64,000 bases of DNA from Anaeromonas frigoriresistens (GTDB lineage Bacteria > Bacillota > Clostridia > Tissierellales > SIT17): contig NZ_WSFT01000040.1 in the NCBI RefSeq assembly GCF_016820655.1, positions 62,001 through 126,000 on the forward strand, written 5' to 3'. The position numbers and the translations under genes are program-made. Shown here one piece after another: positions 1 through 64,000 of the stretch. Each line of letters begins with the position of its first letter. Within the stretch, counting starts at the first letter, position 1. The notes under the pieces are model-generated. The model was not told the origin of the DNA. It saw only the letters and a list, made by a program, of their open reading frames with translations, and made no database searches.

Positions 1-14
1 TAGGAGGTGAAGAC

Positions 15-107
15 ATGTTTGAGATGATAGATAAGGTATTAAAAGTTAATTCAATAAATCCAGATCAAGGGTTACAGGAATATAAGAAATTAGAATTAAA
101 GAAGTAA
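15..107 (+). CDS. micro-ORF 1 of a tandem family (30 aa)
   Basis: A 30-codon ORF starts 6-7 bases after a very strong TAGGAGGTGA ribosome site. The peptide begins MFEMIDKVLKVNS and ends KKLELKK. It is clearly homologous to the next ORF: shared MF-x-(M/L)-IDKVL, a central D-x-GL and a terminal LE-x-KK. There is no signal peptide, membrane segment or cysteine, so it is probably a small cytosolic, partly helical peptide. Further copies may lie left of the window edge. I do not recognise the family. Coding is supported by the ribosome site and by the protein-level conservation between copies. Confidence 0.65.
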   Translation: MFEMIDKVLKVNSINPDQGLQEYKKLELKK

Positions 108-135
108 CTCTTATCATTAGGTAGGAGGTGATAGT

Positions 136-228
136 ATGTTTGATTTAATAGATAAGGTATTAAGTATTAATACTGTAGATAAAGATAAAGGTTTAGAGAT
201 TTATATGAATCTAGAAATGAAAAAATAA
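136..228 (+). CDS. micro-ORF 2 of a tandem family (30 aa)
   Basis: The second tandem copy is preceded by TAGGAGGTGATAGT and encodes a 30-residue peptide starting MFDLIDKVLSINT and ending NLEMKK. It has the same length as copy 1 and about half the residues are identical, with conservative changes elsewhere (I/V, D/E, K/Q). This pattern suggests selection on the peptide rather than on the RNA. The 28-base gap between copies carries only the ribosome site, so the copies are probably co-transcribed. Function is unknown. Confidence 0.65.
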   Translation: MFDLIDKVLSINTVDKDKGLEIYMNLEMKK

Positions 229-260
229 GTATTACTATAAAAAAATAGGAGGTAAATGAC

Positions 261-356
261 ATGTTAGATATTTTAGTAAACATAAGATTAATTGATTCAA
301 AAGAAGACATTGGTATGAAAGAGTTAGTGAGGTTGGAATCTACAACTAAAACCTAG
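261..356 (+). CDS. micro-ORF 3 of a tandem family, divergent (31 aa)
   Basis: The third copy follows a TAGGAGGTAAATGAC ribosome site and encodes 31 residues beginning MLDILVNIRLID. It aligns with copies 1 and 2 over the N-terminal hydrophobic turn, the I(N/D)(T/S) segment and the xLE near the end, but it is more divergent and ends STTKT instead of KK. A strong palindromic terminator follows 16 bases after the stop, so copies 1-3 form the end of one transcript. Function is unknown. Confidence 0.6.
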   Translation: MLDILVNIRLIDSKEDIGMKELVRLESTTKT

Positions 357-372
357 TAAAAGATAATAAGAA

Positions 373-420
373 GTAAAATAGAGGTCCTAGATTAGTACTA
401 ATCTAGGACCTCTATTTTAC
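373..420. terminator. perfect 48-bp palindrome, bidirectional terminator
   Basis: Two 24-base arms are exact reverse complements with no unpaired spacer: GTAAAATAGAGG...TTAGT and ACTAA...CCTCTATTTTAC. The A and T runs at the outer ends supply a U tract in both directions. It separates the rightward micro-ORFs from the leftward ger operon and contains the gerC-like stop codon (417-419). Confidence 0.85.
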
Positions 421-1649
421 TTAATTATGCCTACATGATCTACTTTAATATCAACATTAACCTCTGCCTCTAAGGTTTCAAATATTGAATGCCAATCATC
501 TTTTACTTTTTCCCATTCATTAGGGGCAAAGCTTTTCATTATCACATTAAAATGAAATATATCTGCGCCTAATTTTTTTTGAACATATTTTATTGCCTCT
601 TGTATTCTATTGGATACTTCTTTTTCCGCCTCTTTTTCAACTCTCTCAATAAAAGCTTCATCCAAAACATTTTCGTGTTTTGTTTGTGTAATTTCGGCGA
701 TATTAACCACAGCTTTTGATTCTATTTTCATCTTTATATTATCACCATCAATTATTGGTTTTACTTTTGTTTTTACTTCTGATAATTCTAAAGTTATCAG
801 TACACTAGGATCTTCAGGAGATTTTATAACTATTATGCCACCTTTAACCGCATCTCTAATCCACTTAGTATATATAGTATATACTTCTCCCAGCCATCCT
901 ACCATTTTATCTTTTTTAAATACAGCTAAGCCTGCATTCTTTATTTCATCTTCTGTGGAAATAACCCGGGGTAGTACAAAATCTGTATTGCTATGTAAAC
1001 TTTCTGCTACTTCTCCTAAATCTGTCACATGAGCCATCCTTGATGTTTTATCTGCATTATTTGGAAGTTGTTGTAGATAGAGAGAAGCATAATCATCAAT
1101 TTTAGGGGAGACTTTAAGAACATCTAAAGCTTTATCTGGTGCAACAAAGACCCTAGTTCTTCTTCTCATCTCAGGATCCCTTAATATCATATCTAAGGGA
1201 GGAATTATGCCGTTCTTTGCTATATTTTCATTCAAAACAATAACCTGTAAATGTTCATAAAAAGGCATATAATCTACTCGAGTTGAAAACTCTCTATTGG
1301 CTTCAAAGAAAGAACGGCCTAGCAATGTTAAGTTCCAGGATCTTGATTCCTCACCTCCACCGCCCCCAGCTCCTAAGGGTTTTATTTGAGCTTTAGGTAA
1401 TATAGGAACTTGTATTGTAAATGCGTACCGAGGATCTCCTTGCTGTAATTCATATAATTCCAGTTCTTTTTCACTCATATGAGATTTATTCTCCCCATCT
1501 CCTTGGGGTATAGGAAAAGGTTCATCGATTCCAATTCCTAAGACATACCCTCGTTTTTCTACTTCTTTATAATCCCAACAACCATTTAACATAAGGACGG
1601 ATATGATCAATACTAAAAGTTGAATATATATAATTGATTTATTTTTCAC
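417..1649 (-). CDS. gerC: Ger(x)C family spore germination lipoprotein
   Basis: The 410-residue product is the lipoprotein subunit of a GerA-type nutrient germinant receptor in the spore inner membrane. It has a signal peptide with the lipobox LNGC (Cys about residue 24) followed by WDYKEVEKRGYVLGIGID, the Ger(x)C N-terminal signature. A Gly-rich loop lies near residue 95, and the C-terminal third is a helical/sheet germination domain. Translation starts at GTG with an AGGAGAG site upstream and overlaps the permease stop by four bases (GTGA), indicating translational coupling. It is the last gene of a three-gene ger operon. Which nutrient it serves cannot be seen. Confidence 0.93.
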   Translation of the reverse strand: MKNKSIIYIQLLVLIISVLMLNGCWDYKEVEKRGYVLGIGIDEPFPIPQGDGENKSHMSEKELELYELQQGDPRYAFTIQVPILPKAQIKPLGAGGGGGEESRSWNLTLLGRSFFEANREFSTRVDYMPFYEHLQVIVLNENIAKNGIIPPLDMILRDPEMRRRTRVFVAPDKALDVLKVSPKIDDYASLYLQQLPNNADKTSRMAHVTDLGEVAESLHSNTDFVLPRVISTEDEIKNAGLAVFKKDKMVGWLGEVYTIYTKWIRDAVKGGIIVIKSPEDPSVLITLELSEVKTKVKPIIDGDNIKMKIESKAVVNIAEITQTKHENVLDEAFIERVEKEAEKEVSNRIQEAIKYVQKKLGADIFHFNVIMKSFAPNEWEKVKDDWHSIFETLEAEVNVDIKVDHVGIIK

Positions 1650-2734
1650 TTAGCTTTTACTCTCCTTTCCCTAATAAGTTGAGCGATCATCATCACAGGT
1701 ACAATTACAAAAATAAGTATTTGACCAATTTTTTCGTTCCATCCCATGAATTTAAATACCTCTGAAATATTGCTTGGATAGAGAGCTATAATAAAAAATA
1801 ATGGTATTTGAGACAATATTAAGAAATAATCCTTTTTTGTATTAAAAAGAGCCTTTAAATTTAGTGTAGATGCTAAGTAAAATAATAACAGGGTAGTAAA
1901 TGTTATAGGGACCCAGGCAGCCATGAATAAACTTTCTGCTCTTTCTAATATTTTTACTTCCATCCGGATAGATTTTGCTAAGGTTATGGTTGGAAATAAT
2001 AAGAAGTTTAATTCTTCACTACCAAAGGATAATATACATATTAGTACTACTATCATATATATAACTATACAGATAGAGATGCTTATGAAAATCCATTTTT
2101 TCATTTTTTTAAAGTCTTTAAAAAATGGTAGTATATATCCGATTATTCCCACGGTCAAAAAAGGATCTGCTATTTCTAATGCTCCTTTAGCTACTGGTGT
2201 TATCCCTCCATGAAATACAGGTCTTAAATTCATTATATCTATATTACTAAATGAGAGAATAATCAGAATTATAATAGAAACAAGAATTAATGGAAGAAGG
2301 ATATCTAAGATAATACTTATAGTCTTAACTCCTTTCAATATACAGTAGGAGCAGGCTAAGAGCATAATAGACATTGTTACTATTAAGGGGGTTTTATCTA
2401 ATAGATATATTTGTATTGCATCACCAAATATTCTTAACCCTAACCCTACTGAGACAATAGTGTAGACTCCTATTCCTAGGATTACAATCTTACCTATAAA
2501 TTTACCTAATACTTTTTCGCATATTTGAGAAAAGGTTAAATCTTTATGCTTAGTACCCACCCAAAAAAACACATATCCTACAAAAAAGATATATGCTCCC
2601 ATTAATAGAACTGACATCCATCCGTTATTTTTAGCATGTTCACCTATCTCTCTAGGTAAAGTTAATAGTCTTATACTAAGAACACCGTTTATAATAAATG
2701 CTATGATATTTATGCTTTCTAACTGTTTATTCAT
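1646..2734 (-). CDS. gerB: GerAB/GerKB-type germination permease
   Basis: The 362-residue product is an APC-superfamily membrane protein with about ten hydrophobic segments, the B subunit of a germinant receptor and the likely ligand-binding permease-like component. The family shows in the N-terminal GVLSIRLLTLPREI stretch, the middle pair of long helices around CILKGVKTISIILDILLPLIL, and the C-terminal FIVPVMMIAQLIRERR. The AAAGGATGA ribosome site lies 14 bases after the A-subunit gene, and its stop overlaps the C-subunit start. Length is usual for the family. Confidence 0.93.
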   Translation of the reverse strand: MNKQLESINIIAFIINGVLSIRLLTLPREIGEHAKNNGWMSVLLMGAYIFFVGYVFFWVGTKHKDLTFSQICEKVLGKFIGKIVILGIGVYTIVSVGLGLRIFGDAIQIYLLDKTPLIVTMSIMLLACSYCILKGVKTISIILDILLPLILVSIIILIILSFSNIDIMNLRPVFHGGITPVAKGALEIADPFLTVGIIGYILPFFKDFKKMKKWIFISISICIVIYMIVVLICILSFGSEELNFLLFPTITLAKSIRMEVKILERAESLFMAAWVPITFTTLLLFYLASTLNLKALFNTKKDYFLILSQIPLFFIIALYPSNISEVFKFMGWNEKIGQILIFVIVPVMMIAQLIRERRVKAK

Positions 2735-2747
2735 AAAAAATCATCCT

Positions 2748-4298
2748 TTAATTTTGTCTTTTTATATCTTCAACATTTAAAATCTCAGGTCTTTTCTTCA
2801 TAAGACTTTGGGGAACTTTTATAAATGTGTCTTTTAAGCTATTTAAACTATATGGTGAAAAGTCAGATAAATAACGGACTCCAAAGCACTCTAATGAAGC
2901 TAAATGAATAAGTAGAAAAAGCCATCCCATAAATATTCCATATAACCCCAAGGCTCCTGCTACCAATATCAAGGGAAAACGTATCATTCTATTACTTAAA
3001 GTGAATGTGTAAATTGGTATAACAAAGGATGTTAAAGCAGTTAATGCTACAATTATTATTATAAGAGGACTTACGATTCCTGCCTGAACTGCTGCTTGAC
3101 CAATTACTAAACCACCAACTATACTTACTGTTTGACCAATGGGTCTTGGAAGTCTAATACTGGCTTCTGTCAAAATTTCTAAGGTGAATTCCATAATAAA
3201 TACTTCTATAATAGTTGGAAAAGGAAGTCCTATTCTACTTTCTGTTATAGTTAAAACTAAGGGTGTGGGTATCATACCTGGATGATATGCTGTTAAAGCC
3301 AAGTATAATGCTGGTAAAGTTGTAGTGAGGAAGTAGCTTATATATCTTATTAGTCTCATAAAGGAGCTAGTTACTGATCTTTCATAATAATCATCCGGAC
3401 TATTTAGAAATGATGTAAATGTAATTGGTGTAATTAAAATAAAAGGGGTCCCATCTACCATTATAGCTAATCTCCCTTCTAGTATACTTCCAATTACTCT
3501 ATCAACCCTTTCAGTAGCAAGTGTTTGAGGGAATACCGTCCATTTATTACATTCAATGAGTTGTTCAACTTGAGCACTACCCACTACTCCATCAGTATCT
3601 ATATTTTCTATTCTTTCTCGGACTTCATTGACAATATTAGAATTACAGACTCCACTTATGTAAATTAATCTTATTTCTGTTTGGGTTTTTCTACCTACCT
3701 TCAACTGTTCTATTGCTAAGTCAGGAGTTTTTATTCTTCTTCTTATTAGGGTGATATTTGTACCTACTGATTCTACAAAACTTTCACGGGAGCCTCTTAT
3801 AGTTTCTTCAGTTTGAGGAGATTCAATGTTTCTTTCTTTCCATCCATGAGTGCCAACTATTAAAGCTTCTTCATAACCCTCTATAAATAATATAGTCTCT
3901 CCTAAAAACAGTGAATTTATTAATTTATTAAAATCATTACTTAATTCAACCTCTAGTGCAGTGAGTAAATTTCTCTTTATTGTTGATAAGGTGAGTTTTT
4001 CTGTATCTTTGAACCTATCTTGTTCTTTAAGAGGTACAAAAATATCATCTGTTATTACTTGTGCATCCATCAATCCGTTAATACCAACTACTAATAATTT
4101 TAAATTGTTATTTTCCAAAGTTAGAGTTTTATATATTATGTCATTACTTTTATTAAATACTTGCTTTAAGTACTCTTGATTTTTTAATATATGCCTAGAT
4201 ACTTTCATGTTTTCTTTAATGTTTTTATATAACTTAGTATGAACTTCAGTTTCATTCTTATCTATAATTAAGTTTTTGAATCTATTAAGTAGCTTCAT
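2748..4298 (-). CDS. gerA: GerA-type spore germination receptor, A subunit
   Basis: The 516-residue product is the A subunit of a GerA-family germinant receptor. The N-terminal ~290 residues form the soluble germination domain (motifs DIFVPLKEQ, ETILFIEGYEEALIVGTHGW, and the region ESVGTNITLIRRRIKTPDL). The remainder is a membrane domain with about five segments, including the conserved FPTIIEVFIMEFTLEILTEA and LPRPIGQTVSIVGGLVIGQAAV. It is first in the operon. AGGAGG precedes the start codon, and a sigma-G-like -10 element lies at 4324-4330, consistent with forespore expression. Confidence 0.94.
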   Translation of the reverse strand: MKLLNRFKNLIIDKNETEVHTKLYKNIKENMKVSRHILKNQEYLKQVFNKSNDIIYKTLTLENNNLKLLVVGINGLMDAQVITDDIFVPLKEQDRFKDTEKLTLSTIKRNLLTALEVELSNDFNKLINSLFLGETILFIEGYEEALIVGTHGWKERNIESPQTEETIRGSRESFVESVGTNITLIRRRIKTPDLAIEQLKVGRKTQTEIRLIYISGVCNSNIVNEVRERIENIDTDGVVGSAQVEQLIECNKWTVFPQTLATERVDRVIGSILEGRLAIMVDGTPFILITPITFTSFLNSPDDYYERSVTSSFMRLIRYISYFLTTTLPALYLALTAYHPGMIPTPLVLTITESRIGLPFPTIIEVFIMEFTLEILTEASIRLPRPIGQTVSIVGGLVIGQAAVQAGIVSPLIIIIVALTALTSFVIPIYTFTLSNRMIRFPLILVAGALGLYGIFMGWLFLLIHLASLECFGVRYLSDFSPYSLNSLKDTFIKVPQSLMKKRPEILNVEDIKRQN

Positions 4299-4323
4299 TA
4301 CTTGCCTCCTAAGCTTTTAAGAG

Positions 4324-4330
4324 TAATATG
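4324..4330 (-). promoter_or_regulatory. candidate sigma-G/F -10 element of the ger operon
   Basis: On the minus strand this reads CATATTA, matching the forespore -10 consensus CATWHTA. It gives a start point roughly 20 bases before the gerA start codon, upstream of the AGGAGG site. I see no good GHATR -35 element at the expected distance, so the call is tentative. Confidence 0.35.
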
Positions 4331-4474
4331 AAGAATTTAGTTATCTTAATATTATCTTCACTTTAAAAAAAATTATTAATAAGGATAGAGGTTTGATAAA
4401 TAAATCGTTGAATAGGTTTTATTAGTAAGGTAAGTGAAGTATAATATATACAAACCGAAACTAGGAGGATTAAA

Positions 4475-5224
4475 ATGACTAAAGAATACATATTAGAAGG
4501 TAAATTATCAATAGAAGCAGCAATTAAAGGAAAGAGTAGAAGGATTAGTAGAGTATATATAGATAAAGGTAAAAAAGGTAGGGATATCAAAAGTTTTGAG
4601 AGCATGATTAATAAAACAGGAATAAAGATTAAGAAAGTAGATAGACATTTAATTGATGAAATGACTCAAGGTAAGACCCATGGGGGAATTATAGCTAAGG
4701 CTGGAGATAAAAGGTTTGTTTCTCTAGAGGAGCTAATAAAAGACAAGAAAAATCCTTTTATAGTTATGTTAGATGGGATAGAGGATCCATATAATTTTGG
4801 ATATGCAGTTAGATCCCTTTATTTAGCAGGTGTAGATGGAGTAGTAGTAAATCCAAGAAACTGGATGGAAGCCACCTCTGTTGTAGCCAAGGCTTCTGCG
4901 GGAACTACCGAGTTGATGCCCATGGCAGTAGCAAATGATATTGAAGAGGCCTCTAACTTTTTCAAAGATAAGGGAATGACTTTAGCCTGTACATCTAATA
5001 GGAATTCAATATCTTTATATGAAGCAGATCTTAATGTACCAATGTTTTTACTAATAGGAGGAGAAAAAAGAGGAATTACTAGATCATTTTTAGAAAAGGC
5101 AGATACTATCATACAGATACCTTACGGAAGAAATCATGGTATTTCTTTAGCCGCTACTTCTGCTACATCAGTAATAGCATTTGAAATGATGAGGCAAAAA
5201 AATATCACAAAAAGTAATATTTAG
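4475..5224 (+). CDS. SpoU/TrmH family RNA 2'-O-methyltransferase
   Basis: The 249-residue product is a SPOUT-fold methyltransferase that likely 2'-O-methylates rRNA or tRNA with SAM. An N-terminal substrate-binding domain (about 1-85) has the GK-THGGIIA segment. The catalytic domain shows motif 1 (DGIEDPYNFGYAVRSLYLAG, with the key N and R) and motif 2 (LLIGGEKRGI). The C-terminal knot motif is unusual: RNHGISLAATSAT replaces the usual SLNVS-x-A. A TATAAT at 4440-4445 and an AGGAGG site precede the gene, which diverges from the ger operon. The exact RNA target is not evident. Confidence 0.88.
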   Translation: MTKEYILEGKLSIEAAIKGKSRRISRVYIDKGKKGRDIKSFESMINKTGIKIKKVDRHLIDEMTQGKTHGGIIAKAGDKRFVSLEELIKDKKNPFIVMLDGIEDPYNFGYAVRSLYLAGVDGVVVNPRNWMEATSVVAKASAGTTELMPMAVANDIEEASNFFKDKGMTLACTSNRNSISLYEADLNVPMFLLIGGEKRGITRSFLEKADTIIQIPYGRNHGISLAATSATSVIAFEMMRQKNITKSNI

Positions 5225-5379
5225 ATGGATTTTGTACCTAAAACATACTATAATAGTATATATAGGATAGTTTGTCCAATGGTAAAACCTTCTTTTTAGA
5301 TTGGATTTTAGCCCTGGATGAGGAGATCTAAGTATTAACCGAAGATGCTTAAGATAAATGGAAAAAGAGGGGATGAAGC

Positions 5380-5559
5380 ATGAGTATTTTGGAAAGGTTT
5401 ATAAAAAAAGAAACCACCTGTCATATTTGCGATCAGAACCCATTGGATAAGGAATTGATTTATGACCCAAAAATAAAACAATATTATCATATGGAGTGTC
5501 TTCAAAAGCGTTTTACAAAAAGAATAGAAAGTGCAGTTAAAGAGCCTAATAAAATTTAG
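5380..5559 (+). CDS. small zinc-finger-like protein (59 aa)
   Basis: The ORF follows an AGAGGGGATGA ribosome site and encodes 59 residues. Cys14-x2-Cys17 and His37-x2-Cys40 form a compact C2HC zinc-binding pattern, and the C-terminal tail is basic. There is no membrane segment. A terminator follows immediately, so the gene is a monocistronic unit or the tail of the methyltransferase transcript. The 155 bases between them hold a TATAAT-like element near 5250 and a short TCCAAT/ATTGGA inverted repeat. Function is unknown; nucleic-acid binding or a structural zinc role is possible. Confidence 0.65.
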   Translation: MSILERFIKKETTCHICDQNPLDKELIYDPKIKQYYHMECLQKRFTKRIESAVKEPNKI

Positions 5560-5567
5560 ATTTAAAA

Positions 5568-5597
5568 AAGCCCAGTTCAATTTTGAACTGGGTTCTT
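5568..5597. terminator. bidirectional terminator
   Basis: The stem CCCAGTTCAA / TTGAACTGGG with a two-base loop is flanked by an A run on the left and TTCTTT on the right. It lies between convergent genes (the zinc-finger ORF and pepT). Confidence 0.8.
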
Positions 5598-5603
5598 TAG
5601 TTT

Positions 5604-6833
5604 TTAATTATTTTCTACATTCAATTCAGCTATTTTTACGATCAATTCTACTGCTTTTTTTATAGAGTGAATTGGTATGAACTCAAATTTACCGTGGAAA
5701 TTATGACCTCCAGTAAATATATTAGGACAAGGAAGTCCCATGTAAGAAAGTCTAGATCCATCCGTACCTCCACGAATAGGTTTAATATCAGGAATTATAT
5801 CTATTGACTCCATTGCTTTTTTAGCATTATAAACGATATCCATAACTGGTTCTATTTTTTCTTTCATATTATAATATTGATCTTTAATTTCTATAGATAC
5901 TGTATTTTCACCATATTTAGAGTTTAAAAAGTCTACTATATCATTAATAATTCTTTTTTTATTTTCAAATTTATCTTTATCATGATCTCTTATAATATAA
6001 TGAAGTTTTGTATTTTCTACGCTACCTTCAAAAGAGATTAAATGATAAAAGCCTTCGTACTTCTCAGTATACTCTGGTTTAGAGTTTTCAGGAAGCATTA
6101 GGTTAAACTCTGTACCTATTATAATTGAATTTATCATTTTATTCTTTGCTGATCCTGGATGTACATTTCTTCCTTGAATATGTACTATTGCTTCTGCAGC
6201 ATTAAAGTTTTCATATTCTAATTCTCCTATAGGTCCTCCGTCCATAGTATAGGCAAAATCTGCTCCGAATTTAGCTACATCGAACTTATCTGCACCTCTA
6301 CCCACCTCTTCATCAGGAGTAAATCCAACTTTTATTTCTCCGTGTTTGATTTCAGGATGATTAATTAAATATTCCATGGCGGTTACAATTTCAGCTAAAC
6401 CAGCCTTATCATCTGCACCTAATAGAGTAGTGCCATCAGTTGTAATTAAATCCATATTCTTATAATCAAGAATTTCGGGAAAATCTTTTGGAGATAAAAT
6501 AATATTCTTATCTTTATTTAATACAATGTCTTTTCCATCATAATTTTCTACTATTTGAGGATTAACATTTTTGCCTGTCATATCAGGAGCAGTATCCATA
6601 TGAGCGATAAAACCAATAGTAGGAACATCTTTATCTGTATTAGATGGTAAATTGGCCATTAAATATCCATTTTGATCTAAGGATACATCCTTAAGTCCTA
6701 TCTCCATTAGCTCTTTATATAATTCTTTAGCAAAATCTAATTGCTTTGAAGTGGTTGGACATGTTTCTGATGTAGGATCAGACTGGGTGTCAAATTTAAT
6801 ATATTTTATAAATCTTTCTACTACATTATTCAT
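5604..6833 (-). CDS. pepT: peptidase T (tripeptide aminopeptidase)
   Basis: The 409-residue cytosolic M20-family dizinc metallopeptidase removes the N-terminal residue of tripeptides. Metal and catalytic motifs are intact: AHMDTAPDM (His and Asp), [10 protein letters not shown] (bridging Asp), [10 protein letters not shown] (general base and ligand Glu), TMDGG, and the C-terminal [15 protein letters not shown] (His ligand). An in-frame upstream ATG exists, but AAAGGAG sits exactly eight bases before the ATG at 6833, and homologues begin MN-x-VVERF-x-KY, so that start is preferred. Length is standard. It fits the peptide-uptake theme of the 24-29 kb operon. Confidence 0.95.
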
Positions 6834-7021
6834 TGATACATCTCCTTTAGATAAAATTTTCAAATAATATTAGCATATATTATGTATTATACTCTTTCTG
6901 TACTAATTGTAAAAGGGGATATTTATATTTAAATGATAAATTAATACTTCTATAAAGGAATAAAGAGTGGGTATATATTAAACTATAGAATAATTACTAA
7001 AGATAAAAATATAGATAGTAA

Positions 7022-8611
7022 ATGGGTGGTGGAATATTGAAAGATAAAAAGATACTTATTGTATTTTCATTGATTACATTAGCTCTTATACTTTCATTGA
7101 CATTAATAGATCAAGATAAGGGAGATATAAGTAAAGGAACAGATAAACAAACTAAAGATATATCAGAAGAAGACAGAGCACATGAAGATGAAAAAACAGG
7201 AAAAGGAAGTAAAGGTGAGAAAGATTATAGTTCAGATAGTATGGATAATATTTATTTAGAAAAGGAAGGAGACAGTATATATTTAAAATCCTCATCTAAT
7301 AACATAAATTCTATAACATCTTTGGAATGGTTTGATAAAGAGACAATAGCGTTTAATTTTACCTACCAAGAAAAAGGGGAAAGTAAAAATAGTATTTATG
7401 AATATAAAACTTCCCAGAATAAAGTAGATATAAAATTTAATATAGAAGGTATGATATGGGAATGGAAAAGAGTAAATAAAAATGCAATAATATATTCAAA
7501 TGATGGATTTAACGGATTGTATTATATGAATAATAATGGAGATGTTGAAAAAATATCAGAAAGACAAGAATGGTACCATATTTCTCCCGATGGAAATAAA
7601 GTAATTGTAAATGGTATACCTGCAAAATCAGATAAAAGTGAAAATGAACGCTTCATTTATAATATAGATAAAAAACATTTACAAAAAGCTAACTATATTC
7701 CAGACATTGATTATGTCTTCTCTTATATAGCAGCTACTTGGAGCCCTGACTCTACACATATAGTTTCACAGATACCTAATGTTAATAATCAAATAAATAT
7801 TATTGATATTAATAAAGGTATTGAAAAAGAAATAAAAATGGATGACACTATCCTTACTAGTCCTATATGGTCTAATGATGGAGAAAAATTAGCATTTTTA
7901 ATTCAATCTAAAGACTATGAAGAGTATATATTTGATAGTATAGAAACGAATTATTATTTATCAGATAAAATAGGAATATATGATACTAAAACCAAGAAGA
8001 TAAAAGTAATAAACTTTAAAAAAAATCTCACTACTTCGGAAATATATTGGTCTGAAGATAATAAGGGAATAATAATACAAACTGCAAAAATAAAAGATAT
8101 ACAAAAAAATCTTATATCTCCCACTGAAAATATAAAGGGAGAGGTTCAGTACATTAATATTGAGACAGAAGATAACATGATAGTGTTAGAAGACATTGTG
8201 GATTTAAGTGAAGGATATCCTAGTCATAAAATAACCCCAATAGAATTATTTGAAAATAATATGTTTATGTTTAGGGATGGAGATAAAGATATAAAAAGTA
8301 TAAGTATTATAGATTTAGATACAGAAAAGACAATAAATGAAGATATAGGATACTTATATGACTATTCTAGACAAGAAGAAAATATTTTTCTTATTTCCGA
8401 TGAAGGCATATTTACTATTGATACGGATTTTAAGGTTAATAATATTATGAACTTTAAATCCTACTATGGAGAAGATATTTTAAATGTAGAAGTGAGAATA
8501 TCTCCTAATCATGAAAAAATACTTCTTTATGCACAATATAATGAAGGTTCTTCTAATAAACCTTTTATAGAGGTAAGAAATATTACCCCTTTTAATAGGC
8601 CAGCTAATTAG
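7022..8611 (+). CDS. extracytoplasmic TolB-like beta-propeller protein
   Basis: The 529-residue product has an uncleaved N-terminal membrane anchor (about residues 8-28), a charged Lys/Glu/Asp/Ser linker to about residue 75, and then repeated propeller blades. Blade motifs recur as HISPDGNKVIV, TWSPDSTHIVS, PIWSNDGEKLAF, YWSEDNKGIII and ISPNHEKILLY, the PD40/TolB-type pattern. It is probably an outward-facing binding or scaffold protein; no enzymatic motif is seen. The ribosome site is weak at the ATG; a TTG at 7037 behind GGTGGTG is an equally good start. The transcript ends at its own terminator. Confidence 0.7.
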   Translation: MGGGILKDKKILIVFSLITLALILSLTLIDQDKGDISKGTDKQTKDISEEDRAHEDEKTGKGSKGEKDYSSDSMDNIYLEKEGDSIYLKSSSNNINSITSLEWFDKETIAFNFTYQEKGESKNSIYEYKTSQNKVDIKFNIEGMIWEWKRVNKNAIIYSNDGFNGLYYMNNNGDVEKISERQEWYHISPDGNKVIVNGIPAKSDKSENERFIYNIDKKHLQKANYIPDIDYVFSYIAATWSPDSTHIVSQIPNVNNQINIIDINKGIEKEIKMDDTILTSPIWSNDGEKLAFLIQSKDYEEYIFDSIETNYYLSDKIGIYDTKTKKIKVINFKKNLTTSEIYWSEDNKGIIIQTAKIKDIQKNLISPTENIKGEVQYINIETEDNMIVLEDIVDLSEGYPSHKITPIELFENNMFMFRDGDKDIKSISIIDLDTEKTINEDIGYLYDYSRQEENIFLISDEGIFTIDTDFKVNNIMNFKSYYGEDILNVEVRISPNHEKILLYAQYNEGSSNKPFIEVRNITPFNRPAN

Positions 8612-8628
8612 CTAGCCTATTTTATTAT
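8594..8628 (+). terminator. rho-independent terminator
   Basis: The stem AATAGGC...GCCTATT, with a self-complementary AGCTAATTAGCT in the middle, is followed by TTTATTATTTT. It overlaps the end of the propeller gene. Confidence 0.75.
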
Positions 8629-8703
8629 TTTAGTTAATTGTAACTAATGAAAAAAAACCATTCCTATGATAAAATGATTTTACTAGGGAATGGAGGAAGA
8701 AAG

Positions 8704-10536
8704 ATGAAATCATTTGATAAACTTGTGAAAAATAGATTAATCTTATCATTTATATCATTATCTATCCTAATATTTGCAATGATAGGCAGGTTAGGATATT
8801 TACAGATTGTAAAGGGAGAGAGTCTTAGCATAAAAGCTGTACATCAATGGACTAGGGATATAATGATTAGTCCTCAAAGAGGAGACATATATGATAGAAA
8901 TGGAAAAAAACTGGCTACTGATATATCCTTATATACAGTATCTGCCCTTACAGATAAAATAGATGAAAAAGACCATGATAAATACATAGAAGATATCTCA
9001 AATATTTTAGAAATAGAAAAAGAAAAAGTAGAAAAGGCTATAAAATCAGATAGTAGTTGGACAGAAATTGAAAGATATGTAGATAGAGAAAAAGCGGAAT
9101 TATTAGCAAAAAAGAAATTTAAAGGAATTAGTATTGATGAAGTGAATAAAAGGTACTATCCCTTTGAAAATTTCTTAGCTCAAGTAATAGGAAATACTAA
9201 TAGAGACGGTATAGGTCAATATGGAATAGAAGGATATTTCAATGACGAGCTTATGGGTACACCAGGCCGGTGGATTAAGACTGTAGATGGAAATAGAATG
9301 GAACTACCTTATAATCATCAAAAGAAATATGAACCAGAAGATGGAAATGATTTAGCATTAACTATAGATGCAACAATTCAACATTATGCAGAAAAAGGAG
9401 CAGAAGAAGCACTGAAGAATAATAAAGCAAAGAGGTCATCAGTACTAATTATGGACCCTACAACAGGAGATATATTAGCCATGGCATCTAAACCTGATTA
9501 TGATCCTAATGATAGAATGTCAATGAATTATGATCCGGATATACCTTGGATAAATTGGAGTGAAGAATTAAAAACAAAATTTGATGAAAAATCCTGGGTA
9601 GAAAAAGAAAATTATTTATATGATATGTGGAAAAATCCTTTAGTTTCTGAGATATATGAACCAGGATCCACATTTAAAATATTAGTGCTTGCTGCTAGTC
9701 TAGAAGAAGGTCTTGCAAATTTAAATGAAACTTTTTATTGTGATGCACGGGTAACTCAGGTTCCAGGTAATATCACTTGTATGTCTCCTCATGGAGCTCA
9801 GACTCTCGCTGAAGGAATCCAAAATTCTTGTAATGAAGTAGCAGTAGAATTAGGGTTAAGATTGGGAAAGGAAAAGCTTAATGAATATGCTAAAGCATTT
9901 GGACTAGGTAGTGTAACTAATGTACAGCTTCCTTCAGAGATAGGAGGATTAATAAAAAGTCCTAAAACTATGGGAGATGTAGATGTGGCTACTATGGCCT
10001 TTGGACAAGGAGTAGCAGTTACGCCATTACAGCTTATAAACTCAATATCGTCTATAGCAAATAAGGGTAAGATGATGCAACCAAATATAATAAACAGTAT
10101 AATCCATTATAAAAATGATGAAAATAATGATAAGAAGAAAGAAATTGAAAAGATAGAACCTACTTTTACTAAACAGGTAATTTCTGAAAAAACAGCAAAA
10201 GTTGTATTAGAAATATTAGAAAGTGTAGTATCGGAAGGATCAGGGTCAAATGCTAATATACCTGGTTATAGAGTAGGAGGAAAGACAGGAACAGCTCAGA
10301 AAGCCATAAATGGTAAATATGTAGCCGATAAGTATATCGCATCATTTATTGGAATTGCCCCTATAGATGATCCTAAGATAACTGTTTTAACAATAATAGA
10401 TGAACCAGACCCTAGAAGTCATTATGGTGGTGTAATAGCTGCTCCTATAGCAAAGCAAGTTATAGAAGATACATTGACCTATTTAAATGTACCAAGAGAA
10501 GAAATAGAAGAAGAAAAAACAGAAAAAAATGATTAA
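8704..10536 (+). CDS. class B penicillin-binding protein (transpeptidase)
   Basis: The 610-residue product is a monofunctional peptidoglycan transpeptidase of the FtsI/SpoVD/PBP2 type, with one N-terminal membrane anchor, a dimerisation domain (SPQRGDIYDRNGKKLATD) and a penicillin-binding domain. The active-site triad is intact: S322-TFK, S375-CN and K527-TG. About 30 unusual residues (IPWINWSEELKTK...) precede the SxxK motif, and there is no C-terminal PASTA domain, unlike SpoVD. The start is the ATG behind GGAGGAAGAAAG at 8704 rather than an earlier in-frame ATG at 8647. Whether it serves division or spore cortex synthesis cannot be decided from the sequence. Confidence 0.9.
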   Translation: MKSFDKLVKNRLILSFISLSILIFAMIGRLGYLQIVKGESLSIKAVHQWTRDIMISPQRGDIYDRNGKKLATDISLYTVSALTDKIDEKDHDKYIEDISNILEIEKEKVEKAIKSDSSWTEIERYVDREKAELLAKKKFKGISIDEVNKRYYPFENFLAQVIGNTNRDGIGQYGIEGYFNDELMGTPGRWIKTVDGNRMELPYNHQKKYEPEDGNDLALTIDATIQHYAEKGAEEALKNNKAKRSSVLIMDPTTGDILAMASKPDYDPNDRMSMNYDPDIPWINWSEELKTKFDEKSWVEKENYLYDMWKNPLVSEIYEPGSTFKILVLAASLEEGLANLNETFYCDARVTQVPGNITCMSPHGAQTLAEGIQNSCNEVAVELGLRLGKEKLNEYAKAFGLGSVTNVQLPSEIGGLIKSPKTMGDVDVATMAFGQGVAVTPLQLINSISSIANKGKMMQPNIINSIIHYKNDENNDKKKEIEKIEPTFTKQVISEKTAKVVLEILESVVSEGSGSNANIPGYRVGGKTGTAQKAINGKYVADKYIASFIGIAPIDDPKITVLTIIDEPDPRSHYGGVIAAPIAKQVIEDTLTYLNVPREEIEEEKTEKND

Positions 10537-10567
10537 AAAATATGAGTTGATTCAACTCATATTTTTT
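10535..10567. terminator. terminator of the PBP gene
   Basis: The stem AAAAAATATGAGTTGA / TCAACTCATATTTTTT has a one-base spacer, ends in T6 and is symmetric. It overlaps the PBP stop codon. Confidence 0.85.
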
Positions 10568-10613
10568 AATGGGATAAAGGAATATTTTTCTTCTAAAAGG
10601 AATAAAATAGTGA

Positions 10614-10638
10614 TATAATAAAATCGAACACATGTTCG
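10614..10638 (+). promoter_or_regulatory. SOS promoter: TATAAT plus LexA box of dinB
   Basis: TATAAT at 10614-10619 is followed at 10625-10638 by CGAACACATGTTCG, a perfect match to the Gram-positive LexA (DinR) operator CGAAC-N4-GTTCG. The operator covers the expected transcription start, so LexA should repress dinB and the downstream small gene until DNA damage. The -35 region is poor. Confidence 0.9.
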
Positions 10639-10652
10639 AAAGGTGGATTGTA

Positions 10653-11912
10653 ATGGAAAATAATTCAAAAATTATCATGCATATTGATGTGAACTCAGCA
10701 TTTTTATCTTGGCAGGCGGCTTATAATGATCAGGTTGGAATTGATAAGGACATAAGAAACATACCATCAGTTATAGGGGGCAATGAAGAAAAAAGACATG
10801 GAATAGTATTAGCAAAGTCTCTACCCGCAAAAAGGCTTGGAATTCAGACTGGAGAAAGTTTAATGGATGCTAGAATGAAATGTAAAAATCTTTTAGTAGT
10901 TCCTCCCAACTATGATTTATATGTAAAAGCTAGTAAGGCATTAATAACTTTACTAAAAGAATATTCTCCATACATCGATATTTTTAGTATAGACGAATGC
11001 TTTTTAGATTTTACTGGAATGGAGGAACATTTTGGGGATCCTATAAAAGCTGCTCATAAAATAAAAGAGAGAATAAAAAGTGAATTAGGATTTACAGTGA
11101 ATATAGGCATATCTAGTAATAAACTATTGGCAAAGCAAGCAGGAGAATTACAAAAGCCTGATAAAGTTAATACACTATTTCTAGAAGAAGTAAAAAATAA
11201 GTTATGGCCTTTGCCTGTGGAGGAGCTATTCATGGTGGGAAGGAAAACTAAACCCAAATTGAATCGGCTAGGGATATATACTATTGGAGATTTAGCTAAT
11301 TCCGACTTTAAAATTATAGATACTATATTAAAATCTCATGGTAGGTTAGTTTATAATTATGCTTGGGGGAGGGATGATTCTACTTTTAATTATAATAATT
11401 ACATACCTTTTAAAAGTGTTGGCAATGGTAGTACAATTCCCTTCGATGTGGAGGATAGAGAAACAGCAAAAAAAATAATATTAAGCTTATGTGAAACTAC
11501 CTCTAGAAGAATTAGAAGGTCAAATGTAGCCTGTGGAGTCATAAGTTTAGGAATAAGAAATCTTGATTTATTTTATAGAAGTCATCAAAGAAAAATATTA
11601 TCATCCATTAATTCAACTGAAGAAATATATCAAATAGCATTAGAGTTATTTGATGATATATGGGATGGAACTCCCATAAGAAAATTTAGCTTAAGATTAT
11701 CTCAGTTAACTTCTTCAGAAAAAATACAATCATCATTATTTGATAAAGAAGAGTCCATAAAGCTTATAAAAATCAATGAAACAATTGATACTATAAGGGA
11801 AAGGTTTGGAGATTATTCAGTTACAAGAGCTACCTTTCTACATAGTGGACTAAAGCCTATGCTTGGAGGTTTTGCAGCAGAAGACTATCCAGTGATGTCT
11901 AGTATATTATAG
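10653..11912 (+). CDS. dinB: DNA polymerase IV, Y family (DinB)
   Basis: The 419-residue error-prone translesion DNA polymerase carries the Y-family metal-binding motifs HIDVNSAFLSW near the N-terminus and IFSIDECFLDFT (catalytic Asp-Glu). A helix-hairpin-helix-type thumb region (MVGRKTKPKLNRLGIYTIGDLA) and a little-finger domain follow. The start is the ATG behind AAAGGTGG; an earlier in-frame ATG lies inside the LexA box and would lack a ribosome site. It is co-transcribed with the next small ORF. Confidence 0.95.
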   Translation: MENNSKIIMHIDVNSAFLSWQAAYNDQVGIDKDIRNIPSVIGGNEEKRHGIVLAKSLPAKRLGIQTGESLMDARMKCKNLLVVPPNYDLYVKASKALITLLKEYSPYIDIFSIDECFLDFTGMEEHFGDPIKAAHKIKERIKSELGFTVNIGISSNKLLAKQAGELQKPDKVNTLFLEEVKNKLWPLPVEELFMVGRKTKPKLNRLGIYTIGDLANSDFKIIDTILKSHGRLVYNYAWGRDDSTFNYNNYIPFKSVGNGSTIPFDVEDRETAKKIILSLCETTSRRIRRSNVACGVISLGIRNLDLFYRSHQRKILSSINSTEEIYQIALELFDDIWDGTPIRKFSLRLSQLTSSEKIQSSLFDKEESIKLIKINETIDTIRERFGDYSVTRATFLHSGLKPMLGGFAAEDYPVMSSIL

Positions 11913-11932
11913 GTTAAAGGAGAGTAAAATAT

Positions 11933-12175
11933 ATGAAAGTTATAAATGAAACTATAGACATGATAGCTATCTTTGAAAAAGATACAGGAAATATAAAGCC
12001 TTTTAAATTTAAATATAAAGATAATAAGATAAAGATACAAAAAGTAATCAAAACCTACGAAGAAAAACTAGCAGGTAATAGAAGAATAGTATTTGTATGT
12101 TTACATAATGAAAAAGATGTATATGAAATTAAATACGAAATGGATACAGCTAGATGGTACCTATTTAAAAAATAA
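11933..12175 (+). CDS. small conserved protein of the dinB operon (80 aa)
   Basis: The 80-residue protein starts 20 bases after dinB behind AAAGGAGAG. It has a mostly beta pattern with the segment EKLAGNRRIVFVCLHNEKDVYEIKYEMDTARWYLFKK, which resembles a small protein I recall next to dinB in other clostridia. No catalytic motif is visible. Its place in the LexA-controlled operon suggests an accessory role in damage tolerance; that is inference only. Confidence 0.75.
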   Translation: MKVINETIDMIAIFEKDTGNIKPFKFKYKDNKIKIQKVIKTYEEKLAGNRRIVFVCLHNEKDVYEIKYEMDTARWYLFKK

Positions 12176-12288
12176 TGATGATTGCCTATTTAATAAATAG
12201 TTAATAATAATATAAAATATAATTGTAGAAAATAGGGATAATAAAGAAAAAGACATCTAATACAGAAGAAAAATGTCGATGGAAACTT

Positions 12289-12317
12289 TTGAAAATACGA
12301 CAAAATAATGGTATAAT
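12289..12317 (+). promoter_or_regulatory. sigma-A promoter of the spo0E-like gene, flanked by 0A-like boxes
   Basis: TTGAAA (12289-12294), a 17-base spacer and TATAAT (12312-12317) form a near-consensus vegetative promoter. Two one-mismatch Spo0A boxes lie around the -35 element: TGTCGAT at 12274-12280 and, on the other strand, TGTCGTA at 12296-12302 (consensus TGNCGAA). Confidence 0.7.
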
Positions 12318-12382
12318 TATCCATAACATACATAAAACGCATAAGGGGATAATCGGGGGGAAGATAAAAAAAAGGGGGAAAA

Positions 12383-12553
12383 ATGAAAACCAGGGATAAG
12401 TATATGGGATTAAATTTGAAAAGAGAAATTAATGATAAAAGACGAGAATTAAATAAAATCTTGTCAAATGACCTATATAATAAAGATTATGCTCAAAAAA
12501 TAAGTGAACAATTAGATGAGTTGATAGTCCAATATTACAGAAGTAATAATTGA
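12383..12553 (+). CDS. Spo0E-like aspartyl-phosphate phosphatase (56 aa)
   Basis: The 56-residue protein is preceded by AAAGGGGGAAAA. It matches the Spo0E family: an N-terminal helix with LKREINDKRRELNKIL, a short turn, and a second helix with ISEQLDELIVQYYR, the counterpart of the SQELD signature (one-residue variation). Family members dephosphorylate Spo0A~P and delay sporulation. The gene is monocistronic, with its own strong promoter and a perfect terminator. Confidence 0.85.
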   Translation: MKTRDKYMGLNLKREINDKRRELNKILSNDLYNKDYAQKISEQLDELIVQYYRSNN

Positions 12554-12556
12554 AAA

Positions 12557-12598
12557 GTATAAAAAAAGAGATGCTATTTAGCATCTCTTTTTTTATAC
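12557..12598. terminator. perfect rho-independent terminator
   Basis: A 19-base stem (GTATAAAAAAAGAGATGCT and its complement) with an ATTT loop is flanked by A7 and T7 runs. It ends the spo0E-like transcript. Confidence 0.9.
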
Positions 12599-12612
12599 TA
12601 AATAACTAAAGA

Positions 12613-12642
12613 TTGACAGTAATAACATGGTTAAAATATAAT
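12613..12642 (+). promoter_or_regulatory. sigma-A promoter for the giant activase gene
   Basis: TTGACA (12613-12618), an 18-base spacer and TATAAT (12637-12642) are both consensus hexamers. This implies an untranslated leader of about 135 bases before the gene at 12786, in which I recognise no known riboswitch. Confidence 0.75.
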
Positions 12643-12785
12643 TAAATTAGTTTGAATAATCATAAAGGCTATATAGCCATGAATATGATAAAATAGAAGT
12701 ATAAGGTAACAAATATTTAATAAAGTTATAAGATAAAGTATTGAATTATACATAAGTAAGAAAGCACGCCCAAGGGGGGAAGTAA

Positions 12786-15700
12786 ATGTACGAAATATTA
12801 AATGTAGGTCTTGATATAGGATCTACTACTGTTAAAATGATAGTTATAGATTCACGATTTAATATACTTTATAAAAACTATATGAGACATTTTTCTGACA
12901 TAAAAAATACAGTTATTTCAATGTTCTCTGATGCTCAGAAAGTATTAGATAAAAAAAGAGTAACTGTTATGGTGACGGGGTCAGGAGGATTTAATATTTC
13001 TAAAAAGTTAAATGCGCCTTTCATACAGGAAGTAGTTGCTTGTACTAATTCCATAGAACAGTTCATACCAAACACTAATGTTGCTATAGAACTAGGGGGA
13101 GAAGATGCAAAAATTACATATCTAGGAGAGGGAATAGAGCAAAGAATGAATGGTACTTGTGCTGGTGGTACAGGAGCATTTATAGATCAAATGGCTTCAT
13201 TATTACAGACAGATGCAGCCGGATTAAATGAATTAGCAAAAAATTATAAAATGATATATCCTATTGCTTCACGGTGTGGAGTATTTGCAAAAACGGATAT
13301 ACAACCATTGCTAAATGAAGGAGCAAAAAAAGAGGATATAGCAGCTTCTGTACTTCAAGCTGTAGTAAATCAAACTATAAGTGGTCTTTCTCAAGGAAAA
13401 GCTATAAGAGGTAGTGTGGCCTTTTTAGGAGGACCATTATATTTTATGTCGGAGCTTAGAAAGAGATTTGTAGAAACTTTAAAAATAAAAGAAGAAGATA
13501 TAATATTCCCAGAAGATTCCCAATATTTTGTAGCAATGGGAGCAGCTTTATCATCTAGAGATCAAGAATCTCTGTCTTTTGAATGTTTATATGAAAGAGT
13601 TCCTGGAATATATCAAATGAATAATGGAGAAAATCAAAATCTCAAACCTTTATTTAATGATGAGGAAGATTACATAAAGTTTAAAGAAAGACATGATAAA
13701 AATAAAGTTAAAAGAATAGACTTAGATAAATATAAAGGAAAGGCCTTTTTAGGAATAGATGCCGGATCTACAACTACCAAACTAGCTTTAATAGATGAAG
13801 AAGGTAGTCTCTTATATTCTTATTATGGAAGTAATCAAGGTAGTCCTCTTAAATCTAGCATAGAAGCAATAAAGGATTTATATAATAGGTTAAATAAGGA
13901 TACGGAGATAGTTAATTCTACTGTAACAGGTTATGGGGAGCATTTAATAAAGTCTGCTTTAAAGATAGATATAGGAGAAATAGAAACGGTAGCTCATTAT
14001 AAAGCTGCAGACTTCTTTTTACCAGGAGTAGACTTTATATTAGACATTGGCGGACAGGATATGAAAAGTCTTAGAATAAAGGGCGGAGTAATAGATTCTA
14101 TTATGCTTAATGAAGCATGCTCTTCTGGGTGTGGATCATTTATAGAGACCTTTGCTAAGTCCTTAAATTTAGATATATCTGAATTTGCCAAATCTGGTAT
14201 AAGGTCAAAGAATCCAGTAGATTTAGGAACAAGATGTACAGTGTTTATGAATTCTAGAGTTAAGCAATCTCAGAAAGAAGGGGCAGAAGTATCTGATATA
14301 TCAGCAGGAATATCCCTCTCAGTAATAAAAAATGCGTTATATAAAGTAATAAGACTAAGAGGACCCCAGGACTTGGGTGAAAAGATAGTGGTCCAAGGGG
14401 GAACCTTCTATAATGAAGCTGTACTTAGGGCAGTTGAACTTATTTCAGAAAGGGAAGTAGTAAGGCCAGATATATCTGGTATAATGGGAGCCTTTGGAGC
14501 AGCATTGATATCAAAGGAAAAATATAAAGAAGGTTATAAAACAAGCATAATAAATAAGGAAAACATTATAGATTTTCGTATAGATACTAGCATTGATAGA
14601 TGTGAGCTTTGCGGAAACAATTGTCTATTAACAATAAATCACTTTTCGGATGGTAGAAGATTTGTATCAGGAAATAGATGTGAAAGAGGAGCTGGGTTAG
14701 AAAAGACTAATAATAATGCTCCTAATTTATATGAATATAAATATAAAAGATTATTTAGTTACAAATCCCTATCAAAAGAAGAAGCAATTAGAGGAGATAT
14801 AGGTATTCCACGAGTATTAAATATGTATGAGGATTATCCTTTTTGGTTTACGTTCTTCAATGAATTAGGATATAGAGTTATTTTATCTAGACGATCTTCT
14901 AAATCAGTTTATGAAATGGGGATGGATAGTATACCTTCAGAGTCAGTATGTTATCCTGCAAAAATAACCCATGGTCATATTATGAATCTTATAGAAAAGG
15001 GAATAAAAAAGATTTTTTATCCGTGTATTCCTTTTAATATTGAAGAGGATGAGGGAGCTAATAATCATTATAATTGTCCAGTAGTAACTTCTTACCCAGA
15101 AACATTAAGTGCGAATATAGAAGAAATAACTACAGAAAACATAAAATTTTATAAACCTTTTTTACCATTAGATCATAAGGAAAAGCTTATTAAAAGATTA
15201 GTTGAGGAATTATTAGATGAAAATTTATCAAAATCTGAAATTAAATTAGCGGTAGAAAAAGCATATAATGAATTAGGGAAATTCAAAGAAGATGTAAGAA
15301 ATAAGGGTCAAGAAAGTTTAGAGTATATTAATAATAATAATATGAAGGGGATAGTTCTTGCAGGAAGACCTTATCATATAGATCCGGAAATTAATCATGG
15401 TATTCCAGAAATGATTAATTCTTTTGGCATTGCAGTATTGCCTGAAGATGCAATAGATCATCTAGATGAAGTAGAAAGACCTATCAGAGTCATAGACCAA
15501 TGGGTCTATCATTCTAGAATGTACAGAGCTGCTACATATGTAGCAAAACAACAAAATCTTGAACTGGTTCAATTAAATTCTTTTGGATGTGGTTTAGATG
15601 CAGTCACTACAGATCAAGTAAATGAAATTTTAGAGCAATACGGTAAGATATATACCGTTCTAAAAATAGATGAAATAAATAATTTAGGAGCAGCAAGGAT

Positions 15701-17066
15701 TAGAATAAGATCTCTTATGGCTGCTATGCAAGAAAGAGATAGATTGGACTTTGTTCCTGAGAGACTATATGAACATTCTAAGAAAGTTGCCTTCACTAAA
15801 GAGATGAAAAAAACCCATACTATATTGGCACCTCAGATGGCTCCTATACATTTTGAATTATTACAAAGTGGAGTTAAGAGTTCAGGCTATAACCTTGAGA
15901 TCCTTCCTTCAGTAGATTATCAAGCTATAGATGAAGGGTTAAGATATGTAAACAATGATGCCTGCTATCCATCAATTATCACTGTAGGTCAAATAATGAA
16001 TGCCCTGAAGTCTGGAAAGTATGATTTAAATAACACCTCTGTAATAATATCCCAAACTGGAGGAGGTTGTAGAGCTACTAACTATATAGCCTTTATAAGG
16101 AAAGCTCTAAAAGATGCAGGGATGGAACATATACCAGTTATATCTTTAAATGCATCTGGCATGGAAGAACAACCAGGGTTCAAAGTAGGGTTTAAAATGG
16201 CAGAAAACATGATTAAATCTTTAATATATGGAGATTTATTAATGAGAGTTTTATATAAAGTAAGACCTTATGAAAAAGTAAAAGGTTCTGCTAATAAATT
16301 GTATAGAAAATGGATGGATAAATGTAATGAGAGTCTTTTAGATGGAGATAGGAAAAAAGAATTTAAACAAAATATCCAAGGAATAATAAAAGACTTTGAT
16401 GAGTTTCTAATAAATGATAATATTATAAAACCAAAGGTAGGGGTAGTAGGAGAGATATTAGTTAAATTTCATCCTACTGCAAATAATAATATTGTAGAAC
16501 TATTAGAAGAAGAAGGAGCAGAGGCAGTAGTACCAGATCTTATTGATTTCTTTTTATACACAGCCTATAATAATAATTTTAAATACGAAAAATTATCAGG
16601 AAGCTTGAAAAATAAAATACTAGGTAATTTTTCAATTAAAGCTCTTGAGTATTATCGTAGAGATATGAAAAAAGCCTTGAAGATGAGTAAACGGTTTAGT
16701 CCACCTAAAGCAATAGAGGAATTAGCTAAAGGAGCAGAAAAACATTTGTCTATAGGAAATCAAACTGGAGAAGGTTGGTTCTTAACTGCTGAAATGGTAG
16801 AGCTAATAGAAGAAGGAGTAGATAATATAGTTTGTTTACAGCCTTTTGCATGCTTACCTAACCATATAACAGGAAAGGGTATGATAAAGGAGCTAAGAAG
16901 CTCTTACCCTAAGTCAAATATAGCAGCAATAGATTATGATCCAGGAGCTAGTGAGGTTAATCAATTAAATCGTATAAAACTTATGTTATCTGTAGCATTT
17001 AAGAATATAGAAGGAGTAAAAAAAGAAAGAAAAATAACAGAACAAGAAGTAGCTCCAACTAATTAG
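12786..17066 (+). CDS. giant acyl-CoA dehydratase activase-related protein
   Basis: The 1426-residue protein is built from two BadF/BadG/HgdC-type ATPase domains followed by domains seen in large uncharacterised activase-related proteins. Domain 1 has [10 protein letters not shown] (Asp10) and cysteines C125 and C164, the spacing of the [4Fe-4S] ligands in the 2-hydroxyglutaryl-CoA dehydratase activator. Domain 2 has [10 protein letters not shown] (Asp325) and C445, C449 and C484. Later Cys motifs ([42 protein letters not shown]) suggest more metal-cluster sites. An ATP-driven low-potential electron donor or self-contained reductase is likely. No partner dehydratase lies nearby. The AAGGGGGGAAG ribosome site supports the ATG start. 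Confidence 0.85.
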
Positions 17067-17093
17067 AGTAGGATATCCCCTACTCTTTTTTTT
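17065..17093 (+). terminator. rho-independent terminator
   Basis: The stem AGAGTAGG / CCTACTCT with a six-base loop is followed by TTTTTTTTA. It ends the activase transcript. Confidence 0.85.
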
Positions 17094-17199
17094 ATTGCAA
17101 TATTATAACAGAAAAGAACAAGTTAGGACTATACTACCACAGGTAAATTGTTATAAAAGAAGAATACTTGATATAAGAATAAAGTTAGGAGTGTCTAAA

Positions 17200-18303
17200 A
17201 TGGTTATGGCTCTGTCAGGCAAAAAAATTAATATAGAAAAATGTAATACTGAAATGAAGTTAAGCTCTGATGTAAGGGATAAGAATGGTGCAATACTAGT
17301 ATCTACAGGTATGCAATTAACTGAGAGTATTTTAGAGAAACTAAAAGTATATGGAATAGAAGAATTAGATATTGTGGTGGAAGAAGTAACCGAAATAACT
17401 AAAGAACCAGTAGCAGAGGATTTATCTATAACAAACGAAAAAATTATAAGAAAGATTGAGGAGTTAAAACCTAAAGTAAATATTCAGAGTAATGGATACT
17501 ATAATAATATTATAAAAATAATGGAAGATGTAGTTGAAGATATAAAAAAGAAAGGAACTATTAATATCTCTAGTATAAAGAAGATAGGTAAAATTATATA
17601 TAAAGAGATCAGAAGTAAAAACTCAATATTAGTATGTATAGAATTAGCTAATAAAAAAGGTAATAAAAAGTATAATAGTCATATTGATGTAGCTATAATG
17701 GGAGGATTATTAGGAAAGTGGAGAGGACTTTCATCTAAAAAAGTATATAATATAATATTAGCAGGATTATTAAGAGATATTGGTTTATATACATTACCTA
17801 AAGATTTATTTATAGATGGAGAAATGTCTGAAAAGAATTTAGCTTTATACAAAAAACATCCATTAATAGCCTATGAGATGATAGTAAAAATAAAAAGTAT
17901 AGATGTTGAAGTTAAAAAAATGGTAATAACTCATCATGAAAATCAGGTAGGTACAGGGTATCCATTAAGCCTTAACTCAGAGAAGCAATCTTTAGAGTCA
18001 AAGATATTACAGGTTGCAGATCGATTTAATATATATTTTAAAGATAAAAGCAGAGAAGGGATAATAGAAACTCTTCAAGAATTTTATAATAACGAAATAA
18101 CTCATTTAGATTATGAGTGCATGAAAGTATTTGTTAAGAATATACTTTGGAATAATCTTGGGAGATATGTATTGTTAAGTGATAAATCTGTAGGAGAGAT
18201 TGTGTTTATAAGTGAAGTAGATAGGTTTAAACCTTTAATAAGAATAGAAGATAAAATAATAGATTTATCTAGAAATGATTTAAAGATTATTAAAATTATA
18301 TAA
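17200..18303 (+). CDS. HD-GYP-like protein with degenerate HD motif
   Basis: The 367-residue protein has an N-terminal small domain (MKLSSDVRDKNGAILVSTG...) common in clostridial HD-GYP proteins and a C-terminal HD-GYP domain. HD-GYP enzymes hydrolyse cyclic di-GMP at an iron centre. Here the first His (NSHIDVA), a later His (KKHPL) and H245-H246-E with GTGYP are present, but the HD dyad is R192-D193. Metal binding and activity may therefore be impaired, leaving a sensor or inactive homologue. The start ATG follows TTAGGAG; an upstream in-frame TTG has no ribosome site. Confidence 0.8.
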   Translation: MVMALSGKKINIEKCNTEMKLSSDVRDKNGAILVSTGMQLTESILEKLKVYGIEELDIVVEEVTEITKEPVAEDLSITNEKIIRKIEELKPKVNIQSNGYYNNIIKIMEDVVEDIKKKGTINISSIKKIGKIIYKEIRSKNSILVCIELANKKGNKKYNSHIDVAIMGGLLGKWRGLSSKKVYNIILAGLLRDIGLYTLPKDLFIDGEMSEKNLALYKKHPLIAYEMIVKIKSIDVEVKKMVITHHENQVGTGYPLSLNSEKQSLESKILQVADRFNIYFKDKSREGIIETLQEFYNNEITHLDYECMKVFVKNILWNNLGRYVLLSDKSVGEIVFISEVDRFKPLIRIEDKIIDLSRNDLKIIKII

Positions 18304-18328
18304 ATCATAGCAAAAATAAATTTTAACC

Positions 18329-18358
18329 AACAATACCTTAAAAAACAAGGTATTGTTT
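18329..18358 (+). terminator. terminator-like hairpin
   Basis: The stem AACAATACCTT / AAGGTATTGTT has an A-rich loop and only a short T run. It lies 25 bases after the HD-GYP gene. Confidence 0.6.
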
Positions 18359-18451
18359 CGTATGTATATATTTGGAATGGACTGTTTAAGAAAATATACT
18401 GTATTATAAATATAGATTATTAATAGAACACTAAATGAGCGAGGTGAAAAA

Positions 18452-19219
18452 ATGATCTTTAAAAGAAACCTTGAAGACCGAGTTGAAGATGCAAAAAAGG
18501 AAGAAGAAGAATTAAATAAATTAATAGATGAATATAAGCCATTTATAGCAAGTACTGCTCAACAGAGAGTAGGTAGATATCTAAGATATGGACAAGATGA
18601 TGAACTTACAATAGGGATGCTAGCATTTAAAGAAGCTATAGAGGGATATGATAGAGAAAAGGGTAAGTTTTTAACATTTGCTAAAAGAGTTATCCAGTTA
18701 AGGTTAATAGATTATTATAGAAAAAATAAAAGAATAAACAAAGAAATACTTTTAAAAGAAGATGATGAAAAAGAGATAAGTAGTAATATACAAGATAAAG
18801 AAGCTATACATAGTTTTAAATTAATAGAAGAAAACAGACTGAGGAAAGAAGAAATTCTAGAGTATAAGGAAGAGTTATTAACTTGGGGAATAAAATTCGA
18901 AGATTTAGTAAAGGCTTCACCAAGTCATAAAAAACTCAGGGAATTATATAATGAAATTGCAATGATAATAATAAATAATACTTCTATAATGGGAAAACTA
19001 AATAGAACTAAGCGACTTCCAATAAAAGATATTCAAGACATAAAAAAAATACACCGAAAAAAGTTAGAGAGAGGTCGAATATATATCATATCAGCAGTAA
19101 TAGTTTTGCGGGGTGATTATGTTTATATCAGGGAATATATAAATGGAGGTGATAGTAATGAAAGCAGTAGTTATGGAGGTAATGGAAGAAAAATTAATAG
19201 TATTAACCAAAGATGGTAG
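18452..19219 (+). CDS. sigI: RNA polymerase sigma factor SigI
   Basis: The 255-residue protein matches the SigI family of sigma-70 factors: an N-terminal region 2 with DEYKPFIASTAQQRVGRYLRYGQDDELTIGMLAFKEAIEGYDREKGKFLTFAKRVIQLRLIDYYRKN (residues about 26-92), then a C-terminal SigI-specific helical domain ending KLERGRIYIISAVIVLRGDYVYIREYI. SigI senses envelope or heat stress, or polysaccharides in cellulolytic clostridia. GAGGTG precedes the start. The last 62 bases overlap rsgI, so the two proteins are translationally coupled. Confidence 0.93.
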   Translation: MIFKRNLEDRVEDAKKEEEELNKLIDEYKPFIASTAQQRVGRYLRYGQDDELTIGMLAFKEAIEGYDREKGKFLTFAKRVIQLRLIDYYRKNKRINKEILLKEDDEKEISSNIQDKEAIHSFKLIEENRLRKEEILEYKEELLTWGIKFEDLVKASPSHKKLRELYNEIAMIIINNTSIMGKLNRTKRLPIKDIQDIKKIHRKKLERGRIYIISAVIVLRGDYVYIREYINGGDSNESSSYGGNGRKINSINQRW

Positions 19220-20186
19220 ATTCGTAGAAATAGAGAAAGAAAGAAAGAGTATTGATATAGGTCAAGAGATTAGCTTTACTGAGAAAAGAAATTATAACTA
19301 TAATTCTAATATAAGAAGATTTATTGCAGCTGCAGCTATCTTTATATTTATGATGACCTCAGGATATGGAGTCTATGGTTATTATAATCCCTTTGGATAT
19401 GTAAATGTGGATATTAATCCAAGTGTAGAAATAGCCTATAATTTGTATGACAGAGTAATAAATGTAGAAGGTATAAATGAAGATGGACAATATATTACTG
19501 AAGAGTTAAAGGAATATAAAAATAGAAAAATAGATGAAGTGGTAAGTAAAGTCATAGATAAAGCAATGGAAAATGGATATATGGAAGAGGATGAGAATGC
19601 AGTCCTAATAACATTAACAGATGAAAAAAACAATATAGATAAGGAAAAACTATTAAATGAAGTGAATGAACATATAGAGGAAGGATTAAAAGATGAAAAA
19701 GTAGTAGAAGTTACTATGCTATCTAATACCACTAAAGATTATACAACTTCAAAAGTGAAAGAGATTTCTCCAGGGAAAATGAAAATAATTAATAAAGCTA
19801 TAAAAGTAGATCAATCACTTACAGAAAAAGAATTATCTACTAAATCTGTAAAGGAAATAATGAATATAATAAAAGATAACAAAAAGAATGAAAAAGAAGA
19901 TGAAAAAATTAATAAAAATAAGCCATTGAAAAATAAAGAAAAATTGAAAGATAGTCAAAAAGAAGATAAAAAGAAATATATAAAATCAAATAATAAAGAA
20001 AAAAATAATCCAAATAAATTTAAAGAAAATTTAAAAGATAAAAAAGAGAAAATAGATAGTGAAAATTATATAAATAATAAACAAAACAATAATAACAACG
20101 GAAATGATAAAAAAAATCAGAATAACAAAAATAATAACAACGGAAATGATAAAAAAAATAATAATTCATTTAATGGAAAAAAATAA
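19158..20186 (+). CDS. rsgI: RsgI-type anti-sigma factor with Asn/Lys-rich tail
   Basis: The 342-residue membrane anti-sigma factor is the partner of SigI. The N-terminal RsgI domain (MKAVVMEVMEEKLIVLTKDGRFVEI) binds sigma in the cytoplasm. One membrane segment spans about residues 50-70, and then comes the conserved extracytoplasmic NPFGYVNVDINPSVEIAYN domain. From about residue 240 the tail is low-complexity Lys/Asn/Glu ending in NNNNGNDKKN repeats, with no carbohydrate-binding module. The start behind GGAGGTGATAGTA at 19158 is preferred over an ATG 15 bases earlier. Confidence 0.93.
   Translation: MKAVVMEVMEEKLIVLTKDGRFVEIEKERKSIDIGQEISFTEKRNYNYNSNIRRFIAAAAIFIFMMTSGYGVYGYYNPFGYVNVDINPSVEIAYNLYDRVINVEGINEDGQYITEELKEYKNRKIDEVVSKVIDKAMENGYMEEDENAVLITLTDEKNNIDKEKLLNEVNEHIEEGLKDEKVVEVTMLSNTTKDYTTSKVKEISPGKMKIINKAIKVDQSLTEKELSTKSVKEIMNIIKDNKKNEKEDEKINKNKPLKNKEKLKDSQKEDKKKYIKSNNKEKNNPNKFKENLKDKKEKIDSENYINNKQNNNNNGNDKKNQNNKNNNNGNDKKNNNSFNGKK
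20088..20159 (+). repeat. 42-base-period direct repeat in the rsgI tail
   Basis: A 30-base unit beginning AATAATAACAACGG is present twice, at 20088-20117 and 20130-20159, encoding NNNNGNDKKN. Slippage or unequal crossing-over could change tail length. Confidence 0.85.
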
Positions 20187-20189
20187 TTT

Positions 20190-20217
20190 AAGGCCCAATA
20201 TATGGGCCTTATTCTTT
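20190..20217 (+). terminator. terminator of sigI-rsgI
   Basis: The stem AAGGCCCA / TGGGCCTT with an ATATA loop is followed by ATTCTTTT. Confidence 0.85.
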
Positions 20218-20230
20218 TGCTTTTTTGGAA

Positions 20231-20329
20231 TTAAATAAGTGTTAAAGCGGCTAAAATAGCTATTATCAATATAATCACACCTATTATTCCATATAATGTT
20301 TTTTTTCTTATGAAGAAAATCTTAGACAT
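20231..20329 (-). CDS. small single-pass membrane peptide (32 aa)
   Basis: On the minus strand an ATG follows GGGGTGATTTA and opens a 32-residue peptide: a basic N-terminus (MSKIFFIRKKTLYG) followed by one hydrophobic segment of 18 residues to the end. The arrangement, positive-inside then a helix, is that of a membrane-anchored small protein or a detached signal anchor. Function is unknown. It could also be the remnant N-terminus of a longer exported protein. Confidence 0.5.
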   Translation of the reverse strand: MSKIFFIRKKTLYGIIGVIILIIAILAALTLI

Positions 20330-20461
20330 TAAATCACCCCTTATTTTTCTATAGGATGGAAAGAATTATAACCTTATAGTATAATTTATTTAAGTATATT
20401 TTTATATATTACTAATTATAGTTAAAAGAATACAATCCTATGACTACTTTGGAGGGATTTT

Positions 20462-20914
20462 ATGAGTTTATTTATTAAAAGCTACGAAGAATTAACGAAG
20501 GATGAATTGTATAAGATATTAAAAGAGAGAATTAATGTCTTTGTAGTTGAACAAAATTGTCCTTATCCTGAGATAGACGGTAGAGATATAGACTCTTATC
20601 ATATATTTTTAAAGGATAGTGAGAGTATCTTGGCATATGTAAGGGTATTAAAGCCTGGTATATCCTTTGAGGAGGCATCTATAGGTAGAGTACTAGTGAA
20701 TGAAGACAATCGAGGATTAGGATTAGGCAAGAAAATAATGGAAAATGCTATACAATTTATTACTAATGAATTAAGATATAATATAATAAGAATTTCTGCT
20801 CAAGAATATTTATTAAAATTTTATCAAGAATTAGGATTTAAAAAAGTTTCAGAGATGTATTTAGAAGATGGGATCCCACATGTGGAGATGGTTTTTCAGG
20901 GGAATAATAAATAA
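20462..20914 (+). CDS. ElaA-type GNAT acetyltransferase
   Basis: The 150-residue GCN5-related N-acetyltransferase resembles ElaA: the N-terminal LKERINVFVVEQNCPYPEIDGRD signature, the acetyl-CoA-binding loop IGRVLVNEDNRGLGLGKKIM (the R-G-x-G-x-G-K variant), and the C-terminal FYQELGFKKVSEMYLEDGIPHVEM. The substrate is not known. GGAGGG precedes the ATG, and the next gene follows 12 bases later, so the two are probably co-transcribed. Confidence 0.9.
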   Translation: MSLFIKSYEELTKDELYKILKERINVFVVEQNCPYPEIDGRDIDSYHIFLKDSESILAYVRVLKPGISFEEASIGRVLVNEDNRGLGLGKKIMENAIQFITNELRYNIIRISAQEYLLKFYQELGFKKVSEMYLEDGIPHVEMVFQGNNK

Positions 20915-20926
20915 GGAGATGGTTTG

Positions 20927-21784
20927 ATGAGGGTAAAAATAATAACTGATAGTGCATGCGATTTGCCAAAGGAAATTATAAAAAAATATGATATTGAGGT
21001 AATGCCTTTAATGGTTATACTAAATGAAAAAGAGTATGAAGATGGTGTTGATATAGAAGCAGAAAATCTATATAAAAGGATGAGGGAAGGTGCTGCACCT
21101 AAAACAGCTCAAGCATCACCAGGAAAGATTAAAGAAGTATTCACTAAATATGCAAAAGAAAATAGGGAATGTGTATATGTAGGTTTTTCTTCGGAATTAT
21201 CTGGAACATTTAATACATCAGTAATTATGAAAGAAGAAGTATTAGAAGAATATCCTGATTTTAAAATAGAAGTATTTGATTCTAAGGCTGCTTCAATGGG
21301 ATTTGGTCTTATAGTACATAAAGCTGGTCAGTTAGCTGAAGAAGGCAAGAGTATAGAAGAAATATTAGAAGCTGTAGACTTTTATAGCAAGCATATGGAA
21401 CATATATTTACAGTGGATAGTTTAGAATATCTTTATAGAGGTGGAAGAGTTAGTAAGACTAAAGCCTTTGTTGGTGGATTATTGAATATCAAACCTATAT
21501 TAGATGTAGAAGATGGTAAATTAATACCTATTGAAAAGGTTAGAGGAAGAAATAAAGTAGTAAAAAGAATGATAGAGATAATGAAAGAAAGAGGAAAAGA
21601 CTTAGAAAATCAAGTGGTTGGAATAAGTCATGGAGATGATATAGAAGTTGCTATGCAAGCAAAAGAACTAATGGAGACGAATTTTGGTGTAAAAAACTTT
21701 ATCGTAAGCATGATAGGCTCTTCGGTTGGATCCCATTCTGGTCCGGGAACTTTAGCTATATTTTTCTTAAATAAAACGGAATAA
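20927..21784 (+). CDS. DegV family fatty-acid-binding protein
   Basis: The 285-residue protein is of the DegV (FakB-like) family, which binds a fatty acid and can present it to a FakA-type kinase for phosphorylation. Signatures are KIITDSACDLP at the start, KTAQASPGKIKEVF, the YVGFSSELSGTFNT loop, the central EYLYRGGRVS segment, and SHSGPGTLAIFF at the end. An AAGGAG site eight bases before ATG 20927 favours that start over the adjacent TTG. No fakA is in the window. Confidence 0.92.
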   Translation: MRVKIITDSACDLPKEIIKKYDIEVMPLMVILNEKEYEDGVDIEAENLYKRMREGAAPKTAQASPGKIKEVFTKYAKENRECVYVGFSSELSGTFNTSVIMKEEVLEEYPDFKIEVFDSKAASMGFGLIVHKAGQLAEEGKSIEEILEAVDFYSKHMEHIFTVDSLEYLYRGGRVSKTKAFVGGLLNIKPILDVEDGKLIPIEKVRGRNKVVKRMIEIMKERGKDLENQVVGISHGDDIEVAMQAKELMETNFGVKNFIVSMIGSSVGSHSGPGTLAIFFLNKTE

Positions 21785-21804
21785 TAAAATAACTTTTATA
21801 TAAA

Positions 21805-21836
21805 TTAGAAGGCATCCTTAAAAGGATGCCTTCTAA
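21805..21836. terminator. bidirectional terminator
   Basis: A perfect stem TTAGAAGGCATCCTT / AAGGATGCCTTCTAA with a two-base loop lies between the convergent DegV and cyclophilin genes. Confidence 0.8.
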
Positions 21837-21837
21837 C

Positions 21838-22359
21838 TTATATTTTCTCTGGTTCTTTAAAGTCGTTTCCATTTAAATCTACAGTAACAGATTCGATTCT
21901 TTGTTCTTTTAAAGGTTTATCACTATAGTCTGTATCAGTTTCAGCTATTTTATCTACATTTTCAATACCCTCAATAACTTTACCAAAAGCAGCATATTGA
22001 CCATCTAGATGGGGAGAGTTCTTATGCATTATGAAAAATTGACTTCCCGCAGAATCAGGATGAGCTGATCTAGCCATAGATATAACTCCTCTATCATGTT
22101 TTAAATCATTTTTAACTCCATTCCCACTAAATTCTCCTTTAATACTGTATCCTGGGCCGCCAGTACCAATACCTTCAGGGCATCCTCCTTGGATCATAAA
22201 TCCTTTTATAACTCTATGAAAAATAAGTCCATCATAGAAGTTTTTATTAACTAAAGATATAAAGTTATTAACAGTATTTTTAGCAATATCAGGATATAGC
22301 TCTACTTTGATTTCGTTTCCATTTTTCATTTTAATATTTACCATTGGATTGTTACTCAT
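21838..22359 (-). CDS. cyclophilin-type peptidyl-prolyl isomerase
   Basis: The 173-residue cytosolic cyclophilin accelerates cis-trans isomerisation at proline. Conserved active-site segments are FYDGLIFHRVIKGFMIQGG (catalytic Arg), SMARSAHPDSAGSQFFIM, and LDGQYAAFGKVIEG; the usual drug-contact Trp is a Tyr, as in many bacterial forms. There is no signal peptide. The GAGGTGATTAA ribosome site supports the start. Confidence 0.93.
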   Translation of the reverse strand: MSNNPMVNIKMKNGNEIKVELYPDIAKNTVNNFISLVNKNFYDGLIFHRVIKGFMIQGGCPEGIGTGGPGYSIKGEFSGNGVKNDLKHDRGVISMARSAHPDSAGSQFFIMHKNSPHLDGQYAAFGKVIEGIENVDKIAETDTDYSDKPLKEQRIESVTVDLNGNDFKEPEKI

Positions 22360-22507
22360 TTAATCACCTCATAATTTATTATACACTACATTTGTATGTA
22401 TATCCTATATTTTAATTAATTATCAACAAAAACTCAATATGGTATTATTATATTTGATATAATTATAAAATAAATAATAAAACATTTAAATAATAGAGGT
22501 GATATTT

Positions 22508-23125
22508 GTGACAAAATTATATCTAACAAGGCATGGACAAACGGTATGGAATTCAGAAAGACGTTTTCAAGGACAACAAGGATCTCCTTTAACAGAAAAA
22601 GGGATTGAAGGAGCTAAAAAGTTAGGTGATAGATTAAAGAATATAGAGTTTGGAGCAATATATGCTAGTCCTTTACCAAGAGCCTATGACACAGCAGAGA
22701 TAATAAAAGGTGATAGAGATATAAAAATAATTAAAGAAGAAAGAATTAAAGAAATGAGTTTCGGAGATTGGGAAGGAGTAAAGGCCAAAGTAGTTCAGGA
22801 AAGTGATGCTGAAATGTTTAATAACCTCTGGAATAATCCTATAGCTTATATGTCAGAAAAAGGAGAAACATATCAACAAGTATATGATAGAGTAATACCA
22901 GTAATAGAAGAGATAAAAGAGAAGTATGAGGGGAATGTACTTATAGTAGCCCATGGTATAGTGTTAGCTATAATAATGCTTTATGTTAAAGGAAGACCAT
23001 TAAAGGATTTATGGGAGGATGAAGTTCTTCCTAATACAAGCCTTACAATAGTAGATGCAAAGAATGATAAATTCAATATAGAATTATATGGAGATATATC
23101 CCATAATGATAGCATGACTAGATAA
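22508..23125 (+). CDS. histidine phosphatase (phosphoglycerate mutase-like)
   Basis: The 205-residue phosphohistidine phosphatase has the LTRHGQTVWN catalytic motif near residue 10, ASPLPRAYDTAEI with the second Arg, EMSFGDWEG with the acid Glu, and VAHGIVL with the second His. Substrate is uncertain; alpha-ribazole phosphatase and generic phosphatases share this pattern. The start is GTG at 22508 behind AGAGGTGATATTT; an in-frame GTG nine bases earlier is inside the ribosome site. Confidence 0.9.
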   Translation: MTKLYLTRHGQTVWNSERRFQGQQGSPLTEKGIEGAKKLGDRLKNIEFGAIYASPLPRAYDTAEIIKGDRDIKIIKEERIKEMSFGDWEGVKAKVVQESDAEMFNNLWNNPIAYMSEKGETYQQVYDRVIPVIEEIKEKYEGNVLIVAHGIVLAIIMLYVKGRPLKDLWEDEVLPNTSLTIVDAKNDKFNIELYGDISHNDSMTR

Positions 23126-23127
23126 TT

Positions 23128-23246
23128 TGTCATCTGAAGGTAGTAGAGAGTCTTGAAGATAAGCTCCTTCGCTTTGCTCAGGATGACAGTCAGATAGTGA
23201 TGGCTCTATTATTAGGTTTGTCATTCAGAACGTAGTGAAGAATCTT
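23128..23246. repeat. dispersed palindromic repeat (TCATTCTGAG type)
   Basis: The block contains degenerate copies of a motif widespread in Clostridia and other phyla: TGTCATCTGAAGG..., then CTTCGCTTTGCTCAGGATGACA in inverse orientation, then TGTCATTCAGAACGTAGTG with GAAGAATCTTA. The inverted TGTCAT-type halves could fold. It is locally richer in G+C than its surroundings and non-coding. Only one element occurs in this window. Confidence 0.7.
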
Positions 23247-23268
23247 AAAAAAACAAGGGGGAATTAAA

Positions 23269-23634
23269 ATGTATGATATAGCCCATATAGCAGTTGTAGT
23301 AAAGAATATAGATAAATCAAAAGAGTTTTATCAAAAAGTACTAGGTTGTGAAGTAGAAGGTGATTTTGAAGATGATAGGTTAAAATTCCTATATCTTAAA
23401 TCTGGTAATGGAATAATAGAGCTTCTTCAGTATAAAGAGAAAGATGTAGAAAGATCTAGGGGAATAATTGATCATATTGCTTTTACAGTAGAAGATCTAG
23501 ATAAAGCTATAAAAAGAGCAAAACAGTATAATGCATTATTTATCTTTGATGAGCCCAAAATAGTGAATAGCATGAAGATTATTTTTATAGAGGGTCCTGA
23601 TGGAGAGAGAATAGAGTTTATAGAAAACATATAG
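23269..23634 (+). CDS. VOC superfamily (glyoxalase-like) protein
   Basis: The 121-residue protein has two beta-alpha-beta-beta-beta modules. Candidate metal ligands sit at the usual places: His in DIAHIAVVV, Glu in GIIELLQ, His in IDHIAFTVEDLD, and Glu in GERIEFIE. It could be a lactoylglutathione lyase-like or methylmalonyl-CoA epimerase-like enzyme; no neighbour settles the substrate. AAGGGGGAATTAAA precedes the ATG, just downstream of the repeat element. Confidence 0.85.
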   Translation: MYDIAHIAVVVKNIDKSKEFYQKVLGCEVEGDFEDDRLKFLYLKSGNGIIELLQYKEKDVERSRGIIDHIAFTVEDLDKAIKRAKQYNALFIFDEPKIVNSMKIIFIEGPDGERIEFIENI

Positions 23635-23664
23635 TAAAAGTGTAATAATAGATAAAAGTTGTAA

Positions 23665-23698
23665 AATACCTATAATAATTTATTATAGGTATTTTTTA
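23665..23698 (+). terminator. rho-independent terminator
   Basis: The stem AATACCTATAATAA / TTATTATAGGTATT is followed by TTTTTA, after the VOC gene. Confidence 0.75.
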
Positions 23699-23802
23699 TA
23701 GTCTAGGAAAGTTAATTTAATAAAATATTTTACTTTATATTATATATTTCAAAATAAATATTAAGTATATATGACAAATGAATTTTAAATATTAAAAAAA
23801 AG

Positions 23803-23831
23803 TTACAAATGAAAAATCAAGAAGGTATATA
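23803..23831 (+). promoter_or_regulatory. candidate promoter of the peptide transporter operon
   Basis: TTACAA (23803-23808), a 17-base spacer and TATATA (23826-23831) lie in a very AT-rich region and place the start near 23838, just before the CodY-like site. Moderate support. Confidence 0.45.
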
Positions 23832-23844
23832 AGACTATTTGCGG

Positions 23845-23868
23845 AATTTACAGAATATACAGAATATG
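23845..23868 (+). promoter_or_regulatory. tandem overlapping CodY-like operator
   Basis: AATTTACAGAATATA matches the 15-base CodY motif (AATTTTCWGAAAATT) at 12 of 15 positions, and a second copy overlaps it by six bases in the spacing known for double CodY sites; 20 of 24 positions fit the double motif. It lies between the presumed start point and the first permease gene. Peptide transporters are classic CodY targets. Confidence 0.6.
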
Positions 23869-23904
23869 GGGGAGGCATTTAAGAATTATAAAAAAGGAGG
23901 AAGT

Positions 23905-24825
23905 ATGTTGAAAGTAAATAAGAAATTTATAATTAACATTTTAATCAATATTATTGTAACTATAATCACATTAACATTTATATTGTTTATATTAAATTTG
24001 CCAAAGAATACTTATGTAAATATTGATATTAAAAAATTTAATATAGAGACGAATATTCAATATAAACAAATTTTTATTCAAGTAATGGATTACTACAAGA
24101 TGTTATTGTCAGGAACCTTCGGAAAGACTACTACTAGTAAAGTGGTTTGGAGATTTGTTAAATCAGGGTTCAAAAATTCATTTATAATACTTAGTTTCTC
24201 ATTGTTCTTTGCAATTACTCTAGGAATAATTAAAGGAATCTTTGACAGTAAAAAGCATAAAAGATATCCATCAAATCTTAAAACATTAAGTACTCTTACC
24301 ATACTAGCAATGCCTGATGTATTTTTGATATTAGTATTACAATTTTTTGCTGTAATACTTTATAGAAATGGATTTGAATTTTTACCAGCAGCAGGATTTG
24401 GAGGATGGAAATATACTATTTTACCAATCACTGCATTAACACTGATACCTATGTCATATATAGCCAGAATAACCTCATTATCTATAGATGAAAATTATGA
24501 AAAGAATTATGTGACTACTGCTTTAGGAAAAGGTGCTTCTAATAAAAGGATTATTTATATACATATCATAAGAAATGCAATAATGGATATATTAGATTCT
24601 TTTACGTCTATAGCTACTATAATTATCTCAACACTATTATTAGTTGAATATATGTTTGGATATCCAGGGTTAGCTCTTATTATGTTTAAAAACTATGAGT
24701 CAGGAGAAGTAAATGTTGTTATGGCAATGGCTATAATGATAGGACTTATGTATTTTGTTCTTAATATCTTATTTAAAATACTAAGATATATATTAAATCC
24801 TAAGTTAAGAGGTGGAGCCAGTTGA
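23905..24825 (+). CDS. oligopeptide ABC transporter permease (DppB/OppB-like)
   Basis: The 306-residue inner-membrane permease has about six hydrophobic segments and the EAA-type loop VTTALGKGASNKRIIYIHIIRNA that docks the ATPases. The short N-terminal extracytoplasmic domain is divergent. The start is ATG 23905 behind AAAGGAGGAAGT; longer in-frame starts cover the CodY-like site. The stop overlaps the next permease start by four bases. It forms the membrane channel with the next gene product. Confidence 0.9.
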   Translation: MLKVNKKFIINILINIIVTIITLTFILFILNLPKNTYVNIDIKKFNIETNIQYKQIFIQVMDYYKMLLSGTFGKTTTSKVVWRFVKSGFKNSFIILSFSLFFAITLGIIKGIFDSKKHKRYPSNLKTLSTLTILAMPDVFLILVLQFFAVILYRNGFEFLPAAGFGGWKYTILPITALTLIPMSYIARITSLSIDENYEKNYVTTALGKGASNKRIIYIHIIRNAIMDILDSFTSIATIIISTLLLVEYMFGYPGLALIMFKNYESGEVNVVMAMAIMIGLMYFVLNILFKILRYILNPKLRGGAS

Positions 24826-27236
24826 TAAATAAATTAAAGAAAATCAATACTCCATTAATTTTAGGGCTGATCTTAGTATCTATAATATTATTTATAGCTA
24901 TATATGGATATCAATTAATACCACTAGACCCTTTCTCTACACATTTTAGTTTACCTAAAGTGGTAGACGGAGAATTAAAGATTGATAATCCTCCCCATGA
25001 TCCTAATGATATAAATATATGGGGAACAGATGTAATAGGCAGAGATGTATTTAGTAGAGTTATTTATGGAACTAAACTAACTATCCAATTGGGCTTACTC
25101 ATAGCATTATTTAGGTTTTTAGTAGCTTTGCCCTTTGCTTTTTTTGCTGGCTTTGGAGGAAGGATAAGCTCTAAAATAATAGATATATTTAATACAACAT
25201 TCAGTGCGATACCAGCTTTAATTGTGAGTTTTATAGTGTTAGGATTAGGGTTTATTAGAGTTATGGAAATAGAATCAGCAGTTATAGCATATATAGTGGT
25301 TTTAACTTTTGTAGGGTGGGGAAGGTTTGCTACAATTCTTAGAGACAGAATAAAAGATATATTATCAAAAGATTTTATTAAAGGAGAAGTAGCTATAGGA
25401 AAAAATAAATTTTCTATAGCCGTACAAAATGTTTTACCCCACCTATTTGCTAGTATATTAATCTATTATTTGATAGAGGTAAGTAGAGTTTTAATTATAA
25501 TAGCAGAGTTAGGTGTTCTTGGTGTATATATCGGAGTTAATAAAGTTAATATGGATTTAATAAATGAACTTAAAATTGATATTGTACCCAGTTATTATCC
25601 GGAATGGGGCTCCATGCTTTCATCAGCTAGATATGCAATAACAGCATGGAAACCATGGATTGTGATATATCCTGCATTAGCAATATTTATAAGTGTACTA
25701 GGATTTAATTTATTAGGAGAAGGTTTAAAGATAGAATTAAATAAAAGAAATTCAAAATTTATTATATTCTTAAAGCACATTCCTTATCATTTATCACCAA
25801 GAACATATATTTATCAAATAAGAACTATGAAAAGATATAAGAAAAGTGTCTTCATAAAAACCGCTGTAGTAGTAGGGATTATAATTTATTTTATACTTCC
25901 TTCTCCTAAAAGTCAGTTTGATATAGATAAAGAACAGTTGTATAGTCATGTGGAAGAATTATCTAAAGAAAAATATGGAGGAAGAAAGTTAGGAACAGAA
26001 GGTAAAGAAATTGCTTCAGAATATATATTAAATCAATTAAAGAATAGTGGGGTAGAACCTTTATTTGGTGAAAGTTATATTCAGAAAGATAGTGTGGAAG
26101 TAAATATGAAAACAGTACAAAAAGTAGATTTTTATATTAATACAGAAAATAAAAATGTTAAGTTTGAGTTTAAAAAGGATTACAATCTATTTAGATTATT
26201 TTTAGATAAAACTTCTGACACAACTTATAGTGGAGAGATACGTAGAAGAATATTAAGTTATGAGAATTATGAAAAAGGAAACTATGATGAAAATGAAAAG
26301 TACTTTATTGTTATGAGTGAAAGTAGAAGATATAATCATAGCACTGTAATGAGATTAATGGAAGAAAAATTTATTGATGGACTATTCTTTGTAATGCAAG
26401 ATGCAGTGATACGATCATATCGTGATATAGAGATAATGGGTCCTTTAACAGAGTTAGAAAAAACTGAAGGTTTTTTTGGAGCTATGGACTTTCCAGTAAC
26501 CCAGGAAACGGCAGATATTCTTAAATCCTATGAAGGAGAGGAATTTGTATTGGATATTACATTGGAATATATTGATAAATATGATGTTAAAAATATTGGG
26601 GGAGTTATTAAAGGGAAAGACTCCACTAAACCACCGATGATACTAGCTTGTAATTATGATTATAAAGGAATTACTAATGGATTAGAGGATGAAGGACTTT
26701 TATACAATGGAACATCTATTGCAACTAATTTAGAAGTTGCAAGGGTTTTAAAGGAGAAGGACTTCAAACCAGATAGAGATATATATGTTACATTCTTTGA
26801 TGCTTCTATTACAAATAAGAAAAAAGGTATGGATGCTTTTAGAAAATCTGATGTCTACGAAAATATGTCAGAAGATCATTTCATCATGTTTCTTAATTAT
26901 TTAGGATATAAGGACTCAGATACTTTATTTTTAGATACTTCTTTACTATTTTCTGATAATAAAGCCCATTATAATTTTACAAAAATTCTTACAAAAAGAG
27001 GTAAGGAGTTAGATATGAATTTAAAATTAGATAGGGTGGCAGAGCCTATGGATGGAATCACAAATATGAATGCCAATGGCAGTAGTGGAATATCTATTGG
27101 ATCTGTAAATGATATAACTAGAAGTAAGGCAGATACTTTAGAACAAAACTTGAAAATTATAGATGAAGAAAAATTAGAAAAACAGGCTCAATTAATAATT
27201 GATGCTATTACAATGTATAATTATGAACTTAAATAG
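24822..27236 (+). CDS. DppC-like permease fused to a degenerate M28 peptidase domain
   Basis: The 804-residue product joins two modules. Residues about 1-335 are a DppC/OppC permease (IWGTDVIGRDVFSRVIYGTK, EAA loop GEVAIGKNKFSIAVQNVLPH, six segments). Then an extra membrane segment (about 344-364) leads to an extracytoplasmic domain of about 435 residues resembling M28 aminopeptidases (GGRKLGTEGKEIASEYILNQL... NIGGVIKG...). The metal site is missing: the expected H-x-D is N611-Y-D613, the bridging Asp segment reads YNGTSIATN, and the general-base Glu pair is S662-I663. It is therefore probably a binding or docking domain, not an active peptidase. GTG/TTG-type start overlaps the upstream stop. 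Confidence 0.85.
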   Translation: MINKLKKINTPLILGLILVSIILFIAIYGYQLIPLDPFSTHFSLPKVVDGELKIDNPPHDPNDINIWGTDVIGRDVFSRVIYGTKLTIQLGLLIALFRFLVALPFAFFAGFGGRISSKIIDIFNTTFSAIPALIVSFIVLGLGFIRVMEIESAVIAYIVVLTFVGWGRFATILRDRIKDILSKDFIKGEVAIGKNKFSIAVQNVLPHLFASILIYYLIEVSRVLIIIAELGVLGVYIGVNKVNMDLINELKIDIVPSYYPEWGSMLSSARYAITAWKPWIVIYPALAIFISVLGFNLLGEGLKIELNKRNSKFIIFLKHIPYHLSPRTYIYQIRTMKRYKKSVFIKTAVVVGIIIYFILPSPKSQFDIDKEQLYSHVEELSKEKYGGRKLGTEGKEIASEYILNQLKNSGVEPLFGESYIQKDSVEVNMKTVQKVDFYINTENKNVKFEFKKDYNLFRLFLDKTSDTTYSGEIRRRILSYENYEKGNYDENEKYFIVMSESRRYNHSTVMRLMEEKFIDGLFFVMQDAVIRSYRDIEIMGPLTELEKTEGFFGAMDFPVTQETADILKSYEGEEFVLDITLEYIDKYDVKNIGGVIKGKDSTKPPMILACNYDYKGITNGLEDEGLLYNGTSIATNLEVARVLKEKDFKPDRDIYVTFFDASITNKKKGMDAFRKSDVYENMSEDHFIMFLNYLGYKDSDTLFLDTSLLFSDNKAHYNFTKILTKRGKELDMNLKLDRVAEPMDGITNMNANGSSGISIGSVNDITRSKADTLEQNLKIIDEEKLEKQAQLIIDAITMYNYELK

Positions 27237-27253
27237 AATCCAGGGGTGAGAAT

Positions 27254-28234
27254 TTGAAGAATTTATTAAAGGTTGAAAATTTAAAGACTCATTTTAAGCT
27301 AGATGATAAGACTGTATATGCAGTAAATGATGTATCCTTTGAAATAAAAAAAGGAGAGATAGTGGCGCTTATTGGAGAATCGGGAAGTGGTAAGTCTGTT
27401 ACTGCTCTATCAATTATGGGGATATTACCGATGCCTCCAGGTGAGATAAAATCAGGTGAAGTAATATTTGATGGAGAGGATTTATTAAGTAAGAAAAGAA
27501 AAGATCTTAAAAGTATCAGAGGAAATGAGATATCCATGATTTATCAAGAACCTATGACATCATTGAATCCTATGTTAAAGGTAGGATATCAAATAAAAGA
27601 AGCTCTCACCATTCATAATAAGGCAAAAGGAAAAGAAGCTAAAGCAAAGGCTATAGAGTTACTTAGAAAAGTAGATATACCAGAGCCAGAGAAAAGATAT
27701 AACTCTTATCCCTATGAATTGAGTGGTGGTATGCGACAAAGGGTAATGATAGCTATGGCATTAATATGTAATCCTAAACTACTCATAGCTGATGAGCCTA
27801 CTACTGCCCTTGATGTGACAATACAAGCAGAAATATTAGAATTAATCAAAGATCTAAAAAATGAATATAATATGTCAGTATTATTTATTACTCATGATTT
27901 AGGTGTAGTCACTAATATTGCTGATAGAATTTTAGTAATGTATGCAGGTAAGATTAGGGAGATAGCAGATACAAAAGAATTATACAAGAATCCTTTACAT
28001 CCTTATACTGTAGGATTGATGAAATGTATTCCTAGACTCAATGATCCCACAAAGAAGCTGTACACAATAGATGGAAATGTACCTGACCTGTTAAAAGAGC
28101 CAAAGGGCTGTGCTTTTTATGAAAGATGTGAAAAACGGATGGATAAATGTAAAGATAATGTCCCTAGCTTGATTGAATACAGTACAGACCATTATGTTAG
28201 ATGCTGGCTTTATGAGGAGGGAAAAAATGAATAA
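27254..28234 (+). CDS. oligopeptide ABC transporter ATPase (OppD/DppD-like)
   Basis: The 326-residue ATPase has Walker A GESGSGKS, Q-loop IYQEPMTSLNP, signature LSGGMRQRVMIA, Walker B LLIADEPTTALD, and the H-loop FITHDLG. The C-terminal oligopeptide-transporter extension carries the usual Cys pattern (GCAFYERCEKRMDKC...RCWL). TTG start behind AGGGGTGAG. It follows the fusion permease by 17 bases and overlaps the next ATPase. Confidence 0.94.
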   Translation: MKNLLKVENLKTHFKLDDKTVYAVNDVSFEIKKGEIVALIGESGSGKSVTALSIMGILPMPPGEIKSGEVIFDGEDLLSKKRKDLKSIRGNEISMIYQEPMTSLNPMLKVGYQIKEALTIHNKAKGKEAKAKAIELLRKVDIPEPEKRYNSYPYELSGGMRQRVMIAMALICNPKLLIADEPTTALDVTIQAEILELIKDLKNEYNMSVLFITHDLGVVTNIADRILVMYAGKIREIADTKELYKNPLHPYTVGLMKCIPRLNDPTKKLYTIDGNVPDLLKEPKGCAFYERCEKRMDKCKDNVPSLIEYSTDHYVRCWLYEEGKNE

Positions 28235-29222
28235 TAAAGAAACATTAATTAAGGTAGAAAATCTAAAAAAATATTTCCCTATGAATAAATCCAATATATT
28301 AACCCATACACAAAATGTGAAGGCTGTAGATGGCATTTCCTTTGATATTTTAAAGGGAGAGACCTTTGGGTTGGTTGGAGAAAGTGGGTCAGGAAAAAGT
28401 ACTACAGGTCATCTGATTCTTAGATTATTAAATCCTACAGATGGAAAAGTATATGTAGAAGACAAAGATATATATCAACATTCGGATAGAAAATTTAGGA
28501 AGATGAGAAAAGATTTACAGATAATATTTCAAGATGCTTCTTGGGCTTTAGATCCTAAGATGATAATAGAGGATATATTAACAGAGCCTTTGAGAATTCA
28601 TAAAATAGTCCCTAGATTTGAAACGGAAAAAGAAGTAAAAAGATTATTAGATATTGTGGGTCTATCAAAAAATGATGCTAAAAAATTCCCCCATGAATTT
28701 AGTGGAGGGCAAAGACAAAGGATAGGTATTGCCAAGGCAATATCTACTAGGCCAAAGTTTATTCTATGTGACGAGCCAGTTTCAGCACTTGATGTATCTA
28801 TACAATCAAAAATATTAAATCTGCTTACTGATTTACAAAGGGAATATGATCTTACATATTTATTTATTGCCCATGGTCTTAATGTAGTAAAGCATGTATC
28901 TGATAGAGTAGGGGTAATGTATTTAGGAAAGATAATGGAAATAGGGAATGTAAATACCATATACAACGATCCGAAGCACCCATATACCAAAGCTTTGATA
29001 TCAGCATTTCCTGATCCAAATCCTGAAGTGAAAAATGAGAGAATAGTATTAAAAGGTGAGATACCAAGCCCGATAAATCCACCAAAAGGATGTCTATTTC
29101 ATACAAGATGTCCCTATAAAATGGATATATGCGATAAAGTCATACCGCAACTTACGGATATCAATGAAGGACATAAATCAGCTTGTTTTTTAAATGAAGA
29201 AGTAATGGCAAAGATAGAATAA
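28227..29222 (+). CDS. oligopeptide ABC transporter ATPase (OppF/DppF-like)
   Basis: The 331-residue second ATPase has Walker A GESGSGKST, Q-loop IFQDASWALDP, signature FSGGQRQRIGIA, Walker B FILCDEPVSALD and the H-loop as FIAHGLN. The C-terminal Cys pattern is GCLFHTRCPYKMDIC...ACFL. It starts at ATG 28227 behind GAGGAGGG and overlaps the previous stop by eight bases. The Q-loop pattern of the OppF subtype is present. The operon ends here without a substrate-binding protein gene. Confidence 0.94.
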   Translation: MNNKETLIKVENLKKYFPMNKSNILTHTQNVKAVDGISFDILKGETFGLVGESGSGKSTTGHLILRLLNPTDGKVYVEDKDIYQHSDRKFRKMRKDLQIIFQDASWALDPKMIIEDILTEPLRIHKIVPRFETEKEVKRLLDIVGLSKNDAKKFPHEFSGGQRQRIGIAKAISTRPKFILCDEPVSALDVSIQSKILNLLTDLQREYDLTYLFIAHGLNVVKHVSDRVGVMYLGKIMEIGNVNTIYNDPKHPYTKALISAFPDPNPEVKNERIVLKGEIPSPINPPKGCLFHTRCPYKMDICDKVIPQLTDINEGHKSACFLNEEVMAKIE

Positions 29223-29250
29223 AAGAACTGGAGTAATCCAGTTCTTTTTT
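29221..29250. terminator. terminator of the peptide transporter operon
   Basis: The stem AAAAGAACTGGA / TCCAGTTCTTTT with a GTAA loop and T run separates convergent genes. Confidence 0.85.
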
Positions 29251-29686
29251 AGCAACTAAAGAAGTCTATCCTATCTAAGTCTATTCCTGTATATACCCAT
29301 CTATTAAAGCGTCTTACCCATCTATATCCAGCAATACTATTTCTACCTAGGAATACAGGATAAAACCAGAATCTTCTTCCATTATCTAAGCGTACTCTAG
29401 TCATTCTATATAAACAACGTCTTATGGAACCAGGATCTACCCGATAAGGTGAAAAATCCGATTCAAAATCTGGGCCAAAAGGTGGTGGAGGTCCAGCGGG
29501 GGGGCCATCTGGGCCTCTTCCAGGTGGTCCTGGAGGTCCATCAGGACGTCTTCCTGGAGATCTGCCAGGGCCAGGACCAAAAGGTCTATCATCATCAAAG
29601 GGACCATCTGGTCTTGGTCCAAAAAATCCATCAGGACCAAAGAATCCATCTGGGGAAAATTCTTGCATATATCTAAAATCATCCAT
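29249..29686 (-). CDS. Gly/Pro-rich protein with conserved C-terminal domain
   Basis: The 145-residue protein starts behind AAAGGAGTATATTA. Residues about 12-80 are collagen-like but irregular (PDGFFGP repeats, then GPPGPPGRGPDGPP). The C-terminal ~60 residues form a compact aromatic and basic domain (CLYRMTRVRLDNGRRFWFYPVFLGRNSIAGYRWVRR... and final FFSC) that looks conserved rather than low complexity. There is no signal peptide. A spore-surface or matrix role is possible but unproven. Its upstream region faces the Fur boxes about 100 bases away. Confidence 0.7.
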   Translation of the reverse strand: MDDFRYMQEFSPDGFFGPDGFFGPRPDGPFDDDRPFGPGPGRSPGRRPDGPPGPPGRGPDGPPAGPPPPFGPDFESDFSPYRVDPGSIRRCLYRMTRVRLDNGRRFWFYPVFLGRNSIAGYRWVRRFNRWVYTGIDLDRIDFFSC

Positions 29687-29786
29687 ATTAATATACTCCT
29701 TTCTTGATACTACTATATTATATTGATGGATAATTAGAGTTGTGATTTAATGATTATAAAAAATGAAAATTTTTTTGAAAAAAGAC

Positions 29787-29841
29787 TTGATAATCATTCT
29801 CAATTATGCTATTATAGTTATAGAGTTGATAATGAGTCTCA
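29787..29841 (+). promoter_or_regulatory. Fur-controlled promoter with two Fur boxes
   Basis: TTGATA (29787-29792), a 17-base spacer and TATTAT (29810-29815) form a promoter. TGATAATCATTCTCA (29788-29802) covers the -35 and matches the Fur 7-1-7 inverted repeat TGATAAT-N-ATTATCA with one mismatch. TGATAATGAGTCTCA (29827-29841) lies at the start point with three mismatches in the right half. Repression by iron-loaded Fur (or a close homologue) is expected. Confidence 0.75.
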
Positions 29842-30060
29842 ATTAAAGACGAGTTACAGCTATTGACAAAGATTAATCAGCGATGTTTAAAGGTGTTGAA
29901 TAATATATTACCCCCCATTAATCAATACCTACCCATTTACGTAAATTCATAATTTACAAAATTCCATAGTAGTATTTTAAAGTATATCTTGCCGATTATA
30001 CTTAATAAACACCTCCCTGAATTAGGGAACCCCTAGGGTACGAACCTAGGGGTTTTTTTT
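29822..30060 (+). ncRNA. candidate iron-responsive small RNA (about 240 nt)
   Basis: The stretch from the Fur-controlled start point to a strong terminator has no convincing ORF. It contains C-rich, apparently unpaired segments (TTACCCCCCATTAATC, ATACCTACCCATT and AACACCTCCCTG), a GTAAATT-CAT-AATTTAC hairpin at 29941-29957, and a short CCCT/AGGG stem before the terminator. C-rich loops complementary to Shine-Dalgarno sequences under Fur control are the hallmark of iron-sparing RNAs such as FsrA. The 29687-30124 interval otherwise has no gene. A cis-acting leader for the next gene is the main alternative. Confidence 0.55.
30028..30060 (+). terminator. strong rho-independent terminator of the small RNA
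   Basis: The perfect 10-bp stem AACCCCTAGG / CCTAGGGGTT with a seven-base loop is followed by an eight-to-ten T run. It lies 65 bases before the flavoprotein start. Confidence 0.9.
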
Positions 30061-30124
30061 GTGTGAAAATTAGAATAGAATATATGTAAAGGGTAATTGA
30101 ATATTAATATAGGTAGGGGTGCTG

Positions 30125-30862
30125 ATGGGAAAAAGAGTGATAGCTATTAATAGTAGTAAGCGAAAGAAGAATACTTATGGTATATTAAAAGAGTTGAAAG
30201 AAAAGTTTAAAGAGCAGGATATTCATATAGATATTTTGAATTTATTTGAATATAATATAACCCCTTGTGTTGGGTGTGAATCTTGTGTTAGGTTTGATAA
30301 ATGTGGATTAAAGGATGATACAGAAAAGTTAATGGAAATATTAAAATCATATGACGGAGTTATACTTAGTTCTCCCGTATACATGGGCAATGTTTCTGGA
30401 ATGATGAAATTATTTATTGATAGGACTGCTAAGTGGTTTCATAGGCCAGAACTTGTAGGAAAACCTATTATGTATGTTGTAACTACAGCAGCTTCGGGAA
30501 TAAATGATACAACTAAGTATTTAAAGGGAGTATCTATTCAATGGGGTATGATGCCTACTTCAAGTATCACTAGAACAGTAAATACCATTAAGAAGGATAT
30601 AAGAAAAGAGGAATACAGTGATTTTATAAATCATTTAAAAATGCATAGAGATAACTTTAAACCTTCTCTCAATCAATTAATAATGTATCAAGTTCAAAAG
30701 GTATTGGCTATAAAAATTCATGAAATAGATAGAGTGTTTTGGACTGAAAGAGGATGGAATAATAGTATTTATTATTATGGTAAAATACCCGCCTATAAAA
30801 AAAGTGTAGCAAAGATTTTTTATAATATGCTTTATAAAAAAGTAAAAAAGGTAGAAAACTAA
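30125..30862 (+). CDS. iron-sulfur flavoprotein-like NAD(P)H:FMN reductase family
   Basis: The 245-residue flavodoxin-fold protein has an N-terminal AINSSKRKKNTYG phosphate loop and SSPVYMGNVSGMMKLFIDR around the FMN site. C48-x2-C51-x2-C54-x5-C60 is the compact cluster motif of iron-sulfur flavoproteins, so a [4Fe-4S] cluster plus FMN is likely. The C-terminal ~80 residues are a basic extension. The ATG follows GGTAGGGGTGCTG. It may be expressed by read-through from the Fur-controlled promoter. Role: probably electron transfer or reduction of small oxidants. Confidence 0.82.
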   Translation: MGKRVIAINSSKRKKNTYGILKELKEKFKEQDIHIDILNLFEYNITPCVGCESCVRFDKCGLKDDTEKLMEILKSYDGVILSSPVYMGNVSGMMKLFIDRTAKWFHRPELVGKPIMYVVTTAASGINDTTKYLKGVSIQWGMMPTSSITRTVNTIKKDIRKEEYSDFINHLKMHRDNFKPSLNQLIMYQVQKVLAIKIHEIDRVFWTERGWNNSIYYYGKIPAYKKSVAKIFYNMLYKKVKKVEN

Positions 30863-30882
30863 TTTAATAGAGAGGTGAAAAT

Positions 30883-32136
30883 ATGGATGAATATAATAGA
30901 AATACATTAGAAAAGATAAAAGCATTAAAACCTTTGTTTTGGGGAAACCCAAATAAACTTATGTTTGAAAATATGGCTACAAAATTAGATATAAAATATA
31001 GCCAAATATTAGAAGCTGAAGATAGACTTAATAGATTTGCTCCTCTAATAAAAAGATTATTTCCAGAAACAGAAGATGGAATAATAGAATCTAAATTAAT
31101 AAAGGCTGATGATTTAATAAAATCCTTAGAACAGTCTTATACTATAGATATCAATGGAGATTTATATTTAAAATGTGATAACTATTTAGACATAGCTGGT
31201 TCGATTAAAGCCAGAGGTGGAATATATGAAGTTTTAAAAATAACAGAAGATATTTTACTAGATAATAATCTAATAAGTTTAGATGGAGATTATTCTAAGA
31301 TTACAGAAGGGTCATATAGAGATATTTTTTCTCAACATACTATAATAGTAGGCTCCACAGGAAATTTAGGAATGAGTATAGGTATAATGTCCACTGCTTT
31401 AGGGTTTAATGCAGAAATACATATGTCAAAGGATGCAAAAGAATGGAAGAAATCATTATTAAGAAGTAAAGGCGCAATTGTAATTGAACATAAAGATGAC
31501 TATTCAAAAGCAGTTGAAGAAGGAAGGAAGAAAGCGCTAGCTGATAAAAAAGCATTTTTTATTGATGATGAAAACTCTATAGATTTATTTTTAGGATATA
31601 GTGTAGCAGCCTTGAGAGTAGAGAAACAATTAATTGATATGGGTGTTATAGTTGATAGAGAAAATCCACTACATGTATATTTACCCTGTGGGGTTGGAGG
31701 AGCTCCTGGAGGGATAGCATTAGGACTTAAATACGTATTCAAGGATAATGTGTACTGTTACTTTGTAGAGCCTACCCATGCTCCTTGTATGCTACTTAGT
31801 TTAGTAACAGGGGATCATGAAAAGGTAAAAATATCTGATTATAGTATAGATAATGTAACTGAAGCTGATGGATTAGCTGTAGGTTCCCCATCAGGTTTAG
31901 TATCAAGAATAGCTGACTTCTTAATTGATGGTATATATACAATAGAGGATGAAGAGTTATTTAAGTTATTAAGCATATTGAAGGATTCAGAAGATATAAA
32001 GGCAGAGCCATCTGCTGTATCGAGTTTGAAAGGACCTATTATCAATAATAAGAAAGGAAGTCATATCATGTGGCTTACTGGTGGCTTATTTATTCCTGAT
32101 GATATCTACAATGAAATGTACAATAGAGGTAAATAG
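30883..32136 (+). CDS. dsdA: D-serine ammonia-lyase (D-serine dehydratase)
   Basis: The 417-residue PLP enzyme converts D-serine to pyruvate and ammonia. The PLP lysine lies in NYLDIAGSIKARGG; the phosphate-binding loop is VGSTGNLGMSIG, and the conserved LPCGVGGAPGGIALGLK and EPTHAPCMLLSLVTGDHE segments are present. Length fits DsdA. It starts 20 bases after the flavoprotein gene behind AGAGGTG, so it is probably in the same operon. It may detoxify or catabolise D-serine. Confidence 0.93.
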   Translation: MDEYNRNTLEKIKALKPLFWGNPNKLMFENMATKLDIKYSQILEAEDRLNRFAPLIKRLFPETEDGIIESKLIKADDLIKSLEQSYTIDINGDLYLKCDNYLDIAGSIKARGGIYEVLKITEDILLDNNLISLDGDYSKITEGSYRDIFSQHTIIVGSTGNLGMSIGIMSTALGFNAEIHMSKDAKEWKKSLLRSKGAIVIEHKDDYSKAVEEGRKKALADKKAFFIDDENSIDLFLGYSVAALRVEKQLIDMGVIVDRENPLHVYLPCGVGGAPGGIALGLKYVFKDNVYCYFVEPTHAPCMLLSLVTGDHEKVKISDYSIDNVTEADGLAVGSPSGLVSRIADFLIDGIYTIEDEELFKLLSILKDSEDIKAEPSAVSSLKGPIINNKKGSHIMWLTGGLFIPDDIYNEMYNRGK

Positions 32137-32142
32137 CTTCCA

Positions 32143-32171
32143 TTGACTATGCACAAGATAAGTAATAAGAT
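32143..32171 (+). promoter_or_regulatory. candidate promoter of the lemA-TPM operon
   Basis: TTGACT (32143-32148), a 17-base spacer and TAAGAT (32166-32171) lie in the gap after dsdA. Confidence 0.45.
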
Positions 32172-32203
32172 TTAAATATATAATAAATGAAGGGGAGATA
32201 AAA

Positions 32204-32773
32204 ATGAATAAAACATTGATAATTGTACTAGTTGCAATATTACTTATAGTAGGTATACCTGCTTTAATGATTGTAGGTAGTTATAATAACTTAGTTTCCT
32301 TAGATGAAGAGGTAAATGGAGCTTGGGCTCAAGTTGAGAACCAATTAAAGCGTAGAACTGATTTGATTCCAAATCTTGTGGAAACAGTAAAGGGATTTGC
32401 TCAGCAAGAAGAGGATATTTTAGTAGGAGTTACTGAGGCTAGATCTAGAGTGGTAGCAGCGGATTCACCAGAAGAATCAGCCAATGCTAATGCTCAACTT
32501 ACAAGTGCATTACAAGGACTTAATGTGGTAGTAGAAAGATATCCTGAATTAAAGTCAAATGAGAATTTTATTCGACTTCAAGATGAATTAGCTGGTACAG
32601 AAAATAGAATAGCAGTAGCAAGAAAAGATTATAACGATGCTGCTCAAACATTAAATAGTAAAATCAGAAGATTTCCTACGAATATAGCAGCAGGAATATT
32701 TGGGATAGATAGAAGAGAGTATTTTGAAGTGTCAGAGGAAGATCAAGAAGTACCTGATGTAAATTTTGAATAG
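32204..32773 (+). CDS. LemA family protein
   Basis: The 189-residue protein has an N-terminal membrane anchor (about 4-27) followed by a helical domain with the family signature SYNNLVSLDEEVNGAWAQVENQLKRRTDLIPNLVETVKGFA. The C-terminal FPTNIAAGIFGIDRREYFEV is also typical. Its molecular role is not established; it commonly sits next to TPM-domain proteins, as here. GAAGGGGAGA precedes the ATG. Confidence 0.93.
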   Translation: MNKTLIIVLVAILLIVGIPALMIVGSYNNLVSLDEEVNGAWAQVENQLKRRTDLIPNLVETVKGFAQQEEDILVGVTEARSRVVAADSPEESANANAQLTSALQGLNVVVERYPELKSNENFIRLQDELAGTENRIAVARKDYNDAAQTLNSKIRRFPTNIAAGIFGIDRREYFEVSEEDQEVPDVNFE

Positions 32774-32782
32774 GTGATATAG

Positions 32783-33553
32783 ATGCTTATGCGTAGAATA
32801 TTCAGTGTACTTTTATTATTTTCTATAATATTTAGTTTTAACATAGCTATAGCAGATGACTTTGAGCTTCCTGATCCTAGCTATGAATTCTATGTATATG
32901 ATGAAGCTAATATTTTAGATTCTAGTACTGAAAATCATATTATATCAGTAAATAAAAATATTTATCAGAAGTACGGAGCTCAGGTAGTTATTGCAACTGC
33001 GAATTCTTTACAGAATCGTTCTATAGAAGAATATTCAGTAGAATTATTTAGGAAATGGGAAATTGGAAGTAAAGAAGAAAACAATGGTATTCTCTTATTG
33101 GTAGCACCTAATGAGCAACAATTGAGAATTGAAGTTGGATATGGTTTAGAGGGGCAAATAAATGATGCTAAAGCTGGTAGAATAAGAGATAATTATCTTG
33201 TGCCTTATTTCCAACAGGGTGATTATAATAAAGGTGTATTACTAGCATTTGAGGAAATAGTAAAGGAAATAGATGAAGAGTATGAAGGTATAACTGAGGA
33301 TATTCAAGAAGACAATCTAAATAATGATCCACCTAACAGATCAACTAATGAAATGAGTGGTATCAAGAAGATATTTATCGCAATAATAGTATTGATACTT
33401 ATCTTTATTGATTTTAGATTTTTTGGTGGTTTCTTAACCTATATGCTAATAAGAAGTATAGGAAGAGGAGGAGGATCTGGTCGTGGAGGCGGCGGTGGTT
33501 CCTCTGGAGGAGGAGGCTCTTCTGGAGGTGGCGGTGCCTCAGGAGGATGGTAA
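32783..33553 (+). CDS. TPM domain membrane protein with Gly-rich tail
   Basis: The 256-residue protein has a signal peptide (cleavage near AIADDFELP), an extracytoplasmic TPM domain (about 30-160; YVYDEANILDSSTENHIISV... EVGYGLEGQINDAKAGRI), one C-terminal membrane segment, and a tail of GGGSS repeats ending GGW. It follows lemA by nine bases with GGTGATATAG as ribosome site. The pair is frequent in bacteria; an envelope-stress or repair role is suggested for the family but not shown here. Confidence 0.9.
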   Translation: MLMRRIFSVLLLFSIIFSFNIAIADDFELPDPSYEFYVYDEANILDSSTENHIISVNKNIYQKYGAQVVIATANSLQNRSIEEYSVELFRKWEIGSKEENNGILLLVAPNEQQLRIEVGYGLEGQINDAKAGRIRDNYLVPYFQQGDYNKGVLLAFEEIVKEIDEEYEGITEDIQEDNLNNDPPNRSTNEMSGIKKIFIAIIVLILIFIDFRFFGGFLTYMLIRSIGRGGGSGRGGGGGSSGGGGSSGGGGASGGW

Positions 33554-33554
33554 T

Positions 33555-33584
33555 AAAAAAACGGACAATTTTGTCCGTTTTTTT
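33555..33584. terminator. bidirectional terminator
   Basis: The stem AAAAAAACGGACAA / TTGTCCGTTTTTTT with a two-base loop lies between the TPM gene and the convergent helicase gene. Confidence 0.9.
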
Positions 33585-33589
33585 ATTTT

Positions 33590-35665
33590 TTATATTATTT
33601 TTAATAGATTATTTTCTAAGCTGATACTTAAAGAAATTTTCTTTTTACCATAGGATTTAAAATCTATAGTTATCATATCATCATTAATATCTAGTACAAT
33701 TCCTTCACCAAAAGATTTATGATTTACCCTATCTCCGTTGTGAATACCTAGTTCACAATGGGATAGAATCTTTTCAAGTTCTGATATGAATCTAGACTGG
33801 AAAACTTCTTCTCCATCTCTAGATTTATAAGTTATTAATTTTAGGTCTTTTTTAGCTCTTGTCATACCTACATAAAAGAGTCTTCTTTCTTCCTCTAAAG
33901 ATTTGCTATTTCCTAAATCATACTCATCTATACTACTTCCAGAAGGGAACTCACTATCTATTAAATCTACCATAAAAACTCTTTCAAACTCTAAACCTTT
34001 TGAAGAATGAAGAGTTGAAAGTCTAATCTTACCTTCTTGAAAAGTTCTGTTTGCATATAAAGATTTTTTTAAAAAATCTAATCTATCTAGAATTTCTAAT
34101 GGATTTGATAAACTCTGAGATATAAAATGAAGAGTAGATATAATAATCTTTATATTTTCATAGGCTTGTCCATATCTTTTAGAGTTATCCCGTAAAAATT
34201 GATCATATTCTAAGTCATATAAAACTGAGTCTACAAAATCTTTTGCACTCCACTTTTTTAATGCATTAAATTTATCACGAATTCTTCTGATATTGTTTTT
34301 TTGAAAAAACTTTATATCAGGGAATTCCATTAGCTTATCAAAGACAGATTCTGATGAGCTTTTCTTTTTAACAAATTGAACTTGAGCTTTGGAAATGTAT
34401 CCATTCATTTTATAATATATTCTTTCAAAGGCATGGATATCTGTATTATCGTAGGCTAAGGTGATAAAGGATAAAATATCTCTAATAATCCAATGTTCAA
34501 AGAAATTAATCTTTGAATCCCTTATATAAAAAGGTATATCATTTTTTAATAAACCATCTATTATAGCTATAGCTGATATATTATTTCTAAATAACACCGC
34601 AGCGTCTTTAGAATTGACTTTTAATTCATCAAATAAGTATTCGTATTGTTTTAAGTCGTTTTTAAATTTAGCAATTGTAACTGGTAAATTTTCAGGATTT
34701 TTAGTATGTAAATTTTTATTATATCTAATGAAATTGGATTTTATAAATTCATTAGAAGTATCTACTATATTGCTACTGGATCTATAATTCTGCTCCATAA
34801 AGAATATTTTAGAATTCTTATAGAGTTTATCAAAGGTTAGAAGGTACTCAGGATATGCCCCTCTGAAGCCATATATACTTTGGTCATCATCAGCCACTAT
34901 AAAAATATTATTTCTAGGGGCTGATAATAGTCTTATTATTTCATTTTGAGCTTTAGATGTATCTTGTCCCTCATCTACTTGAATATACTTATATCTATCT
35001 CTTATATTGCTAAGGATCAGTGGGTTTTTATTTAATATATCTATAGATAGGGTAAGCATATCATCAAAATCTATATAATTATTTTCTTTCTTAAAACTTT
35101 CATATTGTTTGTATATATTTTTAAAATCCTTAATATTAAGATTTTTATATTTAGAGAAATCATTTTCATCTATTAGCATATTTTTTACATAACCAATAGC
35201 ATTTAGTAGCTCCTCAAGTTTATCTTCGGATGGGATAGTGTTATTTACTTCTTTATATATACCCTTCAATAGTCTAATCTTATTTATTGGAGATTTTTTA
35301 CCCTCTATAAGGATAAAATTTTTATTATTAATCCTAGAATAGTTACGAATAAGCATATATACAAAACTATGAATGGTGGAAAAATGTACATTCCTATTTA
35401 TATGACCTCCAAAGACTTTATCAAACCTGTCTTTCATATCCATAGCTGAGGCCTTACTGAAGGTTACAGATAAGATATTATGAGGATTTATATTATGATT
35501 TAAAATTAGATTAGCAGTTCTTGCTATAAGCACAGTTGTTTTACCTGCTCCAGGTACAGCTAATACCAAGGCAGGGCCATCCATATGTAACACAGCTTCC
35601 CTTTGTTGTTTATTTAAGCTTATATTAAAATTATTTGATAAGTTATTGAAGAAAGTCTCTGGCAA
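33590..35665 (-). CDS. UvrD/PcrA-like superfamily 1 DNA helicase
   Basis: The 691-residue ATP-dependent 3'-5' DNA helicase has Walker A AVPGAGKT near residue 38, motif Ia TFSKASA, motif II VDEGQD (Gln-rich UvrD form), motif III DDDQSIYGFRGA, motif IV QNYRSS, motif V STLHSSKGLEF, and motif VI VGMTRAKKDL. The C-terminus carries the PcrA/UvrD tudor-like module (GDRVNHKSFGEGIVLDI). A TTG start sits behind AAGGAGTGTCTTGA. It is shorter and more divergent than PcrA and likely an accessory repair helicase. Confidence 0.9.
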   Translation of the reverse strand: MPETFFNNLSNNFNISLNKQQREAVLHMDGPALVLAVPGAGKTTVLIARTANLILNHNINPHNILSVTFSKASAMDMKDRFDKVFGGHINRNVHFSTIHSFVYMLIRNYSRINNKNFILIEGKKSPINKIRLLKGIYKEVNNTIPSEDKLEELLNAIGYVKNMLIDENDFSKYKNLNIKDFKNIYKQYESFKKENNYIDFDDMLTLSIDILNKNPLILSNIRDRYKYIQVDEGQDTSKAQNEIIRLLSAPRNNIFIVADDDQSIYGFRGAYPEYLLTFDKLYKNSKIFFMEQNYRSSSNIVDTSNEFIKSNFIRYNKNLHTKNPENLPVTIAKFKNDLKQYEYLFDELKVNSKDAAVLFRNNISAIAIIDGLLKNDIPFYIRDSKINFFEHWIIRDILSFITLAYDNTDIHAFERIYYKMNGYISKAQVQFVKKKSSSESVFDKLMEFPDIKFFQKNNIRRIRDKFNALKKWSAKDFVDSVLYDLEYDQFLRDNSKRYGQAYENIKIIISTLHFISQSLSNPLEILDRLDFLKKSLYANRTFQEGKIRLSTLHSSKGLEFERVFMVDLIDSEFPSGSSIDEYDLGNSKSLEEERRLFYVGMTRAKKDLKLITYKSRDGEEVFQSRFISELEKILSHCELGIHNGDRVNHKSFGEGIVLDINDDMITIDFKSYGKKKISLSISLENNLLKII

Positions 35666-35711
35666 TCAAGACACTCCTTAAATTAGAATATTAAAAGTAT
35701 ATCATAAGAAT

Positions 35712-35740
35712 AAAAAAAATCCCAGTATATACTGGGATTA
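35712..35740 (-). terminator. terminator of the ferredoxin gene
   Basis: The palindrome AATCCCAGTATATACTGGGATT (35719-35740) is followed on the minus strand by a T run (35712-35718 complement). Confidence 0.85.
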
Positions 35741-35929
35741 CTCTTCTATGGTAATTGCTTCAACAGGGCAAGATTCTTTTGCTTCATTTGCATCAACAAT
35801 ATCATCTGTTGGGATTTCATCTACTATAACCTCAGCTATATTGTCTTCATTCATTTGGAAGATCTTAGGGCAGATTCCCTCACAAAGACCACACCCTATA
35901 CATGAGTTTTTATCAACCTTTGCTTTCAT
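35738..35929 (-). CDS. [4Fe-4S] ferredoxin (63 aa)
   Basis: The 63-residue acidic ferredoxin has CIGCGLCEGICP near the N-terminus and ESCPVEAI near the C-terminus. One complete set of Cys ligands (C-x2-C-x2-C...C-P) gives a single [4Fe-4S] cluster; the second cluster of the usual clostridial 2x[4Fe-4S] ferredoxin is absent. AAGGAGG precedes the ATG. It is monocistronic with its own terminator. It is a low-potential electron carrier, and a plausible target for iron-sparing regulation. Confidence 0.93.
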   Translation of the reverse strand: MKAKVDKNSCIGCGLCEGICPKIFQMNEDNIAEVIVDEIPTDDIVDANEAKESCPVEAITIEE

Positions 35930-36011
35930 ATTATAGCCTCCTTAAATAATATTTAATGTACTACTAAATGATAACAAAGTATTGAAAATATGTATGTGAT
36001 AATTGTCACTG

Positions 36012-36746
36012 TTATTTTCGAGCATAAATAATTGGGAATTCCATATAAAAATCTAATTCATTAAAAGAAATGTAAGGAATAGGTTTATAGATAAAAAAAT
36101 TACTTTTATCTAATAGATTTACCCATTCCTTTAAATCCTCTTCATCTATTAACCTTTCACAGCTATATAGTAAACCATTGTTTTTTAATAATTTGTATGC
36201 TATATCAGCATAATCTTCTTTACTATCTATTTCATGCAACACCTTAATTGATATTACTGTATCAAAATAGGAAGATGAAAATTGACTTATTATATCAATA
36301 TAATCTATAGTATAAAATTTTATGTTTTTTAGATTAAGTTCCTTGGCAAGTTCCTTAGCTATTTTTATAGAATAAGGATTAATATCAATTCCAATAAAAT
36401 TAGTATTTCGAAAGCTATAGGCTAAAAAACAAGTGATAAATCCATTGTCACAGCCTATATCTAATACATTTTTCTTTAGATCCATAGATAACATATCTCT
36501 AAAAATCTTTTTATAGAAATCACTAGACCAAGATATAAAATCTAGACTAAGACTAAGATTACTATTCTTGACTTTAAACAGTTCATCTTTTTTTTCATCG
36601 AATCGTTTTAATAAATTATCAATAATTTGTTGAAATAGAAGTGGGTCATAGTTACTCTCTATATACTCAATAAATGAATCGAAATCATTAAATTTTTTTA
36701 TGTTCAATCTCTCAAAATATTGATTTATAATTCTTTCTTTATCCAT
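36012..36746 (-). CDS. class I SAM-dependent methyltransferase
   Basis: The 244-residue protein has a helical N-terminal region (1-85) and a Rossmann methyltransferase domain: motif I NVLDIGCDNGFITCF, motif II GIDINPYSIKIAKELA, motif III/IV FDTVISIKVLHEI. The usual catalytic and substrate residues cannot be assigned, so the substrate is unknown. ATG 36746 behind TTAGGAGGTCAC is preferred over an upstream TTG. It diverges from the next gene. Confidence 0.82.
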   Translation of the reverse strand: MDKERIINQYFERLNIKKFNDFDSFIEYIESNYDPLLFQQIIDNLLKRFDEKKDELFKVKNSNLSLSLDFISWSSDFYKKIFRDMLSMDLKKNVLDIGCDNGFITCFLAYSFRNTNFIGIDINPYSIKIAKELAKELNLKNIKFYTIDYIDIISQFSSSYFDTVISIKVLHEIDSKEDYADIAYKLLKNNGLLYSCERLIDEEDLKEWVNLLDKSNFFIYKPIPYISFNELDFYMEFPIIYARK

Positions 36747-36846
36747 GTGACCTCCTAACAATAACGGTGCTGAACTCTAGTTTATTTAATACTATTATAT
36801 TACTTTAACATAATAAGTAAAATATGATATAATGGTATTAAGTATT

Positions 36847-36885
36847 AGTATCAGGTACTAAAAGTTGATACTTAGTTGATACTTA
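36847..36885 (+). promoter_or_regulatory. TGATACT repeat array (putative operator)
   Basis: Three copies of one heptamer precede the 36902 gene: AGTATCA (36847-36853, inverse), then TGATACT at 36866-36872 and 36877-36883 inside a tandem TTGATACTTA with 11-base period. The period of one helical turn suggests a cooperative DNA-binding site; the inverse copy could also form a hairpin. Confidence 0.5.
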
Positions 36886-36901
36886 TTAGAGGAGGATATG
36901 T

Positions 36902-37453
36902 ATGTTAAGTAGTATTTCAAAAAATGAATTATATAACAAAAGTGTACTATTTTTAAATAACGATTATAATAAAGCAAAAATTGAGGCTAAAAATTATATA
37001 ATAAAATTATCAAAAAACAACCAGAAGGTTATATTATTAGACTCCTTTTGGAGTAAAGAAAAATATAATAGATTTAAAAACTCAAAATATAAAGAGAATA
37101 TAGAGGGAAGATACCATATTAAATTATCAGTTGAGGATTTTTTGTCTAGAGATAATTTAATAGAATATATGAATGAAAAGAACATTAACATTATAAAAAT
37201 AAAATCTATTCTAGGGTATATGAGTGCTGCTGAGCTATTCCCTGTAATAATATCTAGATTAAACTCAGTAATTAAAGATGAAACTATTCATGTACTCATA
37301 AATGATTATGTATTAGAAAATCTAGAATGGAGTGAAGTAGTAAATGCTCTAAATTCAGTTAATAAAAACAACATAAAATTTATTGTAATTACTAATAGAG
37401 ATGCCATACCTACGGAATTAGTTGAAAAATGTGAAATAGTGATGAACAAATAA
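36902..37453 (+). CDS. unknown 183-aa protein, possible P-loop-less RecA-like fold
   Basis: The 183-residue protein starts behind AGAGGAGGATATGT. No family is recognised with confidence. It has an alternating beta/alpha pattern: strands KVILLDSFW, INIIKIKSILGYMSA, IHVLINDYVLENLEW and IKFIVITNRD look like the core of a RecA-like ATPase with a Walker-B-like strand (HVLINDY), but no GxxxxGK(S/T) is present. The TGATACT array just upstream suggests it is specifically regulated. The neighbouring ferredoxin and methyltransferase give no functional clue. Confidence 0.6.
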   Translation: MLSSISKNELYNKSVLFLNNDYNKAKIEAKNYIIKLSKNNQKVILLDSFWSKEKYNRFKNSKYKENIEGRYHIKLSVEDFLSRDNLIEYMNEKNINIIKIKSILGYMSAAELFPVIISRLNSVIKDETIHVLINDYVLENLEWSEVVNALNSVNKNNIKFIVITNRDAIPTELVEKCEIVMNK

Positions 37454-37574
37454 TATCATATCAGCCTTTTAAATTTTACTTTTTAGAAAAGAAACTATTA
37501 ATAAAATACAATACTATATAATTAATTTTTTGGGTATTATATTAAATAGTATTTTCTAGAAAGGGTGTGCAGTT

Positions 37575-37853
37575 ATGCATATTACTATAAATTTTAAAAG
37601 ATCTGGTAAAGTGGTGAAGACTTATCCTGGATATACCCTACTTCAGATAGCAAGGGCAAATAAAATACCTATACTGTCTCCCTGTGGAGGTAATGCTTTA
37701 TGTGGAGGATGTAGAGTTAAAGTACTTGAAGGAAATGACATTATGGATGTTAGTGCAGAGGAGTATAATAGACTTAGTGATGAACAAATAGGGGATGATT
37801 GGAGATTATCCTGTAGTTTTATTCCTCATGGAGATATTGTAGTGGATGCATAA
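37575..37853 (+). CDS. [2Fe-2S] plant-type ferredoxin domain protein (92 aa)
   Basis: The 92-residue ferredoxin has the cluster motif C-x5-C-x2-C (SPCGGNALCGGCRVKVLEG) and a fourth Cys in WRLSCSF. It is the fold of an adrenodoxin/plant-type [2Fe-2S] ferredoxin, similar to the N-terminal domain of RACo-like corrinoid activators or the standalone ferredoxins of anaerobes. AAAGGGTG precedes the ATG. It is monocistronic as far as can be seen; partner unknown. Confidence 0.9.
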   Translation: MHITINFKRSGKVVKTYPGYTLLQIARANKIPILSPCGGNALCGGCRVKVLEGNDIMDVSAEEYNRLSDEQIGDDWRLSCSFIPHGDIVVDA

Positions 37854-37907
37854 CAAATATATAGCGGAAATGTAAAAGAATTTTTAAAAGTTTGTAAATA
37901 CTGAAAA

Positions 37908-37941
37908 TTCGACATATAACATCACATGGATGTGTTATAAT
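37908..37941 (+). promoter_or_regulatory. Spo0A box, dyad and -10 element
   Basis: TTCGACA (37908-37914) is the complement of a perfect Spo0A box TGTCGAA and sits where a -35 element would be, 21 bases before TATAAT (37936-37941). A dyad ATAAC-x2-CACAT-GG-ATGTG-TTAT spans 37915-37938 over the spacer. This resembles a Spo0A-dependent promoter lacking a normal -35 hexamer. Confidence 0.5.
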
Positions 37942-37980
37942 TTCTTCTGTACTTAAGAAATACAGGATAGGAGGTATATC

Positions 37981-38337
37981 ATGAATATTAGTAAAGATAT
38001 AGTAGCAAAAGAATATTATAAAGGATTATTAGAATTAAAAGAAACTAATAATGAGATTACCAGCAGGTTATATGAAAAAGCAATAAAAATAGATGAAAGT
38101 AAATTTGTGAATGAATACCCTCTGTCAACCTTAGGGATAGTAAGTTATAGAACTTTTTGGGAGTTACTCTTAGAGCTTAAAATTGTTGAGAATCCCTTTC
38201 ATTGTGAATTAACTCCATCTAATGAATTTGAAAATAAATTAAGAAATATTATAGAGTCATTAATATATGACAGGAACACGCAGTATACAGTAAATGATAT
38301 TGTATCTATTTTCAAGCAATATAAAATATCAGCATAA
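37981..38337 (+). CDS. unknown 118-aa protein behind a Spo0A-type promoter
   Basis: The 118-residue soluble helical protein starts behind ATAGGAGGTATATC. It shows no recognised motif; the composition (Glu/Lys/Ile/Asn) is like its neighbours and the central LSTLGIVSYRTFWELLLELKIV looks like a hydrophobic core helix pair. It could be a small winged-helix or helical-bundle protein, but I would not assign it. It has its own promoter and terminator. The upstream Spo0A box hints at transition-phase or sporulation expression. Confidence 0.65.
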   Translation: MNISKDIVAKEYYKGLLELKETNNEITSRLYEKAIKIDESKFVNEYPLSTLGIVSYRTFWELLLELKIVENPFHCELTPSNEFENKLRNIIESLIYDRNTQYTVNDIVSIFKQYKISA

Positions 38338-38362
38338 ATCCCCATAAGGGGATTATTTTTTT
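38337..38362 (+). terminator. rho-independent terminator
   Basis: The stem AATCCCC / GGGGATT with an ATAA loop is followed by ATTTTTTTT. Confidence 0.85.
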
Positions 38363-38416
38363 GGGAAAATTCACTATATCTAGTATAATTATATTAATAA
38401 CAAAATGGAGGCTATT

Positions 38417-41400
38417 ATGGGAGAAAAAATAGTATACTTTGGAGATATAAATAATAAATATAACGAGACCTTGATTGATAAAGCCAAGAAGTACATCAGA
38501 GAAAGTAATTGTGAGAAGTTTTATTATATACTACCTTCAGGAAATCTACTTAATGTTTATAGAAAAAGATTATTAGAAGATACCTTTGGAGCATTGAATC
38601 TGAATGTTATAACATTTGATGATGTAGTTAATAAGTTTGTTAATCAATCTTTATATACTAAAATTGATGATGGAATTAAGGAAACAATAATATCTAATAT
38701 AGTCAGTAGCCTTTATGAGGATGGTAAAATTAATTATTACAAAAAACAAGTGGAGAATCATGCTTTCATACAGTCATTAGTATATATTATCGGAGAAATA
38801 AAGAGATCCTTAGTAACAGTTGATGATATAAAAAATGGTATTAAGGAGGATATGAAATATACTGAGGTTTGGAATATATATGAAAAGTATCAGGATTTCT
38901 TAAAGGAAAATAGTTTATTAGACAATGAAGAAGTATATATGATGGCATCTAATAATTTGGAAAATAGCTTGGAGATATTTAAGGAACTAGATAGTGTTAT
39001 TATTGATGAATTCTTTGATTTTAGGCCTCAAGAATTTTATATAATAGATGCATTATCAAAACTTGACATAGATATCTATATAAATATTCCGTATAAATTT
39101 GATAAGGATTTTACTACTATAAAAGATACCTTAGATAATTTGAGTAATCTTGGATTTTCAATAGTTAATATAGAAAATAATAGTATGGATTATTTTGATA
39201 AATTATCTTATAGATTATTTTCTCAAAATAACAAGCTTAATAAAACTACAGAACAAATTAAGCTTATAAAGGCTGATAATATTGAGTTAGAAATTCATAG
39301 AATAGTTGATGATATAAAAGAAACAATTGATAAAGGAGTAGATCCAGAGAAGATTGGTATTATTACTAATTATATAGACCTTTATAAAGATATAATCTAT
39401 AAAGAATTAGATGAATGTAGAATTCCTTGTTCTATAAATAAAAATAAAAATATGATTGATATTCCAATAGCTAAGTACATATTAAATTTATTGAAAGTAA
39501 AGATATCTAAATATGATATTGAGAATGTAATTGAATTATTGAAGTCTAACTATCTAAATATTGAATTAGACCTAGATAAGGATATAGCAGAAAACATACT
39601 CTATGATATACATATTAAATATCCTAGAATAGATATAATGTCCGCATTAGATAAAGAAGTTAATAATCTTGAATATAAATCTAAAGCTAATGATAATGAA
39701 AAATATAGTGAAGAATTAAAAAAGATAAATATTATAAAAGAGGTTTTAGACAATATTATTGAAGATATAAGTACTATACCTAATAGTTCTAATATAAAAG
39801 ATACTATAGAAATAATAAAAAGTATATTATTTAAATATGGTCTTGGTGACAATATCGCACAGTTATACGAAATTCATAAAATTGATGAAATTTATTATAG
39901 GGATATATATTTTGTAAATAACCTTAATACTATATTTGACAAATTGAAGACTACTGTAGATATTACTATAAAAGGTAAAGTTAAAATTAAAGAAGTGTAT
40001 GACATATTATTTAGACTGTTTTCTGATGAAGAACTTACAATTAAGAGAGGAAATAAAAAAGGAGTTCAAATGATAACCCCCTCTACTTCTAGAGGATTAG
40101 AATTTGAGAAAATATATATAGTAGGGCTAAGAGAGGGGAAATACCCCAAGAAACATAATAGCAATTGGTTTTTCAATGATAGAAATAGGGAAGTATTCAA
40201 TAGTGTTGGGATTAAATTGAAAAACTATAGAGAGATATATGATAAGGAAAGCCTATTATTTTCCATAGCAATCTCTAGAGCAACAAGAGAATTAGTATTA
40301 ACATATTCGGGAGAAAAGGGCAGTGATTCCTCCATACCATCAATTTTTGTAGAAGCGGTATTAAATAAAATTGATGGTAAAAATGTTGAGGATAAACTTA
40401 AGTATGAAGAGGTAAATATTAATTATTTATTAAAAGAAGATTTAACAAAGGCTGCTAAGCCATCTGATGTACTAAGAAGTCTTATGTTTAAGCATTATAA
40501 TGGACAGGATATTTTAGATGTTGCAAATATGTATAATTCTATAGATAACTTATCAATTTCTGATATTTATAGAAATATATCTGTAGAAGATAAGAGATAT
40601 TCAAAGAATTTCACTGAGTATGATGGCTGTCTAAATGACCCTAAGGTAATATGTGAAATAGATACAGCAACAGATAATATTTATAGTATTACTCAATTAG
40701 AAACTTATGGTGATTGTCCAATGAAATACTATTTTAAATATATATTAAAAATAGATATTAATGAAAAAGACATAGAAGATTTTAATAGTATGGATAAAGG
40801 AAACATATATCATAAGGTTTTAGCAGATTATTACTCAATATACAAAGAAAAAATCTATAGATATATTGATGGAATGTCATCAGACATGTCAAATTTAGAT
40901 AAGGATATTCATAAAATTTTTATAAGAGTAGTACAAAATGAAATTGGAGTTAAAGATATTCAGGGCATATGGAAACTAAGAATAGAATTTATGCAAAAAA
41001 TTATTATAGATTTAATAAAGAAAGATATCAATAGGTTAAAAGAAAAAGGATTATATCCCCATTCCTTTGAATCTAAATTTGGTTATGATGGAGATTTTCA
41101 AATTCAAACTGAGGATAATGTAGTTAAATTATTAGGAAAGATAGACCGAATTGATGTAAGAGGAAATGAAGCAATAGTTTATGATTATAAAACTTCCTAT
41201 GGAAAGAGTATTAAGGATATTTTAGATGGGACAAGTCTTCAAATACCAGTATATTTAATGGCGCTTAAAGCTAAAGGCTACAATCCTATAGCCGGGGGAT
41301 ATATCACAATAAAAGATGGTGGATATTCTCATCCTATGGTTAAAAGGGAAAGTATCAATTTAGTAGATGAGAAAAAATCACTTAATGATGAAGAATGGCA

Positions 41401-41593
41401 GCAGGTAATAGAAACTACTAAAGCTAAAATTAATAAGTACATAAATGGCATTAAATCAGGAGATTTTAAGGTGAAACCTACTAATTGTAGTCCTTATTGT
41501 CCTTTTAAAAATATTTGCAGATATAATAAGGAAAGAATCCAATTAAAGGAGGAAAAAGATGAGTCTTACATCAAGTCAACAGAGGGCTGTTAA
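38417..41593 (+). CDS. addB: AddB-like subunit of helicase-nuclease (no Walker A)
   Basis: The 1058-residue protein is the AddB-type partner of AddA in double-strand-break end processing. The N-terminal helicase-like part lacks a Walker A (the loop reads GDINNKYNETLI). The C-terminal PD-(D/E)XK nuclease shows GKIDRIDVRG...VYDYKTSYGKS. The iron-sulfur staple is intact: C767 in GDCPMKYYF, then C1024-x3-C1028-x5-C1034. The start is ATG 38417 behind GGAGGCTATT. Its end overlaps addA by 35 bases, implying coupled synthesis. The homologous AddB of Bacillus is about 100 residues longer and has a P-loop. Confidence 0.9.
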   Translation: MGEKIVYFGDINNKYNETLIDKAKKYIRESNCEKFYYILPSGNLLNVYRKRLLEDTFGALNLNVITFDDVVNKFVNQSLYTKIDDGIKETIISNIVSSLYEDGKINYYKKQVENHAFIQSLVYIIGEIKRSLVTVDDIKNGIKEDMKYTEVWNIYEKYQDFLKENSLLDNEEVYMMASNNLENSLEIFKELDSVIIDEFFDFRPQEFYIIDALSKLDIDIYINIPYKFDKDFTTIKDTLDNLSNLGFSIVNIENNSMDYFDKLSYRLFSQNNKLNKTTEQIKLIKADNIELEIHRIVDDIKETIDKGVDPEKIGIITNYIDLYKDIIYKELDECRIPCSINKNKNMIDIPIAKYILNLLKVKISKYDIENVIELLKSNYLNIELDLDKDIAENILYDIHIKYPRIDIMSALDKEVNNLEYKSKANDNEKYSEELKKINIIKEVLDNIIEDISTIPNSSNIKDTIEIIKSILFKYGLGDNIAQLYEIHKIDEIYYRDIYFVNNLNTIFDKLKTTVDITIKGKVKIKEVYDILFRLFSDEELTIKRGNKKGVQMITPSTSRGLEFEKIYIVGLREGKYPKKHNSNWFFNDRNREVFNSVGIKLKNYREIYDKESLLFSIAISRATRELVLTYSGEKGSDSSIPSIFVEAVLNKIDGKNVEDKLKYEEVNINYLLKEDLTKAAKPSDVLRSLMFKHYNGQDILDVANMYNSIDNLSISDIYRNISVEDKRYSKNFTEYDGCLNDPKVICEIDTATDNIYSITQLETYGDCPMKYYFKYILKIDINEKDIEDFNSMDKGNIYHKVLADYYSIYKEKIYRYIDGMSSDMSNLDKDIHKIFIRVVQNEIGVKDIQGIWKLRIEFMQKIIIDLIKKDINRLKEKGLYPHSFESKFGYDGDFQIQTEDNVVKLLGKIDRIDVRGNEAIVYDYKTSYGKSIKDILDGTSLQIPVYLMALKAKGYNPIAGGYITIKDGGYSHPMVKRESINLVDEKKSLNDEEWQQVIETTKAKINKYINGIKSGDFKVKPTNCSPYCPFKNICRYNKERIQLKEEKDESYIKSTEGC

Positions 41594-44500
41594 TACGATA
41601 GATAAGAATTTATCCGTTAATGCTGGAGCTGGTAGCGGGAAAACAAGAGTTTTAGTAGAGAGATATATTAATATATTGGTTAATGGGAAGTTAGAAAAAA
41701 GTAAAGAGGTTGATTCTATAGTAGCTATAACCTTTACTAAAAAAGCTCAGAGTGAGATGAAAGAAAGAATAAGAACGGAACTTAGCGATAGAATTAAAGT
41801 AAATTCTAACTGGAAGAGAATATATGAAGACTTAGAAAAAGCTAATATCTCTACTATTCATGGGTTTTGTTCTAAGATACTGATGGAAAACCCTATTGAA
41901 GCTGAAATATATCCAAACTTTGGAATCTTAGAAGAATATCAAAAAACAAAATTCATCACTGAAATATTAGAAGATATTTTAATAAATGGCTCAGTAAAAC
42001 AAGATTATATTTATAAATTTTTGCAGTATTTCACTCCTTTTTCAATAGATGAGTCTATACATTCTGAAAATATAATTACCACTTTAAAAAATATATATCT
42101 AAAAATTAGAACCACTGGGATGAGTATAGATGAAGTCAAAGACATAACTTTAAAAAGTATTGATAATTTAAATATTGATACTGATAAAATACCTTCTATA
42201 AAAAATGATATTTTATATTTAATGGATAATGCACCTAAAAACTCAAAAATTTCGAAACTTAAACAAGATAGTGTTTGGTTAGAGTATTATAATAGTGATT
42301 ATACAGAGATAAATGAAAATATATTATTAAAACTAAGTTATATAAAAGATAACTTAGGAAGAAATAAAAAATTACAAGAAGATATAGATAATGTAAAGAT
42401 GGATATAGATTCTCTATTAAAAGCTATAGAAAAAATAAATAAAAATATTTATAGTTCAGTATTTAATATATTAATAGAGTTAGATGAAAAGTATACTTTA
42501 AAGAAAAAAGAAGTGAATTCCTTAGATTTTGAAGACTTGCAGCTTTTGACTTTAAAATTATTAGATAATAAAGATGTATTAAATTATTATCAAAATAAAT
42601 ATAAATATATAATGATAGATGAATTTCAAGATACAGACAACCTTCAAAAAAATATATTATATAAATTATGTAGTAGAAATCATAGTTTAGATTGTAATAA
42701 TTTATTTGTAGTAGGCGATCCTAAACAATCAATATATCGCTTTAGGGGAGCAGATTTATCAGTGTTTGATGAAGTATCTAAAGATATATCAAAAGATTCT
42801 AATGACCTATTAATATCATTAAATGATAATTTTAGAACGATAGATACTGTAATGAAAGTTATAAATGATTTTTTTATTAACCTAATGAAAGATAAATATG
42901 AAATATTAAAACCAAATAAAAATAAAACATCAGCCATAGATATTGACGTAGAGATACTAAAAAATGATGATATTACTCCATCGGAAGAAGAATCCCCTAG
43001 TGAATTTCATAAGAAGTTTGAAGGAGATATCATTGCTAGGCGTATTCAACAGTTAGTGAAGAATGGAGAATATAATTATAAGGATATTGCTATATTATTT
43101 AGATCAACAACTAGTGTATCCATATATGAAGAAAAACTAAAAGAGTATGGAGTACCCTATACTAATGTTTCTGGAGGAGGACTATTAGAGACTCAGGAAG
43201 TATTAGATATTTTAAATGGACTAAGAGTAATAAATAATAAATATGATTTTGTATCTCTTGCTGGATTCTTAAGAAGTCCCATGATAGGAATTTCAGATGA
43301 AACTTTGTACTGGATATTTAAAGATAAATCTAAGGAAATATTAGAGGCCTTAGTAAATTGTGAGGTCCAAAATAAAGAAAAGCAAAAGATAGAAAAGGCC
43401 TATAATATAATATACAAGCTTAATAAGCTTAAAAATGTATTAGATATAAATAGTATTATAACAGAACTTGTAAATCAAACTAATTATGTAGAAACAAATA
43501 TGCTCCTTTTTGGTAATACTCAAAAAATGGCTAACATATATAAATTTATTCAATTAGCAAAAGAAATTCAGATAAAAGAAAAATTAGGATTAAGGGAGTT
43601 TCTAAATCATATTGGTGATTTATTAAAATATGGTAGTGATGCAACTCAAGCAGATGTAGAATCAGCCGATGGGGATACTGTGAATATAATGACTATCCAC
43701 AAATCAAAGGGACTACAATTTAAAGTAGTGATAATTCCTGAAACATCTAAGATGTTTAGAAACAATAAATCTAATTTATTGTTTAATAAACTAAGAGGAA
43801 TAGGAATAAAGCACCCTGATTCAAAGGGTAAACCTTCAAAAGAATTATCGCCTATATTCTCTGAATTATCCACTATAGATAATCAAGAAGAATCTGAGGA
43901 AAATAAAAGAATACTTTATGTAGCTATGACTCGGGCAGAAGAAAAATTAATATTAGGATGTCAAATTGCTGGGAAGAACTATAAAAATTCCTTTAAAAAT
44001 ATGATAGAAAATTATATTCCAGAAGAGAATATTAAATATATCAATAATATTGATATAGAAAAGAAAGATATAGTGAGAGTGAAGAGTATAGAAAACCAAC
44101 ATTTAAGAACTAAGAAAGTAAATAGTAAAGTATTTCCTCAGTTTAATGATCATAAATATTATGGAAAGAAATATTTTAACTCTTTTAGTGTGAGTCAATA
44201 TATGACTTATAAGAAATGTAAACGTAGTTTTTATCATAATTATTATCAACAAAAACCGGTAATTAAATTTGACTTCCAAACTAGAGAAGATGAAAATAAT
44301 ATATCAATATCTCCTTTAGATAAAGGTTCAGTTATACATAAGGTGTGTGAATTATATAATGAGAATAATGAGATAACAGAATTAATAATAAATACTCTAA
44401 AAGAATATAATCTACCTGTTAAAGAAAATATAATAAAAGAAATAAAACCTTATATAGATAATTATGCTAAATTAAGTAAAGATGATTTAGATAAAATATA

Positions 44501-44894
44501 CAAAGAAGTTCAATTTCACTATAATATAGGATTATCTAAGACGTTAGGTGTTATAGATAGAATAAATATTAATAATAATGAAGCTGAAATTATTGATTTT
44601 AAAACAAATAAAACAAATAATAAAGAATATTTATTAAAAGAATATAGTGCTCAAATCCAGCTATATACTACCGTAGTTCAAGATATATATAATTTAAAAG
44701 TGAAAAGAGCTGGTCTGATGCTACTTGAAACTGGAGAATTTTTAGAAATAGATATTTCTGACAAGAGTCTTAGAAATAATATAAAAGATATACAGCAATT
44801 TATAAAATTTGTAGAAATGAATAAGAAAATTGATGACTATGATAAAAATAAGATTAAATGTGAGTATTGTAGGCATAAGAAGGATTGTGATTAA
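41559..44894 (+). CDS. addA: AddA-like helicase-nuclease subunit
   Basis: The 1111-residue superfamily 1 helicase plus nuclease unwinds and degrades DNA ends to load RecA. Helicase motifs: NAGAGSGKT (Walker A, about residue 20), TFTKKAQSEM, STIHGFC, MIDEFQDTD (Walker B), VGDPKQSIYRFRGAD, DNFRT, MTIHKSKGLQF, YVAMTRAEE. The C-terminal nuclease has GVIDRI and IIDFKTNK. Unusually, it also carries C887 and C1101-x2-C1104-x5-C1110, an iron-sulfur staple pattern like that of AddB. GGAGGAAAAAG precedes the ATG inside addB. Confidence 0.92.
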   Translation: MSLTSSQQRAVNTIDKNLSVNAGAGSGKTRVLVERYINILVNGKLEKSKEVDSIVAITFTKKAQSEMKERIRTELSDRIKVNSNWKRIYEDLEKANISTIHGFCSKILMENPIEAEIYPNFGILEEYQKTKFITEILEDILINGSVKQDYIYKFLQYFTPFSIDESIHSENIITTLKNIYLKIRTTGMSIDEVKDITLKSIDNLNIDTDKIPSIKNDILYLMDNAPKNSKISKLKQDSVWLEYYNSDYTEINENILLKLSYIKDNLGRNKKLQEDIDNVKMDIDSLLKAIEKINKNIYSSVFNILIELDEKYTLKKKEVNSLDFEDLQLLTLKLLDNKDVLNYYQNKYKYIMIDEFQDTDNLQKNILYKLCSRNHSLDCNNLFVVGDPKQSIYRFRGADLSVFDEVSKDISKDSNDLLISLNDNFRTIDTVMKVINDFFINLMKDKYEILKPNKNKTSAIDIDVEILKNDDITPSEEESPSEFHKKFEGDIIARRIQQLVKNGEYNYKDIAILFRSTTSVSIYEEKLKEYGVPYTNVSGGGLLETQEVLDILNGLRVINNKYDFVSLAGFLRSPMIGISDETLYWIFKDKSKEILEALVNCEVQNKEKQKIEKAYNIIYKLNKLKNVLDINSIITELVNQTNYVETNMLLFGNTQKMANIYKFIQLAKEIQIKEKLGLREFLNHIGDLLKYGSDATQADVESADGDTVNIMTIHKSKGLQFKVVIIPETSKMFRNNKSNLLFNKLRGIGIKHPDSKGKPSKELSPIFSELSTIDNQEESEENKRILYVAMTRAEEKLILGCQIAGKNYKNSFKNMIENYIPEENIKYINNIDIEKKDIVRVKSIENQHLRTKKVNSKVFPQFNDHKYYGKKYFNSFSVSQYMTYKKCKRSFYHNYYQQKPVIKFDFQTREDENNISISPLDKGSVIHKVCELYNENNEITELIINTLKEYNLPVKENIIKEIKPYIDNYAKLSKDDLDKIYKEVQFHYNIGLSKTLGVIDRININNNEAEIIDFKTNKTNNKEYLLKEYSAQIQLYTTVVQDIYNLKVKRAGLMLLETGEFLEIDISDKSLRNNIKDIQQFIKFVEMNKKIDDYDKNKIKCEYCRHKKDCD

Positions 44895-44899
44895 GTAAA

Positions 44900-44935
44900 C
44901 TAATAATTTAAATATTACATATATTAAATTATTAG
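44900..44935. repeat. 12-bp inverted repeat after addA
   Basis: CTAATAATTTAA (44900-44911) and TTAAATTATTAG (44924-44935) are exact complements with a 12-base loop. There is no T run, so it is a weak terminator or a binding site. Confidence 0.6.
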
Positions 44936-44939
44936 TCCA

Positions 44940-44957
44940 TTCGACAAGAAACGACAA
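44940..44957 (+). promoter_or_regulatory. tandem Spo0A-type boxes before the HTH-TPR gene
   Basis: TTCGACAA at 44940-44947 is the exact complement of the Spo0A box TTGTCGAA. AACGACAA at 44950-44957, ten bases (one helical turn) later, is a second weaker copy in the same orientation. They lie about 60-75 bases upstream of the regulator gene. Confidence 0.6.
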
Positions 44958-45015
44958 CAATTATCAGAAAATTATGCTAAATTATTAAGTACAAAGCGAA
45001 GTGGGGGGATGGACG

Positions 45016-45792
45016 ATGGAAACCATAAGAATTTTAAGTCCAGGGGAGAGAATTAAAAACTTAAGAAAACAACTAGGAATTAAACAAGAGGAGTTAGCGG
45101 GGAGTAAGTTTTCAAAAAATTATATTTCAATGTTTGAAAATAATAAAAGAAATATTAATCCTATTAATGCTACCTATTTAGCTGATAGAATTAATTATAT
45201 TTCTAAGGAAAAGGAAGTAGATATTTATATAACTGCTTCATATCTATTGAAAACTGAATCAGATATGGCAACTGAAGAGTGCAACCTAATATTTGAAGAA
45301 GTAGAATTAAATTATAATTTAACTACTACAGATAAACTACATAAAATTTTTACTGCAATACAGATAGCTAAGGAATATGGTTTATCAAACTATTATGGAA
45401 GAGGATTATACCTCTTAGGAAAATTATCTTTAAGTAATAAGATATATCATTGCGCAGTGACTCAATTTCTTGATGCTTTAGACCATTTTTCTAGATTAAA
45501 TCAAATAAGCTCAGTTATTGAAACTCATAAGATGTTAGGAATCACCATGCTGTTAAAAGATGATATAGATAATGCGATAATACATCTTAATCTAGCAGAA
45601 AGTAATGTATTGGAATTAGAGAAGAGTAAAATAAACAATGATATTAGAGAAGAAATAGCCTACTATAGGGCATTATGTTATTTTAATAACAATGATATTA
45701 TTAGGGCACAGAGTATATTAAATAAAGTTGATACCCATAATGAAAAGATAATGGTATTGAAGAATAAAGTTAAAGAAAATTTAGTCAGCTAA
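45016..45792 (+). CDS. HTH-TPR transcriptional regulator (Xre-type)
   Basis: The 258-residue regulator has an N-terminal Xre helix-turn-helix (PGERIKNLRKQLGIKQEELAGSKFSKNYISMFENNKR, residues about 9-45) and a helical TPR-like C-terminus (about 95-255). The layout resembles RRNPP quorum-sensing regulators, whose TPRs bind short peptides, but it is shorter than Rap/PlcR/RstA and no pro-peptide gene lies next to it. The start is ATG 45016 behind GTGGGGGGATGG. Tandem Spo0A-type boxes upstream suggest control during the sporulation transition. Confidence 0.82.
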   Translation: METIRILSPGERIKNLRKQLGIKQEELAGSKFSKNYISMFENNKRNINPINATYLADRINYISKEKEVDIYITASYLLKTESDMATEECNLIFEEVELNYNLTTTDKLHKIFTAIQIAKEYGLSNYYGRGLYLLGKLSLSNKIYHCAVTQFLDALDHFSRLNQISSVIETHKMLGITMLLKDDIDNAIIHLNLAESNVLELEKSKINNDIREEIAYYRALCYFNNNDIIRAQSILNKVDTHNEKIMVLKNKVKENLVS

Positions 45793-45816
45793 GAGTATCC
45801 TAGGATACTCTTTTTA
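45792..45816 (+). terminator. rho-independent terminator
   Basis: The stem AGAGTATCC / GGATACTCT is followed by TTTTTA. Confidence 0.85.
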
Positions 45817-45876
45817 TTATGTTATTTTTTAGAATAAGAATACTGACTAATTTAGATACTATTACTGGTGATTAGT

Positions 45877-46044
45877 ATGATTTTGATAGGAATTTTATCA
45901 ATTATAGGTGGATTAGTAATATTAATTAATAAAGTCAAAATAAATTCTCAAATACAAATATCTGATGAATCTTATATCTTGTTAGGAGTATTCTCAATTA
46001 TAGTTGGGATATTTTCTTTATTACATGTAATTATTTATGGGTGA
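45877..46044 (+). CDS. small two-helix membrane protein (55 aa)
   Basis: The 55-codon ORF has two hydrophobic segments (about 2-18 and 34-54) separated by a polar loop with KVKINSQIQISDESY. The ribosome site (GGTGATTAGT) is weak. The stop lies just before the next gene's ATG, whose GGGTGA ribosome site is inside this ORF's last codons, so translational coupling is likely. Function unknown. Confidence 0.5.
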   Translation: MILIGILSIIGGLVILINKVKINSQIQISDESYILLGVFSIIVGIFSLLHVIIYG

Positions 46045-46048
46045 TATT

Positions 46049-47830
46049 ATGAAAAAAAGCATTAGTATATTATTTACTCTAGTACTCTTATTTTTATCTA
46101 AAAATATTTATGCAGATGGTGAAAAAGTCATAATTATCCTTATGGACGAGCTAAATATAGAAACTATTCAAGATGTACAATCAGATAATAATATAGCTTT
46201 AGGACTTATGAATATAAAAGTAAAAGAGTATTTAAAGGAAGAGAGTATGTATAAGAGGTTAGATATAATTTTACAGGGCAGAAGAGTGAGAAAATCTGTA
46301 GAAATTCCCCGGGAAATCAAATCATTAGGAGAAATATTAAAAAAAGAGGGTAAAAGTATAGGCTTGATTGGAGAAGAAGATAGATTAAATAAGTTGTCAG
46401 ATGTTGTAAGTCCTTTGTCTTATAAGAGGAGTATAGAAGCTAAAGATAAAGAAAATCTAAATCAACTAGTAAATGAATTTTTCACCAATAATGGAAACTT
46501 GTTATTAATAAATTTGAAAGATATGAATTCAAAATCTATAAATGAAGTTATTAAAAGAAATACAGAAAAAAGCATATTTATATTACCTATCAGTACGATA
46601 GATAATCAAAAAGAGAAACTTAATTATACTGTAGTCCCTATCCTCTATTATAAAGATAATAATGAAGGATTACTATTTAGCCAAACTACAAAAAGAAAGG
46701 GAATTGTAAGTAATTTAGATATATATCCTACAATACTTTCTCTATACGATATAAAACAAGAAAACATCGGAAATTCTATTAACATATTAGAACATAAAGA
46801 ACCTCTAAAGTATATAAAGAAAGAATTAAATAATATAACTGATATAAATTTATTAAAATATCTATTTCATGGTATCTTAATATTTCTTCAGATATTATTT
46901 TTTATTATATATATAATCTATAAAAAAACAACTAGGCTTTCTACTTTTATTGGATATTTAATTTTATCTATATTTTTTTCAAGTTTCCTTTTAACACCTC
47001 TTATGAACATATTAAATATATACACATATCTCATCGGGATTTTTTTAATAGTAGTATTCATTATGATCAAAGCTAGAAAGAATACAAAAGTACCAATATA
47101 TATGACCATCTTTATAAACTTATTTATTTTATTAGGTGTTTACTTTAAGAATGAATTACTCTATAACTCATATATTGGATATAATAATATTTTTGCTGGA
47201 GGAAGGTACTATGGAATTAATAATGAAGCAATGGGAGTATTATTAGCTACATCTATAATTGTTTTTTATAATATACAAGAAAAAATATTCGATAAGTACT
47301 CCAAAGGGATATCAATAATATATCTGTTGATAATTATACTATCATTTACCGGTATATATGGAGCGAATGTAGGGGGATTTATTACTTCTATCTTTATGAG
47401 TTATATTTTAATAAAGAACCTATTTTATAAAAATGTTAAGGTTAATATATGGTTAATTATATTCCTAATTATACTGGCCATATCTATAAATTTACTCATA
47501 GATAGATCCTTGGGAAATAAAAGTCATTTATCAAATCTCAGTTTAAATATTAAACAATTTGGTATAAATGAGTTAATAAACATTGTTAAAAATAAATTAG
47601 AGCAAGTAGCTTTTTTTGCTACTACATTTCCATGGTCTATTATATGGGTACTGAATTTCATTTTTTCTTCAATTATATTACATAGAGATAAAGATATTCA
47701 TTTAAAAATAATTTACTTTACTTCATTGTTTGCTCTATTCATTAATGATACAGGGATAATAGCTTTTATTTATATGAATACATTTTTTATGTTGATTTAT
47801 TTGAAAATTATAAATATTCAAAATAATTAA
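46049..47830 (+). CDS. large membrane protein with alkaline phosphatase-like N-terminus
   Basis: The 593-residue protein has a signal peptide, an extracytoplasmic domain (about 25-250), and then 10-11 membrane segments. The soluble part begins KVIIILMDELNIETIQDV and ends VSNLDIYPTILSLYDI, an arrangement like sulfatase/alkaline phosphatase-fold proteins, though clear metal ligands are lacking. The membrane part holds FAGGRYYGINNEAMGVLLATSI, a conserved signature of an uncharacterised family with this layout. A cell-envelope polymer role is plausible. Start ATG 46049 behind GGGTGATATT. Confidence 0.65.
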   Translation: MKKSISILFTLVLLFLSKNIYADGEKVIIILMDELNIETIQDVQSDNNIALGLMNIKVKEYLKEESMYKRLDIILQGRRVRKSVEIPREIKSLGEILKKEGKSIGLIGEEDRLNKLSDVVSPLSYKRSIEAKDKENLNQLVNEFFTNNGNLLLINLKDMNSKSINEVIKRNTEKSIFILPISTIDNQKEKLNYTVVPILYYKDNNEGLLFSQTTKRKGIVSNLDIYPTILSLYDIKQENIGNSINILEHKEPLKYIKKELNNITDINLLKYLFHGILIFLQILFFIIYIIYKKTTRLSTFIGYLILSIFFSSFLLTPLMNILNIYTYLIGIFLIVVFIMIKARKNTKVPIYMTIFINLFILLGVYFKNELLYNSYIGYNNIFAGGRYYGINNEAMGVLLATSIIVFYNIQEKIFDKYSKGISIIYLLIIILSFTGIYGANVGGFITSIFMSYILIKNLFYKNVKVNIWLIIFLIILAISINLLIDRSLGNKSHLSNLSLNIKQFGINELINIVKNKLEQVAFFATTFPWSIIWVLNFIFSSIILHRDKDIHLKIIYFTSLFALFINDTGIIAFIYMNTFFMLIYLKIINIQNN

Positions 47831-47960
47831 AGGAATTTAATGATTTATGGCGAATATTTATTAATTAAGGAAGGTTTAAAAAGAGGGGGAATGGAAAGGC
47901 ATAAAGTATTTTTTAAAATCATAGCAAATATATGTCATAAATTTAAAAGGAGGAATTTAT

Positions 47961-49547
47961 ATGGACTATGGTTGGTTAGCGATAATACCACCATTGGTAG
48001 CGATTGTACTGGCTTTTGTAACAAAAAGGGTTCTAATATCACTATTTTTAGGTGTGTTTTCCGGAGGACTTATAATATCTGGATGGAATCCATTTTCAGG
48101 AGCTGCATATTCATTATCAGCAATAGTGGGATCTATTACGGATGAGTGGAATGCAAGTTTGCTATTATTTAATTTATTAATGGGATCAGGAGTTGCATTT
48201 ATTTGGCGTCTAGGTGGAAGTGAAGCTCTTACTACTTGGGCTAGAAAAAGAATTAAATCAAGAAAAGCAGCTGGAGTAGGGGCATGGTTACTAGGTATAA
48301 TAGTATTTTTTAATGACTATGTGAATGCTGCTATAGTTGGAAATGTATTTAGAGATATATCTGAGGAACAGAAAATATCTTCAGAAAGATTATCTTATAT
48401 ATTAGACTCTACAGCTGCACCGGTTGCTACTTTTTTCATATCTGACTGGATAGCATTTCAAATAGGCATGGTTAAAGCCGGAATGGATACAGCAGGTATA
48501 ACTGGAATTTCTTCATTCCAAGGATATTTATATAGTATTCCATTGAATCTATATTGTATTTTTGCAGTGTTATTTGTTGGAATGCTAGTTATAACAGGTA
48601 GAGATTTTGGACCTATGCTTAAAGCAGAACATAGAGCAGTAACAGAAGGTAAAATTGTAAGAGATGGAGCTAAGCCAATGCTTGATGTTAATTATGAGCT
48701 TGGAGAGCCTAAAGATACTAAACCTATGTTAATTACCTTCTTTTTACCTTTAATAGTACTTGTTGGCGTAACATTGTTTGGATTCTGGTTTACTGGTGGT
48801 GGACCTGAAGGTGGTTCATTAATGGATATATTAGGAGCTTCAGATCCTGCCAAAGCATTATTATGGGGAGCATTTGCTATGACTCTTACCGGTATAGTAA
48901 TGGCTATATCTACAAAGATAATGAACCTAGCAGAGGCAATGGATACATTTATAGATGGTCTTAAGCTTATGTTACTTGCCTGTGCCATATTAGTATTGGC
49001 TTGGAGTCTTGGTAGTATAACTGGTGAGATGGACTTAGCTGGATTTATAGTTAATTCATTACCGCAATCTCTACCATTTGTTTTTGTTCCTGTTACAATA
49101 TTCCTATTAGGAATGTTAATATCTTTTGCAACCGGGACATCATGGGGTACAATGACAATACTTACTCCTATAGCTATACCATTAGCATACACATTAACAA
49201 ATGATGTATACCTTTCCTTAGCTATGGCTGGAGTAGTATTCTCAGGAGCTATATTTGGAGATCACTGTTCACCTATATCAGATACAACAGTATTGGCATC
49301 TATATTCTCAGGTGCTGATCATATAGATCATGTAACTACTCAAGTTCCTTATGCATTAACTGCTGCAGGAGTAGCACTGCTTATGTATCTATTGTTTGGT
49401 TTATTTGAATTAACTCCTTGGATATTGATACCATTAGGTGTAATTATACTTTTTGGATTGATGTATGTACTATCAAATCACTCAAGACGTAAGTATGGTA
49501 TAAATCCTAAGACTAAAAGAAAGATAAAAAAAGCTAAATCAAATTAA
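47961..49547 (+). CDS. Na+/H+ antiporter, NhaC family
   Basis: The 528-residue inner-membrane transporter has about 12 hydrophobic segments. Family features include the N-terminal LAIIPPLVAIVLAFVTKRVLISLFLG, the IVFFNDYVNAAIVG and DSTAAPVATFFISDW segments with buried Asp residues, and the C-terminal FSGAIFGDHCSPISDTTVLASIFSGADHIDHV. It likely exports Na+ (or a substrate amine/carboxylate in some relatives) in exchange for protons. AAAAGGAGG precedes the ATG. Confidence 0.9.
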   Translation: MDYGWLAIIPPLVAIVLAFVTKRVLISLFLGVFSGGLIISGWNPFSGAAYSLSAIVGSITDEWNASLLLFNLLMGSGVAFIWRLGGSEALTTWARKRIKSRKAAGVGAWLLGIIVFFNDYVNAAIVGNVFRDISEEQKISSERLSYILDSTAAPVATFFISDWIAFQIGMVKAGMDTAGITGISSFQGYLYSIPLNLYCIFAVLFVGMLVITGRDFGPMLKAEHRAVTEGKIVRDGAKPMLDVNYELGEPKDTKPMLITFFLPLIVLVGVTLFGFWFTGGGPEGGSLMDILGASDPAKALLWGAFAMTLTGIVMAISTKIMNLAEAMDTFIDGLKLMLLACAILVLAWSLGSITGEMDLAGFIVNSLPQSLPFVFVPVTIFLLGMLISFATGTSWGTMTILTPIAIPLAYTLTNDVYLSLAMAGVVFSGAIFGDHCSPISDTTVLASIFSGADHIDHVTTQVPYALTAAGVALLMYLLFGLFELTPWILIPLGVIILFGLMYVLSNHSRRKYGINPKTKRKIKKAKSN

Positions 49548-49562
49548 TATAAAATATGAAAT

Positions 49563-49593
49563 AAGGGATACCTTTTAGGTATCTCTTATTTTT
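49563..49593 (+). terminator. rho-independent terminator
   Basis: The stem AAGGGATACC / GGTATCTCTT is followed by ATTTTTA. Confidence 0.75.
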
Positions 49594-49625
49594 ATGAAAT
49601 TTATTAGGGAGTCGAAATAATCTCA

Positions 49626-49654
49626 TTGACATTAATCTTCAGAAGATTTAAAAT
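49626..49654 (+). promoter_or_regulatory. sigma-A promoter of the ABC exporter gene
   Basis: TTGACA (49626-49631), a 17-base spacer and TAAAAT (49649-49654). Confidence 0.7.
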
Positions 49655-49689
49655 TATATTTAGCGATATGCATCAGGGAGGGGTTAATA

Positions 49690-51426
49690 ATGTTAAGAAA
49701 ATTTGCATCCTATTATGGGCCACATAAAAAGTTATTTATATTAGATATGGTATGTGCTTTTTTAATAGCAGCAATTGATCTAGTATTTCCAATGGTTACT
49801 AGAAGAATTACAGATCAAATCATACCCAATGGTGAATTAAGATCATTGTATATAATAGCTGCTATAATGTTAGGTCTATTTGTAGTTAGAGCTATGTTAA
49901 ATTATATTGTAGATTATTGGGGACATGTAGTAGGGACAAGAATGGAATATGATATGCGTGGAGACTTATTTTCTCATTTACAGACATTACCCTTTAGTTA
50001 TTTTGATAAGAATAGAACAGGACATATAATGTCTAGAATGGTAAATGATTTGAGAGAGATATCTGAATTAGCTCATCATGGTCCTGAAGATTTATTCTTA
50101 TCTATAGTAATGCTAATAGGTTCCTTTATATTAATGGCTAATATAAACTTAGGTTTGACATTAATAGTATTTGCCTTTATTCCATTAATGCTATTTTTTG
50201 CATTAAAGAAGAGAAAAAAAATGACCAATGCTTTTAGAGAGGTTAGAAAGAAAATTGCTAATGTAAATTCTCAATTAGAAAATAGTATATCTGGTATAAG
50301 GGTCTCTAAATCTTTTACTAACGAAGAGTATGAAATGGATAAATTTGCAGAAGGTAATACAGAGTTTAGAGTTTCAAGAGAATTTGCCTTCAAGACAATG
50401 GCAGAATTCTTTACAGGGATGAATTTTCTATCGAATTTACTTAACTTAGTAGTAATAACAGCAGGAGGAATATTTCTATTTAATAAATTGATAACCATTG
50501 GAGATTTATTAGCATATTTATTATTTGTAAATCTATTTATGCAACCTATTAGAAGACTTACTCAATTTACTCAACAATTTCAATCTGGTATGACAGGATT
50601 TGAAAGATTCATTGAAATATTAAATATTAAACCGGATATTGAAGATAGTCCTAATGCAAAGGGACTTGAAGAAGTTAAAGGAAATATTAAGTTTAACCAT
50701 GTAACTTTCTCTTATGATGAAGAGGAAACAGTATTAAGTGAAATAAATTTGCAAGTAGATCATGGTAAAACTTTAGCATTAGTAGGTCCTTCTGGAGGGG
50801 GAAAATCTACTTTATGTCATTTGATACCAAGATTTTATGAAGTTAGTAGTGGCAATATAACTATTGATGGTATGGATATTAGAGATATAACTATGAAATC
50901 CTTAAGAAAAAATATTGGGTTTGTACAACAGGATGTGTTCCTATTTACTGGAACTATTGAAGAAAATATCCTCTATGGTAGACCTGATGCAACAGAGAAA
51001 GAAGTTGTGGAAGCTGCAAAAAATGCTAATATCCATGATTTTATTTTAACATTACCTGATGGATATAAAACATATATTGGAGAAAAGGGTATAAGATTAT
51101 CTGGAGGTCAAAAACAGAGAATATCTATAGCAAGAGTTTTTCTTAAGAATCCACCTATACTTATTTTAGATGAAGCAACGTCAGCCCTAGATAATGAAAC
51201 TGAAATTAAAATACAAAAAGCCCTAGAAGAATTATCAAAAGGTAGAACAACAATTGTTATAGCTCATAGATTATCAACAATAAAAAATGCAGATCAAATA
51301 GTAGTCCTTACAGATAAAGGAATAATAGAAAATGGAAACCATAATGAATTATTAGAAAATGATGGATTGTATTCTAAATTGTATAAGTCTCAATTTAAAG
51401 GATATATGCCTGATGAAGTAGCTTAA
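49690..51426 (+). CDS. ABC exporter, MsbA/multidrug type
   Basis: The 578-residue half-transporter has six N-terminal membrane segments (about 1-310) and a C-terminal ATPase. Walker A is GPSGGGKST, the Q-loop FVQQDVFLFTG, signature RLSGGQKQRISIA, Walker B ILILDEATSALD and H-loop IAHRLSTI. It should homodimerise and export lipids or drugs; the substrate is not evident. Start ATG behind AGGGAGGGGTTAATA. Confidence 0.93.
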   Translation: MLRKFASYYGPHKKLFILDMVCAFLIAAIDLVFPMVTRRITDQIIPNGELRSLYIIAAIMLGLFVVRAMLNYIVDYWGHVVGTRMEYDMRGDLFSHLQTLPFSYFDKNRTGHIMSRMVNDLREISELAHHGPEDLFLSIVMLIGSFILMANINLGLTLIVFAFIPLMLFFALKKRKKMTNAFREVRKKIANVNSQLENSISGIRVSKSFTNEEYEMDKFAEGNTEFRVSREFAFKTMAEFFTGMNFLSNLLNLVVITAGGIFLFNKLITIGDLLAYLLFVNLFMQPIRRLTQFTQQFQSGMTGFERFIEILNIKPDIEDSPNAKGLEEVKGNIKFNHVTFSYDEEETVLSEINLQVDHGKTLALVGPSGGGKSTLCHLIPRFYEVSSGNITIDGMDIRDITMKSLRKNIGFVQQDVFLFTGTIEENILYGRPDATEKEVVEAAKNANIHDFILTLPDGYKTYIGEKGIRLSGGQKQRISIARVFLKNPPILILDEATSALDNETEIKIQKALEELSKGRTTIVIAHRLSTIKNADQIVVLTDKGIIENGNHNELLENDGLYSKLYKSQFKGYMPDEVA

Positions 51427-51487
51427 AATTGTTATATTGATCCTCCTCATGGGTATATAATATAAAAAGGTGAGAGGAAGTGTTTTT

Positions 51488-52138
51488 ATGGCTCCTTCAA
51501 TATCTAGAACTTCAAGAACTAAATACAGGATTCATAATAGTTTCGTTGAAAGAAGTCGACAAATAATGAATACTAGTGGTATAGATAAGGTTTCTCCATC
51601 TAATAGGACAGAGAATAATACATATAATTCTAATGCCAATCACTTAATTGCTTCAGATCAGTTTTATGATAATCTTGATAGATTAAAAGATGAGTATTAT
51701 AGTTTCTATCATAATGAAATGAAATTAGAAAAGGCAATAAAGAATTTTCAAAGGGATAAAGAACATATTTCTAATAATATGAAGGAATTAATAAATAAAT
51801 ATAATGATGCTCTAAGGTCTTTAGAAGTTCTAGACAACGAATTTACAACAGATCATAATGAAATAATAAAAAAAACAGTTAGGAGCTATAGAAAATATTT
51901 AGTAGAATTAGGTATAAGAATAGAATATAATGAAAGATTAAGTATAGATACTAACAAATTTATAAGTAAAATAGAAAACTCTAATGATTTAGATTATATT
52001 ATAAAGCCTCTTAGAGAATTAGTGGTAAAATTGTATAGAAGTTTTAAGTCTATAAAAGTACCTCAAAATAATTCTATTCAAGGTTATGATAATGATGACC
52101 TAGAGTATTCTGGGGTGTTAATTAATAAAAAGTATTAA
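51488..52138 (+). CDS. coiled-coil protein of unknown function (216 aa)
   Basis: The 216-residue protein has a Ser/Arg/Asn-rich, probably disordered N-terminus (1-55) followed by long charged helices from about residue 65 (LDRLKDEYYSFYHNEMKLEKAIKNFQRDKEHISNNMKELINKY) with heptad-like spacing. No membrane segment or enzymatic motif is present. ATG 51488 lies behind GAGAGGAAG; a GTG 18 bases earlier has no ribosome site. It is probably expressed on its own, with a strong terminator. Confidence 0.75.
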   Translation: MAPSISRTSRTKYRIHNSFVERSRQIMNTSGIDKVSPSNRTENNTYNSNANHLIASDQFYDNLDRLKDEYYSFYHNEMKLEKAIKNFQRDKEHISNNMKELINKYNDALRSLEVLDNEFTTDHNEIIKKTVRSYRKYLVELGIRIEYNERLSIDTNKFISKIENSNDLDYIIKPLRELVVKLYRSFKSIKVPQNNSIQGYDNDDLEYSGVLINKKY

Positions 52139-52163
52139 GCTGTAGGGAAACCTACAGCTTTAA
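52137..52163 (+). terminator. terminator with GAAA tetraloop
   Basis: The stem AAGCTGTAGG / CCTACAGCTT with a GNRA tetraloop (GAAA), followed by TAAAAT. The T run is poor. Confidence 0.7.
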
Positions 52164-52264
52164 AATATACCTAAAACTTGAGAAAAAAGGATGCAATTAT
52201 AATGGATGAACTTTAAAGTTGATATGTGGTTAGACATTGAAAAGCTGTAGAAATAAATGTATTG

Positions 52265-52273
52265 TGGTATAAT
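52265..52273 (+). promoter_or_regulatory. extended -10 promoter of the GH31 gene
   Basis: TGGTATAAT contains TG-N-TATAAT, an extended -10 element that can work without a -35. It implies a leader of about 95 bases holding CCCCAACCCTAGC and a small TTGGT/ACCAG hairpin; I recognise no known riboswitch in it. Confidence 0.55.
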
Positions 52274-52376
52274 ACTCTTAGAAAAATGGAATGCTTTGCC
52301 CCAACCCTAGCTTGGTCAGTACCAGAAATACTAAAATATATACAAATTATCTAACTAAACTTAAGGAGGAGTAATT

Positions 52377-54629
52377 TTGATTAAAAAAACAACATATGGA
52401 TATACCGTAGAAAAGGATAATGTATTTTTAGATGTAGTGTTCTATTCAGATAGTATTGTTAGGTTTTCATATTCTGAAGAGAATAAATTACCAGATAGCA
52501 CGATAGCAGTTATAGCAAAGCCTATGAAAATGGATGTTGAACTTAAGGGACATTCTATAAAGACTAAAGATTTACAAATAAAGATAAACGAAAACTCTCT
52601 TACTGTGGAGATTTATGACATAGAAGGAAATCTAATTAATAAAGATAAAAAAGTAGATTTAAATAATATACAAGTTAGTAAAGAACTATTAGACGAAAAA
52701 GCGTTCTATGGCATGGGAGAAAAGTATGGATGGATTAATAAAATAGGTACAGATACTGTTAATTGGAATTCGGACGTCTTAGGGAATAGTCCAATACATA
52801 CAGGTACTGTAAAAGAATATCATACATCAATTCCATTTTATATAGGGTTAAGTCAAAATCTTGCTTATGGAATATATTTTGATAATACATATAGAACATA
52901 CTTTGATTTTGGCAAAAAAGTAGAAGATACTATTGATTTTAGAGCAGAAGATGGAAGAATAGATTACTTCTTTATATATGGACCTCAGCTGTCTAAAGTT
53001 GTCAGGGGATATAGTGATATTACAGGCAGTATGCCATTGCCTCGAAAGGATTTTTTAGGATACCAACAATGTAGATGGAGTTATGAAAACAGAGATGAGT
53101 TAATGACTGTAGCAAAGAAAATGAGAGAAGAGAATATTCCTTGTGACATCCTTTATTTGGATATCGATTATATGAAGGATTATAAGGTATTTACGGTAGA
53201 TTCTGAAAAATTTAAAGAATTTAAAGAAATGAATGATATATTAAAAGGAATGGGTTATAAGCTTGTAGTAATTATTGATCCTGGTGTTAAAAAAGAAGAA
53301 GGATATAATGTTTATGATGAAGGGGTAGAAAAGGATTATTTTGTAAAGGACTCTAATGGAAAAATATATATTGGAGAAGTATGGCCAGGAGATTCAGCCT
53401 TTCCTGATTATTTAAGGGAAGAAGTAAGAAATTGGTGGGGAGAACTCCATAGAGAATTAATAGATTACGGAGTAGACGGGATTTGGAATGATATGAATGA
53501 GCCAGCTAATTTCTGTACAGAAGCAAAGACTATTCCTGAAAATACGATTCATATGGATGATAAAGGGCAGAGTAGAACTCATAAGGAAATCCACAATATA
53601 TATGCTATGTTAGAAGCCCAAGGTACTTATGAGGGATTAAAAAAGATAAGCCCAAATAAAAGACCTTTTGTATTGACTAGAGCAGCTTTTGCTGGTACTC
53701 AAAGGTACGCTGCTTTATGGACTGGAGATAATAGTAGTATATGGGAACATTTAGAATCTAGTATGGCAATGTTTATGAATTTAGGATTAAGTGGATACTC
53801 ATTTATAGGAGGAGATGTGGGAGGCTTTACCCATGATAGCAATGGAGAATTACTAACTAGATGGACTCAATTAGGTGCTTTTACTCCTTTATTCAGAAAT
53901 CATAGTGCTAAGGGTACAATAAATCAAGAACCTTGGTGCTTTGGAGATGAAACTTTAGATATAACTAAAAAGTATATTAAATTACGATATAATTTTATAA
54001 CTTATTTATATAATTTAATGAAAGATAGTAGTGATAAAGGAGACCCTGTATTAAGACCGTTGTTTTATCACTATCAAAATGATGAGAATACCTATAATAT
54101 CAGTGATCAATTCATGTTTGGAGAGAATATTATGATATGTCCTATAACAAGACCAAAAACTAACCATAGGATGATATATTTGCCTGAGGGTAAGTGGTAT
54201 GATTATTGGACACAAGAAGTTATCCAAGGAGGTAAATTCATCATTAAGAAAGCTGAGCTTGATACATTACCTATATATATTAAAGCTAGTTCTATTATAC
54301 CTATGGATAAAATAACTAATTATATTGGTGAAGAAGATAATTCATTAGAAATACATTATTATTATGGTGAAAAAGGAAAATATAATTTATACTTAGATGA
54401 TGGATTATCATTTGATTATAAAAATGGTAAATATACAGAAATAAAATTCGAGATAGAACCAGTTGATGAATATCTCACAATTAGTGGAGAAGTAATACAT
54501 GAAGGATATGATATTCCTAATATTAAAATAGTAATTCATGGTTTTGTTAAAGGAAATAAAGTTACTATTGAAGGGGATAAATTAAACTTTGATAAAGAAA
54601 AAAGAGTAAGGTTAAATATAAATAAATAA
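52377..54629 (+). CDS. alpha-glucosidase, glycoside hydrolase family 31
   Basis: The 750-residue cytosolic retaining alpha-glycosidase has an N-terminal beta-sandwich, a TIM barrel with the nucleophile motif GIWNDMNEPANF (Asp372), acid/base WTGDNSSIWEH (Asp451), and the substrate segment GGFTHDSNGELLTRWTQLGAFTPLFRNHSA. A C-terminal beta domain follows. It should release glucose or xylose from alpha-linked oligosaccharides. TTG start behind AAGGAGGAGTAATT. It appears alone, without sugar transporter neighbours. Confidence 0.94.
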   Translation: MIKKTTYGYTVEKDNVFLDVVFYSDSIVRFSYSEENKLPDSTIAVIAKPMKMDVELKGHSIKTKDLQIKINENSLTVEIYDIEGNLINKDKKVDLNNIQVSKELLDEKAFYGMGEKYGWINKIGTDTVNWNSDVLGNSPIHTGTVKEYHTSIPFYIGLSQNLAYGIYFDNTYRTYFDFGKKVEDTIDFRAEDGRIDYFFIYGPQLSKVVRGYSDITGSMPLPRKDFLGYQQCRWSYENRDELMTVAKKMREENIPCDILYLDIDYMKDYKVFTVDSEKFKEFKEMNDILKGMGYKLVVIIDPGVKKEEGYNVYDEGVEKDYFVKDSNGKIYIGEVWPGDSAFPDYLREEVRNWWGELHRELIDYGVDGIWNDMNEPANFCTEAKTIPENTIHMDDKGQSRTHKEIHNIYAMLEAQGTYEGLKKISPNKRPFVLTRAAFAGTQRYAALWTGDNSSIWEHLESSMAMFMNLGLSGYSFIGGDVGGFTHDSNGELLTRWTQLGAFTPLFRNHSAKGTINQEPWCFGDETLDITKKYIKLRYNFITYLYNLMKDSSDKGDPVLRPLFYHYQNDENTYNISDQFMFGENIMICPITRPKTNHRMIYLPEGKWYDYWTQEVIQGGKFIIKKAELDTLPIYIKASSIIPMDKITNYIGEEDNSLEIHYYYGEKGKYNLYLDDGLSFDYKNGKYTEIKFEIEPVDEYLTISGEVIHEGYDIPNIKIVIHGFVKGNKVTIEGDKLNFDKEKRVRLNINK

Positions 54630-54638
54630 AATTGATTC

Positions 54639-54666
54639 ACCAATATGGCCTCCTTTACATAGGATA
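54639..54666 (+). promoter_or_regulatory. sigma-K-type promoter of the coat-like gene
   Basis: AC (54639-54640), a 17-base spacer and CATAGGATA (54658-54666) match the late mother-cell sigma-K consensus AC-N16/17-CATANNNTA. The expected start near 54672 falls in the loop of the hairpin described next. Confidence 0.6.
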
Positions 54667-54693
54667 ATATTGAATAATAAATGTAAAGGAGGC
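54648..54693 (+). promoter_or_regulatory. hairpin masking the ribosome site of the coat-like gene
   Basis: GCCTCCTTTACAT (54648-54660) and ATGTAAAGGAGGC (54681-54693) are perfect complements with a 20-base loop. The 3' arm holds the AAAGGAGG ribosome site of the gene at 54700, so any transcript entering from the GH31 gene would hide it. It may also act as a weak terminator for GH31. Confidence 0.7.
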
Positions 54694-54699
54694 TTTCTG

Positions 54700-55125
54700 A
54701 TGAATCAAGATATACTTTATCCAGAGATATACAGAAAAATATATCCTAAAGTTGAAGATACCATAATGAGATATTATCCTTATGATTCTCCTATGAATGA
54801 GATGCCCGCAGAGGAAGAAATTGATAAAATGATCGATGAAATATACGAAGAAGTGATTAATGATTATCCTGAAATAGAAGAGGATATAAGAGAAAGAAGA
54901 GTACTTAGTAGAGGTGTTACATCTCAACAAAGACCTTATTATGGAAGACGTAGACTTTTTAGAGACTTGATTGGTTTAACATTATTGGGATCATTATTTA
55001 ATAGACGTAGACGTAGGTACCCATATTACCCAGGTTACGGTGACTATCCATACTATCCAGGTTACGGTAATTATCCTTATTATCCTGGATATGATAACTA
55101 TCCATATTATCCCGGATATTATTAG
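54700..55125 (+). CDS. Tyr/Pro-rich spore coat-like protein with YPYYPGYG repeats
   Basis: The 141-residue protein has an acidic N-terminal half with helical segments (EEEIDKMIDEIYEEVINDYPEIEEDIRERR), a basic middle (RRRLFRDLIGLTLLGSLFNRRRRR), and a C-terminal run of four YPYYPGY(G/D)(D/N) repeats (residues 107-141). High Tyr, Pro and Gly content is typical of spore coat and crust proteins. The sigma-K-type promoter supports mother-cell expression. The start is ATG 54700 behind AAAGGAGGCTTTCTG. Exact coat layer is unknown. Confidence 0.8.
   Translation: MNQDILYPEIYRKIYPKVEDTIMRYYPYDSPMNEMPAEEEIDKMIDEIYEEVINDYPEIEEDIRERRVLSRGVTSQQRPYYGRRRLFRDLIGLTLLGSLFNRRRRRYPYYPGYGDYPYYPGYGNYPYYPGYDNYPYYPGYY
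55018..55122 (+). repeat. 27-base coding repeat (YPYYPGYGx)
   Basis: Units begin at 55018, 55045, 55072 and 55099 (last one shortened). They are the same at protein level, with mainly third-position DNA differences, indicating selection for the peptide repeat. Confidence 0.85.
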
Positions 55126-55137
55126 TAAAATAGCAAA

Positions 55138-55168
55138 ACAGATGACTCTTAAGAGTCATCTGTTTTTT
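55138..55168. terminator. bidirectional terminator
   Basis: The 13-bp stem ACAGATGACTCTT / AAGAGTCATCTGT without a separate loop is followed by TTTTTT. It lies between the convergent coat-like gene and the 55172 gene. Confidence 0.85.
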
Positions 55169-55171
55169 ATC

Positions 55172-55408
55172 TTATTTTAGATCATTATTTGACTTCTCAT
55201 TTTTTATTTCTCTCCGACCCTGCATTCTTGCGTATTCTCTACCCATATATGGAGTGGCAGAGGATGTCATTAAACTAGTCATATTATACATAGGGAATCC
55301 AGTTACACTCATATATACTTTGTTAGTGGTAGAATCTTTAGAACTCGATTCTATTTTTTCCATTTCTCTAGCTTCGAATTCCTTCCCTGAACTTTTTTTA
55401 TGAGTCAT
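55172..55408 (-). CDS. small charged protein of unknown function (78 aa)
   Basis: The 78-residue protein starts behind TGGAGGTATTTG. It is polar, with many Ser, Thr, Lys and Glu and a Met/Tyr-rich central segment (YMSVTGFPMYNMTSLMTSSATPYMGREYARMQ); no Cys, signal peptide or membrane segment. The setting beside a coat-like gene and the Met/Tyr-rich composition would suit a spore-associated protein, but this is only inference. A long palindrome precedes it. Confidence 0.55.
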   Translation of the reverse strand: MTHKKSSGKEFEAREMEKIESSSKDSTTNKVYMSVTGFPMYNMTSLMTSSATPYMGREYARMQGRREIKNEKSNNDLK

Positions 55409-55424
55409 CAAATACCTCCATAAG

Positions 55425-55458
55425 ATATTTATTAGGCAAATATTTGCCTAATAAATAT
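55425..55458. promoter_or_regulatory. 34-bp perfect palindrome between divergent genes
   Basis: The arms ATATTTATTAGGCAAAT and ATTTGCCTAATAAATAT are exact complements with no spacer. It sits 17 bases upstream of the leftward 55408 start, before its ribosome site. It could be a regulator binding site, a 5'-leader hairpin or a terminator for leftward transcripts. Confidence 0.6.
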
Positions 55459-55585
55459 TGTCTCCACTATATTAAAATAATATCGAAGGTGAGTTGAATT
55501 TATTTTAATATTCAGTCAGATCGATTTACTTATACAATATAATACCTTATAATTATTATAAGGACATACTGCAAAGGGGGACAAC

Positions 55586-56119
55586 ATGGGAAAAACTGCT
55601 AGTTTCATTCTTAATAAAGATAAAGAATTATTTTATTTAATAAATAAAAGTTTTAAATGTAAATTACTAGATATTTTAATGCCATATATAACTATGCTAG
55701 GAGGAGTTTCTGTATCAGCATCTATACCTTTGATATTGATTATATTAGGAAAAGGAAGTAATAGGATATTAGGATATGAGATACTTCTTTCTTTAACTAT
55801 AAGTACTATTTTTGTTCAATTAATTAAACGAAAAACAAGTAGATTAAGACCTTATGATATATTTGATGATATAAATAATTTTAATATAGTTTTAAAAGAT
55901 TATTCATTCCCCTCTGGACATACAACTGGAACCTTTTCTATAGCAATAGTGGTTGGAATGAACATACCTACATTTATGGTTAGTATAACAGCCCTAGCAA
56001 TGTTAGTTGGGATATCTAGAATATATCTTGGTGTACATCATCCATCAGATGTTGCAGTAGGGATATTTTTAGGAAGTATAACTAGTTATATGATACATCC
56101 ATATTTTATAATTCTTTAA
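55586..56119 (+). CDS. PAP2 family membrane phosphatase
   Basis: The 177-residue protein has five or six membrane segments and the three PAP2 motifs: KRKTSRLRP (phosphate contacts), PSGHTTG (His), and SRIYLGVHHPSDV (Arg and nucleophile His). It is likely an undecaprenyl diphosphate or phosphatidic-acid-type lipid phosphatase acting outside the membrane. AAAGGGGGACAAC precedes the ATG. Confidence 0.9.
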   Translation: MGKTASFILNKDKELFYLINKSFKCKLLDILMPYITMLGGVSVSASIPLILIILGKGSNRILGYEILLSLTISTIFVQLIKRKTSRLRPYDIFDDINNFNIVLKDYSFPSGHTTGTFSIAIVVGMNIPTFMVSITALAMLVGISRIYLGVHHPSDVAVGIFLGSITSYMIHPYFIIL

Positions 56120-56139
56120 GACCCTAGGGTCTTTTTTTA
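56117..56139 (+). terminator. rho-independent terminator
   Basis: The stem AAGACCC / GGGTCTT with a TA centre is followed by TTTTTT. Confidence 0.85.
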
Positions 56140-56159
56140 TTGATTTTAATAATTTTCTA

Positions 56160-56188
56160 TTGTTTAAATATTCTATTAATTATATAAT
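56160..56188 (+). promoter_or_regulatory. sigma-A promoter of the leader unit before the MFS gene
   Basis: TTGTTT (56160-56165), a 17-base spacer and TATAAT (56183-56188). The start point near 56195 leaves a leader of only about 14 bases before the small ORF. Confidence 0.6.
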
Positions 56189-56208
56189 AGAGGATGGAGG
56201 TGTAGTAT

Positions 56209-56322
56209 ATGCTATTGATTAGTTTAAGCTTAAGTAAAATTCTTACAATAGCTTGGATTGAAACATTTAATTTTGAGTTAAATAGGGGAAGTCTGTCTAA
56301 AATTAAATGTTATGTAAACTAA
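56209..56322 (+). CDS. putative leader peptide (37 aa)
   Basis: A 37-codon ORF starts seven bases after a strong GATGGAGGTG ribosome site. The peptide MLLISLSLSKILTIAWIETF... is hydrophobic in its first half and has a Cys near the end (KCYVN). It is followed by a terminator and then the MFS efflux gene. The layout is that of a translated leader controlling downstream transcription; a small membrane peptide or type I toxin-like peptide is the alternative. Confidence 0.5.
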   Translation: MLLISLSLSKILTIAWIETFNFELNRGSLSKIKCYVN

Positions 56323-56327
56323 TCAAT
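56214..56327 (+). repeat. nested inverted repeats across the leader ORF
   Basis: The outer arms ATTGATTAGTTTA (56214-56226) and TAAACTAATCAAT (56315-56327) are exact complements. The inner arms ACATTTAATTTT (56263-56274) and AAAATTAAATGT (56299-56310) are too. They would fold into two coaxial stems in RNA, spanning nearly the entire leader ORF. Confidence 0.75.
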
Positions 56328-56342
56328 GTAGAAAATAAATTT

Positions 56343-56396
56343 TAGATATTAAGTCTAAGTATTCTACTTAGTCTTTTTTTGTGTCTAAAATATCTA
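56343..56396 (+). terminator. terminator/attenuator before the MFS gene
   Basis: The stem CTAAGTA / TACTTAG (inside 56351-56372) is followed by TCTTTTTTT. A longer-range pair TAGATATT (56343-56350) and AATATCTA (56389-56396) encloses it and abuts the AGGAGG of the MFS gene. Confidence 0.65.
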
Positions 56397-56407
56397 GGAG
56401 GATAATT

Positions 56408-57616
56408 ATGGAATATAATAATAAATTATTAAACAATATAAAAAATAACTACATCTTTACATTTTTAGCTCGACTTGATTTAACTCAAGGGATATGGATG
56501 ATATATTTAGCAACCCAGGGTATGAGTTTATTTCAATTAGGAATATTAGAGGGAATATTTCATGTAACTTCTTTTTTTATGGAGGTACCAACAGGAGTTA
56601 TAGCAGATATTTATAGTAGAAAAGTAAGTAGATTATTAGGAAGGGTAGCAGCATTGATTGGTGTATTAATCTTACTGTTTTCTAATAGTTTCTACTTATA
56701 TGCATTATCTTTTGTGTTTATAGCATTATCATATAACCTTGAATCAGGAGCGGGAGATGCCCTTATATATGACTCATTGAAGGAATTAAATAACGAAAAT
56801 AAATATATGAAAATAAGTGGAAATAAAGAGTTGTTTTTTCAAATGGGAAGTTTTATAGCTTTCATAGCTGGAGGATACATAGCAACGAGAAGTTATAAAA
56901 TAGCATTTATAATAACAGCTGTTATAACGATGATTACAATTATACAATCATTTTTCTTTACTGAACCTAATATAGAGTATAGCTTTAATAAAAAATTAAA
57001 TATTTTTTCATCAATGAAAAATCAAATTGTAGAGAGTACCAAAATAATTAAAGGAAATAAAAAAATAGGATTCTTGATTATATTTGTTCAACTAATAGGT
57101 GCCTTTGCTACCAGCATGTTTTATTATCTTCAAAATTATTTGAAGGGAAATGGATATACTGAATTTCATATTGGAATTTTGTTTGCTATTTCATCTCTAT
57201 TTGCTGCAATTATAGGATCAAAAACATATTTATTAGAAAGTAAAATAAAAGAAAGAGGTATATTATTAATTATGCCTATCATAGCCATAGTGTCTATATG
57301 GGGAATAGCTCTAACTAAATATTATTTTATCTATTATATTATATTAGTTATTGTTGAGAGTATTATATACATTGCTACAAATGATTATATAAATAAGCTT
57401 ATACCTAGTGAAAGTAGAGCTACGATTTTATCAGTAACTAGTATGATATTTAGCTTATTTATGATCACTATTTTTCCTATAATAGGTAGAATAGGAGATG
57501 TATATTCCCTTAAATTAGCATTTAAATTATTAGGAGTGTTAGGAAGTATCTTAGTAATTATAAATACTTATGTGATGATTATAATTAAAAGAAAAGAAAA
57601 AATTAATGGATGCTAA
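56408..57616 (+). CDS. MFS efflux transporter
   Basis: The 402-residue major facilitator protein has 12 predicted membrane segments. The loop 2-3 motif is EVPTGVIADIYSRKVSRLLGR, a variant of the G-x-L-a-D-r-x-G-R-k signature, typical of drug-efflux proteins (MdrA/Mef-like). The start is ATG 56408 behind TCTAGGAGGATAATT; longer in-frame starts fall into the terminator stem. The leader peptide and attenuator upstream suggest induction by a translation inhibitor. Confidence 0.85.
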   Translation: MEYNNKLLNNIKNNYIFTFLARLDLTQGIWMIYLATQGMSLFQLGILEGIFHVTSFFMEVPTGVIADIYSRKVSRLLGRVAALIGVLILLFSNSFYLYALSFVFIALSYNLESGAGDALIYDSLKELNNENKYMKISGNKELFFQMGSFIAFIAGGYIATRSYKIAFIITAVITMITIIQSFFFTEPNIEYSFNKKLNIFSSMKNQIVESTKIIKGNKKIGFLIIFVQLIGAFATSMFYYLQNYLKGNGYTEFHIGILFAISSLFAAIIGSKTYLLESKIKERGILLIMPIIAIVSIWGIALTKYYFIYYIILVIVESIIYIATNDYINKLIPSESRATILSVTSMIFSLFMITIFPIIGRIGDVYSLKLAFKLLGVLGSILVIINTYVMIIIKRKEKINGC

Positions 57617-57638
57617 GGGATTATCCCTTAGCATCCAT
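57606..57638. terminator. bidirectional terminator
   Basis: A perfect 16-bp stem ATGGATGCTAAGGGAT / ATCCCTTAGCATCCAT with a one-base centre, followed by ATTTTT. It overlaps the ends of the convergent MFS and hemerythrin genes. Confidence 0.88.
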
Positions 57639-58185
57639 ATTTTTGATCTAACTTTTCAATTAAATCTAGATATTTTTTCTTCTTATCAAGATTCTTATCT
57701 TCATTTTCAAAAACTTCAAATTCTGAATTGAGGCGTTCTATAGTTTCCTTTGATAAATGTCTTGATGCATATTTATAAATAACATTATCCTCTTTATGAA
57801 TATGGTTATTTAATAGATTAGCATAACCTATAGCATTAGCAATGATGTCTACTTTAGCTTCGTTACTACCTTTTTCATAGGCTTTTACAGCTATTTCTAA
57901 ATTCATTACATAATTTCTGCCATAATCATGTTCTATAAACATTCCTCTTATGGGACCCTCACCAATATCTGATGATAATTCTTCTGACATATATTCAAAT
58001 AACATATCCTCTTCCTTACCATGATGATATTTATCAGCATAATTTCTGATAAAATCAATAATGCTATAAAAATCTTCTATGTCTACTTCTTTACCTTCAA
58101 CCATGTCTACACATATGCATCTAACAATTTTTAACACCCTTTTTATATTATTATGCTCATTAACTAAAACGTCAATTGAATTCAT
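57628..58185 (-). CDS. hemerythrin domain protein
   Basis: The 185-residue protein is a four-helix-bundle hemerythrin-like non-heme diiron protein. Likely ligands: His in NEHNNIKRVL, His-His and Glu in KYHHGKEEDMLF, His in FIEHDYGRNYV, and His/Glu in HIHKEDNVIY. It may bind O2 or NO or handle iron; anaerobes use such proteins in oxygen defence. The start ATG 58185 follows GGGAGGGAATATTT; longer in-frame starts lack a ribosome site. Confidence 0.9.
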   Translation of the reverse strand: MNSIDVLVNEHNNIKRVLKIVRCICVDMVEGKEVDIEDFYSIIDFIRNYADKYHHGKEEDMLFEYMSEELSSDIGEGPIRGMFIEHDYGRNYVMNLEIAVKAYEKGSNEAKVDIIANAIGYANLLNNHIHKEDNVIYKYASRHLSKETIERLNSEFEVFENEDKNLDKKKKYLDLIEKLDQKYGC

Positions 58186-58438
58186 AAATATTCCCTCCCA
58201 ATTTATTATCTTATTATAATTATACCAATATAAAGGATTTTTAATTGTGATTAGCATCATATTTTTAAATTTATTTAAAATATAAATTTAGTACCCTTGT
58301 ACCAATTTGATAAAATTCGATATTTTTAGCTATAAAAACTGTATTTATTGGAAGAGAATAACTTTACAATGGATTAGGTATAATATACAATATATATGAA
58401 TATATAGATGAAGGACCACAATATGAGGGGGTAATGGC

Positions 58439-60544
58439 TTGATTTCAAGAGTTCAGAAGAGAAACGGTGACATAGTTGATTTTGATTTAGTTAAAATTGA
58501 AGAAGCGATATTTAAAGCTGCAAAATCTATGGGTGGTAAAGATAGGGATGAGACTAGAAGACTTTCTAACATGGTGGAGAAAATATTAAATGAAGCCTAT
58601 GGGGTAGGAATACCTAATGTTGAGGATATACAAGATATTGTAGAAAAGGTCCTTATTGAAGAAGGCCATGCAAAAACTGCAAAGGCTTACATATTATATA
58701 GAAATAAGCATGAAGAATTACGAGAGGTTAAAAATCTCTTCATGGATGCAGAGAAAATGATCGATGAGTATGTTTCATTTGAGGATTGGAGAATAAATGA
58801 GAATGCTAATATGGGATTTAGCCTTCAGGGACTTAATAATCACATAGTAGAGTCCATTACAAAAAAATATTGGTTAAATAAGATTTATACTAAAAAAATA
58901 AGAGATTCCCATATAAATGGAGATTTACATATCCATGATTTAGGGTTGTTGGCCCCATATTGCTGCGGATGGGATTTGGAAGCTTTATTAAGAAAAGGGT
59001 TTAGGGGAGCAAAGGAAAAAATAGAGTCTCGAGCACCTAAACATTTACAAGCATTATTAGGTCAAATAGTGAATTGGTTATATACATTACAAGGGGAAGC
59101 AGCGGGAGCTCAAGCTATGAGTTCTTTAGATACATATGCAGCACCTTTTATACACTATGATAACTTATCATATGATGAAGTAAAAAAACTTATGAAAGGT
59201 TTTATATTCAATCTAAACGTACCAACTAGAGTTGGATTTCAAACTCCTTTTACTAATATTACATTAGATATAACACCACACCCTATGCTGAAAAATACTC
59301 CAGTAATTATTGGTGGAAAATCAATGGATAAAACTTATGGAGAATTTCAGAAGGAAATGGATATGTTTAATAAAGCTTACTGTGAAGTTATGATGGAGGG
59401 AGATGGAGCAGGGAGAAGCTTTAGTTTCCCAATTCCTACTATAAATATAACTAATGATTTTCCTTGGAACTCAGAAGTGTCTAATAGCATAATGGAGATG
59501 ACAAGAAAATTTGGTACTCCTTATTTTGCAAACTTTGTAAACAGTGATATGAATCCAGAGGATGTTAGAAGCATGTGTTGTCGCCTTAGGTTAGATAATA
59601 GGGAGCTAAGGAAAAGAGGAGGAGGACTATTTGGAGCTAATCCAATGACTGGATCTATAAATGTAGTAACCCTTAATATGGCAAGAATAGGATATATATC
59701 AAAGACAAAAGAAGAGTTTAAGAAAAGAGTTAGAGAATTAATGGAAACATCAAAGGAGATCTGTGAAGCAAAAAGGATAGTTCTTGAAAAGTATATGGAA
59801 GTGGGATTATATCCTTACTCTAAATTCTACCTTCAAGGCATTAAAGATAGTGAAGGAGAATACTTTAAGAATCATTTTAGTACTATAGGATTGAACGGAA
59901 TGAATGAAGCCTGTATAAACCTTTTAGGAGAAGATATCACATCAGAAGAAGGTTTAGAATTTGCTATTGAAATAATGGATTTTATGAATAGAGTAATGCA
60001 AATATTCCAAGAGGAAACAGGCAGCCTATGGAATCTAGAGGCTTCACCAGCAGAAGGAGCAGCCTATAGATTTGCTAGAATGGATAAAAGAATGTATCCA
60101 AACATAATAACTCAGGGAGAAAAAGAACCCTATTATACAAACTCTACACAATTACCAGTGGGTCATACAAAGGATATATTTGAAGCTTTAGAGCTTCAAG
60201 AAGAATTACAAACTAGATATACTGGAGGAACAGTACTCCATGGATTTATAGGAGAAGAGATAGATAGCGTTGAGACGGTTAAACAATTACTAAAAAAAGG
60301 TTTTGCAAATAGTAAAATACCTTATCTTACTATTACTCCTACCTATAGTATATGTGAGGAACATGGATATATTAAAGGAGAGCAATTTAAATGTCCAGAG
60401 TGTGGCAAGGATACAGAAGTATGGACTAGAGTAGTAGGGTTTCATCGACCAGTTCAGTCATGGAATAAAGGAAAAAAACAAGAGTATAATGACAGATTAG
60501 AATTTGATGCTGGTCATAGCCTAAAAGAAGAGAAGGTTATATAG
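58439..60544 (+). CDS. nrdD: anaerobic ribonucleoside-triphosphate reductase (class III)
   Basis: The 701-residue glycyl-radical enzyme makes deoxynucleotides without oxygen. It has an N-terminal ATP-cone allosteric domain (about 1-90: SRVQKRNGDIVDFDL...), the ten-stranded barrel with thiyl-type cysteines in SMCCRLRLDNRELRKRGGGLFG, a C-terminal zinc site (CEEHGY... CPECG) and the glycyl radical segment RVVGFHRP with Gly667. TTG start behind GAGGGGG. The activase gene follows after one base. A TATAAT lies at 58379-58384; no NrdR box was recognised. Confidence 0.95.
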   Translation: MISRVQKRNGDIVDFDLVKIEEAIFKAAKSMGGKDRDETRRLSNMVEKILNEAYGVGIPNVEDIQDIVEKVLIEEGHAKTAKAYILYRNKHEELREVKNLFMDAEKMIDEYVSFEDWRINENANMGFSLQGLNNHIVESITKKYWLNKIYTKKIRDSHINGDLHIHDLGLLAPYCCGWDLEALLRKGFRGAKEKIESRAPKHLQALLGQIVNWLYTLQGEAAGAQAMSSLDTYAAPFIHYDNLSYDEVKKLMKGFIFNLNVPTRVGFQTPFTNITLDITPHPMLKNTPVIIGGKSMDKTYGEFQKEMDMFNKAYCEVMMEGDGAGRSFSFPIPTINITNDFPWNSEVSNSIMEMTRKFGTPYFANFVNSDMNPEDVRSMCCRLRLDNRELRKRGGGLFGANPMTGSINVVTLNMARIGYISKTKEEFKKRVRELMETSKEICEAKRIVLEKYMEVGLYPYSKFYLQGIKDSEGEYFKNHFSTIGLNGMNEACINLLGEDITSEEGLEFAIEIMDFMNRVMQIFQEETGSLWNLEASPAEGAAYRFARMDKRMYPNIITQGEKEPYYTNSTQLPVGHTKDIFEALELQEELQTRYTGGTVLHGFIGEEIDSVETVKQLLKKGFANSKIPYLTITPTYSICEEHGYIKGEQFKCPECGKDTEVWTRVVGFHRPVQSWNKGKKQEYNDRLEFDAGHSLKEEKVI

Positions 60545-60545
60545 T

Positions 60546-61235
60546 ATGAAAATGGAAATCTGTGAAATTGAGAAGAGTTCTTTCATTGATTATCCAGGTA
60601 AGATATCAACTATATTATTTATTAAAGGTTGTAATTTTAGGTGTCCTTATTGTCACAATTCACATATAATAAACAATAATAAAAATCCTTTAGATCAAGG
60701 ATTAATAATGAGTTTTTTAAATAAAAGAAAAAAGTTCATTGATGCAGTAACTATAACTGGAGGAGAACCTACACTATATAATGAGCTATATGCTTTAATT
60801 AAGGAAATAAAAAAACAGGGATTTTCTATTAAACTAGATACTAATGGCACTAATCCTAAGATTATTGAAAAACTATTAGATAATAATCTAGTGGATTATA
60901 TAGCAATGGATATAAAAACCTCATTTAAGAGATATGGAGATGTCACTAATGCATTAGTTGATATTAATAAAATAAAAGAAAGTATTCGCATAATAAAAAA
61001 CTCTGATATAGACTATGAATTCAGAACAACAATTTGTAAAGAATTAATAGATAAAAATGATGTCTTGGAAATTGCAGATTATTTGAGAGGAAGTAAGAGA
61101 TATATTTTACAAAACTTTAGAGATAGAGATACAGTACTAGATGGTAAAAATAAATTCTACCCCTATGAGATGATCAGATTAAAAGAAATAAAATTAGAAA
61201 TAGAAAATTTATTTGAAAATTGTAAAATACGTTAA
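60546..61235 (+). CDS. nrdG: anaerobic RNR activating radical-SAM protein
   Basis: The 229-residue radical-SAM enzyme uses a [4Fe-4S] cluster and SAM to install the glycyl radical on NrdD. The cluster motif is CNFRCPYCH (C-x3-C-x2-C), with TITGGEPTLY as the glycine-rich SAM motif. It is longer than the classic 150-residue NrdG, as in the TIGR02495-like subfamily. It directly follows nrdD, with an AGAAGG-like site in the nrdD end. Confidence 0.93.
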   Translation: MKMEICEIEKSSFIDYPGKISTILFIKGCNFRCPYCHNSHIINNNKNPLDQGLIMSFLNKRKKFIDAVTITGGEPTLYNELYALIKEIKKQGFSIKLDTNGTNPKIIEKLLDNNLVDYIAMDIKTSFKRYGDVTNALVDINKIKESIRIIKNSDIDYEFRTTICKELIDKNDVLEIADYLRGSKRYILQNFRDRDTVLDGKNKFYPYEMIRLKEIKLEIENLFENCKIR

Positions 61236-61277
61236 AAGAAGGTCAATGGAGTATACCCCATTGACCTTCTTTTTAAT
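61234..61277. terminator. terminator of nrdD-nrdG
   Basis: The stem AAAAGAAGGTCAATGG / CCATTGACCTTCTTTT with an eight-base loop is followed by TTT. It may act in both directions. Confidence 0.88.
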
Positions 61278-61291
61278 TTCTCTAGTACTTA

Positions 61292-61405
61292 CTAATATTT
61301 ACCATAGCCATAAGGCATGAATAAAACAACTAATAGCAAGAAAAAGAATAATAACTCGCTATTGCAACCATCAAATAATCCTCCTATACCACGTCTACCA
61401 GACAT
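61292..61405 (-). CDS. small membrane peptide, sporulation-type (37 aa)
   Basis: On the minus strand a 37-codon ORF begins behind GAGAGGAGGCTTTTT. The peptide has a basic/glycine N-terminus with a Cys (MSGRRGIGGLFDGCNSE), an 11-13 residue hydrophobic run, and ends MPYGYGKY. The Gly/Tyr-rich ends around a hydrophobic core resemble small clostridial spore-associated peptides (YjcZ-like), but the match is loose. Confidence 0.6.
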   Translation of the reverse strand: MSGRRGIGGLFDGCNSELLFFFLLLVVLFMPYGYGKY

Positions 61406-61503
61406 AAAAAGCCTCCTCTCAATTATGAGCTACTATTATTATATTTAGATGGGGTTATTTTAGTTACAACTAAATATAGATAATATTTTTTTAAAATAAC
61501 TTA

Positions 61504-61555
61504 TTGACAGTCTTATAAAATTAGTGTACTATTAAATTAATACAGTAAATCACTA
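61504..61555 (+). promoter_or_regulatory. promoter and dyad operator of the GntR-ABC operon
   Basis: TTGACA (61504-61509), a 17-base spacer and TACTAT (61527-61532) form a good promoter. The dyad TAGTG (61522-61526) ... CACTA (61551-61555) brackets TATTAAATTAATA, itself a palindrome (61530-61542). It overlaps the -10 and start point, a typical site for autorepression by the GntR regulator. Confidence 0.65.
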
Positions 61556-61569
61556 TAGGAGGTGATTAA

Positions 61570-61941
61570 ATGGACTTTGATAATAATATACCAATATATG
61601 TACAAATAATTGATTATATTAAAGGAAATCTAGTCAAAGAAGAAATTAATGCCGGGGAAAAACTTATGTCTGTCCGGGAAATGTCAGAAAAACTTAAGGT
61701 AAACCCCAACACTGTACAAAGAGCATATCAAGAACTAGAAAGAGAAGAAATAACATTTACGAAAAGAGGTAAGGGTACATTTGTTACAGAAGATAACAAT
61801 ATGTTAATTAGATTAAAAAGAGAATTATCAAAGGAAATAATTAATTCTTTTATATCAAATATGAAAGAATTAGGATTTAATAAAGAAGAAATAGTAAGTA
61901 TTATCTCAGAGGAATTAAAAGGGAGGGATCATGATGAGTAA
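61570..61941 (+). CDS. GntR family regulator, YtrA subfamily
   Basis: The 123-residue regulator has a winged helix-turn-helix (PIYVQIIDYIKGNLVKEEINAGEKLMSVREMSEKLKVNPNTVQRAYQELEREE) and a short C-terminal helix for dimerisation, without a ligand domain, as in YtrA. It likely represses its own operon via the dyad upstream. ATAGGAGGTGATTAA precedes the ATG. Its stop overlaps the ABC ATPase start. Confidence 0.93.
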   Translation: MDFDNNIPIYVQIIDYIKGNLVKEEINAGEKLMSVREMSEKLKVNPNTVQRAYQELEREEITFTKRGKGTFVTEDNNMLIRLKRELSKEIINSFISNMKELGFNKEEIVSIISEELKGRDHDE

Positions 61942-62629
61942 GATTGTTGAAATGAAAGGTTTAAGTAAGAGTTATATGAATAAAATTGCTCTAAAAGATG
62001 TGAATTTAAATATTGAAAAAGGTAAGATATTAGGTTTGCTAGGACCTAATGGTAGTGGTAAAACAACAATGATTAAAATATTAATGGGAATTTTGACTCA
62101 ATCTTCTGGTGAAGTTTATATAGATGGAAAAAAACCAGGAACAGGGACAAAGGCAATTGTATCTTATCTACCAGATAGAAACTTTTTGTATAAGTGGATG
62201 AAAGTAAAGGATGCAATAAATTTCTTTAATGACTTTTATGAAGACTTTGATATGATGAGAGCCAAAGAATTATTAAAATTCATGGAACTGGAAGAAAATA
62301 TAAAAGTATCAAAGCTTTCAAAGGGTATGATAGAAAAATTACACCTGACTTTGGTCTTATCTAGAAGAGCTAAGCTATATATTCTTGATGAGCCAATAGC
62401 AGGAGTAGATCCTGTAGCTAGGGAGAAAATATTAGATGCTATAATTAACAATTACAATGAAGATAGCTCAATGATTATAACTACTCATTTAGTAAAAGAC
62501 TTAGAAAGAGTATTTAATGAAGTAGCATTTTTGAAATATGGAGAAATAGTATTGACTGGAGATGTGGAAGAACTAAGAGTAGAAAGAGCTATGTCTGTAG
62601 ATGAAATATATAGGGAGGTGTTCAAATAA
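61934..62629 (+). CDS. ABC transporter ATPase of the GntR operon
   Basis: The 231-residue ATPase has Walker A GPNGSGKTT, Q-loop-like DRNFLYKW, signature LSKGMIEKLHLTL (a variant LSGGQ), Walker B LYILDEPIAGVDP, and H-loop TTHLV. It resembles YtrB-type ATPases of envelope-stress operons. GGGAGGG supports the ATG at 61934; the adjacent upstream ATG is too close. It is coupled to the membrane protein by a TAATG overlap. Confidence 0.93.
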   Translation: MSKIVEMKGLSKSYMNKIALKDVNLNIEKGKILGLLGPNGSGKTTMIKILMGILTQSSGEVYIDGKKPGTGTKAIVSYLPDRNFLYKWMKVKDAINFFNDFYEDFDMMRAKELLKFMELEENIKVSKLSKGMIEKLHLTLVLSRRAKLYILDEPIAGVDPVAREKILDAIINNYNEDSSMIITTHLVKDLERVFNEVAFLKYGEIVLTGDVEELRVERAMSVDEIYREVFK

Positions 62630-63423
62630 TGTTAAACTTTATGAAATACGAAATTAAAGGAAGTATAAGATATATTGGTATAATATTTATAACAATGATT
62701 TTATTAAGTACTTTTGTGTTAACCACAGCAGATATAAATAATGTTCCAAGAACTATAATTCTATCAGTAATAAGTCTTATGGGGGGAAATATAGCCATTC
62801 TAATACATTTTGTTAACTCCTTTAGTAAAGAAGTATATGAAGACAGAGGATACCTTACATTGACTCTTCCTATTTCCGGGGACAAAATAGTTTTATCAAA
62901 ACTTTTAGTTACATTATTATGGTATGGGATATATAGTATAATACAATTTATTTTTATATATTTTATATTGAATAAATATTCTCAGATCTTAGAGCAACCA
63001 GTGTTTACTACAATGTTAAGCTATGGCAAGGAGATCATAAAGAGTCCAGAGATGATTCTACTTGTAATCTTAAGTATATTTCAGTTAATACTTTTTATAA
63101 TGACTGTTTACTTCTCTATTGCAATAAGTAAAGCAGCTCTAGGTATTAAAAAGGTTGGTAAATTAATTGCGTTTATACTTTTTCTTTTATTAAATACTGG
63201 TATTAGTTATCTTAATGTTCTTATAGAAAGAGTTTTACCTTTTGGTGTACAATTTGATATTGGTAGATTTAGTGAGAGAAGTATAATGATGAATGATATT
63301 GCTATGAATGCTACTAATGAACCTTTTAGTATTAACATTCCATCTATAGCTTTAAATATAATACTATTCATTTTGTTCCTATTTACAACAGGATATATAT
63401 TAGAGCGTAAAATAGACCTATAA
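62629..63423 (+). CDS. ABC transporter membrane protein of the GntR operon
   Basis: The 264-residue membrane protein has about six hydrophobic segments (about 14-36, 46-66, 94-116, 140-166, 180-200, 235-258) and is the partner of the preceding ATPase. It lacks family-specific motifs. It may export or sense cell-wall-active compounds, as inferred from YtrA-type operons. AGGGAGGTG precedes its ATG. Confidence 0.85.
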   Translation: MLNFMKYEIKGSIRYIGIIFITMILLSTFVLTTADINNVPRTIILSVISLMGGNIAILIHFVNSFSKEVYEDRGYLTLTLPISGDKIVLSKLLVTLLWYGIYSIIQFIFIYFILNKYSQILEQPVFTTMLSYGKEIIKSPEMILLVILSIFQLILFIMTVYFSIAISKAALGIKKVGKLIAFILFLLLNTGISYLNVLIERVLPFGVQFDIGRFSERSIMMNDIAMNATNEPFSINIPSIALNIILFILFLFTTGYILERKIDL

Positions 63424-63445
63424 AGATTAATCTTTATAGGTTTTT
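63417..63445 (+). terminator. terminator of the GntR-ABC operon
   Basis: A perfect palindrome CCTATAAAGATT / AATCTTTATAGG is followed by TTTTT. It covers the stop codon. Confidence 0.88.
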
Positions 63446-63507
63446 CCTTTTGTAATATAATTAAATATTGGATATTATAAGATAAAGGACTTAAAAGAGG
63501 TGAATTT

Positions 63508-64000
63508 ATGCCAAATATACAACCAAACGATAAGAGGGATAATTATATAGTATTAGCAAGGAAATTCCATGAACAAAATGAAGAAGAAAAAGCTTTAAAT
63601 TTTTTAGAAAAAGCTATAGAGTTTAATGAAGATATAAATAAAGAGATAGAAATACTATATGAAGTAGCTCTTATAGCTGATAAGTTAGGTTATAAAGAAA
63701 GAGCATTAAGTACTTATCAAGATATAATAGATATTAATGATAGAGAAGCAGGGGCTTACTATGGGCAAGCAATTATATATGATGATTTAGGGAAAAAAGA
63801 AAAGTCAAAGTCATTATATGAAAAGACAATTTCTATAGATGAAAAATATGATAGAGCTTATTTTTATTTAGCAAATATCTATGATGAGTTAGGAGACAAA
63901 GAAAAAGGAATAGAATACTATGAAAAGACTATTAAGTTAAATACTGAAGATTATATGGCTCATAATAATTTAGGCTCTATTTATGAAGAAATAGGGGAAT
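63508..64000 (+). CDS. TPR-repeat protein (3'-truncated by window end)
   Basis: An ORF opens at ATG 63508 behind AAAAGAGGTGAATTT and runs off the window (164 codons). The sequence consists of tetratricopeptide-like helices with recurring A-x-(Y/F)-Y-x-(L/G)-x-(A/I)-x-(I/L)-Y-(D/E) patterns (AYYGQAIIYDDLGKKEKSKSLYEKTISIDEKY; AYFYLANIYDELGDKEKGIEYYEKTIKL). It is probably a scaffold protein; a later domain cannot be seen. The start has no signal peptide. Confidence 0.85.
   Translation, partial: MPNIQPNDKRDNYIVLARKFHEQNEEEKALNFLEKAIEFNEDINKEIEILYEVALIADKLGYKERALSTYQDIIDINDREAGAYYGQAIIYDDLGKKEKSKSLYEKTISIDEKYDRAYFYLANIYDELGDKEKGIEYYEKTIKLNTEDYMAHNNLGSIYEEIGE

Follow-up and report, generated by a model that had tools for sequence, protein, structure and literature searches.

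A putative Fur-associated, C-rich small RNA of Anaeromonas with predicted pairing to ribosome-binding sites of iron-sulfur enzymes

According to the available text of a study on the Staphylococcus aureus RNA IsrR, iron-sparing RNAs occur in staphylococci, Bacillus, enterics, Pseudomonas, and mycobacteria (PMC9410917). IsrR, for which the accessible part of another source gives the alternative names S596 and Tsr25 (PMC11257911), is described as a translational repressor of mRNAs for iron-sulfur enzymes, and RyhB, PrrF1/2, and MrsI are described as regulating mRNAs of iron-sulfur proteins (PMC9410917, available text). FsrA of Bacillus subtilis is an iron-sparing RNA that requires the three helper proteins FbpA/B/C and that binds Shine-Dalgarno sequences with a C-rich motif; among the RNAs listed beside IsrR in the text available, it is the only one to use a C-rich motif on the Shine-Dalgarno site (PMC9410917). 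For clostridia and Tissierellia, no iron-sparing RNA was found in the open-access literature as far as its text was accessible, a small-RNA survey of Clostridium (PMC3879012) lying outside this scope, and in the accessible text of a study on fur in C. difficile the term "small RNA" occurs in the reference list only (PMC6311696).

Here, we describe a locus in a stretch of 64,000 nucleotides (the window) from Anaeromonas frigoriresistens, for which a Fur-repressed, C-rich iron-sparing RNA had been predicted from the sequence. Gene anatomy, conservation, and pairing statistics are read from the sequences. It is very probable that the locus represents a genuine small RNA gene associated with Fur. 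It is also probable, with clearly less certainty, that the RNA spares iron by pairing of a C-rich loop with ribosome sites of iron-sulfur enzymes.

Promoter, Fur boxes, and RNA architecture

The locus begins with a sigma-A-type promoter (29787..29815, plus strand) with the hexamers TTGATA and TATTAT at a spacing of 17 bases and an extended TG motif. The hexamers are the same in G001 and G003, two other genomes of the genus. As a class, promoter-like matches are not clearly more frequent than in shuffled sequences (22 versus 17.5 expected, sd 3.8). The -35 element is overlapped by Fur box 1 TGATAATCATTCTCA (29788..29802), which has one mismatch to TGATAATNATTATCA and is the perfect consensus TGATAATAATTATCA at the orthologous loci of G001 and G003. 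A Fur-like dyad, box 2 TGATAATGAGTCTCA (29827..29841), follows directly past the transcript start as placed from the -10 element. Both boxes had been predicted at these positions and are present, box 2 with two mismatches in the window. Because box 2 has three mismatches in G001 and G003 (by eye), it is presumably the weaker Fur site; its RNA is able to fold into a 5' hairpin.

Fur boxes with up to two mismatches are not in excess in the window genome (153 versus 190 for a reversed-pattern control), and at up to one mismatch there is no clear excess in G001, G002, and G003 (16, 16, and 10 versus 13, 11, and 16 for the control). As these genome-wide counts are not clearly above those of the control, the case for the Fur box rests on position and conservation and not on frequency. 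The window genome (G000, a 3.2-Mb assembly) has four Fur-family matches and 20 sites with at most one mismatch to the Fur consensus. Genes were checked at 15 of these sites, one being the RNA locus itself. Half of the other 14 (seven sites) are located upstream of iron or redox genes, namely FeoA (two sites), superoxide dismutase, Dps, an SfuA/ThiB-like substrate-binding protein, NADH oxidase, and 2-oxoacid oxidoreductase, where FeoA and 2-oxoacid oxidoreductase score above curated cut-offs and the other names have strong E-values below the NCBIfam cut-offs. The remaining seven are at other genes or within genes. The one-mismatch box upstream of a 2-oxoacid:acceptor oxidoreductase gene (G000:C10:518480) suggests that oxoacid metabolism is also under transcriptional iron control.

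The putative non-coding transcript (29822..30058, plus strand; start from the -10 element) has a length of about 237 nt. Its fold energy is 4.9 sd below that of shuffled sequences, that of the G001 homolog 4.4 sd below, and hairpins H1, H2, and H3 as well as the terminator are common to all three species. On folding, H1 (29891..29930, plus strand) presents C-rich region 1 AUUACCCCCC (29907..29916) in its apical loop, with an unpaired probability of 1.0 at each base in three of three species. The unpaired loop AUUACCCCC is complementary to GGGGGUAAU-type ribosome sites, for which region 1 is the proposed seed. C-rich region 2 ACCUACCC (29927..29934, plus strand) has its first half in the H1 stem and its ACCC half free. 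It is followed by H2 (29941..29957, plus strand), which is invariant across the three species, by H3 (AAGUAUAUCUUGCCGAUUAUACUU, 29979..30004, plus strand), and by C-rich region 3 CACCUCCCU (30010..30018, plus strand), which is anti-SD-like. In the window species, most of region 3 is paired; its counterpart AACCUCCC in G001 and G003 is unpaired with a probability of about 0.5-0.9 and thus mostly free there. Accordingly, the predicted lack of structure in the C-rich patches holds completely for region 1 and by half for region 2, but not for region 3 of the window species.

The RNA ends with an intrinsic terminator, AACCCCTAGG-GTACGAA-CCTAGGGGTT followed by T8 (30028..30060, plus strand). Its stem of 10 base pairs is fully paired on folding, as anticipated from the sequence, yet the terminator is absent from the list of a simple scanner. 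One of the stem pairs is G-C in the window species and A-U in both relatives. RNAalifold reported three pairs changed on both sides; with three sequences being too few, the terminator pair 216-224 is the only convincing one.

Conservation and distribution of the RNA

In a BLAST search of 60 genomes including the window's own, nearly full-length copies of the RNA were found in two of the three other genomes of the genus, G001 (77% identity, E 1.6e-53) and G003 (76%, E 2.7e-52). The remaining matches, among those listed, are pieces of 17-58 bases with a best E of 6.7e-4. Four short matches in other genera (L005, L010, L022, L024) were set aside by eye; three of them resemble protein-coding sequence of a single family, and the match in L024 is on the opposite strand ahead of a gene start. 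A covariance model of the RNA core, run with strict filters that may miss weak copies, recovered the copies of the window species, G001, and G003 from among 249 genomes of this order and had no match in the other 246. No Rfam family matched at the gathering score. Up to E = 10, six matches were obtained, all under the cut-off, the best being NsiR1 with 26.5 bits versus 39 needed at 30006-30060, where it coincides with the terminator. To our knowledge, none of these six families is an iron RNA. Because there is no Rfam match and 246 of the 249 genomes are without a match, the RNA seems to be restricted to the genus. The DNA pattern of the RNA had no match in a genome contig collection, from which near relatives are perhaps absent.

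The identity between the window and G001 was counted along the locus. In 30-column blocks from 29680, the four upstream blocks have 10, 12, 12, and 19 identical columns, and the promoter with the Fur boxes has 24 and 27. The next two blocks have 2 and 21; 28 bases of the window are missing here in G001 and G003. Conservation reaches 25, 28, and 27 columns over 29909-29998, with 55 of 60 columns kept over 29939-29998, and after 17 and 23 (terminator) it drops past the terminator (19, 14, and 6 of 21). In G001 and G003, the RNA is located directly upstream of lemA. In the window, it is separated from lemA by genes for an FMN reductase-fold protein and D-serine ammonia-lyase (30119-32136), which are absent there in G001 and G003. 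A protein of 145 residues rich in Pro, Gly, and Arg is encoded divergently from the RNA (29249-29686, minus strand) and has no Pfam or NCBIfam match.

In G002, the third other genome of the genus, neither BLAST nor the covariance model detected a copy of the RNA. Since lemA has no match in G002 either, the RNA locus has likely been deleted or is unassembled. No equivalent of the RNA was found in G002 at seven places with Fur sites (ORFs read at all seven, sequence at four), which comprise, out of 16 sites, five loci and two stretches covering three more. The nearest named relative by lemA is Sporosalibacterium (order Tissierellales, class Tissierellia; 74%), the lemA neighbourhood of which has no Fur-like site with up to two mismatches. 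The best covariance model matches in this neighbourhood, with 19.2 bits (E 0.013, 6985-7068) and 14.3 bits (663-744), were rejected; they skip 35-43 model positions and are not upstream of lemA. A third match (10.6 bits, E 0.62, 4798-4828) about 110 bases before lemA covers H3 only and is too weak to count.

Predicted targets of the C-rich loop

The whole RNA was scored against ribosome-site regions (-30 to +15) for ungapped pairing and accessibility with a simplified energy model of our own; C-rich regions 2 and 3 were scored only within the whole RNA. A motif-defined set of iron-sulfur genes in random samples showed no difference (7 of 438 genes in G000, 5 of 352 in G001). Genes with the ferredoxin motif C..C..C...C, found via Pfam Fer4_7, paired better than others. 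In G000, this applied to 26 Fer4 genes versus 200 others (p = 0.0019), and none of 120 shuffled RNAs was as good; in G001, it applied to 24 versus 200 (p = 0.0026), although 30 of the 120 shuffled RNAs there equalled the real one. Eight-base matches to loop 1 were not significantly enriched in one comparison (2/26 versus 11/437, p = 0.16) and marginally in the other (2/24 versus 4/349, p = 0.05).

Conserved pairing was analyzed with 125 ortholog pairs of G000 and G001, of which 76 came from random stretches of both genomes and 15 have the Fer4 motif, a share that is not natural because Fer4 genes were fetched deliberately. The 15 Fer4 pairs showed stronger conserved pairing than the other 110 (p = 0.0012). 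With 150 column and 150 block shuffles, no shuffle reached their mean difference; the p-value was reached in 1 column shuffle and 0 block shuffles, and the second-best iron-sulfur score in 0 and 1, respectively. Of the 125 pairs, those for pyruvate:ferredoxin oxidoreductase and for a DUF362 protein rank first and second; they score -10.7 and -10.3 kcal/mol in the weaker genome, where the best other pair has -7.3 kcal/mol. The two top ranks also both went to iron-sulfur proteins in 6 column and 12 block shuffles, out of 150 each. The Fer4 ortholog pairs agree with the expected preference for iron-sulfur mRNAs; the 27 radical-SAM genes of G000 do not, their pairing being a little weaker than that of the background (one-sided p = 0.97).

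The best-supported predicted targets, pyruvate:ferredoxin oxidoreductase and the DUF362/4Fe-4S protein, are encoded outside the window. Across G000, G001, and G003, the predicted pairing at these two sites ranges from -10.3 to -12.8 kcal/mol. The DUF362/ferredoxin protein carries two 4Fe-4S motifs. At pyruvate:ferredoxin oxidoreductase, GGGGGUAAU is retained even though its spacing from the start codon changes by two bases. Of the two genes for pyruvate:ferredoxin oxidoreductase in the window genome, one has a GGGGGUAAU ribosome site and the other a plain GGAGGU. In G002, the 9-mer GGGGGUAAU is retained at pyruvate:ferredoxin oxidoreductase and nrdD; a loss or an assembly gap is likely in this genome, and its GGGGGUAAU word counts neither for nor against the pairing. 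The identity to G000 is 88% in G002 versus 85% in G001 for pyruvate:ferredoxin oxidoreductase and 85% versus 83% for the DUF362 protein; for NrdD, it is 91% in G002 and 92% in G003.

Within the window, matching G-rich ribosome sites had been proposed for three genes. This agrees with the nrdD ribosome-binding region, where the site GGGGGUAAUG (58427..58436, plus strand) is predicted to pair with C-rich loop 1 (-12.8 kcal/mol). The 9-mer GGGGGUAAU is also found at nrdD in G003 and G002; in G001, NrdD itself gave only a weak, partial match. The activase pairs weakly (-6.6). The proposed ferredoxin site did not hold for the 2Fe-2S ferredoxin at 37575, which has AAAGGGTG in place of the proposed AAGGAGG, scores -4.9, and does not pair with a C-rich patch; this is the sole 2Fe-2S ferredoxin of the window that was examined, and the original prediction may have meant another gene.

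Strong predicted partners also occur outside iron proteins. In the sample of the window species, the strongest partner is a TPR/peptidase-MA-like protein (-16.6), followed by an AI-2E transporter (-15.5), and a spo0A-like gene (by eye) carries GGGGGUAAU. One stretch of 20 kb (G000:C38:40000-59999) contains four genes with strong predicted loop-1 pairing; its partners include a 16-base match at the TPR/peptidase-MA-like protein and purine-synthesis-like genes (by eye). Moreover, an 8-base match to the loop-1 flank, GGUAAUAU, is carried by a rubrerythrin-domain gene (G000, L115:6232-6741) and by an ScdA/hemerythrin-type gene (G001, L135:14101-14802). Both of these families are iron-binding.

Proposed function and relation to known RNAs

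From these features, we infer transcription, Fur binding, translational repression, and a physiological role as follows. The gene would encode a small RNA acting in trans. With ample iron, iron-loaded Fur would occupy the promoter at its conserved box and repress it; under iron scarcity, the gene would yield an RNA of about 205-240 nt. Its hairpin H1 would present the loop AUUACCCCC for pairing with GGGGGUAAU-like Shine-Dalgarno regions, whereby ribosome entry would be blocked. The repressed mRNAs would include those of pyruvate:ferredoxin oxidoreductase, the DUF362/ferredoxin protein, and probably the anaerobic ribonucleotide reductase NrdD, and iron would be spared. The core of the original prediction, a Fur-repressed iron-sparing RNA, thus has support from conserved regulation, architecture, and the comparative target test, and had to be revised in the details of its targets.

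The strongest competing explanation, which is rather unlikely overall, also assumes a Fur-repressed small RNA. Its C-rich loops would pair with many strong Shine-Dalgarno sites, with membrane proteins, transporters, Spo0A, and metabolism among the targets, and iron sparing would not be the main function. Such a wider role would agree with the TPR/peptidase-MA-like protein and the AI-2E transporter as strongest partners in the window species, with GGGGGUAAU at the spo0A-like gene, and with the missing enrichment of radical-SAM genes. However, the pairing of the AI-2E transporter is lost in G001 (-15.5 versus -5.7), the TPR protein is outside the best 25 pairs listed, both top-ranked conserved pairings belong to 4Fe-4S proteins, and the Fer4 set pairs better with the real RNA than with shuffled ones.

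A Fur-regulated leader or attenuator, with the terminator as a switch for the downstream gene, would explain why the RNA immediately precedes lemA in G001 and G003 and the FMN reductase gene in the window. It is improbable: the RNA is kept while the downstream gene varies by species, conservation drops beyond the terminator, the folds show no antiterminator pairing to the terminator arm, and the downstream genes of the window have their own ribosome sites. Even less credence is given to a small protein gene or a dual-function RNA. One frame, starting with GTG/TTG at about 29893-29896 and encoding LNN(I/K)LPP, is indeed common at its start to three species, but beyond the seventh residue it is shifted by a net indel of one base, lengths and ends differ, there is no ATG, and the best-conserved part of the RNA is largely outside this frame. 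Judged by the frameshift in its lone shared short frame, the RNA is non-coding, in agreement with the predicted absence of a credible ORF from some 240 bases: over about 237 bases, no frame is conserved at the protein level. Equally far-fetched is a chance assembly of promoter-, Fur-, and terminator-like sequences in an A+T-rich intergenic region. Fur-box counts not clearly above the control and the commonness of promoter-like sites would fit such an origin, but the orthologs of two species keep the -35 and -10 elements, the Fur box, which is perfect there, and a terminator with a G-C/A-U exchange, and the 55 columns kept downstream of H1 point in the same direction.

The iron-sparing reading can be extended, tentatively and with odds somewhat against it, to a genus-specific, independently evolved low-iron RNA whose apical loop reads GGGGGUAAU, a ribosome-site word dedicated to iron enzymes such as pyruvate:ferredoxin oxidoreductase and NrdD. 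Under iron scarcity, it would thereby throttle the central step from pyruvate to ferredoxin in an anaerobe. Anaerobes rely heavily on ferredoxin enzymes; therefore, a low-iron RNA acting on pyruvate:ferredoxin oxidoreductase would, if this is true, tie iron supply directly to central carbon flow.

As far as the available text of PMC9410917 describes it, IsrR resembles the RNA presented here in having Fur boxes at its promoter, two of which were tested in IsrR, and an intrinsic terminator whose sequence is poorly conserved. Likewise, it has three C-rich regions, the first in the H1 loop and the second beside a hairpin; unlike in IsrR, region 3 lies here ahead of the terminator and not within a hairpin loop. 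The translational repression of mRNAs for iron-sulfur enzymes described for IsrR is proposed here from the sequence. Further differences are the host lineage and the predicted main target, pyruvate:ferredoxin oxidoreductase. With FsrA, the RNA would share iron sparing through a C-rich motif directed at Shine-Dalgarno sequences, and it has no Rfam match that would connect it with RyhB, PrrF1/2, or MrsI. Its separation from IsrR and FsrA is based on the Rfam scan and on descriptions. In function, the RNA appears to be IsrR/FsrA-like while having no recognisable relationship to known iron-saving RNAs and would, if this is true, represent a further case of the same solution without a recognisable common sequence.
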